This document shows positions 1-40,512 of a stretch of 40,512 nucleotides of DNA, piece after piece; position 1 is the first letter of the stretch; the number at the start of each line of letters is the position of its first letter. Under the pieces are notes generated by a model that did not search any database, had not been told where the DNA came from, and saw only the letters and a list, made by a program, of their open reading frames with translations. A program made the position numbers and the translations under genes. This DNA comes from Thermus igniterrae ATCC 700962. Its GTDB lineage: Bacteria > Deinococcota > Deinococci > Deinococcales > Thermaceae. Location of the stretch: contig NZ_AQWU01000055.1 of assembly GCF_000376265.1 (NCBI RefSeq), positions 165-40,676 on the forward strand, in the 5' to 3' direction.

Positions 1-32
1 AGGGGGTATGCATTGAATATCCGAAAGGGGGG
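1..32 (+). repeat. 32-bp repeat, left copy (inverted relative to right copy)
   Basis: The first 32 bases are an exact reverse complement of 40413-40444. Past the inner edge both copies also share a short CTTGA, after one differing base. The copy lies just upstream of the promoter of the lipoprotein gene. It may be the end of an insertion sequence or another dispersed element cut by the edge of the window. No transposase is visible. Confidence 0.85.
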
Positions 33-34
33 TC

Positions 35-61
35 TTGATAGCTTTTAGATGTCAGTATAAA
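35..61 (+). promoter_or_regulatory. putative promoter for lipoprotein-protease operon
   Basis: TTGATA at 35-40 and TATAAA at 56-61 are separated by 15 bases, slightly short for a sigma-A-type promoter. The -10 box ends 12 bases before the ATG at 74, so the transcript would have almost no leader. The stretch is unusually A+T-rich for this genome. Confidence 0.5.
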
Positions 62-73
62 CTCTACTCCATT

Positions 74-1825
74 ATGATCTTCTTCCGAAAAAGGCTTGCG
101 AAATCTAGGAAATGTACTCTTTGGATGCTAATTAACCTAGGGCTTTGGCTTCCCGGATGTTCCCCTTACGACCCCACTGCCATACACACCCTCTCGGGTA
201 CGGTGGTCAGCGAGTACGCCGGCGGGCCCGTGGCCGGAAGCACGCTCAAGCTCTACAAAAACGGCAACCTGGTGGCCACGACCCTCTCCGGAGCCGATGG
301 GAGCTTCAGCTTTGGTACCTTAGCCCCCGGCACCTACCGCCTGGAGGCCCAAAAGCCCGGCATGGCGGGAAGCATCCTGGAAGGGATACGCGTGCCGGAG
401 ATGGCCAGCGTCACCCTCATCCAACGCCAGGCCTTTGACGCCAGCGCCACCACCACCCCGCCCACCCTCCTCATCACCCGGGACGGCACCCAGCCCCTGG
501 AAGGGGGTACCTTCACCAACACCATCCCCTTCCGTGTCCAGGTGGATACCACCAAGGACTACGTCCGTCCCATGCGCCTCATCTACGTGGCCCTGGGCCG
601 CACCCCGGGCTCGGCCTTCATCACCAACAGCGCCACCTGGACCCGCCAGGTGTTCAGCAACGTGGAGGACACCGGCAATCGCGCCCTCAGCGGTGCCAAC
701 GTGGCCGGCTTCGGCAGCGCCAGCGGGGAAACCGTTTACGTGGAGGTGGTGGCCTACGACTTCAACCTGAACCGCAGCCACTACCTGATTCCCATCACCT
801 TCAAGAACACCTCGCCTAACCAGAACAACACTGTGAGCGCCCCCACCAGAGTGGCCGCCACCGCCATCACCCTGGGCCAGGCGGTGGGCTTCTTCAGCGT
901 CAAGAGCCCGACTACCCTTAAGGTGCCGGTAGCCAAGGGCACGATGGGCGAGCTCACCCTGGACCCTGAGGCGGTACCGGAGGGAAGCAACCTCTACGTG
1001 GAAGTGCGCTGGTGCTACACCGCCACTGCCACCCCCTTCGCTTTTGACATCGAACGCTCCACCGACGGGACCAACTGGACCCGGGTGGGCACCGTAGGAG
1101 GAGGCAGAAGCAGCAGTTGCCCCAACAACCCTCTGGACCGCCCCTTCTTCTTCCGCGACGCCTCGCCCGACCTGACCCCCGGCCAGACCTACTACTACCG
1201 GGTGGTAGCCCGGGGAGCCAACCAGGCCCCAAGCACCCCCAGCGCCACCACGCCCCTACCCCCCTTCTTCGCCCCCCTCCTGAGCCCCGCGGACGAAAGC
1301 ACGGGGGTCTCCCGCACGCCCGACTTCACCATCGGGCACCCCCAGCTCACCATCGGGGCAGACGGGGCCGCCTACAACCTGCTCCTCTGGGACACCCTTA
1401 CCGGGGACAGCGTGGCCTGGCAGAGCCTGGCGGGGTATAACCTCCTGGTGGAGTTCGGCACCCCGGACAACGGCATCCCCAGCGGGGAAGCCCTGGTCTA
1501 TGGCTTCCATCCCCCCACGAACGGCGTGGTGTTCTTCACCGACACCGCCGGGATTGTGGACTCGACAAGGCCCAACCGGGTGCCGGTGGACGTAACCCAG
1601 GGTACCGTGAGCATCCCCTACAACTTTGACGGCCTGGCCCAGCTCCCCGCCCTGCAGGCCCTGCGCTCCTACGCTTGGCAGCTCTACGTGGCCTACGCTT
1701 ACAAGTACAACCCTCAGGAAAACCGCATCTCGGCCTACAGCATCCAGACCTGGCCCAGCTCCACCTCCTTCATCCGCATCTCCCGTCCCGGCACCCAGGT
1801 CTTTGACTTCACCACGGGGCAGTAA
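74..1825 (+). CDS. lipoprotein with carboxypeptidase-regulatory and Fn3-like domains
   Basis: Probable outer-surface or periplasmic lipoprotein of 583 residues, function unknown. From the ATG at 74 the N-terminus has a basic region (RKRLAKSRK), a hydrophobic stretch and the lipobox LPGC, a typical lipoprotein signal. The frame is open back to a TTG at 35, but that start would fall inside the promoter; an ATG at 125 would remove the basic region. After the signal, about 45-110 residues look like a carboxypeptidase-regulatory-like beta-sandwich (a GTV...G.PV.G start and a PGTYRLEA motif). A region near residues 300-390 resembles fibronectin type III (SPDLTPGQTYYYRVVA). The remainder is beta-rich and Thr/Pro/Gly-rich. 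The stop is followed at once by the Shine-Dalgarno of the protease gene, so the two are co-transcribed and may work together at the cell envelope. The first ~120 bases are much richer in A+T than the rest. Confidence 0.75.
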   Translation: MIFFRKRLAKSRKCTLWMLINLGLWLPGCSPYDPTAIHTLSGTVVSEYAGGPVAGSTLKLYKNGNLVATTLSGADGSFSFGTLAPGTYRLEAQKPGMAGSILEGIRVPEMASVTLIQRQAFDASATTTPPTLLITRDGTQPLEGGTFTNTIPFRVQVDTTKDYVRPMRLIYVALGRTPGSAFITNSATWTRQVFSNVEDTGNRALSGANVAGFGSASGETVYVEVVAYDFNLNRSHYLIPITFKNTSPNQNNTVSAPTRVAATAITLGQAVGFFSVKSPTTLKVPVAKGTMGELTLDPEAVPEGSNLYVEVRWCYTATATPFAFDIERSTDGTNWTRVGTVGGGRSSSCPNNPLDRPFFFRDASPDLTPGQTYYYRVVARGANQAPSTPSATTPLPPFFAPLLSPADESTGVSRTPDFTIGHPQLTIGADGAAYNLLLWDTLTGDSVAWQSLAGYNLLVEFGTPDNGIPSGEALVYGFHPPTNGVVFFTDTAGIVDSTRPNRVPVDVTQGTVSIPYNFDGLAQLPALQALRSYAWQLYVAYAYKYNPQENRISAYSIQTWPSSTSFIRISRPGTQVFDFTTGQ

Positions 1826-1834
1826 GGAGGCATG

Positions 1835-3889
1835 ATGAAGAACCTTCGCCTAACCCTTATCCTCGGTCTTGCCGCCCTGCTCGGGGCTTGCTCCACTCCG
1901 CCTCAGGGCGCCGCCCCCTCGGCCACCCTCGCTATCTCGGAGGGCATCCGCCACTTCCGGGGGCAGGTGGTGGTGGGCTACCAGGACGAGGCCGCCCTCC
2001 AGACCGCCATCCAAAAGCTCCGGGCCAGGGAGATTGCCCGGATCCCCGAGCTCAAGGCCGCCCTCCTCCAGGTGGAGGGGGATGCCCTGAAGGCGAGCCG
2101 TAGCTTGAAGGGGCTTCGGGGGCTGCGCTTCGCCGAGCCCCACCTGGCCCAGGTCACCCCGCCCAGCGAGGACCCCGTGGAGCGTCCTCGCCAGGAAAGC
2201 GGCCTGGTGCCCCTGGCCAACCCCGCCGACCAGATTCTGGATGGGCTACCCCAGTACGCCCTGGACCCCCGGCACCTCAACGCCAAGCGGGCCTGGGACC
2301 TGGGGTTTGAGGGCCAGGGGGTGACGGTGGCCATCATCGACGACGCCGCCGACGTTACCCACCCTGACCTGGCCGCCAACTGGGCAGGCAAGGCCTACGA
2401 CCCCGTGACCAACACCACCTACACCAGCGCCAGTGCCTGGTTGGCCTTTATCAACAACAACCCCAACATCTCCCACGGCACCTTCGTGGCCTCCACGGTG
2501 AGCGCTCCCCGGGATGGCCAGGGCATCGCCGGGTTGGCCCCCAAGACCAAGTTCCTCCCCGTGGCCATCTTCCAACCCGGCTACGTGGGCGACTTCTACG
2601 TGGCCCGGGGCATCGTCTGGGCAGTGAACAACGGGGCCCAGGTGCTCAACAACTCCTGGGGTGGCCTCGGGTACGGGGAGCTGGTGAAGGAAGCCTTTGA
2701 CTATGCCCTAGCCAACGGGGTGGTGGTGGTGGCCAGCGCCGGGAACTCCTCCAAGGACGAGGTGCGCACCCCCGCGGGCTACCCGGGCATCATCGCCTCG
2801 GTAGCAGCGGACGGGAACCGCAACCGCGCCGACTTCTCCACCCACGGCCGCCACGTTTCCAGCGCTGCGCCCGGGGTGGATGTCCTCCTGGCCAACCCCA
2901 CCTGGCTGGGCGGGGGGTACGGGCTCATCTCCGGTACCTCCTTCTCGGGGCCCTATACCGCGGCGGCCGCCGCCCTGGTGAAGGCCGCCTGCCCAGGCGC
3001 CACCCCCTACCAGGTGCGCCGGGCCCTGGAGAGCACCACCTGGGAAAGGAGCTTCAGCCGGCAAAAGGGCTGGGGGCACCTGAACGCCGGCAACCTGGCC
3101 GACCTCCTGAAACAGGGCTGTGGGGCGCTTCCGCCCAAGGGCGCGGTGGTGCGGGTAAAGGTAGAGTACTTCAACCAAGACGGCGTCTTCCCCGGGTTGC
3201 TGGCCGATGTGATCCTCCGGGGTAAGGGCCTGCGCCCCGGGGACCCCAATGACCCCACCCCTATGTACTGGGCCCGCACCAATCAGGAGGGCGAGGCCTG
3301 GTTCTACGAGATCGCCCCTGGGGAGTACGATATCTACGTGGCCGGGGCTGACCTGGCCCTCACGGGTGGCTTCCCCGAGGAGCGGGGAACCTTTGTGGGC
3401 ACCCTGGTGGCCACCTCGGGCTCCCACGCGGGCAACCCGGACTTCAAGCCGGTGCGCCTAAACGCGACCCAAGTAGAGCTCAACCCCACCGACCCCTACG
3501 ATCCCAACGACAACACCGCTCAGGCCAAGCCCATCGCCTACAACACCACCACCCAGATGGCCTACATCTTCGGCCAACCCCGGGACTTTGACTACTTCGC
3601 CTTCTCCGGAACCGCCGGGGACCAGATCCGGGCCCGGGTGTACGCCCGCTCCAGTCTGGGAGGAACCCTGGACTCCTACCTCTATCTGCTGGACGGAAAC
3701 GGAAACGTGCTGACCGAAAACGACGACATTGTCTCCGGACAGAACACCGATTCGGAGATCGCCTACACCCTCCCGAACACCGGAACCTACTATCTGGTGG
3801 TGACCAGCTACACCATCGCCAGCAACCCCAACGCCTCCGACGATAGCCCCTTCAACAAGTACCGGCTGGAGCTGAAGAAGACCAACTAG
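1835..3889 (+). CDS. subtilisin-like serine protease (S8), lipoprotein
   Basis: Exported subtilase of 684 residues. The signal ends in the lipobox LLGAC, with Cys19 as the lipidation site. Residues 40-110 resemble a subtilase propeptide. The catalytic triad is visible: Asp169 in VAIIDDA, His214 in SHGTFVA and Ser369 in GTSFSGP, with oxyanion Asn304 in SAGN. After the protease domain (about 140-425), residues 435-540 form a beta-rich region with a carboxypeptidase-regulatory look, and residues 560-675 match a bacterial pre-peptidase C-terminal (PPC) domain (DPNDN, DFDYFAFSG, GTYYLVV). AAGGAGG at 1824-1830 fits the second of two tandem ATGs better; 1832 is the alternative start. It is the second gene of the operon and is followed by a strong hairpin. 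Lipidation suggests the protease is anchored rather than released. The substrate is unknown. Confidence 0.92.
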   Translation: MKNLRLTLILGLAALLGACSTPPQGAAPSATLAISEGIRHFRGQVVVGYQDEAALQTAIQKLRAREIARIPELKAALLQVEGDALKASRSLKGLRGLRFAEPHLAQVTPPSEDPVERPRQESGLVPLANPADQILDGLPQYALDPRHLNAKRAWDLGFEGQGVTVAIIDDAADVTHPDLAANWAGKAYDPVTNTTYTSASAWLAFINNNPNISHGTFVASTVSAPRDGQGIAGLAPKTKFLPVAIFQPGYVGDFYVARGIVWAVNNGAQVLNNSWGGLGYGELVKEAFDYALANGVVVVASAGNSSKDEVRTPAGYPGIIASVAADGNRNRADFSTHGRHVSSAAPGVDVLLANPTWLGGGYGLISGTSFSGPYTAAAAALVKAACPGATPYQVRRALESTTWERSFSRQKGWGHLNAGNLADLLKQGCGALPPKGAVVRVKVEYFNQDGVFPGLLADVILRGKGLRPGDPNDPTPMYWARTNQEGEAWFYEIAPGEYDIYVAGADLALTGGFPEERGTFVGTLVATSGSHAGNPDFKPVRLNATQVELNPTDPYDPNDNTAQAKPIAYNTTTQMAYIFGQPRDFDYFAFSGTAGDQIRARVYARSSLGGTLDSYLYLLDGNGNVLTENDDIVSGQNTDSEIAYTLPNTGTYYLVVTSYTIASNPNASDDSPFNKYRLELKKTN

Positions 3890-3901
3890 GTAAGAGACTA
3901 T

Positions 3902-3927
3902 CCCCGGCCGGCTTGCACCGGCCGGGG
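3902..3927. terminator. bidirectional hairpin terminator
   Basis: A perfect 10-bp G+C stem (CCCCGGCCGG / CCGGCCGGGG) with a 6-base loop sits between the stops of the convergent protease and E3 genes, 12 and 8 bases away. There is no long U-tract, which is common in this genus. Confidence 0.8.
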
Positions 3928-3935
3928 GTAAGGCT

Positions 3936-5303
3936 TTAGAGGTGAATGGGCTTTTCCCACGCCCCCAAGGCCGCTTCCTTGAGGATTTCCGAGAGGGAGG
4001 GATGGGCGTGGGGGGCGCGGCCCACGTCCTCGGCGCTGGCCTTGAAGAAGATGGCCAGGGCGGCCTCCGCCAGGATGTCCCCCATCCGGGCCCCGATGCC
4101 GTGGACCCCCAGGATGCGGTCGGTCTGGGCGTGGGCCAGGACCTTGACGAAGCCCTCGGTCTCCCCCATGGCCCGGGCACGGCCGCTGGCGGAGTAGGGG
4201 AACTTCCCCACCTTGTAGGGAATGCCCCGTTCCTTCAGCTCCTCCTCCGTGTACCCTACCCCGGCCACCTCGGGGTGGGTGTAGACCACGCTGGGGATGG
4301 CCAGGTAGTCCACGTGGCCGTAGCCCTTCACCATGTGCTCCACCGCGGCCACACCCTCCTCGCTGGCCTTGTGAGCCAGCATGGGGCCCCGGATCACATC
4401 CCCGATGGCGTAGATGTGGGGTACGGGGGTTCTAAGGTGCTCATCCACGGGGATGCGGCCCTTTTCGTCGGTGGTGAGGCCCGCCTTTTCCAGGGCCAGG
4501 CCCTCGGTATAGGGCCTGCGCCCCACGGCCAGGAGGACCCGGTCGGCCTCGAGGACCTCCCCCCCCGCCAGCTCCACCCGGGCTCCCCGGCCCTGGGGAC
4601 GGACAGCCGTCACCCTCACCCCGGTGCGGATCTCCAGGCCCTGCTTCTTGAAAACCTTCTCCGCGGCCCGGGAGAGCTCCTGGTCCATGGTGGGCAGGAT
4701 GCGGTCCATGTACTCCAGGACCACCACCTCCGCCCCCAGGCGGTGCCAGACCACCCCCAGCTCCAACCCGATGACCCCGCCCCCCACCACGATGAGCCGC
4801 CCGGGCACCTCGGGGAAGCTCAGGGCCTCGGTGGAGGTCACCACCCGCTCATAGTCCACCTCCGCCCAGGGGGGGATGAGGGGGGCAGAACCGGTGGCGA
4901 TGAGGATGTGGCGGGCGGAAAGCTCCTCCCCCGTCTCCTGCACCAGTACCTTGCCGGGGGAGAGGAAGCGGGCCGTGCCCTGGTAGCGGGTGATGCCGTT
5001 TTTCTTGAAGAGGAACTCAATCCCCTGGGTGTTGGCCTGGACCACCTTGTCCTTGTGGGCCAGGAGGCCCTTCAGGTCCAGCTCCAGGCCCTGGACCTTG
5101 GCCCCCAGAAGGCCCTTTTTCACCTCGTAGATGCGCTCGCTGGTCTCCAGGAGGGCCTTGGAGGGGATGCACCCCACCCGCAGGCAGGTGCCCCCCAGGG
5201 CCTTCTCCTTCTCCACCACCCCCACCTTGAGGCCCAGCTGGGCCGCCCGTATGGCGGCCACGTACCCCCCAGGGCCGGCGCCAATCACCAGAAGGTCGTA
5301 CAT
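3936..5303 (-). CDS. lpdA: dihydrolipoamide dehydrogenase (E3), 2-oxoglutarate dehydrogenase operon
   Basis: FAD enzyme of 455 residues that reoxidises dihydrolipoyl groups with NAD+. It has the FAD-binding GAGPGG at residues 8-13, the redox disulfide in CLRVGC (Cys40, Cys45), a second Rossmann motif VVGGGVIGLELG, the FAD-contact YAIGDV, and the C-terminal catalytic pair in HPSLSE (His434, Glu439). The ATG at 5303 follows GGAGG with 6-base spacing; the frame is open to 5339, but that part lies inside the E2 gene. It is the last gene of the operon, one base after the E2 stop, which places it with 2-oxoglutarate dehydrogenase. A second E3 gene at 29736 belongs to the branched-chain complex. Confidence 0.95.
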   Translation of the reverse strand: MYDLLVIGAGPGGYVAAIRAAQLGLKVGVVEKEKALGGTCLRVGCIPSKALLETSERIYEVKKGLLGAKVQGLELDLKGLLAHKDKVVQANTQGIEFLFKKNGITRYQGTARFLSPGKVLVQETGEELSARHILIATGSAPLIPPWAEVDYERVVTSTEALSFPEVPGRLIVVGGGVIGLELGVVWHRLGAEVVVLEYMDRILPTMDQELSRAAEKVFKKQGLEIRTGVRVTAVRPQGRGARVELAGGEVLEADRVLLAVGRRPYTEGLALEKAGLTTDEKGRIPVDEHLRTPVPHIYAIGDVIRGPMLAHKASEEGVAAVEHMVKGYGHVDYLAIPSVVYTHPEVAGVGYTEEELKERGIPYKVGKFPYSASGRARAMGETEGFVKVLAHAQTDRILGVHGIGARMGDILAEAALAIFFKASAEDVGRAPHAHPSLSEILKEAALGAWEKPIHL

Positions 5304-5304
5304 G

Positions 5305-6507
5305 CTAGACCTCCAGGAGGAGGCGCACGGGGTTCTCAATGAGCTCCTTCACCCGGCGCAGGAAGGTGACCGCCTCCCGGCCGTCCACGATGCGGTGGTC
5401 GTAGGAGAGGGCCAGGTACATCATGGGCCGGACCACCACCTGCCCCTCCCGGGCCACGGGCCTCTCCTGGATGGCGTGCATGCCCAGGATGCCCACCTGG
5501 GGTGGGTTGAGGAGGGGGGTGGAGTTGAGGGAACCGTAGATGCCCCCGTTGGTGATGGTGAAGGTGCCCCCCATGAGCTCCTCGGGCTTGAGCTTCTTGG
5601 TGCGGGCCCTTTCGGCGAAGTCGGCAATCTGCCGCTCAATCTCGGCGAAGGAGAGGCGGTCGGCGTCCCGCAGGACGGGCACCACCAGCCCCTCCCCGCC
5701 CCCCACGGCCACCCCGATGTCGTAGTAGCGGTGGTAGACAATGGCGTTGTCGCGGATCTCCGCGTTGAGCTCGGGAATCTCCTTGAGGGCCTGGACCACG
5801 GCCTTCACGAAGAAGCTCATGAAGCCCAGCTTCACCCCGTGCTTCTTCTGGAAAGCCTCCCCCAGCTCCCTCCTCAGGGCCATCACCGCGGACATGTCCG
5901 CCTCGTTGAAGGTGGTGAGCATGGCCGTGGTCTGCCGGGCCTGGAGGAGGCGCTCGGCGATGCGGCGGCGCAGGGGGGTCATGGGCACGGCCTCGCTCAC
6001 CCGCCAGGGCCTGTCCGCAGGGGGTTGGGAAGCGGGAAGGGGGGTGGGGGCGGGAGCCGGCGCAGGAGCAGGGGCGGGAGCCGGTACCTGGGGAGCCCGG
6101 GCCTCCAGGTGGCGGAGCACGTCCTCCTTGAGGATGCGCCCCCCAAGGCCGGTGCCCGCCACCTCGGCGGGGGAAAGGCCCGCTTCCTGCAGGAGGCGCT
6201 CCGCGGCGGGCATGGCCAGGGGCTCCCCAGCGGGGACCGCCGGGGCCTCAGGGGCCTTGGCCTCCGCCTGGGCCGCGGCCTCCAGGAGGGCGATGGCCTC
6301 CCCCACCCGGGCCGTCTCCCCGGTGCGCTTGAGGATCTTCTTCAGGGTACCCGCGAAGGGTGCGGGGAGCTCCAGGGTGGCCTTGTCGGTGATGAGCTCC
6401 ACCAGGGGCTCATCCGGGGCAAAGGCCTCCCCTTCCCCCTTCAACCAGGCGCCGATTTCCACTTCCACGATGGACTCGCCCACGGAGGGCACCTTGAGTT
6501 CTTGCAC
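5305..6507 (-). CDS. sucB: dihydrolipoyl succinyltransferase (E2 of 2-oxoglutarate dehydrogenase)
   Basis: Core E2 enzyme of 400 residues that moves the succinyl group from E1 to CoA. Domains in order: one lipoyl domain (1-80) with lipoyl-lysine Lys42 in TDKA; an E3-binding domain (about 95-130, PAAERLL ... [13 protein letters not shown]); a flexible Pro/Ala linker of repeated PA pairs (about 135-160); and the catalytic acyltransferase domain (170-400) with the active site in DHRIVDG (His371, Asp375). The start is GTG at 6507 behind a GGGAGG ribosome site in the gap after sucA. Size and domain plan match standard succinyl-type E2. Sitting between sucA and an E3 gene confirms the substrate class. 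Confidence 0.95.
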
Positions 6508-6518
6508 CGTTTACCTCC

Positions 6519-9203
6519 CTATTTGAAGGCCTCTTCCAGAAGGGCTTCCTGCTCCAGCTTGTGCACCTTGGAGGAGCCCACGGCCGGGCTTGGGGACTCG
6601 GGCCGGGCCACCACGCGGAAGGGGTGGCCGTAGATCTCCCCGCAGAAGCGGGCGGAAAGGTACCACCAGGCCCCCTGGTTCACGGGCTCCTCCTGCACGT
6701 AGACCACGGGGGTCTTCTTGGGGTAGAAGGCCAGGGCCTCCTTTAGGGCCTCCTCGGGGAAAGGGTAGAGGAGCTCCAGGCGGATCAAGGCCACGTCCTC
6801 CGCCTTGAGCTCCCGGCGCTTCTGCAGAAGGTCGTAGTAGACCTTGCCCGAGGTGAGGAGGACCTTCCTGGCCCCCTTGACCCGCTCGGGGATGACCTTC
6901 TGGAAGCCTCCTTCGGCTAGCTCCTCCAGGGTGGAGACCACCTCGGGGTGGCGGAGGAGGCTTTTGGGGGTCATGACGATGAGGGGCTTGCGGAGGGGGC
7001 GCTTCACCTGGCGGCGCAGGAGGTGGAAGAACTGGGCGGGGGTGGTGGGGTAGGCCACCTGGAGGTTGTCCTTGGCCCCCAGCTGGAGGAAGCGCTCCAA
7101 CCGGGCGGAGGAGTGCTCGGGGCCTTGGCCCTCGAGGCCGTGGGGCAGGAGGAGGACCAGCCCGGAAAGCCGATTCCACTTGGCCTCGGCGCTGGCCAGG
7201 AACTGGTCTATGTACACCTGGGCCACGTTAACGAAGTCCCCAAACTGGGCCTCCCAAAGGATGAGCCCCTCGGGGTAGTCCAGGCTGTACCCGTACTCAA
7301 AGCCCAGGACCCCGGCCTCGGAGAGGGGGGAGTTGTGGATCTCCACCTCCGCCTGCCCCTCGGCCAGGTGGCGCAGGGGGATGTAGGGCTCTCCCGTGCG
7401 GTAGTCGTAAAGGGCGGCATGGCGCTGGGTGAAGGTGCCCCGCAGGGCGTCCTGGCCCGTGAGGCGCACCCGGTGCCCCTCCACGGCCAAGGAGGCAAAG
7501 GCTAAGGCCTCAGCAGCCGCCCAGTCCAGGGGGCGCTTTTCCTCGGCCATCTCCAGACGGGCCTCCAGGAAACGCTTGAGCTTGGGGTGCACCTGGAAGC
7601 CCTCGGGCACCGAGGCCAGGCGCACCAGGAGGCCTTTCAGGACCTCCTTGGAAACCCGGGTGTCCGCCTCGGGCACCAGGGCGTCCGCCCCGCCCACGTA
7701 CCCCTGCCAGAGGCCGGAAAGCCCGTGGGGCACCACCGGGCCCGGCTCCGCCTTCACCCGGGCGAACTCGCTCTCCAGCCGCTCCAGGTAGGCCTCCTGC
7801 CAGGCCCTAAGCTCCTCCTCGGCCACCACCCCTTCCCCCTTAAGCCGCTCGGCGTACACCCGCCAGGGCTCGGGCTTCTTGGCGATGAGGGCGTACATGG
7901 GGGCCTGGGTGAAGGTGGGCTCGTCGGTCTCGTTATGCCCCCGGCGGCGGTAGCCCACCAGGTCTATGACCACATCCTGGCCATAGCGCTGGCGGTACTC
8001 CAGGGCCAGGCGGAGGACGAACCAAAGCTCGTCCAGGGCCTCCGCGTTCACGTGGAAGATGGGGGCCCCCACCATCTTGGCGATGTCCGTGGGGTAGCGA
8101 CAGGAGGTGTACTCCTCGGGGTTGGTGGTGAAGCCCACCTGGTTGTTGGCCACCAGGTGCAGGGTGCCCCCCACCCGGTAGCCAGGAAGCCCCGAGAGGT
8201 TCAGGGTCTCCTGGACGATGCCCTCCCCGATGAAGGCCGAGTCCCCGTGGACCAAAACCGCCAGCCCCCGCTTGCGCTCCCGGTCCCCGAAGCGGTCCTG
8301 CTTGGCGCGAAGCCTCCCCAGGGTCACGGGGTTCACGAACTCCAGGTGGCTGGGGTTGAAGTTGAGGGAGAGGTGCACCGGGCCGAAGGGGGTCTCCAGG
8401 TCGCGGGAAAAGCCCAGGTGGTACTTCACGTCCCCGGCGTAGCCCTCGGGGAAGATCTCCTCAAACTCGCGGAAGATGCGCTCAAAGGGCTTGCCCACCA
8501 CGTTGGCCAGCACGTTGAGCCGCCCCCGGTGGGCCATGCCCAGGACCACCTCCTTGACCCCAAGCCGCGCGGCCTCCACCACCGCCTCCTTAAGGAGGGG
8601 GACCAGGCTTTCCAAGCCTTCGGCGCTGAAGGTCTTGGCCCCCAGGTACTTCTTTTGCAAAAAGGTCTCAAAGAGGCTGGCCTGCATGAGGCCCTCCAGG
8701 AGGCGGCGGCGCACCTCCAGGGGGGGCTTTTCCCAGGGAGCTTCCAGGCGGGCCAGGAGCCAAGAGCGCGCCTCAGGGTCCACGTGGGCCACCTCAATGC
8801 CCACCGGACCCAGGTAGATGGCCTCCAGGCGGGAAAGGAGGGCCTCCAGGGTGGGGGCGCCGAAGAAGGGGGGAAGGGGCTTTTTAAGGTCCTCCGGGGA
8901 GAGGCCGTGGGCCTCCAGGGTGAGCTCCTTGGGCCTGGGCCGGGGACGGCCCAGGGGGTCTATCTGGGCCGCCAGATGCCCCAGTTCCCGGTAGGCCTGG
9001 ACCAGGCGCTCCACCCTGAGGAGGAAGGCCAGGTCCACAGCCTCGGCCACGGGGGTCGGGGTAGGGGGCCCCTCTCGTCGGCCGTCCTCCAGGACCACGG
9101 TGGAGAAGTAGCGCCGCCACTCCTCCGGCAGGGAAAAGGGGTCCTCCAGGTAAGCCCGGTAGAGGGCCTCCAGGTAACCTTGGCTTTCCAGCGTGAGCTC
9201 CAT
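6519..9203 (-). CDS. sucA: 2-oxoglutarate dehydrogenase E1 (thiamine-PP dependent)
   Basis: Homodimeric E1 of 894 residues that decarboxylates 2-oxoglutarate and passes the succinyl group to lipoyl-E2. Recognisable family blocks are the N-terminal E2-contact helix (YLEALYRAYLEDP), MAHRGRLNVL, the thiamine-PP/Mg motif GDSAF...VANNQVGFTTNP, ETDEPTFTQ, and the C-terminal HSSARLERFLQL. The N-terminus is shorter than in E. coli SucA (about 930 residues), but no core block is missing. The ATG at 9203 has GGGAGG 4 bases upstream; an in-frame start at 9215 lies within the Shine-Dalgarno region. It is the first gene of the sucA-sucB-lpdA operon, whose promoter faces that of the paaG-like gene across 86 bases. 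Confidence 0.96.
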   Translation of the reverse strand: MELTLESQGYLEALYRAYLEDPFSLPEEWRRYFSTVVLEDGRREGPPTPTPVAEAVDLAFLLRVERLVQAYRELGHLAAQIDPLGRPRPRPKELTLEAHGLSPEDLKKPLPPFFGAPTLEALLSRLEAIYLGPVGIEVAHVDPEARSWLLARLEAPWEKPPLEVRRRLLEGLMQASLFETFLQKKYLGAKTFSAEGLESLVPLLKEAVVEAARLGVKEVVLGMAHRGRLNVLANVVGKPFERIFREFEEIFPEGYAGDVKYHLGFSRDLETPFGPVHLSLNFNPSHLEFVNPVTLGRLRAKQDRFGDRERKRGLAVLVHGDSAFIGEGIVQETLNLSGLPGYRVGGTLHLVANNQVGFTTNPEEYTSCRYPTDIAKMVGAPIFHVNAEALDELWFVLRLALEYRQRYGQDVVIDLVGYRRRGHNETDEPTFTQAPMYALIAKKPEPWRVYAERLKGEGVVAEEELRAWQEAYLERLESEFARVKAEPGPVVPHGLSGLWQGYVGGADALVPEADTRVSKEVLKGLLVRLASVPEGFQVHPKLKRFLEARLEMAEEKRPLDWAAAEALAFASLAVEGHRVRLTGQDALRGTFTQRHAALYDYRTGEPYIPLRHLAEGQAEVEIHNSPLSEAGVLGFEYGYSLDYPEGLILWEAQFGDFVNVAQVYIDQFLASAEAKWNRLSGLVLLLPHGLEGQGPEHSSARLERFLQLGAKDNLQVAYPTTPAQFFHLLRRQVKRPLRKPLIVMTPKSLLRHPEVVSTLEELAEGGFQKVIPERVKGARKVLLTSGKVYYDLLQKRRELKAEDVALIRLELLYPFPEEALKEALAFYPKKTPVVYVQEEPVNQGAWWYLSARFCGEIYGHPFRVVARPESPSPAVGSSKVHKLEQEALLEEAFK

Positions 9204-9222
9204 CCTGCCTCCCAAGGGGGGT

Positions 9223-9251
9223 GGTATACCCCCTTCATTACGCTACACCAA
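9223..9251 (-). promoter_or_regulatory. promoter of the 2-oxoglutarate dehydrogenase operon
   Basis: On the minus strand TTGGTG (9251-9246) and TATACC (9228-9223) are separated by 17 bases. Transcription would begin about 13 bases before the ATG, leaving room for the GGGAGG ribosome site. GGG directly precedes the -10 box. Confidence 0.55.
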
Positions 9252-9277
9252 AACGCGGTGTAGGAACCCAGGTCCTT

Positions 9278-9283
9278 TACAAT
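9278..9283 (+). promoter_or_regulatory. -10 box, leaderless paaG-like/ruvA transcript
   Basis: TACAAT ends 6 bases before the ATG at 9290, and no ribosome site intervenes, so the mRNA should start at or next to the start codon. No good -35 box is seen. Confidence 0.55.
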
Positions 9284-9289
9284 GGGGCC

Positions 9290-10054
9290 ATGGTCCTGAA
9301 GGAACGAGAGGGGAATGTCCTCCTCCTCACCCTGAACCGGCCCGAACGGCTCAACGCCCTGACCGGCGAGCTCCTGGAGGCCCTCCATGAGGCCTTGGAG
9401 GAGGCGGGGGCCGACCCCGGGGTGCGGGCCCTCCTCCTCACCGGGGCGGGGCGGGCCTTCTCTGCGGGGCAGGACCTGGGGGAGTTTGGAGAGGAAAAGC
9501 CCGACTACGAGGCCCACCTGCGCCGCTACAACCGGGTGGTGGAGGCCATGAGCGCCCTGGAGAAGCCCCTGGTGGTGGCGGTGAACGGCCCTGCCGCCGG
9601 GGCGGGGATGAGCCTCGCCCTCTGGGGGGACCTGCGGGTGGCGGCCACGGGGGCCAGCTTCACCACCGCCTTCGTCAACATCGGCCTGGTGCCGGACTCG
9701 GGCATGAGCTTCCTCCTTCCCCGCCTGGTGGGCCTGGCCAAGGCCCAGGAGCTCCTCCTCCTCTCCCCCCGCCTCTCCGCGGAGGAGGCCCTGGCCCTGG
9801 GGCTGGTGCACAAGGTGGTGCCGGGGGAAAGGCTCATGGAAGAGGCCCTGGCCCTGGCCAGGCGGCTGGCCGAGGGGCCCACCCGGGCCTACGGGCTCAC
9901 CAAGAAGCTCCTCCTGGAGACCTACCGCCTCTCCCTCCCCGAGGCCCTGGGCCTCGAGGCCATCCTCCAGGGGCAGGCGGGGCGCACGGCGGACCACGAG
10001 GAGGGGGTACGGGCCTTCCGGGAGAAGCGCCCCCCCCGCTTCCAAGGCCGCTAG
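9290..10054 (+). CDS. enoyl-CoA hydratase/isomerase, PaaG-like
   Basis: Crotonase-fold enzyme of 254 residues. It has the oxyanion-hole segments AFSAGQDL (about 60-67) and NGPAAGAGMSLAL (about 98-110), and the block AFVNIGLVPDSGMSFLLPRLVG, which resembles PaaG, the ring-1,2-epoxyphenylacetyl-CoA isomerase. The acidic residue in GLVPDSG fits PaaG better than a classical two-Glu hydratase. The start at 9290 is leaderless; the upstream open frame would run through the promoter. It is followed after 6 bases by ruvA, an operon partner with no evident functional link. No other phenylacetate genes are nearby, so the substrate is uncertain; a fatty-acid or branched-chain enoyl-CoA is also possible. 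Confidence 0.85.
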   Translation: MVLKEREGNVLLLTLNRPERLNALTGELLEALHEALEEAGADPGVRALLLTGAGRAFSAGQDLGEFGEEKPDYEAHLRRYNRVVEAMSALEKPLVVAVNGPAAGAGMSLALWGDLRVAATGASFTTAFVNIGLVPDSGMSFLLPRLVGLAKAQELLLLSPRLSAEEALALGLVHKVVPGERLMEEALALARRLAEGPTRAYGLTKKLLLETYRLSLPEALGLEAILQGQAGRTADHEEGVRAFREKRPPRFQGR

Positions 10055-10060
10055 CCCCCC

Positions 10061-10636
10061 ATGCTCCGCTACCTCAGGGGCACCGTCCTGAAGAAGGAGG
10101 AGGGCTGGTTCCTCCTCCTGGTGGGGGGGGTGGGCTTCCAGGTGCAGGCCCCTATCCCCTTCCTGCAGGGCCTGGAGGAAGGCCAGGAGGTGGCGGTCCA
10201 CACCCACCTGCAACTTAAGGAGGAGGGCCTCAGCCTCTATGGCTTTCCCGAGGAGGACAGCCTGGCCCTCTTTGAGCTCCTCCTCTCCGTGAGCGGGGTA
10301 GGGCCCAAGGTGGCCCTGGCCCTCCTCTCCGCCCTCACCCCCAGGCTCCTGGCCCGGGCCCTGGCCGAGGGGGACCTGCGCCTCCTCACCTCGGCCAGCG
10401 GGGTGGGGCGGAAGCTGGCGGAGAGGCTCGTCCTGGAGCTCAAGGGCAAGGTACCCGCCCACCTCCTCACCGGGGAACGGGTGGAAAGCCAGGCGGCGGA
10501 GGAGGCCGTCCTGGCCCTGAGCGCCCTGGGCTTCAAGGAGGGGCAGGCCCGGGCGGTGGTCCTGGACCTCCTGGCCAAGCGCCCGGGGGCCAAGGCCCAG
10601 GAGCTCATCAAGGAAGCCCTGAAGCGCCTGCGCTAA
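10061..10636 (+). CDS. ruvA: Holliday junction branch migration protein RuvA
   Basis: DNA-binding subunit of 191 residues that holds the four-way junction while RuvB drives branch migration. Domain I is an OB-fold (1-62, MLRYLRGTV start and LYGF end). Domain II carries two helix-hairpin-helix motifs, VSGVGPKVALALLS (about 77-90) and ASGVGRKLAERLV (about 112-124). Domain III (about 145-191) is the flexible RuvB-binding helical part (ALGFKEGQA). Length is standard. It is the last gene of its unit, and its TAA overlaps the stop of the opposing kinase gene in the bases CTAA, leaving no room for a terminator. ruvB is not in the window. Confidence 0.95.
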   Translation: MLRYLRGTVLKKEEGWFLLLVGGVGFQVQAPIPFLQGLEEGQEVAVHTHLQLKEEGLSLYGFPEEDSLALFELLLSVSGVGPKVALALLSALTPRLLARALAEGDLRLLTSASGVGRKLAERLVLELKGKVPAHLLTGERVESQAAEEAVLALSALGFKEGQARAVVLDLLAKRPGAKAQELIKEALKRLR

Positions 10637-11826
10637 AGGGGCAGGCGGAGGCGGGCCAAGAGGCCTGAGGGAGAGTTAGGGAGAAGCTCCAGCCTCCCCC
10701 CGTGGGCCTCGGCCACCTTCTGGACCACGGAGAGACCAAGCCCCTCCCCCGGGCTTGGGGAGGCGCGGAAGAAGGGTCTTCCCGCCTCCTTGAGGGCCGC
10801 CTCGGACATCCCCGGCCCCTGGTCCTGCACCTCCAGGATCACCTCTCCCCCTTCCGGCCGGAGGGCCGCCACCACCCCCTTCCCCTCCCCGTGGAGGAAG
10901 GCGTTTTGCAGGAGGTTGCGCAGGGCCTGGGCCAGGAGCAGGGGGTTCCCCTGGAAGGGCAGGGTCTTGGGCCCCCGGTAGGGCACCCCAAAGGCCGCGG
11001 CCTCCTCCTGGACCAGGGCCGCCAGGTCCAGGGCCACCCGCTCCACCCGCCCCTCCCGGGCCAGGACGAGGAGGGCCTCCACCAGGCGCTTCATGCGCAA
11101 AAGCTCCTCCTTAAGCGCCTCCAGGGCCTCCTCCTTGGGCAGGTAGCCCGCCTCCGCCGCCTGGAGCTGGGCCAAGGCGGCGGCCACCGGGGTCCTCAGC
11201 TCGTGGGCCGCGTCCCGGGTAAAGCGCCGCTCCCGCTCCCAAAAGGCCTGGAGGCGCTCCAGCATGTGGTTGAAGGCCTGGGCCAGGGCCTTGAGCTCCC
11301 CACCCCCCGCAGGGGCCACCCGGTGGGAGAGGTCGGCGGAGTCCGCCACCTTCCGGGCCACCTCCGTAAGCCGGGAAAGAGGCCTCAGGGCCGCCTGGGC
11401 CAGCCAGGAAGCCAGCAGGGCAAAGGCCAGGGTGAGAAGGGCCCCCACCCCCAGGAGGGCCAGGCGGAAGTTGCGCAGGGCGGCCGCGGCTCCGGGATCG
11501 TACCGGGCCACGGTGAGGGTGCCCCCGGGCACCTTTAGGACCAGAACCCGCCACCCCTCCCGCCAGTGGGACCCCGGGGCAAGGTCAGGAAGGTTGGGGA
11601 AGTTGGCGCTGGCGTGGGCCTCTCCCTCCTGCACCAGGCGAAAGGCGAACTCCCCCCGGGGAGGGCGGCGCCCCTCGGAAAGGGCCTCCACGTAGAGGAG
11701 GAGGGAGCGGTCCAGGTCGGCCTCCACCAAACGCCGGAAGGCCAGGTAGCTCAAGGCCCCCTGGAAGAGGAGGGCCAGCCCCACGGCCAGGGCCAGAAAA
11801 AGCGCCAGGCGCGCCCTAAGGCTCAT
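10633..11826 (-). CDS. sensor histidine kinase (HAMP, HisKA, HATPase)
   Basis: Membrane sensor of 397 residues. Transmembrane helix 1 is at about 7-30, an extracytoplasmic loop of ~90 residues follows, and helix 2 is at about 121-146. HAMP spans about 147-200. The phospho-acceptor is His208 in AAHELRTP; the N-box is NLLQNAF (Asn308) and the G-boxes are DQGPGM and GEGLGLS. The small periplasmic loop has no domain I can name, so the signal is unknown. The ATG at 11826 overlaps the end of the response-regulator gene by 11 bases, which suggests translational coupling. The divergent apbE cluster is the nearest likely target. The stop is interlocked with that of ruvA. Confidence 0.93.
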   Translation of the reverse strand: MSLRARLALFLALAVGLALLFQGALSYLAFRRLVEADLDRSLLLYVEALSEGRRPPRGEFAFRLVQEGEAHASANFPNLPDLAPGSHWREGWRVLVLKVPGGTLTVARYDPGAAAALRNFRLALLGVGALLTLAFALLASWLAQAALRPLSRLTEVARKVADSADLSHRVAPAGGGELKALAQAFNHMLERLQAFWERERRFTRDAAHELRTPVAAALAQLQAAEAGYLPKEEALEALKEELLRMKRLVEALLVLAREGRVERVALDLAALVQEEAAAFGVPYRGPKTLPFQGNPLLLAQALRNLLQNAFLHGEGKGVVAALRPEGGEVILEVQDQGPGMSEAALKEAGRPFFRASPSPGEGLGLSVVQKVAEAHGGRLELLPNSPSGLLARLRLPL

Positions 11827-12475
11827 CCCCAAGCCGGTACCCCCCGGGCACGGTGCGCACCACCTCCGGGTAGAGCTTCTGCCTCAGGTAGTGCACGTAG
11901 ACCTTCACCGCCCCCACCTTCTCCCCGTGGCCGAAGACCTTTTCGGCCAACTCCTCCGGGGTAAAGACCCGGCCCGGATGCAGGAGGAAGGCCTCCAAAA
12001 GGGCGAACTCCCGCAAGGAGAGGTCCACCCGCCGACCCCCCAGGTAGACCGCCCGCCCGGCCAGGTCGGCCTCCAGGGCCCCAAAGCGCACCTGCCCTGC
12101 CTTCATCTCCGCCTGCCGGCGCAGAAGGGCCCGCACCCGGGCCAAAAGCTCCTCCAGGTGGAAGGGCTTCACCAGGTAGTCGTCCCCCCCGAGGTCCAGG
12201 CCCAAAACCCGGTCCTCCAGGGCGTCCCGGGCGGTAAGGAAGAGGATGGAGCCCTTGTATCCCGCTTGGCGCACCTCCTGGGCAAAACGGAAGCCCCCGT
12301 CGGGGTCCTCAGGCAGGCGCACGTCCAGGACCATGAGGTCGGGCTCCAGCTCCCAAAGGGCCTCCCGGGCCCCCACCAGGTCCCTGGCCCAGCGCACCCC
12401 GTAGCCCTGGGCCAAAAGGGCGCTCTCCACCGCCCGGCCCAGGCGGGGCTCGTCCTCCAGCAAGAGCACCTGCAC
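11816..12475 (-). CDS. OmpR-family response regulator
   Basis: DNA-binding regulator of 219 residues. The receiver domain (1-120) has the acidic pocket EDE (residues 7-9), phospho-acceptor Asp51 in LMVLDVRLP, the switch Thr in FLTARD and Lys in LVKPF. The C-terminal winged helix (about 125-219) has the typical LSLREFALLEAFLLHPGRVF and VYVHYLRQKL blocks. The GTG start at 12475 lies 6 bases from a -10-like CATACT, so it is probably leaderless. It is paired with the downstream kinase. A palindrome with repeated GGTTA just upstream of its promoter is the obvious candidate binding site. Confidence 0.94.
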   Translation of the reverse strand: MQVLLLEDEPRLGRAVESALLAQGYGVRWARDLVGAREALWELEPDLMVLDVRLPEDPDGGFRFAQEVRQAGYKGSILFLTARDALEDRVLGLDLGGDDYLVKPFHLEELLARVRALLRRQAEMKAGQVRFGALEADLAGRAVYLGGRRVDLSLREFALLEAFLLHPGRVFTPEELAEKVFGHGEKVGAVKVYVHYLRQKLYPEVVRTVPGGYRLGDEP

Positions 12476-12481
12476 ACCCCC

Positions 12482-12487
12482 AGTATG
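12482..12487 (-). promoter_or_regulatory. -10 box of the two-component operon
   Basis: CATACT on the minus strand ends 6 bases before the GTG at 12475, consistent with a leaderless transcript. The first base departs from TANNNT. Confidence 0.4.
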
Positions 12488-12492
12488 CCCCG

Positions 12493-12539
12493 GGGCGGTT
12501 AGCCGGGGGTTACGGGGGTTAACCCCGGGCTAACCGCCC
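12493..12539. promoter_or_regulatory. 19-bp inverted repeat with GGTTA direct repeats, probable operator
   Basis: Arms 12493-12511 and 12521-12539 match at 18 of 19 positions around a 9-base spacer. A perfect 12-bp palindrome (GGGGTTAACCCC) lies at 12515-12526. The + strand carries GGTTA at 12497, 12508 and 12517, spaced 11 and 9 bases apart, with an inverted TAACC at 12531. Helical-turn spacing of direct repeats is typical of OmpR-family sites. It lies between the divergent promoters of the regulator and of apbE, so binding could control both. Confidence 0.65.
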
Positions 12540-12544
12540 GCCCC

Positions 12545-12550
12545 TACCCT
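12545..12550 (+). promoter_or_regulatory. -10 box of the apbE cluster
   Basis: TACCCT ends 7 bases before the ATG at 12558, with no ribosome site between, suggesting a leaderless transcript. The -35 region would fall inside the right arm of the palindrome. Confidence 0.45.
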
Positions 12551-12557
12551 GTAGGCC

Positions 12558-13313
12558 ATGGGCCGGTACGGGGCCAGGTGGGAAGGGGTGCTGGGAAGCT
12601 TTTTGGAGGTGCAGCTCTTCGCTCCCCCCTGGCGGGCACGGAGGGCCCTCGAGGCCGCCTTGGCGGAGGTGCGAAGGCTGGAAGGTGTATTCAGCCGCCA
12701 CCGGGAAAGCGAGCTCACCCGCCTGGTGCGGGCGGGCGGGGGGCGGCCCAGCGGGGAGATGCGCCAGGTCCTGGCCTGGGCCCTTAAGCTCCAGGAGGCC
12801 ACAGATGGGGCCTTCCACCCTGCCCCTCAGCATGGGGGGGAGGCCCTCCGCTTCCTGGGGGAGGAGGTGGAGGTCCTGGCCCCCCTGGACCTGGATGGCC
12901 TGGCCAAGGGGTACATGGCTGACCAGGCGGTGGCGGCCGCCCTCCGGGCCGGGGCCCGGGCGGCCCTGGTGAACCTGGGCGGGAACCTGGCCCGCCGGGG
13001 CCCGGGGAAGGCCCTGGTGGGGGTGGAGCCCCCCACGGGCCCCGACAACGCCCCCCCAGCCCTGACCCTGACCCTTGGGGAAGGCGGGGTGGCCACCAGC
13101 GGGGTGCGGCACAAGGGGGCCCACCTCCTGGACCCCCGGAAGGGCACCCCGGCCGTGGGCCTGCAGGCCACGGTCCTCGCCCCCTCAGCCCTCCTGGCCG
13201 ATGGCCTGGCCAAGGCCCTCTTCCTCATGGGTCAGGAGGCAGGAAAGGTCCTGGCGGCCTTTGGGGCCCAGGGGTTTCTCTTCACCTCCCAAGGCCCCGT
13301 ACCGGTTCCTTAG
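12558..13313 (+). CDS. apbE: FAD:protein FMN transferase (ApbE family)
   Basis: Mg-dependent enzyme of 251 residues that transfers FMN from FAD to a Thr/Ser of target redox proteins. Family marks are the N-terminal FSRHRESELTRL (SxY/SELxxL block), the LDLDGLAKGYMAD motif (about 113-125), NLGGN, GVATSG, the HLLDPRKGTP metal/FAD-binding segment, and ALLADGLAKALFLMG near the end. It is shorter than typical ApbE proteins (300-350 residues). No signal peptide or lipobox is visible, so it probably acts in the cytoplasm, whereas proteobacterial ApbE is often an exported lipoprotein. It leads a cluster with DUF2271 and PepSY genes, the likely substrate and membrane partner, and is divergent from a two-component system. 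Confidence 0.9.
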   Translation: MGRYGARWEGVLGSFLEVQLFAPPWRARRALEAALAEVRRLEGVFSRHRESELTRLVRAGGGRPSGEMRQVLAWALKLQEATDGAFHPAPQHGGEALRFLGEEVEVLAPLDLDGLAKGYMADQAVAAALRAGARAALVNLGGNLARRGPGKALVGVEPPTGPDNAPPALTLTLGEGGVATSGVRHKGAHLLDPRKGTPAVGLQATVLAPSALLADGLAKALFLMGQEAGKVLAAFGAQGFLFTSQGPVPVP

Positions 13314-13323
13314 GGAGGGGAGC

Positions 13324-13863
13324 ATGTTGAAGCGCTACTACAGCCGGAGGAACTTCTTTAGGCGGGTACTGGGAGGGGTTTTGGCCGTGGGCCTGGCCCG
13401 GGCCCAGGGCAAGCCCTGGCCCAGTGGAATGGAGCTGCGGGTGAGCTTCGCCTACGAGGGGGCGGGCTTTCGCTACCGGGCCCCCTACGTGGCCGTCTAC
13501 GTGGAGGACGAGCGGGGGGGCCTGGTGCGCACCCTGGCCCTTTTCCTCATGCCGGGGAAAGGGGAAAGGTGGTGGAACGAGCTGAGGCGCTACTTCGCCC
13601 TGGGGGAGCTGCAGGCCATGCGCACCCTCTCCGGACCCACCCGCCCCCCGGGGCGCTACACCGTGGCCTGGGACGGGAAGGACGAGCGGGGGCGCACCGT
13701 GGCCCAGGGGGGCTACTACCTCTGCGTGGAGTACGCCCGGGAGCACGGCCCCTACGAGCTTTTCCGGGAAAGGGTGGAGATAGGGGAAAGCCCTTTTCAG
13801 AAGGCCTATGCCCTCAAGGGGGAGCTTCAGGAGGTGCGCCTTGACTACGGTCGGAAGGCCTAA
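13324..13863 (+). CDS. DUF2271 protein with Tat signal, probable flavinylation target
   Basis: Exported protein of 179 residues. The N-terminus has a twin-arginine signal, SRRNFF at residues 7-12, a hydrophobic core, and an ARA-Q cleavage site near 26-27. The mature part matches DUF2271, with the block PPGRYTVAWDGKDERGR (about 108-124) followed by GGYYLCVEYAREHG. Residues 103-106 read Ser-Gly-Pro-Thr, similar to the SGAT-type motif where ApbE attaches FMN, so Thr106 is a candidate acceptor (inference). A GGGAGGGG ribosome site precedes the ATG at 13324, 10 bases after apbE. A folded, flavin-loaded protein would need Tat rather than Sec, consistent with an ApbE lacking a signal peptide. Confidence 0.85.
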   Translation: MLKRYYSRRNFFRRVLGGVLAVGLARAQGKPWPSGMELRVSFAYEGAGFRYRAPYVAVYVEDERGGLVRTLALFLMPGKGERWWNELRRYFALGELQAMRTLSGPTRPPGRYTVAWDGKDERGRTVAQGGYYLCVEYAREHGPYELFRERVEIGESPFQKAYALKGELQEVRLDYGRKA

Positions 13864-14455
13864 GCCCGGAGGAAGCGCCCTGCGGGCCAGGGTCTACGCC
13901 TGGGCCCGGACCCTGCACCTCTACCTCTCCCTGCTGGCCTTTCTGGCCATCCTCTTCTTCGCCCTTACCGGCCTCACCCTGAACCATCCCGAGTGGTTCG
14001 GGGAAGGGCAGGTGCAAAAACGCTCCGGTACCCTCCCCGGCGCCCCCTACCAGGCGGAAGAAGGGGTGGACTGGCTGAGGCTGGCGGAGGACCTGCGGGC
14101 CCTGGGCCTTAGGGGCCGGGTGGCGGAGCACGGGACAAGTGGAGAGATGGCCTGGCTCTCCTTCCGCGCCCCCGGGTACGGGGCCGACGCCCAGGTGGAC
14201 CTCAAGACGGGGCGCTACACCCTGAGCCTGACCCAGGCCGGCCTGGTGGCCGCCCTGAACGACCTGCACAAGGGCCGGGATACACCCTCAGGCTGGCGGT
14301 GGGTGCTGGACCTCTCCGCCCTCTTCCTGGGCCTGGTGAGCCTCACAGGGCTTCTCCTCAGCCTCTTCCTGCGCAAAACCCGGCGGGCGGCCCTCTTAAG
14401 CCTCCTCCTGGGCCTCCTCCTCTTCGGGGGCTTCGCCCTTTGGGCGGCGCGCTAA
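13808..14455 (+). CDS. PepSY-type membrane protein (PepSY_TM-like)
   Basis: Integral membrane protein of up to 215 residues. Numbered from 13808, transmembrane helix 1 is at about 38-58 (LYLSLLAFLAILFFALTG), a soluble loop at 60-160, and two C-terminal helices at about 166-188 and 194-214. His37, His60 (LNHPEWF) and His154 (NDLHKG) flank the helices and could ligate heme, as proposed for PepSY_TM relatives; this is inference. The start is unclear: ATG 13808 and TTG 13841 lie inside the DUF2271 gene, while GGAGG at 13868-13872 points 7 bases on to a CTG at 13880, just where homology should begin (191 residues). It probably passes electrons across the membrane to the flavin protein. Its TAA interlocks with the stop of the opposing gene. 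Confidence 0.8.
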   Translation: MPSRGSFRRCALTTVGRPKPGGSALRARVYAWARTLHLYLSLLAFLAILFFALTGLTLNHPEWFGEGQVQKRSGTLPGAPYQAEEGVDWLRLAEDLRALGLRGRVAEHGTSGEMAWLSFRAPGYGADAQVDLKTGRYTLSLTQAGLVAALNDLHKGRDTPSGWRWVLDLSALFLGLVSLTGLLLSLFLRKTRRAALLSLLLGLLLFGGFALWAAR

Positions 14456-14943
14456 AGCTCGTCCAGGGCCTCCCGGGGGGTGCGGCGGGCCCCCAGGAGA
14501 CCCCCCTCGCGCAGGGCCAGGGGAAGGAGGGCTTCCACAGACCCCTCCAGGGCCTGGAGGACCTCCCCCCGGAAGGCTTTAAGCCCCTCGGGTAGGCTCC
14601 CTTCCAGCCCAAAGGGGAAAAGGGCCAAAAAGTGCCCGCCCGGCTCCCCCTCCCCCCGGTCCAGGTGGAGGCCCACGGGCTCCAGGTAGCCCAAAAGACG
14701 GGTGCGGTACATCTCCCGCCTCAGGGCCTGGAAGGCCCTAGGGTCAGGGGCACCCTGCCACAGGAGGAGGTCGGCCTCCGCGGAAAAGCCCACCAGGCTG
14801 TATACGGCCAAAAACCCCTCCCGGGCCTGCCAGCGCCCCAGGAGGGCCGCGAACTCCTCCTTGAGGTGCTCCTGGTGCTCGGCCTCGAGGCGGCGGAACT
14901 CCGGCAGGAGCCGGAAGAGGCTAAAGGCCCAGTAGCGCGCCAT
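14452..14943 (-). CDS. short chlorite-dismutase-family-like protein
   Basis: Protein of 163 residues. Its first ~95 residues resemble the N-terminal half of the neighbouring HemQ: FSLFRLLPEFRRL against the HemQ start, then AVYSLVGFSAEADLLLW against GVYQVVTHKADLLFL, then a Tyr/Leu-rich LLGYLEP. The C-terminal half of HemQ, with the catalytic Tyr and heme-binding His, has no counterpart; instead there is a region around residues 100-163 that I cannot place. It starts 4 bases after the hemQ stop, so the two are co-translated. It may be a non-catalytic partner of HemQ or a separate ferredoxin-like-fold protein. The function is not known to me. Confidence 0.75.
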   Translation of the reverse strand: MARYWAFSLFRLLPEFRRLEAEHQEHLKEEFAALLGRWQAREGFLAVYSLVGFSAEADLLLWQGAPDPRAFQALRREMYRTRLLGYLEPVGLHLDRGEGEPGGHFLALFPFGLEGSLPEGLKAFRGEVLQALEGSVEALLPLALREGGLLGARRTPREALDEL

Positions 14944-14947
14944 GCCC

Positions 14948-15700
14948 CTATCCTACGCCCAGGAAGCGGGCCAAGGCCTCCTCCGTGAGGTACTTGCCCA
15001 CGTAGAAGGGCCCAAACTCCCCAAAGCGGGCGGAGACCTCGTCAAAGCGCATCTCGTAGACGATCTTCTTGAACTGCAGGGGGTCTTCGCTGAAGAGGTC
15101 CACCCCCCACTCCCAGTCGTCCAGCCCCTGGGCCCCGCTGATGACCTGGAGGACCTTGCCCTGGTACTTGCGGCCCGTCTCCCCGTGGGCCTTCATGAGG
15201 CCGGCCCGCTCCCGGGCGGGGAGGAGGTACCAGTTGTCCTGGCCCTGGCGGCGCTTGTTCATGGGGTAGAAGCACACGTACCCCCCTTTGGGCACCCGGG
15301 GGGTGAGGCGGGGCTTCACGTAGGGGGCCTCGGGGTCCAGGGGGCCGGTCTGGCTCCCCAGCTCCACCACGGAGTAGAAGCCGTAAGCGGGCCGCAGGTA
15401 GGCGGCCAGGCGGCTCTGGTTGAGCCTGGCCTCCACCGCCAAAAGGGCCTCCAGGTCCTCCCGCAGGTTGAGGAAGAGGAGGTCCGCCTTGTGGGTGACC
15501 ACCTGGTAGACCCCAAAAGACCCCCTGCCTGCGGCCTCCACCCCGGCCCACTCCGCCAGGATGTCCCGTAGCTCCTCCCAGGCCGCCTGCCGTTCTCCTT
15601 CCGGGGCCCTCCGCCAGGCGGGGAAGTCCAGGTGGCGGAAGTCGTGGAGGATGTGCCAGCCCTCCAGGGTAAAGGTGGGTTCGGGAACGTGGCCTTCCAT
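14948..15700 (-). CDS. hemQ: coproheme decarboxylase HemQ (ChdC)
   Basis: Enzyme of 250 residues that turns coproheme III into heme b by two peroxide-dependent decarboxylations, the last step of the coproporphyrin-dependent pathway. Key residues can be placed by comparison with Listeria and Geobacillus ChdC: Tyr145 in FYPMNKRR (the radical-forming Tyr) with Lys149, proximal His172 in KAHGETGRKY, and distal Gln185 in KVLQVISG. The segment DDWEWGVDLFSEDPLQFKK is characteristic. A GTG at 15739 extends the frame, but the ATG at 15700 lies 7 bases behind a good -10 box and fits the family start. It forms a two-gene operon with a half-size relative. No other heme-synthesis genes are in the window. 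Confidence 0.95.
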   Translation of the reverse strand: MEGHVPEPTFTLEGWHILHDFRHLDFPAWRRAPEGERQAAWEELRDILAEWAGVEAAGRGSFGVYQVVTHKADLLFLNLREDLEALLAVEARLNQSRLAAYLRPAYGFYSVVELGSQTGPLDPEAPYVKPRLTPRVPKGGYVCFYPMNKRRQGQDNWYLLPARERAGLMKAHGETGRKYQGKVLQVISGAQGLDDWEWGVDLFSEDPLQFKKIVYEMRFDEVSARFGEFGPFYVGKYLTEEALARFLGVG

Positions 15701-15707
15701 CCCCCTC

Positions 15708-15713
15708 ACTATA
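15708..15713 (-). promoter_or_regulatory. -10 box of hemQ, leaderless
   Basis: TATAGT on the minus strand ends 7 bases before the hemQ ATG. The promoter overlaps head-to-head with that of mscS, whose -10 box is at 15731-15736, so the two probably compete. Confidence 0.6.
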
Positions 15714-15730
15714 CGGGCACCCGCCTTGGG

Positions 15731-15736
15731 TATATT
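15731..15736 (+). promoter_or_regulatory. -10 box of mscS, leaderless
   Basis: TATATT, preceded by GGG, ends 6 bases before the ATG at 15743. There is no ribosome site. The region divergent to hemQ is only 42 bases long. Confidence 0.6.
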
Positions 15737-15742
15737 CACCCC

Positions 15743-16801
15743 ATGGCTGCCTTGCTGCAGGTGGTCCTGACCCTCATCCTGGCCTGGCTTCTTGGCCGCT
15801 ACGGGGCCAGGGCCCTGAACGCCCTAGGCCGCCTCACCCCCACGGAACGGGACGACGGCCTCTTCCGCCTCCTGGGCCTCCTCTGGTGGGGGGTGGTCCT
15901 CCTCTTGGCCTTAAGCTACCTGGTCCACGCCCTGGGCCTACCCCACGAGCCCTGGGCCTCCTGGGGAAGGGCCTTGGCGGGCTGGCTGGGGGCCCGGGGG
16001 CTTGCCGCCTTGGCGGTCTTGGGCCTCACCTTCCTGGGCTTCCGCCTCCTGCCCCTCCTCCTGGCCCGGCTCCCCGAGCCCGAGGGGGAGCTCACCCGGG
16101 AGGCGGTGCGGCGGCGCACCCTGCGGGCGGTGGCCGAGTCGGTGCTCAAGGGAAGCCTCCTGGTGGTGGGGGGACTTTTCCTCCTCTCCAACCTGGGCCT
16201 CAACATCACCGCCCTCCTGGCGGGGGCGGGGGTGGCGGGCCTGGCCCTGAGCTTTGCCGCCCAGAACCTGATCCGGGACTTCCTCAACGGCTTTTTCATC
16301 CTGCTGGAGGACCAGTACGGGGTGGGGGACATCGTGCAGATCGGGAACGTGGGGGGACAGGTGGAGCGCTTCACCCTGCGGCTCACCGTCCTGCGGGACC
16401 TCGAGGGCCGGGTCCACTTCCTCCCCAACTCCGAGGTGCGCCAGGTGACGGTCCTCACCCAGGAGTGGAGCCGGGCGGTGGTGGACGTGGCCGTGGCCTA
16501 CAAGGAGGACCTGGACCGGGTGCTGGCCGTCTTCCGGGACGAGGTGGAAAGGTTCCACCAGGACCCCGAGTGGCAGGAGCGCTTCACCGAGCCCCCGGAG
16601 GTCCTGGGGGTGCAGCAGCTTGGGGAAAGCGGGGTGGTGATCCGGGTCCTCTTCAGCACCAAGCCGGCCCAGCAGTGGCCCGTGGCCCGGGAGTTCCGCC
16701 GCCGCATCAAAAACCGCCTGGACCGGGAGGGGATAGAGATCCCCTTCCCCCACCAGAAGCTCTACTTCGGGGAGCCCCTACAGCTGGCAAAGGGGGTGTA
16801 G
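15743..16801 (+). CDS. mechanosensitive channel, MscS family
   Basis: Small-conductance mechanosensitive channel of 352 residues that opens under hypo-osmotic membrane tension. There are about five hydrophobic helices: near 1-20, 40-63, 80-105, 135-155 and the pore helix at about 158-190 (ALLAGAGVAGLALSFAAQNLIRD without a charge until RD), rich in the small residues typical of the MscS TM3 pore. A beta domain follows (DQYGVGDIVQIGNVGG) and then the alpha/beta vestibule to the end (FPHQKLYFG). It is longer at the N-terminus than E. coli MscS (286 residues). The start at 15743 is set by the leaderless promoter. The coiled-coil gene follows 10 bases later. Confidence 0.92.
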   Translation: MAALLQVVLTLILAWLLGRYGARALNALGRLTPTERDDGLFRLLGLLWWGVVLLLALSYLVHALGLPHEPWASWGRALAGWLGARGLAALAVLGLTFLGFRLLPLLLARLPEPEGELTREAVRRRTLRAVAESVLKGSLLVVGGLFLLSNLGLNITALLAGAGVAGLALSFAAQNLIRDFLNGFFILLEDQYGVGDIVQIGNVGGQVERFTLRLTVLRDLEGRVHFLPNSEVRQVTVLTQEWSRAVVDVAVAYKEDLDRVLAVFRDEVERFHQDPEWQERFTEPPEVLGVQQLGESGVVIRVLFSTKPAQQWPVAREFRRRIKNRLDREGIEIPFPHQKLYFGEPLQLAKGV

Positions 16802-16811
16802 GCTAAGGGCG

Positions 16812-19073
16812 ATGCCGGACATCTACGGGGAGATCCTGGAATCCCTCCGCCCCCACCTGGGCAACCGGGCGGAGGCGGTGATGGATGAGGGCCTGAAGCG
16901 TCTGGGCAAGCGCCCCTCCGAGCTCACCCTCGAGGACGGGCAGCACCTCCTGAAGGGCCTGGTCTTCCGCGAGCTCCAGACCCGCCTGCGCCCCGAGGAG
17001 GCCCGGCGGGTGGTGGAGGGCCTCCTGGCCCGCCTGGAGGCCCAGGGAACCACCCTGGAGGCCCTGGAAAGGGGGCTGAAGCGCTTCGGCCTTTACCTGG
17101 ACTGGCCCGAGGTGGGCCGCCTGCGGGCCCTGGTGAACCGCCTGCGCCAAAGCCCCGACCCCCAGCTCCTGGCCGAGGGCGCCCACCTCCTGGAAGCCCT
17201 GGAGGAGCGGCTGGAGGAGGCCCTCTTGCGCCAGGCCAAGGACCTGGTCCACCTGGAGGAGGCCCTGGAACGGGTGCGCCACCTGGGGGGGCCCAAGGTG
17301 CGGCGGCTGGAGAGCCTGGTGGAGACCGTGCGCCAGGCCCAGCAGGACGGGCTCCTGGCCCAGGGGGAGGTGGAGAAGGCCCGGAGCCTGGCCCTGGAGC
17401 TCAGGAAGTTCCTGGAGTCCAGCGCCGTGCGGGCCCCCACCCTGCCGGAGATCGTCTTTGAAACCCAGGAGGAGGCCCCCAAGCACCCCACGGACGTCTT
17501 CCTCACCGTGGAGGAGGCTTCCGAGCTGGAGGGGGAGCTGGTCATTGACCTGGAGGCCCTGCCTGAGGAGGCCAACCAGCGGATCCAGGCCCTGGAGGTG
17601 GAGGAGGAAAGGCGGAGGCTGGAGGAACTCTTGGCCCGCTACAGCCCCCTCCTGGAGCGGGCCACGGTGAGCCCCCTTTTGGCCGAGGTCCAGGCCCTCC
17701 TGGAGGCGGGCACCCCCGTGGGGGAGAAGCTCAGCGCCCTGGAGGAGGCCTTCAAGGAGGCGGAGCGAAACCTTAAGGCCGAGAAGCGGGCCCGGCTCAT
17801 CCAGCTGGCGGAGGCCCTCAGGGCCCTGCCCCTCCCCGAGGGGGCCAAGGCCCCCCTGGAAAGCGCCCTGCGCCTGGCCGAGGAGACCCTGGCCGAGGGA
17901 GGCTACCCCGACCTGGTACCCCTGGAGGAAGAGCTCAAGCGCTTGGAGGAGGAGGCCAGGCGCAAGGCGGAGGAGGAAAGACGCCTCCTTGCGGAAAAGG
18001 AAGCCCTCTTGGCGGAGCTTTCCGGGAAGGGGGAGGTCTTCCGTCCCCTCTGGGAGGCCCTGAAGGAGATGCCCCTCGAGGCCCTGCCCCAGGGCCTCCC
18101 CCAGGTCCGCTCCCGCTACGCCGAGCTCCTCAAGGCCCAGGGGGAGGAGGCTGCCCTCCGGGCCAAGCTCCAGGAGGCCCGGGAGACCCTGGAGGCCCTG
18201 CGCCTGGAGGCCAAGGCCCTGGGCCTGGAGGAGGCGGTGGCCGAGGCGGAAGCCCTCCTCAACCGGGGAGAGCTTCCCGACCTGGAGGCCCTCCGGGCCG
18301 CCATGGCCGAGGCCAAGGCCCAGGCCCGGCAGGCGGCCCTCAGGGAACTCTCCCGGCTCCAGGCCCTGGCCGAACGCTTCCGCGGCTTCGGGGGCGAGGG
18401 GGTGCTGAGAGCCCTGGAGGAGGAAAAGGCCAAGCCCCTCCCCGATCCCCTCCCCATCGCCCGGGCCCTGCAGGCTCTAAGGAGGCGGCTTGAGGCCAAG
18501 CGCGAGGAACTCATGACCCGCCTCACCGCCTTCTTCCAGGCCCACGCCCATCTGGGGGACTTCCAGAGCGAGACCGCTCGGCGGCTGAGGCCCCTGCTGG
18601 GGGTGTTGCAGAGCGCCGCGGAGAAGCTCCCCCGCCTGGGCCCCCAGGGGCTTTTGCAGGTGGAGAAGACCCTGGGCCAGGCGGAGGTCCTCCTCAAGGA
18701 GCTGGAGCGGGAGAAGGAGGCGGCCAAGGCGGTGCTCCAGGAGATCCGCGGGGCAGACCTGGAGGCCCTCCTGGGGGTCTTTGACCAGCCCAGGGCGCCG
18801 GAAGCCCCCCCTGAGGACCTGGCCCGCCTGCGGCTACCAGGGGTGGAGGTGCTCGGCCACCTGGAAGACCCCCTGCCCCTGCCCAAGGAAGCTCTTTTGG
18901 AGCTCAAGCGGGCCCTGGACCGCCTGGACGAAGGGCTGAGGCACCCCAGGAAGGCGGCGGTGGTCCTCCTGGGGGAAAAGGCGCTGGTCCTGAGCCCTTA
19001 CCGGGGCCGGACCCTGGTGGCCCTCTTGGAGCGGGCAAGCCTCTCGGCCTTCCTGCAGGAGCTCGCCTCCTAG
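16812..19073 (+). CDS. large coiled-coil protein of unknown function
   Basis: A 753-residue protein I do not recognise. It is dominated by Leu, Glu, Ala, Arg and Lys in long heptad-like runs, particularly about residues 255-345, 370-400, 420-530 and 600-640, so most of it should form extended coiled coils. It has no signal peptide, transmembrane helix, Walker motif or cysteines that I can see, so it is not an SMC/Rad50-type ATPase. The N-terminal ~200 residues look helical but less regular. The last ~45 residues (AAVVLLGEKALVLSP...) look like a small globular cap. It begins 10 bases after mscS and is probably co-transcribed. A structural or scaffolding role is only a guess. Confidence 0.85.
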   Translation: MPDIYGEILESLRPHLGNRAEAVMDEGLKRLGKRPSELTLEDGQHLLKGLVFRELQTRLRPEEARRVVEGLLARLEAQGTTLEALERGLKRFGLYLDWPEVGRLRALVNRLRQSPDPQLLAEGAHLLEALEERLEEALLRQAKDLVHLEEALERVRHLGGPKVRRLESLVETVRQAQQDGLLAQGEVEKARSLALELRKFLESSAVRAPTLPEIVFETQEEAPKHPTDVFLTVEEASELEGELVIDLEALPEEANQRIQALEVEEERRRLEELLARYSPLLERATVSPLLAEVQALLEAGTPVGEKLSALEEAFKEAERNLKAEKRARLIQLAEALRALPLPEGAKAPLESALRLAEETLAEGGYPDLVPLEEELKRLEEEARRKAEEERRLLAEKEALLAELSGKGEVFRPLWEALKEMPLEALPQGLPQVRSRYAELLKAQGEEAALRAKLQEARETLEALRLEAKALGLEEAVAEAEALLNRGELPDLEALRAAMAEAKAQARQAALRELSRLQALAERFRGFGGEGVLRALEEEKAKPLPDPLPIARALQALRRRLEAKREELMTRLTAFFQAHAHLGDFQSETARRLRPLLGVLQSAAEKLPRLGPQGLLQVEKTLGQAEVLLKELEREKEAAKAVLQEIRGADLEALLGVFDQPRAPEAPPEDLARLRLPGVEVLGHLEDPLPLPKEALLELKRALDRLDEGLRHPRKAAVVLLGEKALVLSPYRGRTLVALLERASLSAFLQELAS

Positions 19074-19078
19074 GGTGC

Positions 19079-19084
19079 TACACT
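19079..19084 (+). promoter_or_regulatory. -10 box of rel, leaderless
   Basis: TACACT ends 8 bases before the GTG at 19093 and begins 5 bases after the stop of the coiled-coil gene, so rel can be transcribed separately from mscS. Confidence 0.5.
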
Positions 19085-19092
19085 AAGTTATA

Positions 19093-21273
19093 GTGGTAAC
19101 CGCCTCGGCCCTCTGGGAAAACCTGGCCCCTTCTCTGGACTACCTCTCCCCTGAGGAGCGGGAGCGGGTCTGGCAGGCTTACCTCTTCGCGGAGGAGGCC
19201 CACCGGGGCCAGCTGCGCAAGAGCGGGGAGCCCTACATCACCCACCCCGTGGCGGTGGCGGAGATCCTGGCCTCCTTGCGCATGGACGCGGACACCGTGG
19301 CCGCGGGGCTTCTGCACGACACCCTGGAGGACTGCGGCGTAAGCCCCGAGGAGCTGGAGAGGCGGTTCGGCCCGGCGGTGCGGCGCATCGTGGAGGGGGA
19401 GACCAAGGTCAGCAAGCTCTACAAGCTGGCCAACCTGGAAGGGGAGGAAAAGCGGGCCGAGGACCTCCGCCAGATGTTCATCGCCATGGCGGAGGACGTG
19501 CGCATCATCATCGTCAAGCTGGCGGACCGCCTGCACAACCTGCGCACCCTGGAGCACATGCCCCCCCACAAGCAACGGCGCATCGCCCAGGAGACCCTGG
19601 AGATCTACGCCCCCCTGGCCCACCGCCTGGGCATGGGGCAACTGAAGTGGGAGCTGGAGGACCTCTCCTTCCGCTACCTCCACCCCGAGGCCTACCATGC
19701 CCTCCTCTCCCGCATCCAAGAGACCCAGGAGGCCCGGGAGCGGGTCATCCAAAGGGCCATGGCCGCCCTAAAGGAGGCCCTGGAGAAGGACGAGCTCCTC
19801 CAGGCCCAGCTCCAGGGCTTGGAGATTACAGGACGGCCCAAGCACCTCTACTCCATCTGGAAGAAGATGGAGCGGGAGGGCAAGGCCCTGGAGCAGATCT
19901 ACGACCTCCTGGCGGTGCGGGTCATCCTGGACCCCAGGCCCGCCCCCACGGAGGAGGGGCAATCCCTACGGGAAAAGCAGGTCTGCTACCACGTCCTCGG
20001 CCTGGTCCACGCCCTCTGGCAGCCCATCCCCGGCCGGGTCAAGGACTACATCGCCGTGCCCAAGCCCAACGGCTACCAGTCCCTCCACACCACGGTCATC
20101 GCCCTGGAGGGCCTGCCCCTGGAGGTGCAGATCCGCACCCGGGAGATGCACCGCATCGCCGAGTACGGCATCGCCGCCCACTGGCTCTACAAGGAGGGCC
20201 TCACCGACCCCGAGGAGGTGAAGCGGAGGGTCTCCTGGCTGAAGAACATCCAGGAGTGGCAGCAGGAGTTCTCCAGCTCCCGGGAGTTCGTGGAGGCGGT
20301 GACCCGGGACCTCCTGGGAGGACGGGTCTTCGTCTTCACCCCCAAGGGGCGGATCATCAACCTGCCCAAGGGGGCCACCCCGGTGGACTTCGCCTACCAC
20401 ATCCACACCGAGGTGGGGCACCACATGGTGGGGGCCAAGGTCAACGGGCGCATCGTCCCCCTCTCCTACGAGTTGCAAAACGGCGAGATCGTGGAGATCC
20501 TCACCGCCAAAAACGCCCACCCCTCCAAGGGCTGGCTGGAGTTTGCCAGGACCCGGAGCGCCAAGAGCAAGATCCGCCAGTACTTCCGCGCCCAGGAGCG
20601 CCAGGAGACCCTGGAGCGGGGCCAAAACCTCCTGGAGCGCTACCTGAAGCGCAAGGGCCTGCCCAAGCCCACGGACAGCCAGCTGGAGGAGGCGGCCAAG
20701 CGCTTAGGCCTCACGCCCTCCCCCGAGGAGCTCTACCTGGCCCTGGCCCTGAACCGCCTCACGCCCAAGCAGGTGGCGGAGAAGCTCTACCCCAAAGCCC
20801 TCCTCAAGCCGGAAAAGCCCAAGCCCCCTCCCAGGAATGAGTGGGGCATCCGCCTGGACCAGGACCTGCAGGCCCCCATCCGCCTGGCCTCCTGCTGCGA
20901 GCCCGCCAAGGGGGACAGCATCCTGGGCTTCGTCACCCGGGGCCGGGGGGTGACGGTGCACCGGGCGGACTGCCCCAACCTGCGCCGCCTCCTCCAGGGG
21001 CCGGAGGCCGACCGGGTGATCGGGGCCCACTGGGAGGGGGTGGGGGGAAAGGTGGCCACCCTCGAGGTCCTGGCCCAGGACCGCGCCGGCCTCCTGCGGG
21101 ACGTGATGCAGGTGGTGGCCGAGGCGGGCAAGAGTGCCCTGGGCTCGGAGACCCGGATCCTGGGCCCCCTGGCCCGCATCCGCCTGCGGCTTACCGTGCA
21201 GGACGGGGAGCGGGAGGCCCTGGTCCAGGCCCTGAAGGGGGTCAAGAGCGTGCAGGAGGTGCGCTGGGTCTAG
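19093..21273 (+). CDS. rel: bifunctional (p)ppGpp synthetase/hydrolase Rel
   Basis: Stringent-response enzyme of 726 residues. The N-terminal HD hydrolase is intact: His51 (THPVA), His75-Asp76 and Glu79-Asp80 in LLHDTLED, and the Asp of VKLADRLHNL. The synthetase domain follows (about 240-340) with GRPKHLYSIWKKM, YDLLAVRVI, the GYQSLHTTV loop and the catalytic Glu of LEVQIRTREMH. Next come TGS (about 410-475, VFVFTPKGRIINLPKGATP), a helical domain, a Cys-containing zinc-finger/CC domain (LASCCEPAKGD ... HRADCPN) and a C-terminal ACT/RRM domain. Length and order match long Rel proteins, and both catalytic sites look functional. The start is GTG, leaderless. The stop shares CTAG with the opposing yjbQ-like gene. 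Confidence 0.96.
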   Translation: MVTASALWENLAPSLDYLSPEERERVWQAYLFAEEAHRGQLRKSGEPYITHPVAVAEILASLRMDADTVAAGLLHDTLEDCGVSPEELERRFGPAVRRIVEGETKVSKLYKLANLEGEEKRAEDLRQMFIAMAEDVRIIIVKLADRLHNLRTLEHMPPHKQRRIAQETLEIYAPLAHRLGMGQLKWELEDLSFRYLHPEAYHALLSRIQETQEARERVIQRAMAALKEALEKDELLQAQLQGLEITGRPKHLYSIWKKMEREGKALEQIYDLLAVRVILDPRPAPTEEGQSLREKQVCYHVLGLVHALWQPIPGRVKDYIAVPKPNGYQSLHTTVIALEGLPLEVQIRTREMHRIAEYGIAAHWLYKEGLTDPEEVKRRVSWLKNIQEWQQEFSSSREFVEAVTRDLLGGRVFVFTPKGRIINLPKGATPVDFAYHIHTEVGHHMVGAKVNGRIVPLSYELQNGEIVEILTAKNAHPSKGWLEFARTRSAKSKIRQYFRAQERQETLERGQNLLERYLKRKGLPKPTDSQLEEAAKRLGLTPSPEELYLALALNRLTPKQVAEKLYPKALLKPEKPKPPPRNEWGIRLDQDLQAPIRLASCCEPAKGDSILGFVTRGRGVTVHRADCPNLRRLLQGPEADRVIGAHWEGVGGKVATLEVLAQDRAGLLRDVMQVVAEAGKSALGSETRILGPLARIRLRLTVQDGEREALVQALKGVKSVQEVRWV

Positions 21274-21650
21274 AGGGGGCGCACCCAGACCTCCCGGGTC
21301 CTGGGCCCGTCAAACTCCGCCAGGAAAACCTGCTGCCAGCGGCCAAGCCTTAGCCTTCCCCCCTCCGCGGGAAGGAGGAGCTGGACCCCGGTGAGGAGGC
21401 TTTTCAGGTGGGCGTGGGTGTTGCCCTCCGCGTGGCGGTCCTTGGGGTGGAAGCGGGGGGCAAGCTCGTCCAGGCGCACCAGGAGGTCGTGGGCCACGTC
21501 CGGATCCGCTCCCTCCTGCACCAGGAGGCCGCAGGTGGTGTGGGGCACGAAGAGGTAGACGAGGCCCGTGTGTCCCTCCAGGGCCCCCTCCACCAGCCGG
21601 GTGATGTTGACCAGCCCCTCGGTAGGCGTGCGCACGGAAAGCGCCCTCAT
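21270..21650 (-). CDS. YjbQ/UPF0047 family protein
   Basis: Protein of 126 residues with the three conserved blocks of the YjbQ family: VPHTTCGLLVQEGAD (about 39-53), NTHAHLKSLLTG with paired histidines (about 80-91), and LGRWQQVFLAEFDGPR near the end. E. coli YjbQ shows weak thiamine-phosphate synthase activity in vitro; the physiological role is unsettled. The ATG at 21650 is preceded by GGAG; the open frame continues upstream but into the methyltransferase gene. It lies 10 bases after that gene in the same orientation, so the two are an operon. The stop overlaps that of rel. Confidence 0.9.
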   Translation of the reverse strand: MRALSVRTPTEGLVNITRLVEGALEGHTGLVYLFVPHTTCGLLVQEGADPDVAHDLLVRLDELAPRFHPKDRHAEGNTHAHLKSLLTGVQLLLPAEGGRLRLGRWQQVFLAEFDGPRTREVWVRPL

Positions 21651-21660
21651 GCTCCGGATA

Positions 21661-22452
21661 TTAGCCCAGGCGGGAGGCCCGCAGGTAAAAGCTCTTCTCC
21701 ACCGGGAAAGGGCGGTCCAGGTCGCCAAGCTCCCCCTCGGCCCAGGCCCAAAGCCTGGGCATGACCCGCTGGTGCACCGCCTCCGGCACCGCCTGGGTGA
21801 AGGAGTAAAGCCGCTCCCCTAAGGCCTCCAGGGCCTCCCTGGGGGTGCGCATCTCCCGCCAGGCCACCACCTGGCGGACCTTGGGCTTAAGGCCCAGGCG
21901 CTTCAGGGCCTCCTCCACCTCGGCAAGCCGCCTCTGGTGGAGGCCCCGCTCCACCCTAAACCCCTCGGCCTCCACCAGGGCCCGCCAGCGCTCCTGCAGG
22001 CGCCACTCCACCTCGGCCTCCACCCGGTCCCAGCCCTCCAGGAGCACCCCCCCAGGCTTCAGCACCCTAAGGGCCTCGGCCAGGGCCCTGGGCCAGTCGG
22101 GGAGGAGGTGCCAGAGGTGGACCACGATCACCCCGTGCACGCTCTCCCCCGGCAGGGGGATGTCGCGGGCGTCCGCCTCCAGGAGGCGCACCTTGCGCAT
22201 GACCCCGGCCGCCTTCTGCCGGAAGACCTCCAGCATGGCCGGGTTGTTGTCCAGGGCCAGGTAGGGGTAGCCCCGGGCGATAAGGGGCAGGGCGATGCGC
22301 CCCGTGCCCACCCCGAGCTCCAAGAGCAAGGGCTCCTCGCCCTTAACCTGGAGGGCGTTGGCCATGGCGGTGGCGATGCGGCCCGCCACCTCGGGCGGGT
22401 AGGCCCGCAGGCGGTCGTAGGCGTAGGCCACCCGGGTAAGGGCGCTGGACAT
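21661..22452 (-). CDS. SAM-dependent methyltransferase (class I)
   Basis: Cytosolic methyltransferase of 263 residues. The Rossmann SAM-binding motif I LLLELGVGTGRIALPL is at about 37-52, the acidic ribose-binding Asp is in ALDNNP, motif II is around EADARDIPLP, and motif IV is VIVVHLWHLLPDWPRAL, a pattern of the UbiE/Methyltransf_11 group. The substrate cannot be told; the helical C-terminal ~100 residues have no family mark I know. The ATG at 22452 is chosen because the -10 box at 22463-22468 leaves no room for the longer frame; ATG 22464 would overlap it. It is divergent from the sugar-nucleotide gene and co-transcribed with the YjbQ gene. Confidence 0.85.
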   Translation of the reverse strand: MSSALTRVAYAYDRLRAYPPEVAGRIATAMANALQVKGEEPLLLELGVGTGRIALPLIARGYPYLALDNNPAMLEVFRQKAAGVMRKVRLLEADARDIPLPGESVHGVIVVHLWHLLPDWPRALAEALRVLKPGGVLLEGWDRVEAEVEWRLQERWRALVEAEGFRVERGLHQRRLAEVEEALKRLGLKPKVRQVVAWREMRTPREALEALGERLYSFTQAVPEAVHQRVMPRLWAWAEGELGDLDRPFPVEKSFYLRASRLG

Positions 22453-22462
22453 CTTCCCCCTC

Positions 22463-22468
22463 ATTCTA
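22463..22468 (-). promoter_or_regulatory. -10 box of the methyltransferase operon
   Basis: TAGAAT on the minus strand ends 10 bases before the ATG at 22452. It is only 5 bases from the opposing -10 box at 22474-22479, so the divergent promoters overlap. Confidence 0.5.
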
Positions 22469-22473
22469 CGGGG

Positions 22474-22479
22474 TATACT
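22474..22479 (+). promoter_or_regulatory. -10 box of the nucleotidyltransferase operon, leaderless
   Basis: TATACT, preceded by GGG, ends 7 bases (all C) before the ATG at 22487. There is no ribosome site. Confidence 0.6.
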
Positions 22480-22486
22480 CCCCCCC

Positions 22487-23533
22487 ATGAAGGGGCTGAT
22501 TCTGGCCGCAGGAAGGGGGACGCGCCTGCGCCCCCTCACCCACACCCGGCCCAAACCCGTCATCCGGGTGGCGGGCCGGCCCATCCTGCACTACGCGGTG
22601 GAAAACCTCCTGGAAGCGGGGGTAAAGGAGATCGGGGTGGTGGTCTCCCCGGAGACGGAGAAGGACATCCGCGAGGCCCTGGCGGGCTACCGGGTGAGCT
22701 ATGTTCTGCAGGAGGAGCCCCAGGGCCTGGCCCATGCCGTGGCGGTGGCCCGGGACTTTCTGGGGCAAAGCCCCTTCGTCCTCTACCTGGGGGACAACCT
22801 CTTCCAGAAGGGGATTGGGCGCTTCCTCGAGGCCTTCGGGGAGGGGGTGAGCGCGGTCATCGCCCTGGTGCGGGTGAAAAACCCCAGCCAGTTCGGCGTG
22901 GCCGTCCTCCAGGGGGATAGGATTGTGCGCCTGGTGGAAAAGCCCAAGGACCCCCCCTCGGACCTGGCCGTGGCCGGGGTCTACGTCTTCACCCCCGAGG
23001 TGCTGGAGGTGATCCAGGACCTGAAGCCCTCCGCCCGGGGGGAGTACGAGATCACCGACGCCATCCAGGGCCTGGTGGACCGGGGCAAGCGGGTGGTGGG
23101 GGTGGAGGTGGAGGGCTGGTGGAAGGACACCGGCCGGCCCGAGGACCTCCTGGACGCCAACCGCCTCCTCCTGGAGGAGCTCTCTCCCCGGGTGGAGGGG
23201 CACGTGGAGGGAAGCCAGCTCACCGGGCGGGTGGTGGTGGAGCGGGGGGCCAAGGTGGTGGGGAGCACGGTAATCGGCCCCGCCTTCATCGGGGAAGGGG
23301 CCCTGGTGGAGGGGGCCTACATCGGCCCCTTCACCTCCTTGGGGCCCGGGGCCAGGGTGGTGCGTTCCGAGGTGGAGTACTCCATCCTCGAGGACCACGC
23401 CGCCCTGGTGGACGTGGCCCTAAGGCTCCAGGAGAGCATCCTGGGGGTGGGGGCGGCAGTGCGAAGCCGCAACGGCCTCCCCCGGGCCCACCGGCTCATC
23501 CTGGGAGACCTCTCCCAGGTGGAGCTGGCCTAG
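22487..23533 (+). CDS. glucose-1-phosphate thymidylyltransferase-type sugar nucleotidyltransferase (long form)
   Basis: Protein of 348 residues that joins a sugar-1-phosphate to a nucleotide, probably dTDP-glucose synthesis for surface polysaccharide. The signature LAAGRGTRLRPLT (about 6-18) with RPKPV gives the nucleotide-binding loop; YLGDNLF (about 101-107) holds the metal-binding Asp; VEKPKDPPSD and WWKDTGRPEDLL are typical of the long RmlA group. Residues 240-348 form a left-handed beta helix of hexapeptide repeats, which short RmlA proteins lack. The leaderless ATG follows its -10 box closely. birA follows after 3 bases. No rmlB, C or D genes are nearby, so the nucleotide and sugar are inferred from similarity only. 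Confidence 0.88.
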   Translation: MKGLILAAGRGTRLRPLTHTRPKPVIRVAGRPILHYAVENLLEAGVKEIGVVVSPETEKDIREALAGYRVSYVLQEEPQGLAHAVAVARDFLGQSPFVLYLGDNLFQKGIGRFLEAFGEGVSAVIALVRVKNPSQFGVAVLQGDRIVRLVEKPKDPPSDLAVAGVYVFTPEVLEVIQDLKPSARGEYEITDAIQGLVDRGKRVVGVEVEGWWKDTGRPEDLLDANRLLLEELSPRVEGHVEGSQLTGRVVVERGAKVVGSTVIGPAFIGEGALVEGAYIGPFTSLGPGARVVRSEVEYSILEDHAALVDVALRLQESILGVGAAVRSRNGLPRAHRLILGDLSQVELA

Positions 23534-23536
23534 GGA

Positions 23537-24433
23537 ATGGGGCTTCTGGACCTCCTCACCGAAACCCCCCAGAGCGGGGAAGCCCTGGCCCGGGCCCTGG
23601 GGGTGAGCCGGGCCGCGGTGCACAAGGAGGCCAGACGCCTCCAGGGGGAGGGTTTTCCCGTGGTGGTGGACCGCAAGGGCTACCGCATCCTCCCCGGGAC
23701 CCCCCTGCCCCACCTCTTTCGCCCCCAAGGCCGGCTGGGCCAGCCCTACCGCTACCTGGGCCGGGTGGGGAGCACCCAGGACGTCCTGCGGGCCTGGGCG
23801 GAGGCGGGAGCCCCTGAAGGGGCCTTGGTGCTGGCGGAGGCACAACAAAGGGGCCGGGGCCGCCGGGGAAGGCCCTGGGAAAGCCGCCCCGCCACCAGCC
23901 TCACCTTTTCCCTCCTCCTCAGGCCTAAGCTCCCCCTTCCCACCCTGGGCCTTTTGCCCCTTCTGGCGGGGCTCGCCCTTTGGGAGGCGGTGGGGGTGGG
24001 GGGGCTGAAGTGGCCCAACGACCTCCTCTCCCCCGACGGGCGGAAGTTGGCTGGGGTGCTCCTGGAGGCCAAGGCCGAGGGGGAGGAGGTGGCCTACGCC
24101 CTCCTGGGGGTGGGGGTCAACGTGGCCTGGGCTCCCGAGGGAGCGGCCCATCTGGGAGAGTTCTCTTCCCTTTCCCGCCTGCAGGTCCTGGAGGGCTTCC
24201 TCCTGCGGCTGGAAGCCCTCCTCCCCTTCCTGGAGAAGCCGGAAGCCCTCCTAGCCCGCTACCGCCAGGCCTCCTACACCCTGGGGTGGCCCGTGCGGGT
24301 GCACACCCCCAGGGGCCCGGTGGAAGGGGTGGCGGAGGCCGTCCTCCCCGACGGCAGCCTCCTGGTGGGCGGGGTGCGGGTGGGGGCGGGGGATGTGGAG
24401 CTCCTGGGAGGGGTGCGCCCACCCATTGAGTGA
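23537..24433 (+). CDS. birA: biotin-protein ligase, bifunctional BirA type
   Basis: Enzyme of 298 residues that makes biotinyl-AMP and attaches biotin to carboxyl-carrier proteins. Residues 1-60 form a winged helix (SGEALARALGVSRAAVHKEA), so it may also repress biotin genes. The catalytic domain has GRGRRGRPWESRPATSLTFS (about 106-125), the biotinyl-AMP loop, and LKWPNDLL...GRKLAGVLLE with the conserved Lys. The C-terminal ~45 residues form an SH3-like domain (GPVEGVAEAVLPDGSLLV). It begins 3 bases after the nucleotidyltransferase gene without a good ribosome site, so it depends on coupling. The biotinylated targets are not in the window. Confidence 0.94.
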   Translation: MGLLDLLTETPQSGEALARALGVSRAAVHKEARRLQGEGFPVVVDRKGYRILPGTPLPHLFRPQGRLGQPYRYLGRVGSTQDVLRAWAEAGAPEGALVLAEAQQRGRGRRGRPWESRPATSLTFSLLLRPKLPLPTLGLLPLLAGLALWEAVGVGGLKWPNDLLSPDGRKLAGVLLEAKAEGEEVAYALLGVGVNVAWAPEGAAHLGEFSSLSRLQVLEGFLLRLEALLPFLEKPEALLARYRQASYTLGWPVRVHTPRGPVEGVAEAVLPDGSLLVGGVRVGAGDVELLGGVRPPIE

Positions 24434-24438
24434 ATCAG

Positions 24439-24456
24439 GCTTAGATTTTCCTAAGC
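24439..24456. repeat. small inverted repeat after birA
   Basis: GCTTAG and CTAAGC flank a 6-base A/T loop in a patch that is A+T-rich for this genome, between the birA stop and the next gene's -10 box. It could be an operator or a weak hairpin. Confidence 0.4.
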
Positions 24457-24464
24457 ATCCTTGC

Positions 24465-24470
24465 TAGGAT
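24465..24470 (+). promoter_or_regulatory. possible -10 box of the DUF2203 gene
   Basis: TAGGAT ends 10 bases before the ATG at 24481. The AAGGGTGG between them could serve as a ribosome site. No clear -35 box is seen. Confidence 0.35.
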
Positions 24471-24480
24471 AAGGGTGGGT

Positions 24481-24906
24481 ATGTTCGCCCGCATCTTCAC
24501 CAAGGAAGAGGCCGATGCCCTCCTGCCCGAGCTCAGGCGGGTCCTGGCCCAGATGCGGCAGAACCGGCAGGACCTCCAGGAGGCCCAGGCCCGCCTTCCC
24601 CAGACCCGGGGCCTGGAAAGGCGGGCCCTGGAGGAGGAAATCCGCTTCCTCCTGGGGGCGCTAGAGGCCGACGCCCGCTATTTGGCCTCCTTAGGGGTCT
24701 TCCTCAAGGACCTAGACCAGGGTCTGGTGGACTTCCCCGCCCGGCTGGGGGGGGAGGTGGTCTTCCTCTGCTGGCGGGAGGGGGAGCCCGAGGTGGCCCA
24801 CTACCATCCCCTGGCCGGGGGCTTCGCCCAGCGCCGCCCCTTGGGGGAACCTAACCCTGCCCTTCCCCCGGAGGAGCGCCCCGGCGAAAGGCGGCCAGGC
24901 GCCTGA
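24481..24906 (+). CDS. DUF2203 family protein
   Basis: Protein of 141 residues of unknown function. The N-terminal ~75 residues are helical (FTKEEADALLPELRRVLAQM...), ending in the family block GVFLKDLDQGLVDFPARLGG (about 80-99), then EVVFLCWREGEPEVAHYH and HPLAGGFAQRRPL. These blocks are typical of DUF2203, a small family found in several thermophiles and Gram-positives. GTG 24475 is an alternative start two codons upstream. The last 19 codons, Pro/Glu/Arg-rich, overlap the convergent zincin gene by 56 bases and are probably disordered. Confidence 0.82.
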   Translation: MFARIFTKEEADALLPELRRVLAQMRQNRQDLQEAQARLPQTRGLERRALEEEIRFLLGALEADARYLASLGVFLKDLDQGLVDFPARLGGEVVFLCWREGEPEVAHYHPLAGGFAQRRPLGEPNPALPPEERPGERRPGA

Positions 24907-25245
24907 GGTCCTCCCGCACCAGGTCGTCCCGGCCCGCCAGGGACTCCAGGTGGTGCCGGAGCTCGTGGAGGAGGGTCTCCCAGGCCTCCTCCTCCCAGTC
25001 AAAGTCGGGTCCGGCCACCGCCAGGAAGGAGCCGTGGTAGAGGACGATGTGCCGCCCAAGCCCTTCAAACCCCCCGAAGGCGCTGGGGGGGCCGGGGTCC
25101 AGGTACTCCCCCAGGCGCCAAACCCCCTCTAAGCCCGGCTCGGGCTTGGCCTGGGGCAGGACGTGCACCCCCTGAAGCCCCCGCTTGAAGGCCTCAGGGA
25201 CCTGGGCCCAAAGGCGCTCCACCAGGCGGACGAACTCCGGGTAGG

Positions 25246-25249
<4 letters not shown>
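24851..25249 (-). CDS. metallopeptidase-family zincin-like protein
   Basis: Small protein of 132 residues with a zinc-binding motif HELRHHLESLAG (about 95-106), the HExxH form of the minimal zincin family (PF06262-like). The block IVLYHGSFLAVAGPDFDWEEE and the YLDPGPPSAFGG turn are also typical. No signal peptide is seen, so it is cytosolic. Proteolytic activity has to my knowledge not been shown for this family. Its ATG overlaps the rlmH stop (ATGA), so the two are translated in tandem. Its C-terminus overlaps the 3' end of the DUF2203 gene on the other strand. Confidence 0.85.
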
Positions 25250-26914
<1,665 letters not shown>

Positions 26915-26924
26915 GGAGGTCCCC

Positions 26925-27899
<975 letters not shown>

Positions 27900-27914
27900 C
27901 TGAAGGGAGGCTTT

Positions 27915-28112
27915 ATGCGGCTAAAGGTGGTCCTGGAAAAGAGCGAGGAGGGAGGGTACACCGTCTACGTGCCTGCCCTTCCTGGTTGTATTAGCGAGGG
28001 GGACACCTTGGAAGAAGCTTTGGCCAACATCCGTGAGGCCATCGCCCTCTACCTGGAACCGCTAGAGGAAAAGTTGCCGGAGAACGCTGAGCTGGCCGAG
28101 GTAGAGGTTTGA
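27915..28112 (+). CDS. hicB: HicB family antitoxin
   Basis: Small protein of 65 residues with the HicB partial RNase-H fold: a strand with GGYTVYVPALPGC (about 13-25), the conserved GCISEGDTLEEALANIREAI helix start, and a short acidic tail. It lacks the C-terminal helix-turn-helix or ribbon-helix-helix domain of longer HicB proteins, so it probably neutralises HicA but cannot itself bind an operator. A GAAGGGAGG ribosome site follows E1 beta by a few bases, and no promoter is evident, so it depends on the operon promoter. The stop overlaps the hicA start (TTGA). Confidence 0.88.
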   Translation: MRLKVVLEKSEEGGYTVYVPALPGCISEGDTLEEALANIREAIALYLEPLEEKLPENAELAEVEV

Positions 28113-28333
28113 AGGTCCCCTCCTTGTCCTACAAGCGGGTGATCAAGGCTTTAGAAAAGGCAGGCTTTCAGGTGGTGCGCCAACGGGGAAGCCATATCCG
28201 GATGGAGAGGCAGCTGGGAGAAAAGCGGATCATCGTCATCGTGCCTGCGCATATCCCCATAAAGCGCTCCACCCTAGCCCACATTCTCAAAGATGCGCAG
28301 ATCTCCCTCGAGGAATTTTTAGATTTGATCTAG
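28109..28333 (+). CDS. hicA: HicA family toxin (mRNA interferase)
   Basis: Double-stranded-RNA-binding-fold toxin of 74 residues. It has the family start PSLSYKRVIKALEKAGF, the catalytic histidine block RQRGSHIRM (His29), and the PAHIPIKRSTLAHILKDAQIS segment that closes the fold. Known HicA proteins cleave mRNA and are blocked by HicB. It begins with TTG overlapping the hicB stop, which ties toxin to antitoxin synthesis. The order is antitoxin first, the reverse of the classical hicAB. Base composition is visibly richer in A+T than the flanking dehydrogenase genes, suggesting acquisition. Confidence 0.88.
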   Translation: MKVPSLSYKRVIKALEKAGFQVVRQRGSHIRMERQLGEKRIIVIVPAHIPIKRSTLAHILKDAQISLEEFLDLI

Positions 28334-28340
28334 GAGGCCT

Positions 28341-29726
28341 ATGCCCAAGGAAATCCTCATGCCCGAACTGGCGGAAAGCGTGGTGGAAGGCGAGATCCTC
28401 AAGTGGCTGGTGGAGGAAGGGGACTACCTCAAGAAGGACCAGCCCTTCGTGGAGGTGATGACCGACAAGGTCACAGTGGAGCTACCCTCCCCCTACGAGG
28501 GGGTGCTTTTGAAAAAGCTGGCCAAGGAAGGGGAGGTGGTCAAGGTCCACGCCCCCATCGCCCTCCTGGCGGAGCCCGGGGAGGCCGTGGCTGGGGTAAA
28601 GGAGGTAAAGGAGGAGGCTCCGCCCGTGCAAGCGGTGGAGGAGCGCTCCATCGTGGAGCCCGGGCTTCCCCCAAAGGAGGAAAAGGAGGATCTCTCCCTC
28701 TTCAAGCCCGACACCACCCAGGTGGCGGTGAAAAACCCCTTCCTCCAGGAGGCCAGGCCGGAGGAGAAGGCGCCCCAAAGGCCCCAGGGCCGGGTCCTGG
28801 CGGTGCCCGCCGCCCGCCGGCTGGCCCGGGAGCTGGGTATTCCCATTGAGGAGGTCCCCGGCTCCGGTCCCCTGGGCCGGATCCGGGTAGAGGACGTCCG
28901 GGCCTACGCAAATACGCGCCAGGCCCAGCCCACCCCAGCCCCCGAAACCCCTCCCCCACCCCCCTCTGCCCCCAGTGCCTTCCCTCCCCCACCCCGCTAC
29001 ACCCCCCCCAAGGGGTACGAGCACCTGGAGGAACGCCAGCCCCTGAGGGGTGTCCGCCGCAGCATCGCCACCGGGCTTTGGCAGAGCCACCTCTACACCG
29101 TGCGCACCCTGAACGTGGACGAGGCCGACCTCACGGAGCTGGTGGCCCTCCGGGAACGCCTGAAGCCCGAGGCCGAGGGGCAGGGCATAAGGCTCACCTA
29201 CCTCCCCTTCATCTTCAAGGCCGTGGTGCGGGCCCTGAAGAAGTACCCCATGCTCAATACCAGCCTGGACGAGGAGCGCCAGGAGATCGTCTACAAGCGC
29301 TACTACCATCTGGGCCTGGCGGTGGCCACGGAGCGGGGTCTCATGGTGCCCGTGGTGCGGGACGTGGACCGGAAAAACATCCTGGAGCTGGCCCAGGAGA
29401 TCGCCGAGCTCTCCGCCAAGGCCCGGGAAGGAAGGCTCTCCCCCGAGGAGGTCACGGGTTCCACCTTCACCATCACCAACATTGGCTCCGTGGGGGCTTT
29501 GATGAGCTTCCCCATCATCAACGTACCCGAGGCCGCTATCCTGGGGGTGCACTCCATAAGGAAGCGGCCCTGGGTGATGCCGGATGGCTCCATCCAGGCG
29601 AGGGATATCATGTACCTCTCCCTCTCCTTTGACCACCGCCTGGTGGACGGGGCCGAGGCGGCCTCCTTCACCCGGGAGGTGATCCGGCTCCTGGAAAACC
29701 CCGAGCGCCTCCTCCTGGAAATGTAG
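28341..29726 (+). CDS. bkdB: branched-chain 2-oxoacid dehydrogenase E2 (dihydrolipoyl acyltransferase)
   Basis: Core E2 of 461 residues transferring branched acyl groups to CoA. One lipoyl domain (1-80) has Lys43 in MTDKVTVE. A long variable linker (80-150) and an E3-binding domain (about 153-190, VPAARRLARELG...GPLGRIRVEDV) follow. A Pro-rich linker (about 195-225) leads to the catalytic domain with DHRLVDG (His432, Asp436) and GSTFTITNIGS. The domain plan is that of pyruvate/branched-chain E2. GGAGG precedes the ATG at 28341, 7 bases after hicA, so it is still in the same transcript. Confidence 0.94.
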   Translation: MPKEILMPELAESVVEGEILKWLVEEGDYLKKDQPFVEVMTDKVTVELPSPYEGVLLKKLAKEGEVVKVHAPIALLAEPGEAVAGVKEVKEEAPPVQAVEERSIVEPGLPPKEEKEDLSLFKPDTTQVAVKNPFLQEARPEEKAPQRPQGRVLAVPAARRLARELGIPIEEVPGSGPLGRIRVEDVRAYANTRQAQPTPAPETPPPPPSAPSAFPPPPRYTPPKGYEHLEERQPLRGVRRSIATGLWQSHLYTVRTLNVDEADLTELVALRERLKPEAEGQGIRLTYLPFIFKAVVRALKKYPMLNTSLDEERQEIVYKRYYHLGLAVATERGLMVPVVRDVDRKNILELAQEIAELSAKAREGRLSPEEVTGSTFTITNIGSVGALMSFPIINVPEAAILGVHSIRKRPWVMPDGSIQARDIMYLSLSFDHRLVDGAEAASFTREVIRLLENPERLLLEM

Positions 29727-29735
29727 GATGACGCC

Positions 29736-31121
29736 ATGAAGACCTACGACCTGATCGTGATCGGCACCGGACCCGGCGGCTACCACGCCGCCATCCGGGG
29801 AGCCCAGCTCGGGCTTAAGGTTCTGGCGGTGGAGGCCGCCGAGGTAGGGGGCGTGTGCCTGAACGTGGGGTGCATCCCCACCAAGGCGCTTTTGCACGCC
29901 GCGGAAACCGTACACCACCTCAAGGGGGCCGAGGGCTTTGGCCTGAAGGCCAAGCCCGAACTGGATTTCAACAAGCTCGGCGCCTGGCGGGATGGCGTGG
30001 TGAAGAAGCTCACCGGGGGCGTGGCCGGGCTTTTAAAGGGCAACAAGGTGGAGCTTTTGCGGGGCTTCGCCCGCTTTAGGGGGCCTAAGGAGATCGAGGT
30101 AAACGGCGAGGCCTATGGGGCGAAAAGCCTCATTATCGCCACGGGAAGCGAGCCCATGCCCTTAAAGGGCTTTCCCTTCGGGGAGGACGTGTGGGACTCC
30201 ACCCGGGCCCTAAGGGTGGAAGAGGGCATCCCCAAGCGCCTTTTGGTGATCGGGGGCGGGGCGGTGGGGCTCGAGCTTGGCCAGATCTACCACCGCCTGG
30301 GCTCGGAGGTGACCCTGATCGAATACATGCCGGAGATCCTCCCCGCAGGCGATAAGGAAACCGCCGCCCTCCTGCGCAAGGCCCTGGAGAAGGAAGGCCT
30401 TAAGGTACGCACCGGCACCAAGGCGGTGGGTTACGAGAAGAAGCAGGATGGCCTCCACGTGCTCCTCGAGGCCGCCCAGGGAGGCAGCCAGGAGGAGATC
30501 GTGGTGGACAAAATCCTGGTGGCGGTGGGCCGCAGGCCCCGCACGGAAGGGCTCGGCTTGGAAAAGGCTGGGGTCAAGGTGGACGAACGGGGCTTCATCC
30601 AGGTGAACGCCCGCATGGAAACCTCGGCCCCCGGGGTCTACGCCATCGGGGACGTGGCCCGTCCCCCCCTCCTGGCCCACAAGGCCATGAAGGAGGGCCT
30701 GGTGGCCGCGGAAAACGCCGCCGGCAAAAACGCCCTCTTCGACTTCCAGGTGCCCAGCGTGGTCTACACCGGCCCCGAATGGGCCGGGGTGGGGCTCACG
30801 GAGGAGGAGGCAGAGAAGGCGGGGTATAAGGTCAAGGTGGGGAAGTTTCCCTTTTCCGCCAGCGGCCGGGCCCTCACCCTGGGGGCCGCGGAGGGGCTCA
30901 TCAAGGTGGTGGGGGACGAGGAGACGGACCTCCTCCTGGGGGTCTTCATGGTGGGGCCCCAGGCGGGAGAGCTCATCGCCGAGGCCACCCTGGCCCTGGA
31001 GATGGGGGCCACGGTTTCCGACCTGGGCCTCACCATCCACCCCCACCCCACCCTCTCCGAGGGGCTCATGGAGGCGGCGGAGGCCCTCCACAAACAGGCC
31101 ATCCACATCCTGAACCGTTGA
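29736..31121 (+). CDS. lpdA: dihydrolipoamide dehydrogenase (E3) of the branched-chain complex
   Basis: FAD enzyme of 461 residues. GTGPGG lies at 10-15, the redox pair Cys41/Cys46 in CLNVGC, the NAD-binding [16 protein letters not shown] near 170-185, [16 protein letters not shown], and the catalytic HPHPTLSEG near the end. It differs clearly from the other E3 (3936-5303), which reads CLRVGC and PSKALL instead of PTKALL, so the two are old paralogs each tied to its own complex. It is the last gene of the operon; a strong hairpin follows 22 bases later. Confidence 0.95.
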
Positions 31122-31143
31122 CCCAACAGGTTTCTTGGGAGTT

Positions 31144-31169
31144 CCCGGTGGGGCAGAAGCCCCACCGGG
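31144..31169. terminator. bidirectional hairpin terminator
   Basis: A perfect 11-bp stem (CCCGGTGGGGC / GCCCCACCGGG) with the tetraloop AGAA lies between the stops of the convergent E3 and azlD genes. There is no long T-tract on either side. Confidence 0.85.
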
Positions 31170-31172
31170 CCC

Positions 31173-31451
31173 TTAAAAGCCCAGGGCCCCGAGAAGCCCG
31201 TAAAGCCCTGCCCCCAGGAAGACGGCCACGCCCAGGTTCCCGGTGAGCCTAAGCCCCAGATAGGTGCCAAGAAGGGCCAAGGCCGCCCGGACCCACTCGG
31301 AAGAAGGAGGCGGGCTAAAGGCGGAGACCAGGAAAAGGGCCACCACCAAGGCGGGCCCTGCCTGGCCCGTCTTCAGGCTTTTTTCCCCCCGCCAGGGCAG
31401 AAAGCGGAGGAGAAAGGTGCCCAAAGCCAGAAGGAGAAGGGCCAGGGTCAT
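31173..31451 (-). CDS. azlD: AzlD family branched-chain amino acid transport subunit
   Basis: Small integral membrane protein of 92 residues with three or four hydrophobic helices (TLALLLLALGTFLLRFLP; GPALVVALFLVSAF; WVRAALALLGTYLGLRL; a final Gly/Leu helix). FLLRFLPW near the N-terminus is typical of AzlD. It is the small partner of AzlC in exporters of branched-chain amino acids. The ATG at 31451 has GGGAGG upstream and overlaps the azlC stop (ATGA); the longer frame to 31481 is within azlC. It lies tail-to-tail with the branched-chain oxidation operon. Confidence 0.9.
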   Translation of the reverse strand: MTLALLLLALGTFLLRFLPWRGEKSLKTGQAGPALVVALFLVSAFSPPPSSEWVRAALALLGTYLGLRLTGNLGVAVFLGAGLYGLLGALGF

Positions 31452-32098
31452 GCCTTCCTCCCTTTCCAGGGCTCCTTCCAAAGGAGCCCCACCACCCCTG
31501 CCAGGAATAGACCCCAGGCCGTCTGGCCCAGGAGGTGAAACCCCAGGGCCATTCCCCCCGCCAGAAGGGCCGCTGGGTTCCGCAGGTGGGGCAGGGCCAG
31601 GAGGAGAAAAAGGGCGGGAAGGGCAAAGGCAAGGGCCTCCCCCAGGCGGGGCCAGGCCAGAAGCCCCTTGGCCCCCAAGGCCCCGAGGGCAGTGCCCAGG
31701 TTCCAGGAAAGGTACGCTCCCAAAGCCAGGCCCAGGAAGTAGCCCCGCCTCTTTTCCGGGGAAAGGCCGGGAAGCGTCCTTAAGGCCAGGGCGAAGACCT
31801 CGTCGGTGAGGAAAAAGGCCTCCAGGGGGCCTCCTTTCAGGTAGGGCCTCAGGGCCGGGCCGTAGAAGGCGTGGCGCAGGTTAAGGAGAAGGCCCAGGGA
31901 GGCCGCCAAAAGGGGCGGCACCCCCTGGGCTAGAAGCCCCACCAGGGCGAACTGGCTGGCCCCGGCGAAGACCAGAAGGGAGGTGAGCTGGATCCAAAGG
32001 TAGCCAAGCCCCGCCTGGGCCCCCAAGGCGCCAAAGGCCACGGCCACGGGGAAGTAGCCCAGGGCGATGGGCCAGGCAGCCCGCAGGCCTTCTCCCAT
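31448..32098 (-). CDS. azlC: AzlC family branched-chain amino acid permease
   Basis: Integral membrane protein of 216 residues with about seven hydrophobic segments. Family marks are LGYFPVAVAFGALGAQAGL near the start, FAGASQFALVGLLAQG (about 43-58), LNLRHAFYGPALRP (about 71-84) and FFLTDEVFALAL. AzlCD proteins export branched-chain amino acids or their analogues. The ATG at 32098 is 2 bases after the stop of the 3-hydroxyisobutyrate dehydrogenase gene. The frame stays open far upstream, but that part is a shadow of that gene. The context, valine catabolism upstream and bkd convergent, supports a branched-chain substrate. Confidence 0.92.
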   Translation of the reverse strand: MGEGLRAAWPIALGYFPVAVAFGALGAQAGLGYLWIQLTSLLVFAGASQFALVGLLAQGVPPLLAASLGLLLNLRHAFYGPALRPYLKGGPLEAFFLTDEVFALALRTLPGLSPEKRRGYFLGLALGAYLSWNLGTALGALGAKGLLAWPRLGEALAFALPALFLLLALPHLRNPAALLAGGMALGFHLLGQTAWGLFLAGVVGLLWKEPWKGRKA

Positions 32099-32100
32099 CC

Positions 32101-32970
32101 CTAGCGGATCTCCGTCCCGCCCCAGCGCTCCAAAAGCTTCAAGGCCTCCACGTGGTCGGCCTCCGGGCCCAGCTCCCTTTTGGCCATCTCGTACACCTCC
32201 CGGGTGAGGCGAAGCAGGGGGCTTGGGGCTTTTTCCCCATCCAAAACTCCCATGGCAATCCCCAGGTCCTTCACCAGGAGGCCCAGGGCGAAGGTCTTGG
32301 GGAAGGCCCGGGTGAGCACCCGATCGGGGATGAGGTTCTCCGTGGCGTTGGAGCGGCCACTGGAGGCGTTGATGACCTCCAGGGCCTTCTCCGCGGAAAC
32401 CCCCTGGCGCACCAGGGCCACAAGCCCCTCCCCTGCCGCCCAGAGGTTCACCGCCAGGAGGGCGTTGTTGATGGCCTTCACCGCATGCCCCGCCCCCACG
32501 GGGCCCACGTGCACCACCTTGCCGGCGTAGGCTAAATACGGCCTCACCCGTTCCACCGCCTCCTCCGGTCCCCCCATCATCACCGTGAGGGTGCCCCGTT
32601 GGGCCCCCAGGGTGCCCCCGGAGACCGGGGCGTCCAGATAGACCACCCCCTTCTCCAGAAGGCGCTCCGCCAGGAGGCGGCTTTCCCCGGGGTCCCCGCT
32701 GGTGGCGTCCACCCAGTAGGTGCCCGGGCGCAGGTGGGGCCAGAGGGCCTCGGCCAGGGCCGCCACCTCCTTGGTGGTGGGCAGACAGGTGAAGAGGACC
32801 TGGGCCTCCGCCACCCCCTCCAGGGGCACGGCCAGGGAGCCGAACTCCTCCTGGTGCCGTTTGGCCTTTTCCCATGTGCGGTTCCAGACCAGGGTGGGAA
32901 ACCGCCGGGCCAGGTGCCCCGCCATGGGGTAGCCCATGGCCCCAAGCCCCACAAAGGCTACCTTCTCCAT
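32101..32970 (-). CDS. mmsB: 3-hydroxyisobutyrate dehydrogenase
   Basis: NAD(P)-dependent beta-hydroxyacid dehydrogenase of 289 residues that oxidises 3-hydroxyisobutyrate in valine breakdown. The Rossmann motif [14 protein letters not shown] is at about 8-21, the substrate-binding [16 protein letters not shown] at about 114-129, and the catalytic Lys in [15 protein letters not shown] at about 160-174. NRT after the second strand suggests NADP could be accepted. I recall a T. thermophilus member of this family with a solved structure. AAGGA precedes the ATG. Other members of the superfamily (tartronate semialdehyde reductase) look similar, but the azlCD and bkd neighbours favour this substrate. 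Confidence 0.9.
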
Positions 32971-32979
32971 GGGTCCTTT

Positions 32980-33357
32980 TTACCAGAGGCGGAGGAGCTT
33001 GGCCAGGCCCCTAAGCCCCAGGAGGAAGAGGAGGCTGAAGCCCATGGCCACCCCCAGGAAAACCCAAAACCCCATGCCGAAGGAGCCGAAGAAGACCATC
33101 TGCCTGAGCCAAAGCCCCGCGGGGAAGGCCAGGGCCCAGGTGAGGAGGAGGTTGGGCCAGCTGGGCCGGCGGTAGGTGCCCAGGAAGGGGGCCAGGAGGA
33201 CCCAGACGAAAAGGACGGGGAGGACGTTCCGGGCAAGGCCCGCAAGGCTTAAGGGCTGGCCGTGGGAAAGGAGGCCTACCCCGGCGAAGAGGAGGAGGGC
33301 CAGGAGGTCCAGGAGGAAGAGGTAGGGAGAGGCACGCCTGGAGGTCATGGGGGTCAT
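32980..33357 (-). CDS. DUF3054 family membrane protein
   Basis: Integral membrane protein of 125 residues with four predicted helices (about 11-31, 42-60, 68-82, 92-120). The blocks FLLDLLALLLFAGVG and PFLGTYRRPSWPNLLLTWALAFPAG match DUF3054, a small family mainly of actinobacteria and Thermus with no assigned function. The ATG at 33357 overlaps the stop of the FAD-dehydrogenase gene (ATGA); a second ATG 3 codons later is possible. The mmsB gene follows after 9 bases, so it is internal to the five-gene operon. Confidence 0.82.
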   Translation of the reverse strand: MTPMTSRRASPYLFLLDLLALLLFAGVGLLSHGQPLSLAGLARNVLPVLFVWVLLAPFLGTYRRPSWPNLLLTWALAFPAGLWLRQMVFFGSFGMGFWVFLGVAMGFSLLFLLGLRGLAKLLRLW

Positions 33358-34991
33358 TCTAACCCCTCCGCCACCCCCCTTCCCGCCAGGAGGCCGGAGA
33401 AGAGGGCCCCTCCCAGGAAGGTGCCCTCCAGGGCCTTGTACCCGTGCACACCCCCGCCGCCGAACCCCGCCGCCTCCCCGGCGGCGAAGAGGCCCGGGAG
33501 GGGTTCGCCCCCCGGGGTGAGGGCCCGGCCCTTGAGGTCGGTCTGGATACCCCCCAGGGTCTTGCGGGTCAGGGTCCAGAGCCTCACCGCCACCAGGGGC
33601 CCCTTCCCCCCCAGGAAGGGGGCGGGCTTGGCCACGCGGAAAAGCCGGTCCCCCAGGTAGCGGCGGAAGGCGTGGAGGGCTAGCACCTGGGCGTCTTTGG
33701 CGAAGGGGTTCTGGAGCTCATGGTCCCGGGCCCGCACCTCCTTCTCCAGGCGCACGGGGTCCAGGACCCCGGGGGCCAGGGCCTCCATCTTGCGCATGAG
33801 TTCAGAAAGGTTCTCCGCCACCAGGAAGTCCCTGCCCCGCTCCAAAAAGGCCCGTACGGGGGCGGAAGGCCCCAGGAGGCGGCCCCTTAGCACCTCCAGC
33901 CAGCGCCTTTCCGTGAGGTCGGGGTTCTGCTCCGAACCGGAGAGGGCGAACTCCTTCTTCAGGGTGCGCAGGTCCAGGAGGAACCAGCTCCAGTCAAACC
34001 CCGTCTGCCGCAGATGGCGCAGGGTCTCCAGGGCGTCAAACCCGGGGAAGAGGGGTGGGGGGAGGCGCCGGCCCGTGGCGTCCAGCCACAGGGGGCTGGG
34101 CCCCGGAAGGATGCGGATGCCGTGGTGGCTCCAGATGGGGGTGTGGTTCTCCACCCCCTCGGGGTAGTGCCACATGCGGTCCAGGTTCACCAGCCGCGCC
34201 CCAACCCTTTCGGCCAGGAAGAGGCCCAAACCGTCCACGTGGTCGGGCACCCCGGAGAGCATCCTGCCGGGGGGAGGGCCCATGCGCTCAGGCCAGAGGC
34301 GGCGCACCAGGTCCAGGTTGGCCCCTATGCCCCCCGTGGCCAGGACCACCGCCTGGGCCCGGAAGCGGAACTCCCCCACGGGCTCCCGGGAGGTGGGGAC
34401 CCCCCGGGGCTTGGGGTCGGGGGCCAGGACCACCCCGGCCACCCCCACCACCCTGCCCCCTTCCCGCCACACCTCCTCCACCCGGTGGCGGAGGAGGACC
34501 TTAAGGAGCCCCTTCTCCTCCAGGTCCCGCACCCGGCGGAGGAAGGGCTCGAGAAGCCCCGGCCCCGTGCCCCAGACGATGTGGAAGCGGGGCACCGAGT
34601 TCCCGTGCCCCGTGGCCAAGCCCCCGCCCCGCTCCGCCCAGCCCACCACGGGGAAGAAGCGCACCCCCAGGGAGACCAGCCAGGCCCGCTTCTCGGAGGC
34701 GGCGAACTCCAGGTAGGCCTCGGCGAAGCGCCGGCCCCAAAGGTCCTCCTCCCGATCAAAGCCCGCGGCACCGAACCAGTCCTGGCGGGCCAGCTCCAGG
34801 CTGTCCCGGATGCCAAGCCGCCGTTGCTCGGGGGAGTCCACCAGGAAAAGCCCCCCGAAGGACCAGTAGGCCTGCCCCCCCAGGTGGGGCTCCTGCTCCA
34901 GGAGGAGGACCCGCCTGCCCCGCCGGGCCACCTCGGTGGCCGCCACCAGACCAGCCAGGCCACCCCCCACCACGATGGCGTCCGCTTCCAT
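33354..34991 (-). CDS. FAD-binding dehydrogenase (fumarate reductase/3-ketosteroid dehydrogenase type)
   Basis: Flavoprotein of 545 residues. The N-terminal FAD motif GGGLAG is at 9-14 with RRVLLLEQ ending in the ribose-binding Glu; AVVLATGGIGAN (about 213-224) and the C-terminal GLFAAGEAAGFGGGGVHGYKALEGTFLGGALFSG close the FAD site. The region between is the FAD_binding_2 cap domain. It resembles proteins annotated as FAD-binding dehydrogenases related to 3-ketosteroid-delta1-dehydrogenase, but a steroid substrate is unlikely and unproven. It leads an operon with DUF3054, mmsB and azlCD, so an acyl or keto intermediate is conceivable. It has its own TATAAT promoter with a 12-base leader. Confidence 0.85.
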   Translation of the reverse strand: MEADAIVVGGGLAGLVAATEVARRGRRVLLLEQEPHLGGQAYWSFGGLFLVDSPEQRRLGIRDSLELARQDWFGAAGFDREEDLWGRRFAEAYLEFAASEKRAWLVSLGVRFFPVVGWAERGGGLATGHGNSVPRFHIVWGTGPGLLEPFLRRVRDLEEKGLLKVLLRHRVEEVWREGGRVVGVAGVVLAPDPKPRGVPTSREPVGEFRFRAQAVVLATGGIGANLDLVRRLWPERMGPPPGRMLSGVPDHVDGLGLFLAERVGARLVNLDRMWHYPEGVENHTPIWSHHGIRILPGPSPLWLDATGRRLPPPLFPGFDALETLRHLRQTGFDWSWFLLDLRTLKKEFALSGSEQNPDLTERRWLEVLRGRLLGPSAPVRAFLERGRDFLVAENLSELMRKMEALAPGVLDPVRLEKEVRARDHELQNPFAKDAQVLALHAFRRYLGDRLFRVAKPAPFLGGKGPLVAVRLWTLTRKTLGGIQTDLKGRALTPGGEPLPGLFAAGEAAGFGGGGVHGYKALEGTFLGGALFSGLLAGRGVAEGLE

Positions 34992-35003
34992 AGGTTGGGG
35001 AGG

Positions 35004-35009
35004 ATTATA
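35004..35009 (-). promoter_or_regulatory. -10 box of the FAD-dehydrogenase operon
   Basis: A consensus TATAAT on the minus strand, preceded by GGG, ends 12 bases before the ATG at 34991. It begins just past the stop of the Fe-S protein gene, so the -35 region lies in that gene. Confidence 0.6.
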
Positions 35010-35015
35010 CCCGGT

Positions 35016-35960
35016 TCAAAGGTCATACCAGGGGGGCTTGCCCCGGAAAAGCTCCAGCTCCTGGCCCACGGCCTCCTTGGGGGCGGCCTCGAGGCGGATC
35101 ACCTGGGGCGGACAGCTCTCCACGCAGGCCCCGCACCCCGTGCAGGCGGCCACCTGGAGGTAGAGCACGTACTCCTCCCCCTCCCGCACCCGCCGCACCG
35201 CCTCCGTGGGGCAGACGTTGGTGCAGACCGGGCAGAGGGTGCACCCCTCCTCCACCCGGATCCGGGGCCACTGGACCTCAGGGGCCCGTGTTGCGGCCAA
35301 CTGGCGCAGGCGGAGCTCGGCAGGCAGGCCCTTTTCCTCGGGCTCCTGGGGCAGGGGAAGCTCGGGCACCAGGTCGGCCGCGGTGCGCTTGGCGCTACCC
35401 AGAAGGGCCTGGAAGAGCTCCCGCCGCCCCACCTTCTCCCCGGGAAGCTCCCCCTCCAGGACCTCCACCTCCACCGGGTGGTAGCGCTGGGCCTCGGCGG
35501 CCATCTGGGAAAGGTGCTCGGGCACCGAGGCCCCGCCGATCCGGCAGCTGGCGCAGTCCCCCCGGGCCAGAACCACCTTGCCAAACCGGCTTCCCGCCTC
35601 CGCCAGAAGCCCAGGGGTGAGGCGGCCCAGGCACAAGACCTCCTCCCCCTTGCCCTCGGCCTTGGAGCAGCGGATTTGGCCCTTGCCCCGGATGAGGGCC
35701 TCCTGGATGCCCCCCAGGGGGTACTCCAGGGCAATCCCGGGGCACACCCCGGTGCAGAGGCCGCAGCCCGTGCACAGGACCTCGTCCAGCTCCACCCGCC
35801 AGCCCTCGAGGCGCACCGCCCCCCGGGGGCAGGCCTGGTAGCACCGGTCGCACCCCCCCACGCTGTTCTTGTAGAGGAGGCACCGGCCTTCAGTGTAGCG
35901 GGGCCTGGGGTCCGTGGCCTTCAGGAAGACGTTGAGGATGTTGTCCAAAAGGCCCATCAC
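35016..35960 (-). CDS. multi-cluster Fe-S protein (polyferredoxin)
   Basis: Protein of 314 residues with 20 cysteines in five groups of four. Groups 1 (Cys27, 37, 40, 44), 2 (63, 66, 69, 73), 4 (240, 243, 246, 250) and 5 (273, 276, 279, 283) have ferredoxin-type spacing for four [4Fe-4S] clusters. Group 3 (98, 110, 136, 139) lies in a domain with VLCLGRL...VVLARGDCASC, somewhat like FlpD/MvhD-type subunits or a thioredoxin-like [2Fe-2S] site. No signal peptide or transmembrane helix is seen, so it should be a cytosolic electron carrier or part of a larger oxidoreductase; partners are not obvious. It overlaps the DAHP synthase stop (GTG 35960 or ATG 35957 as start). Confidence 0.85.
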   Translation of the reverse strand: MMGLLDNILNVFLKATDPRPRYTEGRCLLYKNSVGGCDRCYQACPRGAVRLEGWRVELDEVLCTGCGLCTGVCPGIALEYPLGGIQEALIRGKGQIRCSKAEGKGEEVLCLGRLTPGLLAEAGSRFGKVVLARGDCASCRIGGASVPEHLSQMAAEAQRYHPVEVEVLEGELPGEKVGRRELFQALLGSAKRTAADLVPELPLPQEPEEKGLPAELRLRQLAATRAPEVQWPRIRVEEGCTLCPVCTNVCPTEAVRRVREGEEYVLYLQVAACTGCGACVESCPPQVIRLEAAPKEAVGQELELFRGKPPWYDL

Positions 35961-37024
35961 CCCTCGGGCAGGAGGTCCCTGAGGGCCTCCAGGAAGCGCT
36001 CAAACTGGGCAAAGTCCAGCTGCTGCTGGTTGTCGGAAAGGGCCACCTTGGGGTTGGGGTGGACCTCCACGTGCACCCCGTCCGCCCCCACCGCCAGGGC
36101 CGCCCGGGCCAGGGGGGCCAGGAGGTCCGTGCGCCCGGCGGCGTGGGTCACGTCCACAATCACCGGCAGGTGGGTCTCCTGCTTGGCCAGGGCCACGGCG
36201 GAAAGGTCCAGGGTGTTCCGGGTCCAGCGCTCAAAGGTGCGGATGCCCCTCTCCGCCAGAATCACCTGCTCGTTGCCCTGGGCCAGGATGTACTCCGCGG
36301 CGTAGAACCACTCCTCCATGGTGGCGGAAAGCCCCCGCTTGAGGAGCACGGGCCGCCCCGCACGGCCCACCTCCTTGAGGAGGGCAAAGTTCTGCATGTT
36401 GCGGGCCCCGATCTGCAGGATGTCCGCGTACTCCGCCACCACCTCCACGTCCCGGGTGTCCATGACCTCGGTGACGAAGACCATGCCGAAGGCATCCGCC
36501 GCCCGGCGGCCCAGCCTCAACCCCTCCACCCCCAGGCCCTGGAAGCCGTAGGGGCTGGTGCGGGGCTTGAAGGCTCCGCCCCTCAGGACCCGCACCCCCT
36601 TAGCGGCCAGGAAGCGGGCGGTCTCCATCATCTGGGCCTCGGACTCAATGGAGCAGGGCCCGGCGATGAGGAGGGGCCTCTCCCCGAAGACCACGTCCCT
36701 CACCCGCACCCGGGTGGGCTCGGGCTTATGCTTCCTGGAGTAGAGGAACTTCTTCTGGTCCTCCCGCTCCTCCAGGTCCAGGCTGGCCTTGAAGATCTCC
36801 TTGAAAAGCCGCCGGATGGTCTCCGGGGGGAAGGGTCCCGGGTTCTCCGCGGTGAGGTAGGCCAGCATCTCCTCCTCCCGCTTGGGGTCGTAGTGGGGCA
36901 GGCCCAGCTCCGTCTGGATGCGGCCGATCTCCTGCACCAGCCGCCCCCTTTCCGAGAGGAGGCGCAGGATCTCCCGGTTCACCCGGTCCACCTCTTTGCG
37001 CAGGGCCAGGATGCGCTCGTCCAT
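35957..37024 (-). CDS. aroF: chorismate mutase / 3-deoxy-7-phosphoheptulonate synthase
   Basis: Bifunctional enzyme of 355 residues. Residues 1-90 are an AroQ-type chorismate mutase (MDERILALRKEVDRVNREIL; RLVQEIGRIQ), and residues 100-355 a type I-beta DAHP synthase that condenses PEP and erythrose-4-phosphate, the first shikimate step. DAHP blocks are LIAGPCSIES, GGAFKPRTSPYGFQGLG, the metal site including HAAGRTD and HVEVHPNP. In Bacillus and Listeria homologues the mutase domain also acts as the feedback sensor for chorismate or prephenate, so regulation is probably built in. The ATG is leaderless behind TACAAT. The Fe-S protein follows in an overlap. Confidence 0.95.
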   Translation of the reverse strand: MDERILALRKEVDRVNREILRLLSERGRLVQEIGRIQTELGLPHYDPKREEEMLAYLTAENPGPFPPETIRRLFKEIFKASLDLEEREDQKKFLYSRKHKPEPTRVRVRDVVFGERPLLIAGPCSIESEAQMMETARFLAAKGVRVLRGGAFKPRTSPYGFQGLGVEGLRLGRRAADAFGMVFVTEVMDTRDVEVVAEYADILQIGARNMQNFALLKEVGRAGRPVLLKRGLSATMEEWFYAAEYILAQGNEQVILAERGIRTFERWTRNTLDLSAVALAKQETHLPVIVDVTHAAGRTDLLAPLARAALAVGADGVHVEVHPNPKVALSDNQQQLDFAQFERFLEALRDLLPEG

Positions 37025-37029
37025 GGGTC

Positions 37030-37035
37030 ATTGTA
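37030..37035 (-). promoter_or_regulatory. -10 box of aroF, leaderless
   Basis: TACAAT on the minus strand ends 5 bases before the ATG at 37024, with no ribosome site between. Confidence 0.55.
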
Positions 37036-37057
37036 GGGGCAAAGCCCCCTCAGGGTG

Positions 37058-37801
37058 TCAAGCGGCCTCCTCCCGAAGCCGGGCCCGCTCGGCCACGCGG
37101 GCCACCAGGACCGAGACCCAGTAGAGGACGAGGAGGGGGCCGGTGACGATGGCCAGGGAGACCACGTCCACCGTGGGGGTGATGACCGCCGCCAGGGTGA
37201 GGAGGAGGACCACGGCCACCTTCCAGTTGCGGGCCAAAAAGCCCGAGGAGAGGAGGCCCAGGCGGGCCAGGAGGTAGCTCACCACCGGCATCTCAAAGAC
37301 CAGGCCCATGACGGTCATCATCATGAGCACCTGGCCCATGTAGCGGCCGATGGAGATCTGGGGGGTGATCACCTCACCCAGGAAGCCCAGGAGGAAGGGA
37401 ATGGCGAAGGGCAAAAAGCCGTAGTAGGCGAAAAGAGCCCCCAGGGCGAAGCTAAACCCTGCCCCCAGGAGGAAGGGCGCCGCCAGGCGCTTCTCGTGCT
37501 CGTAGAGGCCTGGAGCGATGAAGGCCCAGACCTGGTAGACGATGAAGGGAAGGGCCAGCACCAGCCCCCCGAAGGCCGCCACCTTCAAGGAGACCAAAAA
37601 GGGCTCGGTGATGTCCAGGACGATGAGGTTCACCTGGATGCCGTTCTGCTGGGCCGCCAGGTCCAAAGGGCGCTTCAGCCACGCCAGAAGCTCCACCCGG
37701 AAGCTCCAGGCCACCCCCGTGCCCACCACCCAGGCCAGGAGGGCCCAGAGGATGCGGGCCCTGAGCTCTTCCAGGTGTTCTACGAGGGGGGCTTCCTTCA
37801 A
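37058..37801 (-). CDS. tatC: twin-arginine translocase subunit TatC
   Basis: Integral membrane receptor of 247 residues for folded proteins carrying SRRxFLK-type signals. It has the N-terminal cytosolic HLEELRARIL, which includes the conserved Glu-rich signal-binding site, then six transmembrane helices. The first periplasmic loop carries DITEPFLVSLKVA and the helix-2 region PFIVYQVWAFIAPGLYEHEKR, both family signatures; Glu in FEMPVV (about 168-173) is the conserved intramembrane acidic residue. The start is TTG overlapping the tatA stop (TTGA). No tatB is seen, so it is a TatAC system. A probable client is the DUF2271 protein at 13324. Confidence 0.95.
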   Translation of the reverse strand: MKEAPLVEHLEELRARILWALLAWVVGTGVAWSFRVELLAWLKRPLDLAAQQNGIQVNLIVLDITEPFLVSLKVAAFGGLVLALPFIVYQVWAFIAPGLYEHEKRLAAPFLLGAGFSFALGALFAYYGFLPFAIPFLLGFLGEVITPQISIGRYMGQVLMMMTVMGLVFEMPVVSYLLARLGLLSSGFLARNWKVAVVLLLTLAAVITPTVDVVSLAIVTGPLLVLYWVSVLVARVAERARLREEAA

Positions 37802-38025
37802 GCCTTACGCTCCTCGGCCTCGGGGGCCTGCACGGCCGGCTTGGGCTTGGCCTCCTCGCGGACCTCCACGGACTTCTCCAGTTCCTCGCGGATCTCCTGG
37901 GCTCCCCGCTTGAACTCGCGGATGCTCTGGCCCAAGGAACGGCCAAGCTCGGGGAGCTTCTTGGGCCCGAAGATGAGGAGGGCCACCACCAGGATCACCA
38001 GGATTTCCGGCATGCCCAGGTTCAT
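37798..38025 (-). CDS. tatA: twin-arginine translocase subunit TatA
   Basis: Small pore-forming subunit of 75 residues: one N-terminal transmembrane helix (MPEILVILVVALLIFGP), the conserved FGPKKLPELGRSLGQ hinge, an amphipathic helix (about 27-55) and a charged, Lys/Glu/Pro-rich tail. The Phe-Gly-Pro motif is typical of TatA. In the absence of a tatB it probably does both jobs. The ATG at 38025 lies 7 bases behind its -10 box. It is coupled to tatC by a 4-base overlap. Confidence 0.94.
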   Translation of the reverse strand: MNLGMPEILVILVVALLIFGPKKLPELGRSLGQSIREFKRGAQEIREELEKSVEVREEAKPKPAVQAPEAEERKA

Positions 38026-38032
38026 ACCCTAA

Positions 38033-38038
38033 AGTGTA
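38033..38038 (-). promoter_or_regulatory. -10 box of tatAC, leaderless
   Basis: TACACT on the minus strand ends 7 bases before the tatA ATG. It lies 32 bases beyond the glmU stop. Confidence 0.55.
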
Positions 38039-38070
38039 CCATCCAGGACCTGAAGGGGGGATGAAAGGGA

Positions 38071-39435
38071 CTACCCTTCCTCCAGGAGCTTCTTGCGGGC
38101 GTAGCCCTCCAGGTTCCGCTGCCGGGAGCGGGCCACCGCCAGGGCCTCGGAGGGCACCTCGTGGGTGATGACGCTCCCTGCCCCCACCAGGGCGTGGTCC
38201 CCCACCTTCACCGGAGCCACCAGCACGCTGTTGGAGCCGATGAAGGCCCCCTTGCCGATCTCCGTGCGGTGCTTGCGCTTGCCGTCGTAGTTGGCGGTGA
38301 TGACCCCAGCCCCGATGTTGGCCCCCTCCCCCACCTCGGCGTCCCCCAGGTAGGCCAGATGGCCGGCCTTCACCCCCTTGTGGAGGACGCTCTTCTTCAC
38401 CTCCACGAAGTTGCCCACGTGGGCCTCCTCCATGAGGACCGCCCCCGGGCGCAAGCGGGCAAAGGGGCCGGCATCCGCCCCGGGGTGGAGGTGGGCCCCC
38501 TGGGCCACGGTATGGGCCAGGACGCGGGCCCCGGGCTCCAGCACCGTGTCCTCCAGCACCGCGTAAGGCCCCACCTCGCACCCTTCCCCGATACGGGTGC
38601 GGCCCTTCAGCACCACTCCGGGCCAGAGGGTGACGTCAGGGGCCAGTTCCACCGAGGGCTCCAGGTAGATGCTCTCGGGCAGGACCATCCGCACCCCCCG
38701 GCGCATCCAGACCGAGCGCAACTGGGCCAGGAGGATGCCCTCCACCCGGGCCAGCTCCTCCCGGGTGTTCACCCCCAGGGCCTCCTCGGCCACCCCCCTC
38801 ACCGCCGCCACCCTCCGGCCGTGGGCCCGGTAGATGGCGATGAGGTCGGGGAGGTAGTACTCCCCCTGGGCGTTCTGGTTGCCCACCTCCTTTAGGGCCT
38901 GGAAGAGGAAGCCGTCAAAGGCGTAGGCCCCGGCGTTGACCTCCCTGATGGCCCTGACCTCAGGGGAGGCGTCCTTCTCCTCCACGTTGCCCAAGACCTC
39001 CTCCCCCTCCCGGAGGATGCGGCCGTAGCCCGTGGGGTCCTCAAGCTCCACGGTGAGGAGGGCCATCCCCGCTCCCTCCCGCACCCCCTTCAGGAGGGCC
39101 CCCAGGGTCTCGGGCCGCAGGAGGGGGGTGTCCCCCTGGGTTACCAGGACGGGACCGGGGAAATCCCCCAGCAGGGGCTCGGCCTGCAGGAGGGCGTGGG
39201 CGGTGCCCAGCTGCTCCTTTTGCTGGGCGAAGGCCACGGGGTAGTCCCTGAGGGCCTCCTTGACCGCCTCCGCCCCGTGGCCCACCACCACGATGAGCCT
39301 CTTGGGGTCCAGGGCCAGGGCGGCCTCCACGGCATAGGCCAGCATGGGCTTCCCCAGAAGGGGGTGGAGCACCTTGGGCAGGCGGGACTTCATCCGCGTC
39401 CCCTGCCCGGCGGCCAGGATCACGTGGGCGTGCAT
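38071..39435 (-). CDS. glmU: bifunctional UDP-GlcNAc pyrophosphorylase / GlcN-1-P acetyltransferase
   Basis: Enzyme of 454 residues making UDP-N-acetylglucosamine for peptidoglycan. The N-terminal uridyltransferase half has LAAGQGTRMKSRLPKVLHPL (7-26) and TQGDTPLL with the metal-binding Asp. From about residue 250 a left-handed beta helix of hexapeptide repeats carries the acetyltransferase, with the HKGVKAGHLAYLGDAEVG and ANIGAGVITANYDGKRKH segments that bind acetyl-CoA and GlcN-1-P. Size matches the family (about 456). The ATG lies 6 bases behind a -10-like TAAGAT. The promoter overlaps the 3' end of trmB, which is upstream in the same direction. Confidence 0.96.
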   Translation of the reverse strand: MHAHVILAAGQGTRMKSRLPKVLHPLLGKPMLAYAVEAALALDPKRLIVVVGHGAEAVKEALRDYPVAFAQQKEQLGTAHALLQAEPLLGDFPGPVLVTQGDTPLLRPETLGALLKGVREGAGMALLTVELEDPTGYGRILREGEEVLGNVEEKDASPEVRAIREVNAGAYAFDGFLFQALKEVGNQNAQGEYYLPDLIAIYRAHGRRVAAVRGVAEEALGVNTREELARVEGILLAQLRSVWMRRGVRMVLPESIYLEPSVELAPDVTLWPGVVLKGRTRIGEGCEVGPYAVLEDTVLEPGARVLAHTVAQGAHLHPGADAGPFARLRPGAVLMEEAHVGNFVEVKKSVLHKGVKAGHLAYLGDAEVGEGANIGAGVITANYDGKRKHRTEIGKGAFIGSNSVLVAPVKVGDHALVGAGSVITHEVPSEALAVARSRQRNLEGYARKKLLEEG

Positions 39436-39441
39436 GAGGCT

Positions 39442-39447
39442 ATCTTA
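39442..39447 (-). promoter_or_regulatory. -10 box of glmU, leaderless
   Basis: TAAGAT on the minus strand ends 6 bases before the glmU ATG and starts 1 base after the trmB stop. Confidence 0.45.
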
Positions 39448-39448
39448 C

Positions 39449-40384
39449 TCAGGTGTGGTCCTGCACCACCCTTAGGCCCATACTGGCCAACCTGGCCACC
39501 AGGGCACGAACCGCCTCCTTGACTCCCTCGGTGATGAGGGGGCTGCCGAAGCGGCCCACCCCGGCGTACACCCCCCGGGCGCTGGGGCGCACCTCCAGGA
39601 GGAGGTCCTGGGTGAGGTCCTCCTCCTCCACGTGGGTGAGCACGTAAAACCCCCTCTCCCCCCGCACCACCTCTAAAAAGACCGCCACCCCGCCCGCCAC
39701 CGGGACCGGGGTCTTCTCCAGGGAAAGGGCCTCGGGCAAACTGCCTTCCAAAAGGGCGTGGGCCATCTCGTACCTCCTTAAGGGGGGCCAGGGGGTCTCG
39801 TCCTCGGCCACCTTGGTGAAGACCGCATGGAAAAAGGCCCGGCCCGCCTCCTTCCACTTCAGGGCGTACTTGGTGCGCAGGTGGGCCTCCGGGGGAGGGG
39901 CCACCGCCACCCGGAAAAGCCCCGTACGCCCGGCCTCCTCCAGGGCGAAGCGGAAGTAGGCCTCGTGGTCTGTGGTGAGGAGGAGGTCGCCGCCCTCGGC
40001 CAGCTTGCGGGAAAGCCGGCGGAAGAAGCTCTCCTGCAAAAGCCGCCTCTCCTGGTGGCGCTTCTTGGGCCAGGGATCAGGAAAGTTGACGATCACCCGG
40101 CGCAGGCCGCGGTCCGGAACCAGGTTGCGCAGGGCAAAGGGGCCTTCCCCCAGGTAGAGGCGCACGTTGCCGATGCCCTCCCGGCGCAGGCGCCTCAGGG
40201 CCCGGTGAACGCTGGCCGCCGAGACCTCGGCCCCCAGGATGAGCCAGTCGGGATGGGCCTTGGCCAGCTCGGCGGTGAAGCGCCCGTCGCCAAAACCAAT
40301 CTCCAGCACCAAAGGCCCTTCGCGGCCGAAGAGCTCCTCGGGGCTTGGGGGCCAGGAGGGAAGGAGGGCGGGCCGGACCAACAC
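39449..40384 (-). CDS. trmB: tRNA (guanine-N7)-methyltransferase TrmB, extended
   Basis: Enzyme of 311 residues methylating G46 in the variable loop of tRNA. The SAM motif [10 protein letters not shown] is at 27-36, followed by the acidic GAEVS, and the family signature [17 protein letters not shown] at about 98-114. The core ends near residue 200; a further ~110 residues (from about [13 protein letters not shown] onward) form an extension absent from E. coli TrmB but, as far as I recall, present in Thermus and Aquifex relatives. It starts with GTG 8 bases behind a consensus TATAAT, so it is leaderless. The 32-bp repeat lies directly behind the promoter. Confidence 0.93.
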
Positions 40385-40392
40385 GAAAGGGC

Positions 40393-40398
40393 ATTATA
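40393..40398 (-). promoter_or_regulatory. -10 box of trmB, leaderless
   Basis: A perfect TATAAT on the minus strand ends 8 bases before the GTG at 40384. The repeat at 40413-40444 begins 14 bases upstream, so its inner end would lie in the -35 region. Confidence 0.6.
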
Positions 40399-40412
40399 CG
40401 ACCTTTTCAAGG

Positions 40413-40444
40413 CCCCCCTTTCGGATATTCAATGCATACCCCCT
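40413..40444 (-). repeat. 32-bp repeat, right copy (inverted relative to left copy)
   Basis: Exact reverse complement of bases 1-32. Both copies point outward. Beyond this copy the sequence continues 68 bases to the window edge and includes a long hairpin; the left edge ends exactly at the repeat, so whether the similarity extends there cannot be seen. Confidence 0.85.
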
Positions 40445-40460
40445 TGACAAGCCAAAGGAA

Positions 40461-40505
40461 AAGGGGGCGCTTGGTGAGCTGTGGAAGAACACCAGACGCC
40501 CCCTT
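40461..40505. repeat. long imperfect hairpin beyond the repeat
   Basis: AAGGGGGCG (40461-40469) pairs with CGCCCCCTT (40497-40505). After a 2-base internal gap TGGTG (40472-40476) pairs with CACCA (40490-40494), leaving a 13-base loop. It may be a terminator for a gene beyond the edge or a subterminal hairpin of a mobile element. No coding region is seen between 40385 and 40512. Confidence 0.6.
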
Positions 40506-40512
40506 CCATCCT

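Follow-up and report, generated by a model that had tools for sequence, protein, structure and literature searches.

The sensor kinase, response regulator, apbE, DUF2271 and PepSY genes of Thermus igniterrae form a single presence/absence cassette that travels as a unit within Thermus, a conclusion strongly supported by its distribution. We consider it fairly probable that this cassette is a Thermaceae variant of the PepSY-like flavinylation system, governed by a dedicated two-component switch, in which the flavin is attached inside the cell ahead of export by Tat. A sequence-only reading of this DNA had proposed that the PepSY protein passes electrons to a flavinylated DUF2271 protein; this is the published model of the family (PMC8238504) and not a new proposal, so that the earlier interpretation is partly supported, being right in outline and largely in print already. 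What this analysis adds is evidence for the cassette, a predicted operator and the hypothesis of inside-first flavin loading.

Gene content and inheritance of the cassette

Within the window, the stretch of 40,512 nucleotides analysed here, the cassette extends from 10637 to 14451, as delimited by comparison of the ruvA-hemQ site. The reverse strand encodes a sensor histidine kinase with HAMP, HisKA and HATPase domains and a short periplasmic input domain (10633-11832; Pfam), and an OmpR/PhoB-type response regulator with a GTG start (11816-12475; Pfam), whose receiver and winged-helix domains (Response_reg and Trans_reg_C) complete, together with a predicted tandem-repeat operator, the features of a two-component system. 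No listed NCBIfam cut-off is reached by the regulator. Divergent from this pair, on the forward strand, are apbE, encoding a short (251 aa) FAD:protein FMN transferase (12558-13313; Pfam PF02424, 1.1e-34), the DUF2271 gene (13324-13863; Pfam, 2.1e-27), whose product bears a Tat signal (SRRNFF) and a candidate FMN acceptor, Thr106, in an SGPTR motif identified by alignments and a motif survey, and a gene for a PepSY_TM_like_2 membrane protein with three predicted transmembrane helices (about 13841-14455; Pfam, 6.6e-35; PF03929, 6.3e-8) that likely starts at the TTG at 13841. The sequence-only reading had named a sensor kinase/regulator pair facing these three genes, and Pfam matches every one of its calls; its range, 11816-14455, took in the regulator and the trio but left out the kinase. 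Its description of the trio as tightly packed also holds, with 10 nt between apbE and the DUF2271 gene and, assuming the TTG start, an overlap of about 23 nt between the DUF2271 and PepSY genes. The 2.2-Mb T. igniterrae genome has one detected member each of ApbE, DUF2271 and PepSY_TM_like_2, and a family search found no FMN_bind protein in it, so among the families searched DUF2271 is the sole recognised ApbE substrate.

Family searches of 50 Thermaceae genomes recovered all three trio families in 31, none in 16 and a partial set in 3, and the trio genes are adjacent in the loci examined; their linkage is therefore not a matter of chance, and the prospect, raised by the earlier reading, that they might be scattered and unlinked in relatives is set aside. 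The partial sets belong to a Meiothermus-type genome that has DUF2271 and PepSY without ApbE (G013), to G038, and to a remnant (G032), where an in-frame fusion joins the beginning of apbE to the tail of the PepSY gene and the regulator pair persists alongside. G032 is probably Thermus composti, for which ApbE and PepSY but not DUF2271 were recovered. Viewed from DUF2271, apbE is found in 31 of the 32 Thermaceae genomes having that family.

Of 27 Thermus genomes, 18 have an ortholog of the kinase (69-84% identical), each together with the trio or its remnant; none of the nine Thermus genomes without the trio has one. Eight of these nine have an empty site, where ruvA adjoins a hemQ-like gene across a gap of roughly 8-100 bases, while the same position in the window holds a 3.8-kb block; in the ninth (G047), the ruvA-hemQ gap contains several reading frames, a TolC-like gene among them, and no kinase. 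Mapped onto a tree of flanking proteins, cassette presence requires at least four changes, four being forced by well supported branches; the argument for a cassette lies in these independent changes, as the shuffle test on the tree speaks only to clustering of the trait. Kinase co-occurrence, empty ruvA-hemQ sites and changes on the tree together strongly support the view that the five genes travel as one. The genomes that have lost the cassette are ready-made negative strains for finding its signal and acceptor. Three genomes (G037, G038 and G048) carry the cassette away from ruvA.

Divergent promoters and a predicted regulator box

The 82 bp between the divergent genes hold two copies, one per direction, of an 11-bp tandem box, TAAC-N7-TAACC, against 0.02 copies expected in the window. 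The copy facing the regulator gene (12497-12512, reverse strand) belongs to a promoter whose -10-like CATACT (12482-12487, reverse strand) lies 6 nt before the GTG in a leaderless-like arrangement, and stands at -37. The copy facing apbE (12520-12535, forward strand), recovered by promoter alignment and pattern scan, is placed 9 nt before the -10 element of the operon, TACCCT (12545-12550, forward strand), which is itself 7 nt before the ATG and likewise leaderless-like. In all 26 readable regulator promoters, of Thermus and Meiothermus types, the box lies at -37 or -38, compared with a rate of 0.00035 per upstream region in shuffled sequences, and in 20 of them a second, oppositely facing box occurs within 130 bp. 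The aligned apbE promoters of 17 Thermus-type loci share the order of box, short spacer and invariant TACCCT, with the start codon about 7 nt further on.

With OmpR/PhoB activators, the activator box can replace the -35 element of a promoter, and the apbE promoter is predicted to have such a layout, leaderless and with the box in place of -35. Because the box faces both the regulator gene and apbE, the regulator is predicted to be autoregulated and to control the apbE operon directly. The conserved sequences would fit a scheme that begins with activation of the kinase by a signal in the envelope. Once phosphorylated, the regulator would bind the TAAC-N7-TAACC boxes and switch on its own gene together with the apbE-DUF2271-PepSY operon, with the box substituting for -35. 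That the genes form one regulated unit, as had been suggested earlier, is strongly supported by both the all-or-none occurrence of kinase ortholog and trio in Thermus and the conserved box at both divergent promoters, and the box offers a directly testable target of the regulator.

Across the 27 Thermus genomes, the combined box and -10 pattern occurs 61 times and the reversed pattern twice. Matches beyond the cassette promoters recur before a TolC-like gene beside the kinase (L082, L084, L086, L088 and L091), and others precede a YceI-like gene and a gene for a small SHOCT-like membrane protein, these three names coming from our reading of the sequences. The box before yceI-like genes persists in three genomes that lack the kinase, where another regulator must therefore read a similar box; we accordingly rejected the idea that the box is unique to this regulator. 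One recurrent match (G000 C13 and C42) resembles a repeated element.

Proposed electron path and probable site of flavin attachment

Three histidines of the PepSY protein, His26, His49 and His143, are invariant in an alignment of 22 sequences from three phyla and are probable haem ligands. The structural model (pLDDT 84) is fairly confident and consists of three helices and a small strand domain; a sequence search gave no match in the PDB, and a fold search gave none below E 0.001. In FoxB, conserved histidines on each membrane face bind two haems in bis-His fashion (PMC13038864), and the half-sized Thermus chain could plausibly pair to rebuild a FoxB-like core. Such a protein, probably a homodimer with bis-histidine haems, would pass membrane electrons to the flavin, which would in turn reduce an extracytosolic acceptor, by analogy with published relatives most likely ferric iron. 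We saw neither a siderophore receptor nor any sign of Fur close to the trio in the window, which makes iron as the substrate a guess from those relatives.

Copper could take the place of iron, in which case the system would be a periplasmic copper reductase that aids assembly of haem-copper oxidases under a metal-sensing kinase. CrpH, a PepSY_TM protein, does support oxidases (PMC13038864), and the best NCBIfam match of the kinase is to a heavy-metal sensor subfamily, cztS_silS_copS. This score is weak, however, at 146.6 bits far below the cut-off of 292.6, no copper gene occurs in the neighbourhood examined, and the PepSY clusters that include DUF2271 have been linked to iron and Fur. We therefore regard copper as an unlikely, if still serious, candidate.

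ApbE matches solved FMN transferases in a sequence search, and alignment with the published triad region indicates that counterparts of the catalytic triad, S181, H189 and D215, are kept. Four residues after the catalytic Asp, all five Thermus-genus rows of the alignment have Lys and the other 15 have Thr, a residue that we take to be a metal ligand. An in-frame TAG (12552-12554, forward strand) stands two codons upstream of the apbE ATG, such that the open frame begins one codon before the ATG and no upstream signal peptide can have been missed in the window; an in-frame upstream stop is likewise found in most Thermus loci. With this stop and no hydrophobic segment before the domain, ApbE does not have the appearance of an extracytosolic enzyme. 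An extracytosolic ApbE is typical of PepSY-like clusters and is not required by their published definition.

The DUF2271 protein, as the sequence-only reading had recognised, bears a twin-arginine signal (MLKRYYSRRNFFRRVLGGVLAVGLARA-QG), and all 31 readable Thermaceae DUF2271 proteins have a twin arginine ahead of a hydrophobic stretch, signal peptides being judged here by motif and hydrophobicity. The combination of an ApbE without a signal peptide and a target with a Tat signal suggests that the flavin is probably attached in the cytosol before export. ApbE would transfer FMN from cytosolic FAD to Thr106 in the cytoplasm, and the folded flavoprotein would then exit via Tat, as its twin-arginine signal implies. 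Cytosolic loading with subsequent export through Tat is recognised as a general route (PMC9973259); the literature searched gave no report of it for DUF2271.

The pairing of signals differs among phyla. Eleven Deinococcales loci combine a Tat DUF2271 with a signal-less ApbE, one of them (L200) having an ambiguous ApbE start, and in Actinomycetota DUF2271 has a twin arginine and a lipobox cysteine beside an ApbE without a signal, with L207 atypical. In Bacteroidota the two proteins each bear a Sec signal or are fused into a single Sec protein, and alpha- and beta-Proteobacteria place a Sec DUF2271 beside an ApbE without an evident signal. No clear case of a Tat DUF2271 paired with an exported ApbE was seen among the loci surveyed. 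The contrast between pairings covers four phyla, not dozens of independent cases. The proteobacterial loci mean that a signal-less ApbE alone does not imply Tat export; the pairing is not universal, and a strict rule by which the target is a Tat protein if and only if ApbE is cytosolic was rejected on their account. We lean, by a little, towards a class spanning two phyla in which a signal-less ApbE loads extracytosolic flavoproteins with covalent FMN in the cytosol and Tat then exports them folded (as a Tat lipoprotein in Actinomycetota), the whole Thermaceae path being packaged in a cassette that includes a dedicated two-component switch. If this is true, the presumed site of modification shifts for the class, and FAD export becomes unnecessary in these bacteria.

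The same proteobacterial loci, in pairing an exported target with a signal-less ApbE, can also be read in favour of flavinylation outside the membrane, with ApbE hitchhiking on the Tat-exported DUF2271 or leaving by another route, and most characterised ApbEs are indeed extracytosolic (PMC12052999). This would require FAD beyond the membrane and would have ApbE take an unproven route, and the cytosolic ApbE of K. pneumoniae shows that signal-less ApbEs work inside the cell (PMC12052999); we judge attachment outside to be improbable, slightly more so than the copper variant.

The candidate acceptor Thr106 is invariant in all Thermaceae DUF2271 proteins, within S/A-G-P-T-R. Relative to D-x-x-[S/T]-G-A-[S/T], the SGPT motif keeps Thr, Gly and Ser and has R for D at -6 and P for A at -1. 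Outside Thermaceae the DUF2271 motif is mostly [STA]-[GS]-[AP]-[TS], wider than the published [S/T]GA[S/T], with P and A alternating at -1. A review gives about half flavinylation for A to V in the motif and a minor effect for D to A, and does not mention P; DUF2271 itself has been reported to be flavinylated by ApbE (PMC8238504). A fold search of the DUF2271 model against the PDB gave no match below E 0.001, the best being a FlgD Ig-like domain (E 0.0034). That DUF2271 is unflavinylated, the pair having lost or altered its reaction and the PepSY protein acting alone as VciB does without identified flavinylation parts (PMC8238504), would accommodate the R at -6, the Thr-to-Lys change in Thermus ApbE and the ApbE-less G013, but is the least likely of these readings given the invariant Thr in G-P-T-R, the P/A alternation in other phyla, the intact triad and the near-constant company of apbE and DUF2271.

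Comparison with known systems

PepSY-like clusters are defined in print by a PF03929/PF16357 gene lying no more than a few genes from apbE, FMN_bind, DUF2271 or DUF3570. The locus belongs to this group, and it has the signal peptide on at least one target gene in the Tat signal of DUF2271. The PepSY-like survey comprised 3220 clusters, 2833 with DUF2271, and proposed a role in iron reduction; its first count was limited to signal-peptide components, and attachment was described as taking place outside the cytosol (PMC8238504). Missed by the sequence-only reading were the signal-less ApbE beside a Tat target, the atypical SGPT motif and the tie of related clusters to iron reduction.

The likeness to the PepSY-like flavinylation system (Meheust 2021, PMC8238504) lies in the clustering of apbE, a DUF2271 substrate and a three-helix PF16357/PF03929 membrane protein. 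The published regulation is by Fur, whereas the Thermus genes are co-inherited with a divergent two-component system and conserved boxes; the Thermus locus differs further in its signal-less ApbE, its Tat-type DUF2271 and its SGPT motif. In Caulobacter, CCNA_03155-03159 likewise combines PepSY (COG3295), DUF2271 and a flavin-dependent reductase, and fitness and expression data, which back the proposed role in iron reduction, show this related locus to be required under iron chelation (PMC11870441); it is Fur-regulated and includes DUF4198, in contrast to the Thermus locus, where no DUF4198 gene was seen. The PepSY_TM reductases FoxB, CrpH and VciB (PMC13038864) form a membrane haem reductase family with conserved histidines on both faces, to which the Thermus protein probably belongs. 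FoxB packs four helices and two PepSY domains into a single chain, while the Thermus protein is about half of this and would need to pair. The cytosolic ApbE of Klebsiella (PMC12052999) resembles the Thermus enzyme in acting, or probably acting, in the cytosol without a signal peptide, although its target is a soluble fumarate reductase and that of Thermus bears an export signal.

Recurrence of the regulator box and genes flanking the cassette

The 11-bp tandem repeat TAAC-N7-TAACC, the predicted operator of the cassette regulator, is also present in many Thermus genomes upstream of a gene for a secreted protein that reads as YceI-like (L261:4411-4996; also L264, L265, L268, L269, L271, L272 and L274), and three of these genomes are without the cassette kinase. 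Several Thermus genomes share a further, nearly identical box, with a spacer of 10 nt, upstream of a gene (L262:1532-1563 and L263:380-411); this copy resembles a repeat or mobile element.

In some Thermus genomes a gene read as TolC-like lies downstream of the kinase or occupies the ruvA-hemQ gap (L082, L084, L086, L088, L091 and L283), and where it follows the kinase it is preceded by the 11-bp box. At L081, MacA/MacB-like genes seem to come next in order after the TolC-like gene. On the hemQ side of the cassette, a short chlorite-dismutase-like gene (14452-14943), whose match to the family is confined to the initial portion, adjoins full-length HemQ (14948-15739), an arrangement found in most examined Thermus loci.

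Meiothermus-type loci carry, between the regulator and apbE, a gene for an intradiol dioxygenase family member (PF00775) with a twin arginine (L068:4682-5392, L062:8152-8859, L074:8013-8726 and L069:7923-8627); judged by eye, its iron-binding Tyr and His motifs look conserved.

Incomplete and fused forms of the trio

At L080:6437-6808, a deletion has left a single reading frame that begins as apbE and finishes as the PepSY gene, and this remnant retains its promoter box. In G046 (L087:5115-5872) a frameshift splits apbE, reflecting either early decay or a sequencing error, while PepSY and DUF2271 are intact. ApbE was not found in the complete Meiothermus-type genome G013 (L078:5867-7139), which keeps the PepSY gene and a DUF2271 gene with the SGPTR motif containing the candidate FMN-acceptor Thr.

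Outside the Thermaceae, ApbE is fused to DUF2271 in four Bacteroidota loci (L122, L228, L230 and L236), and a Pseudoalteromonas plasmid encodes PepSY and DUF2271 as a single protein (L245:4386-5453).
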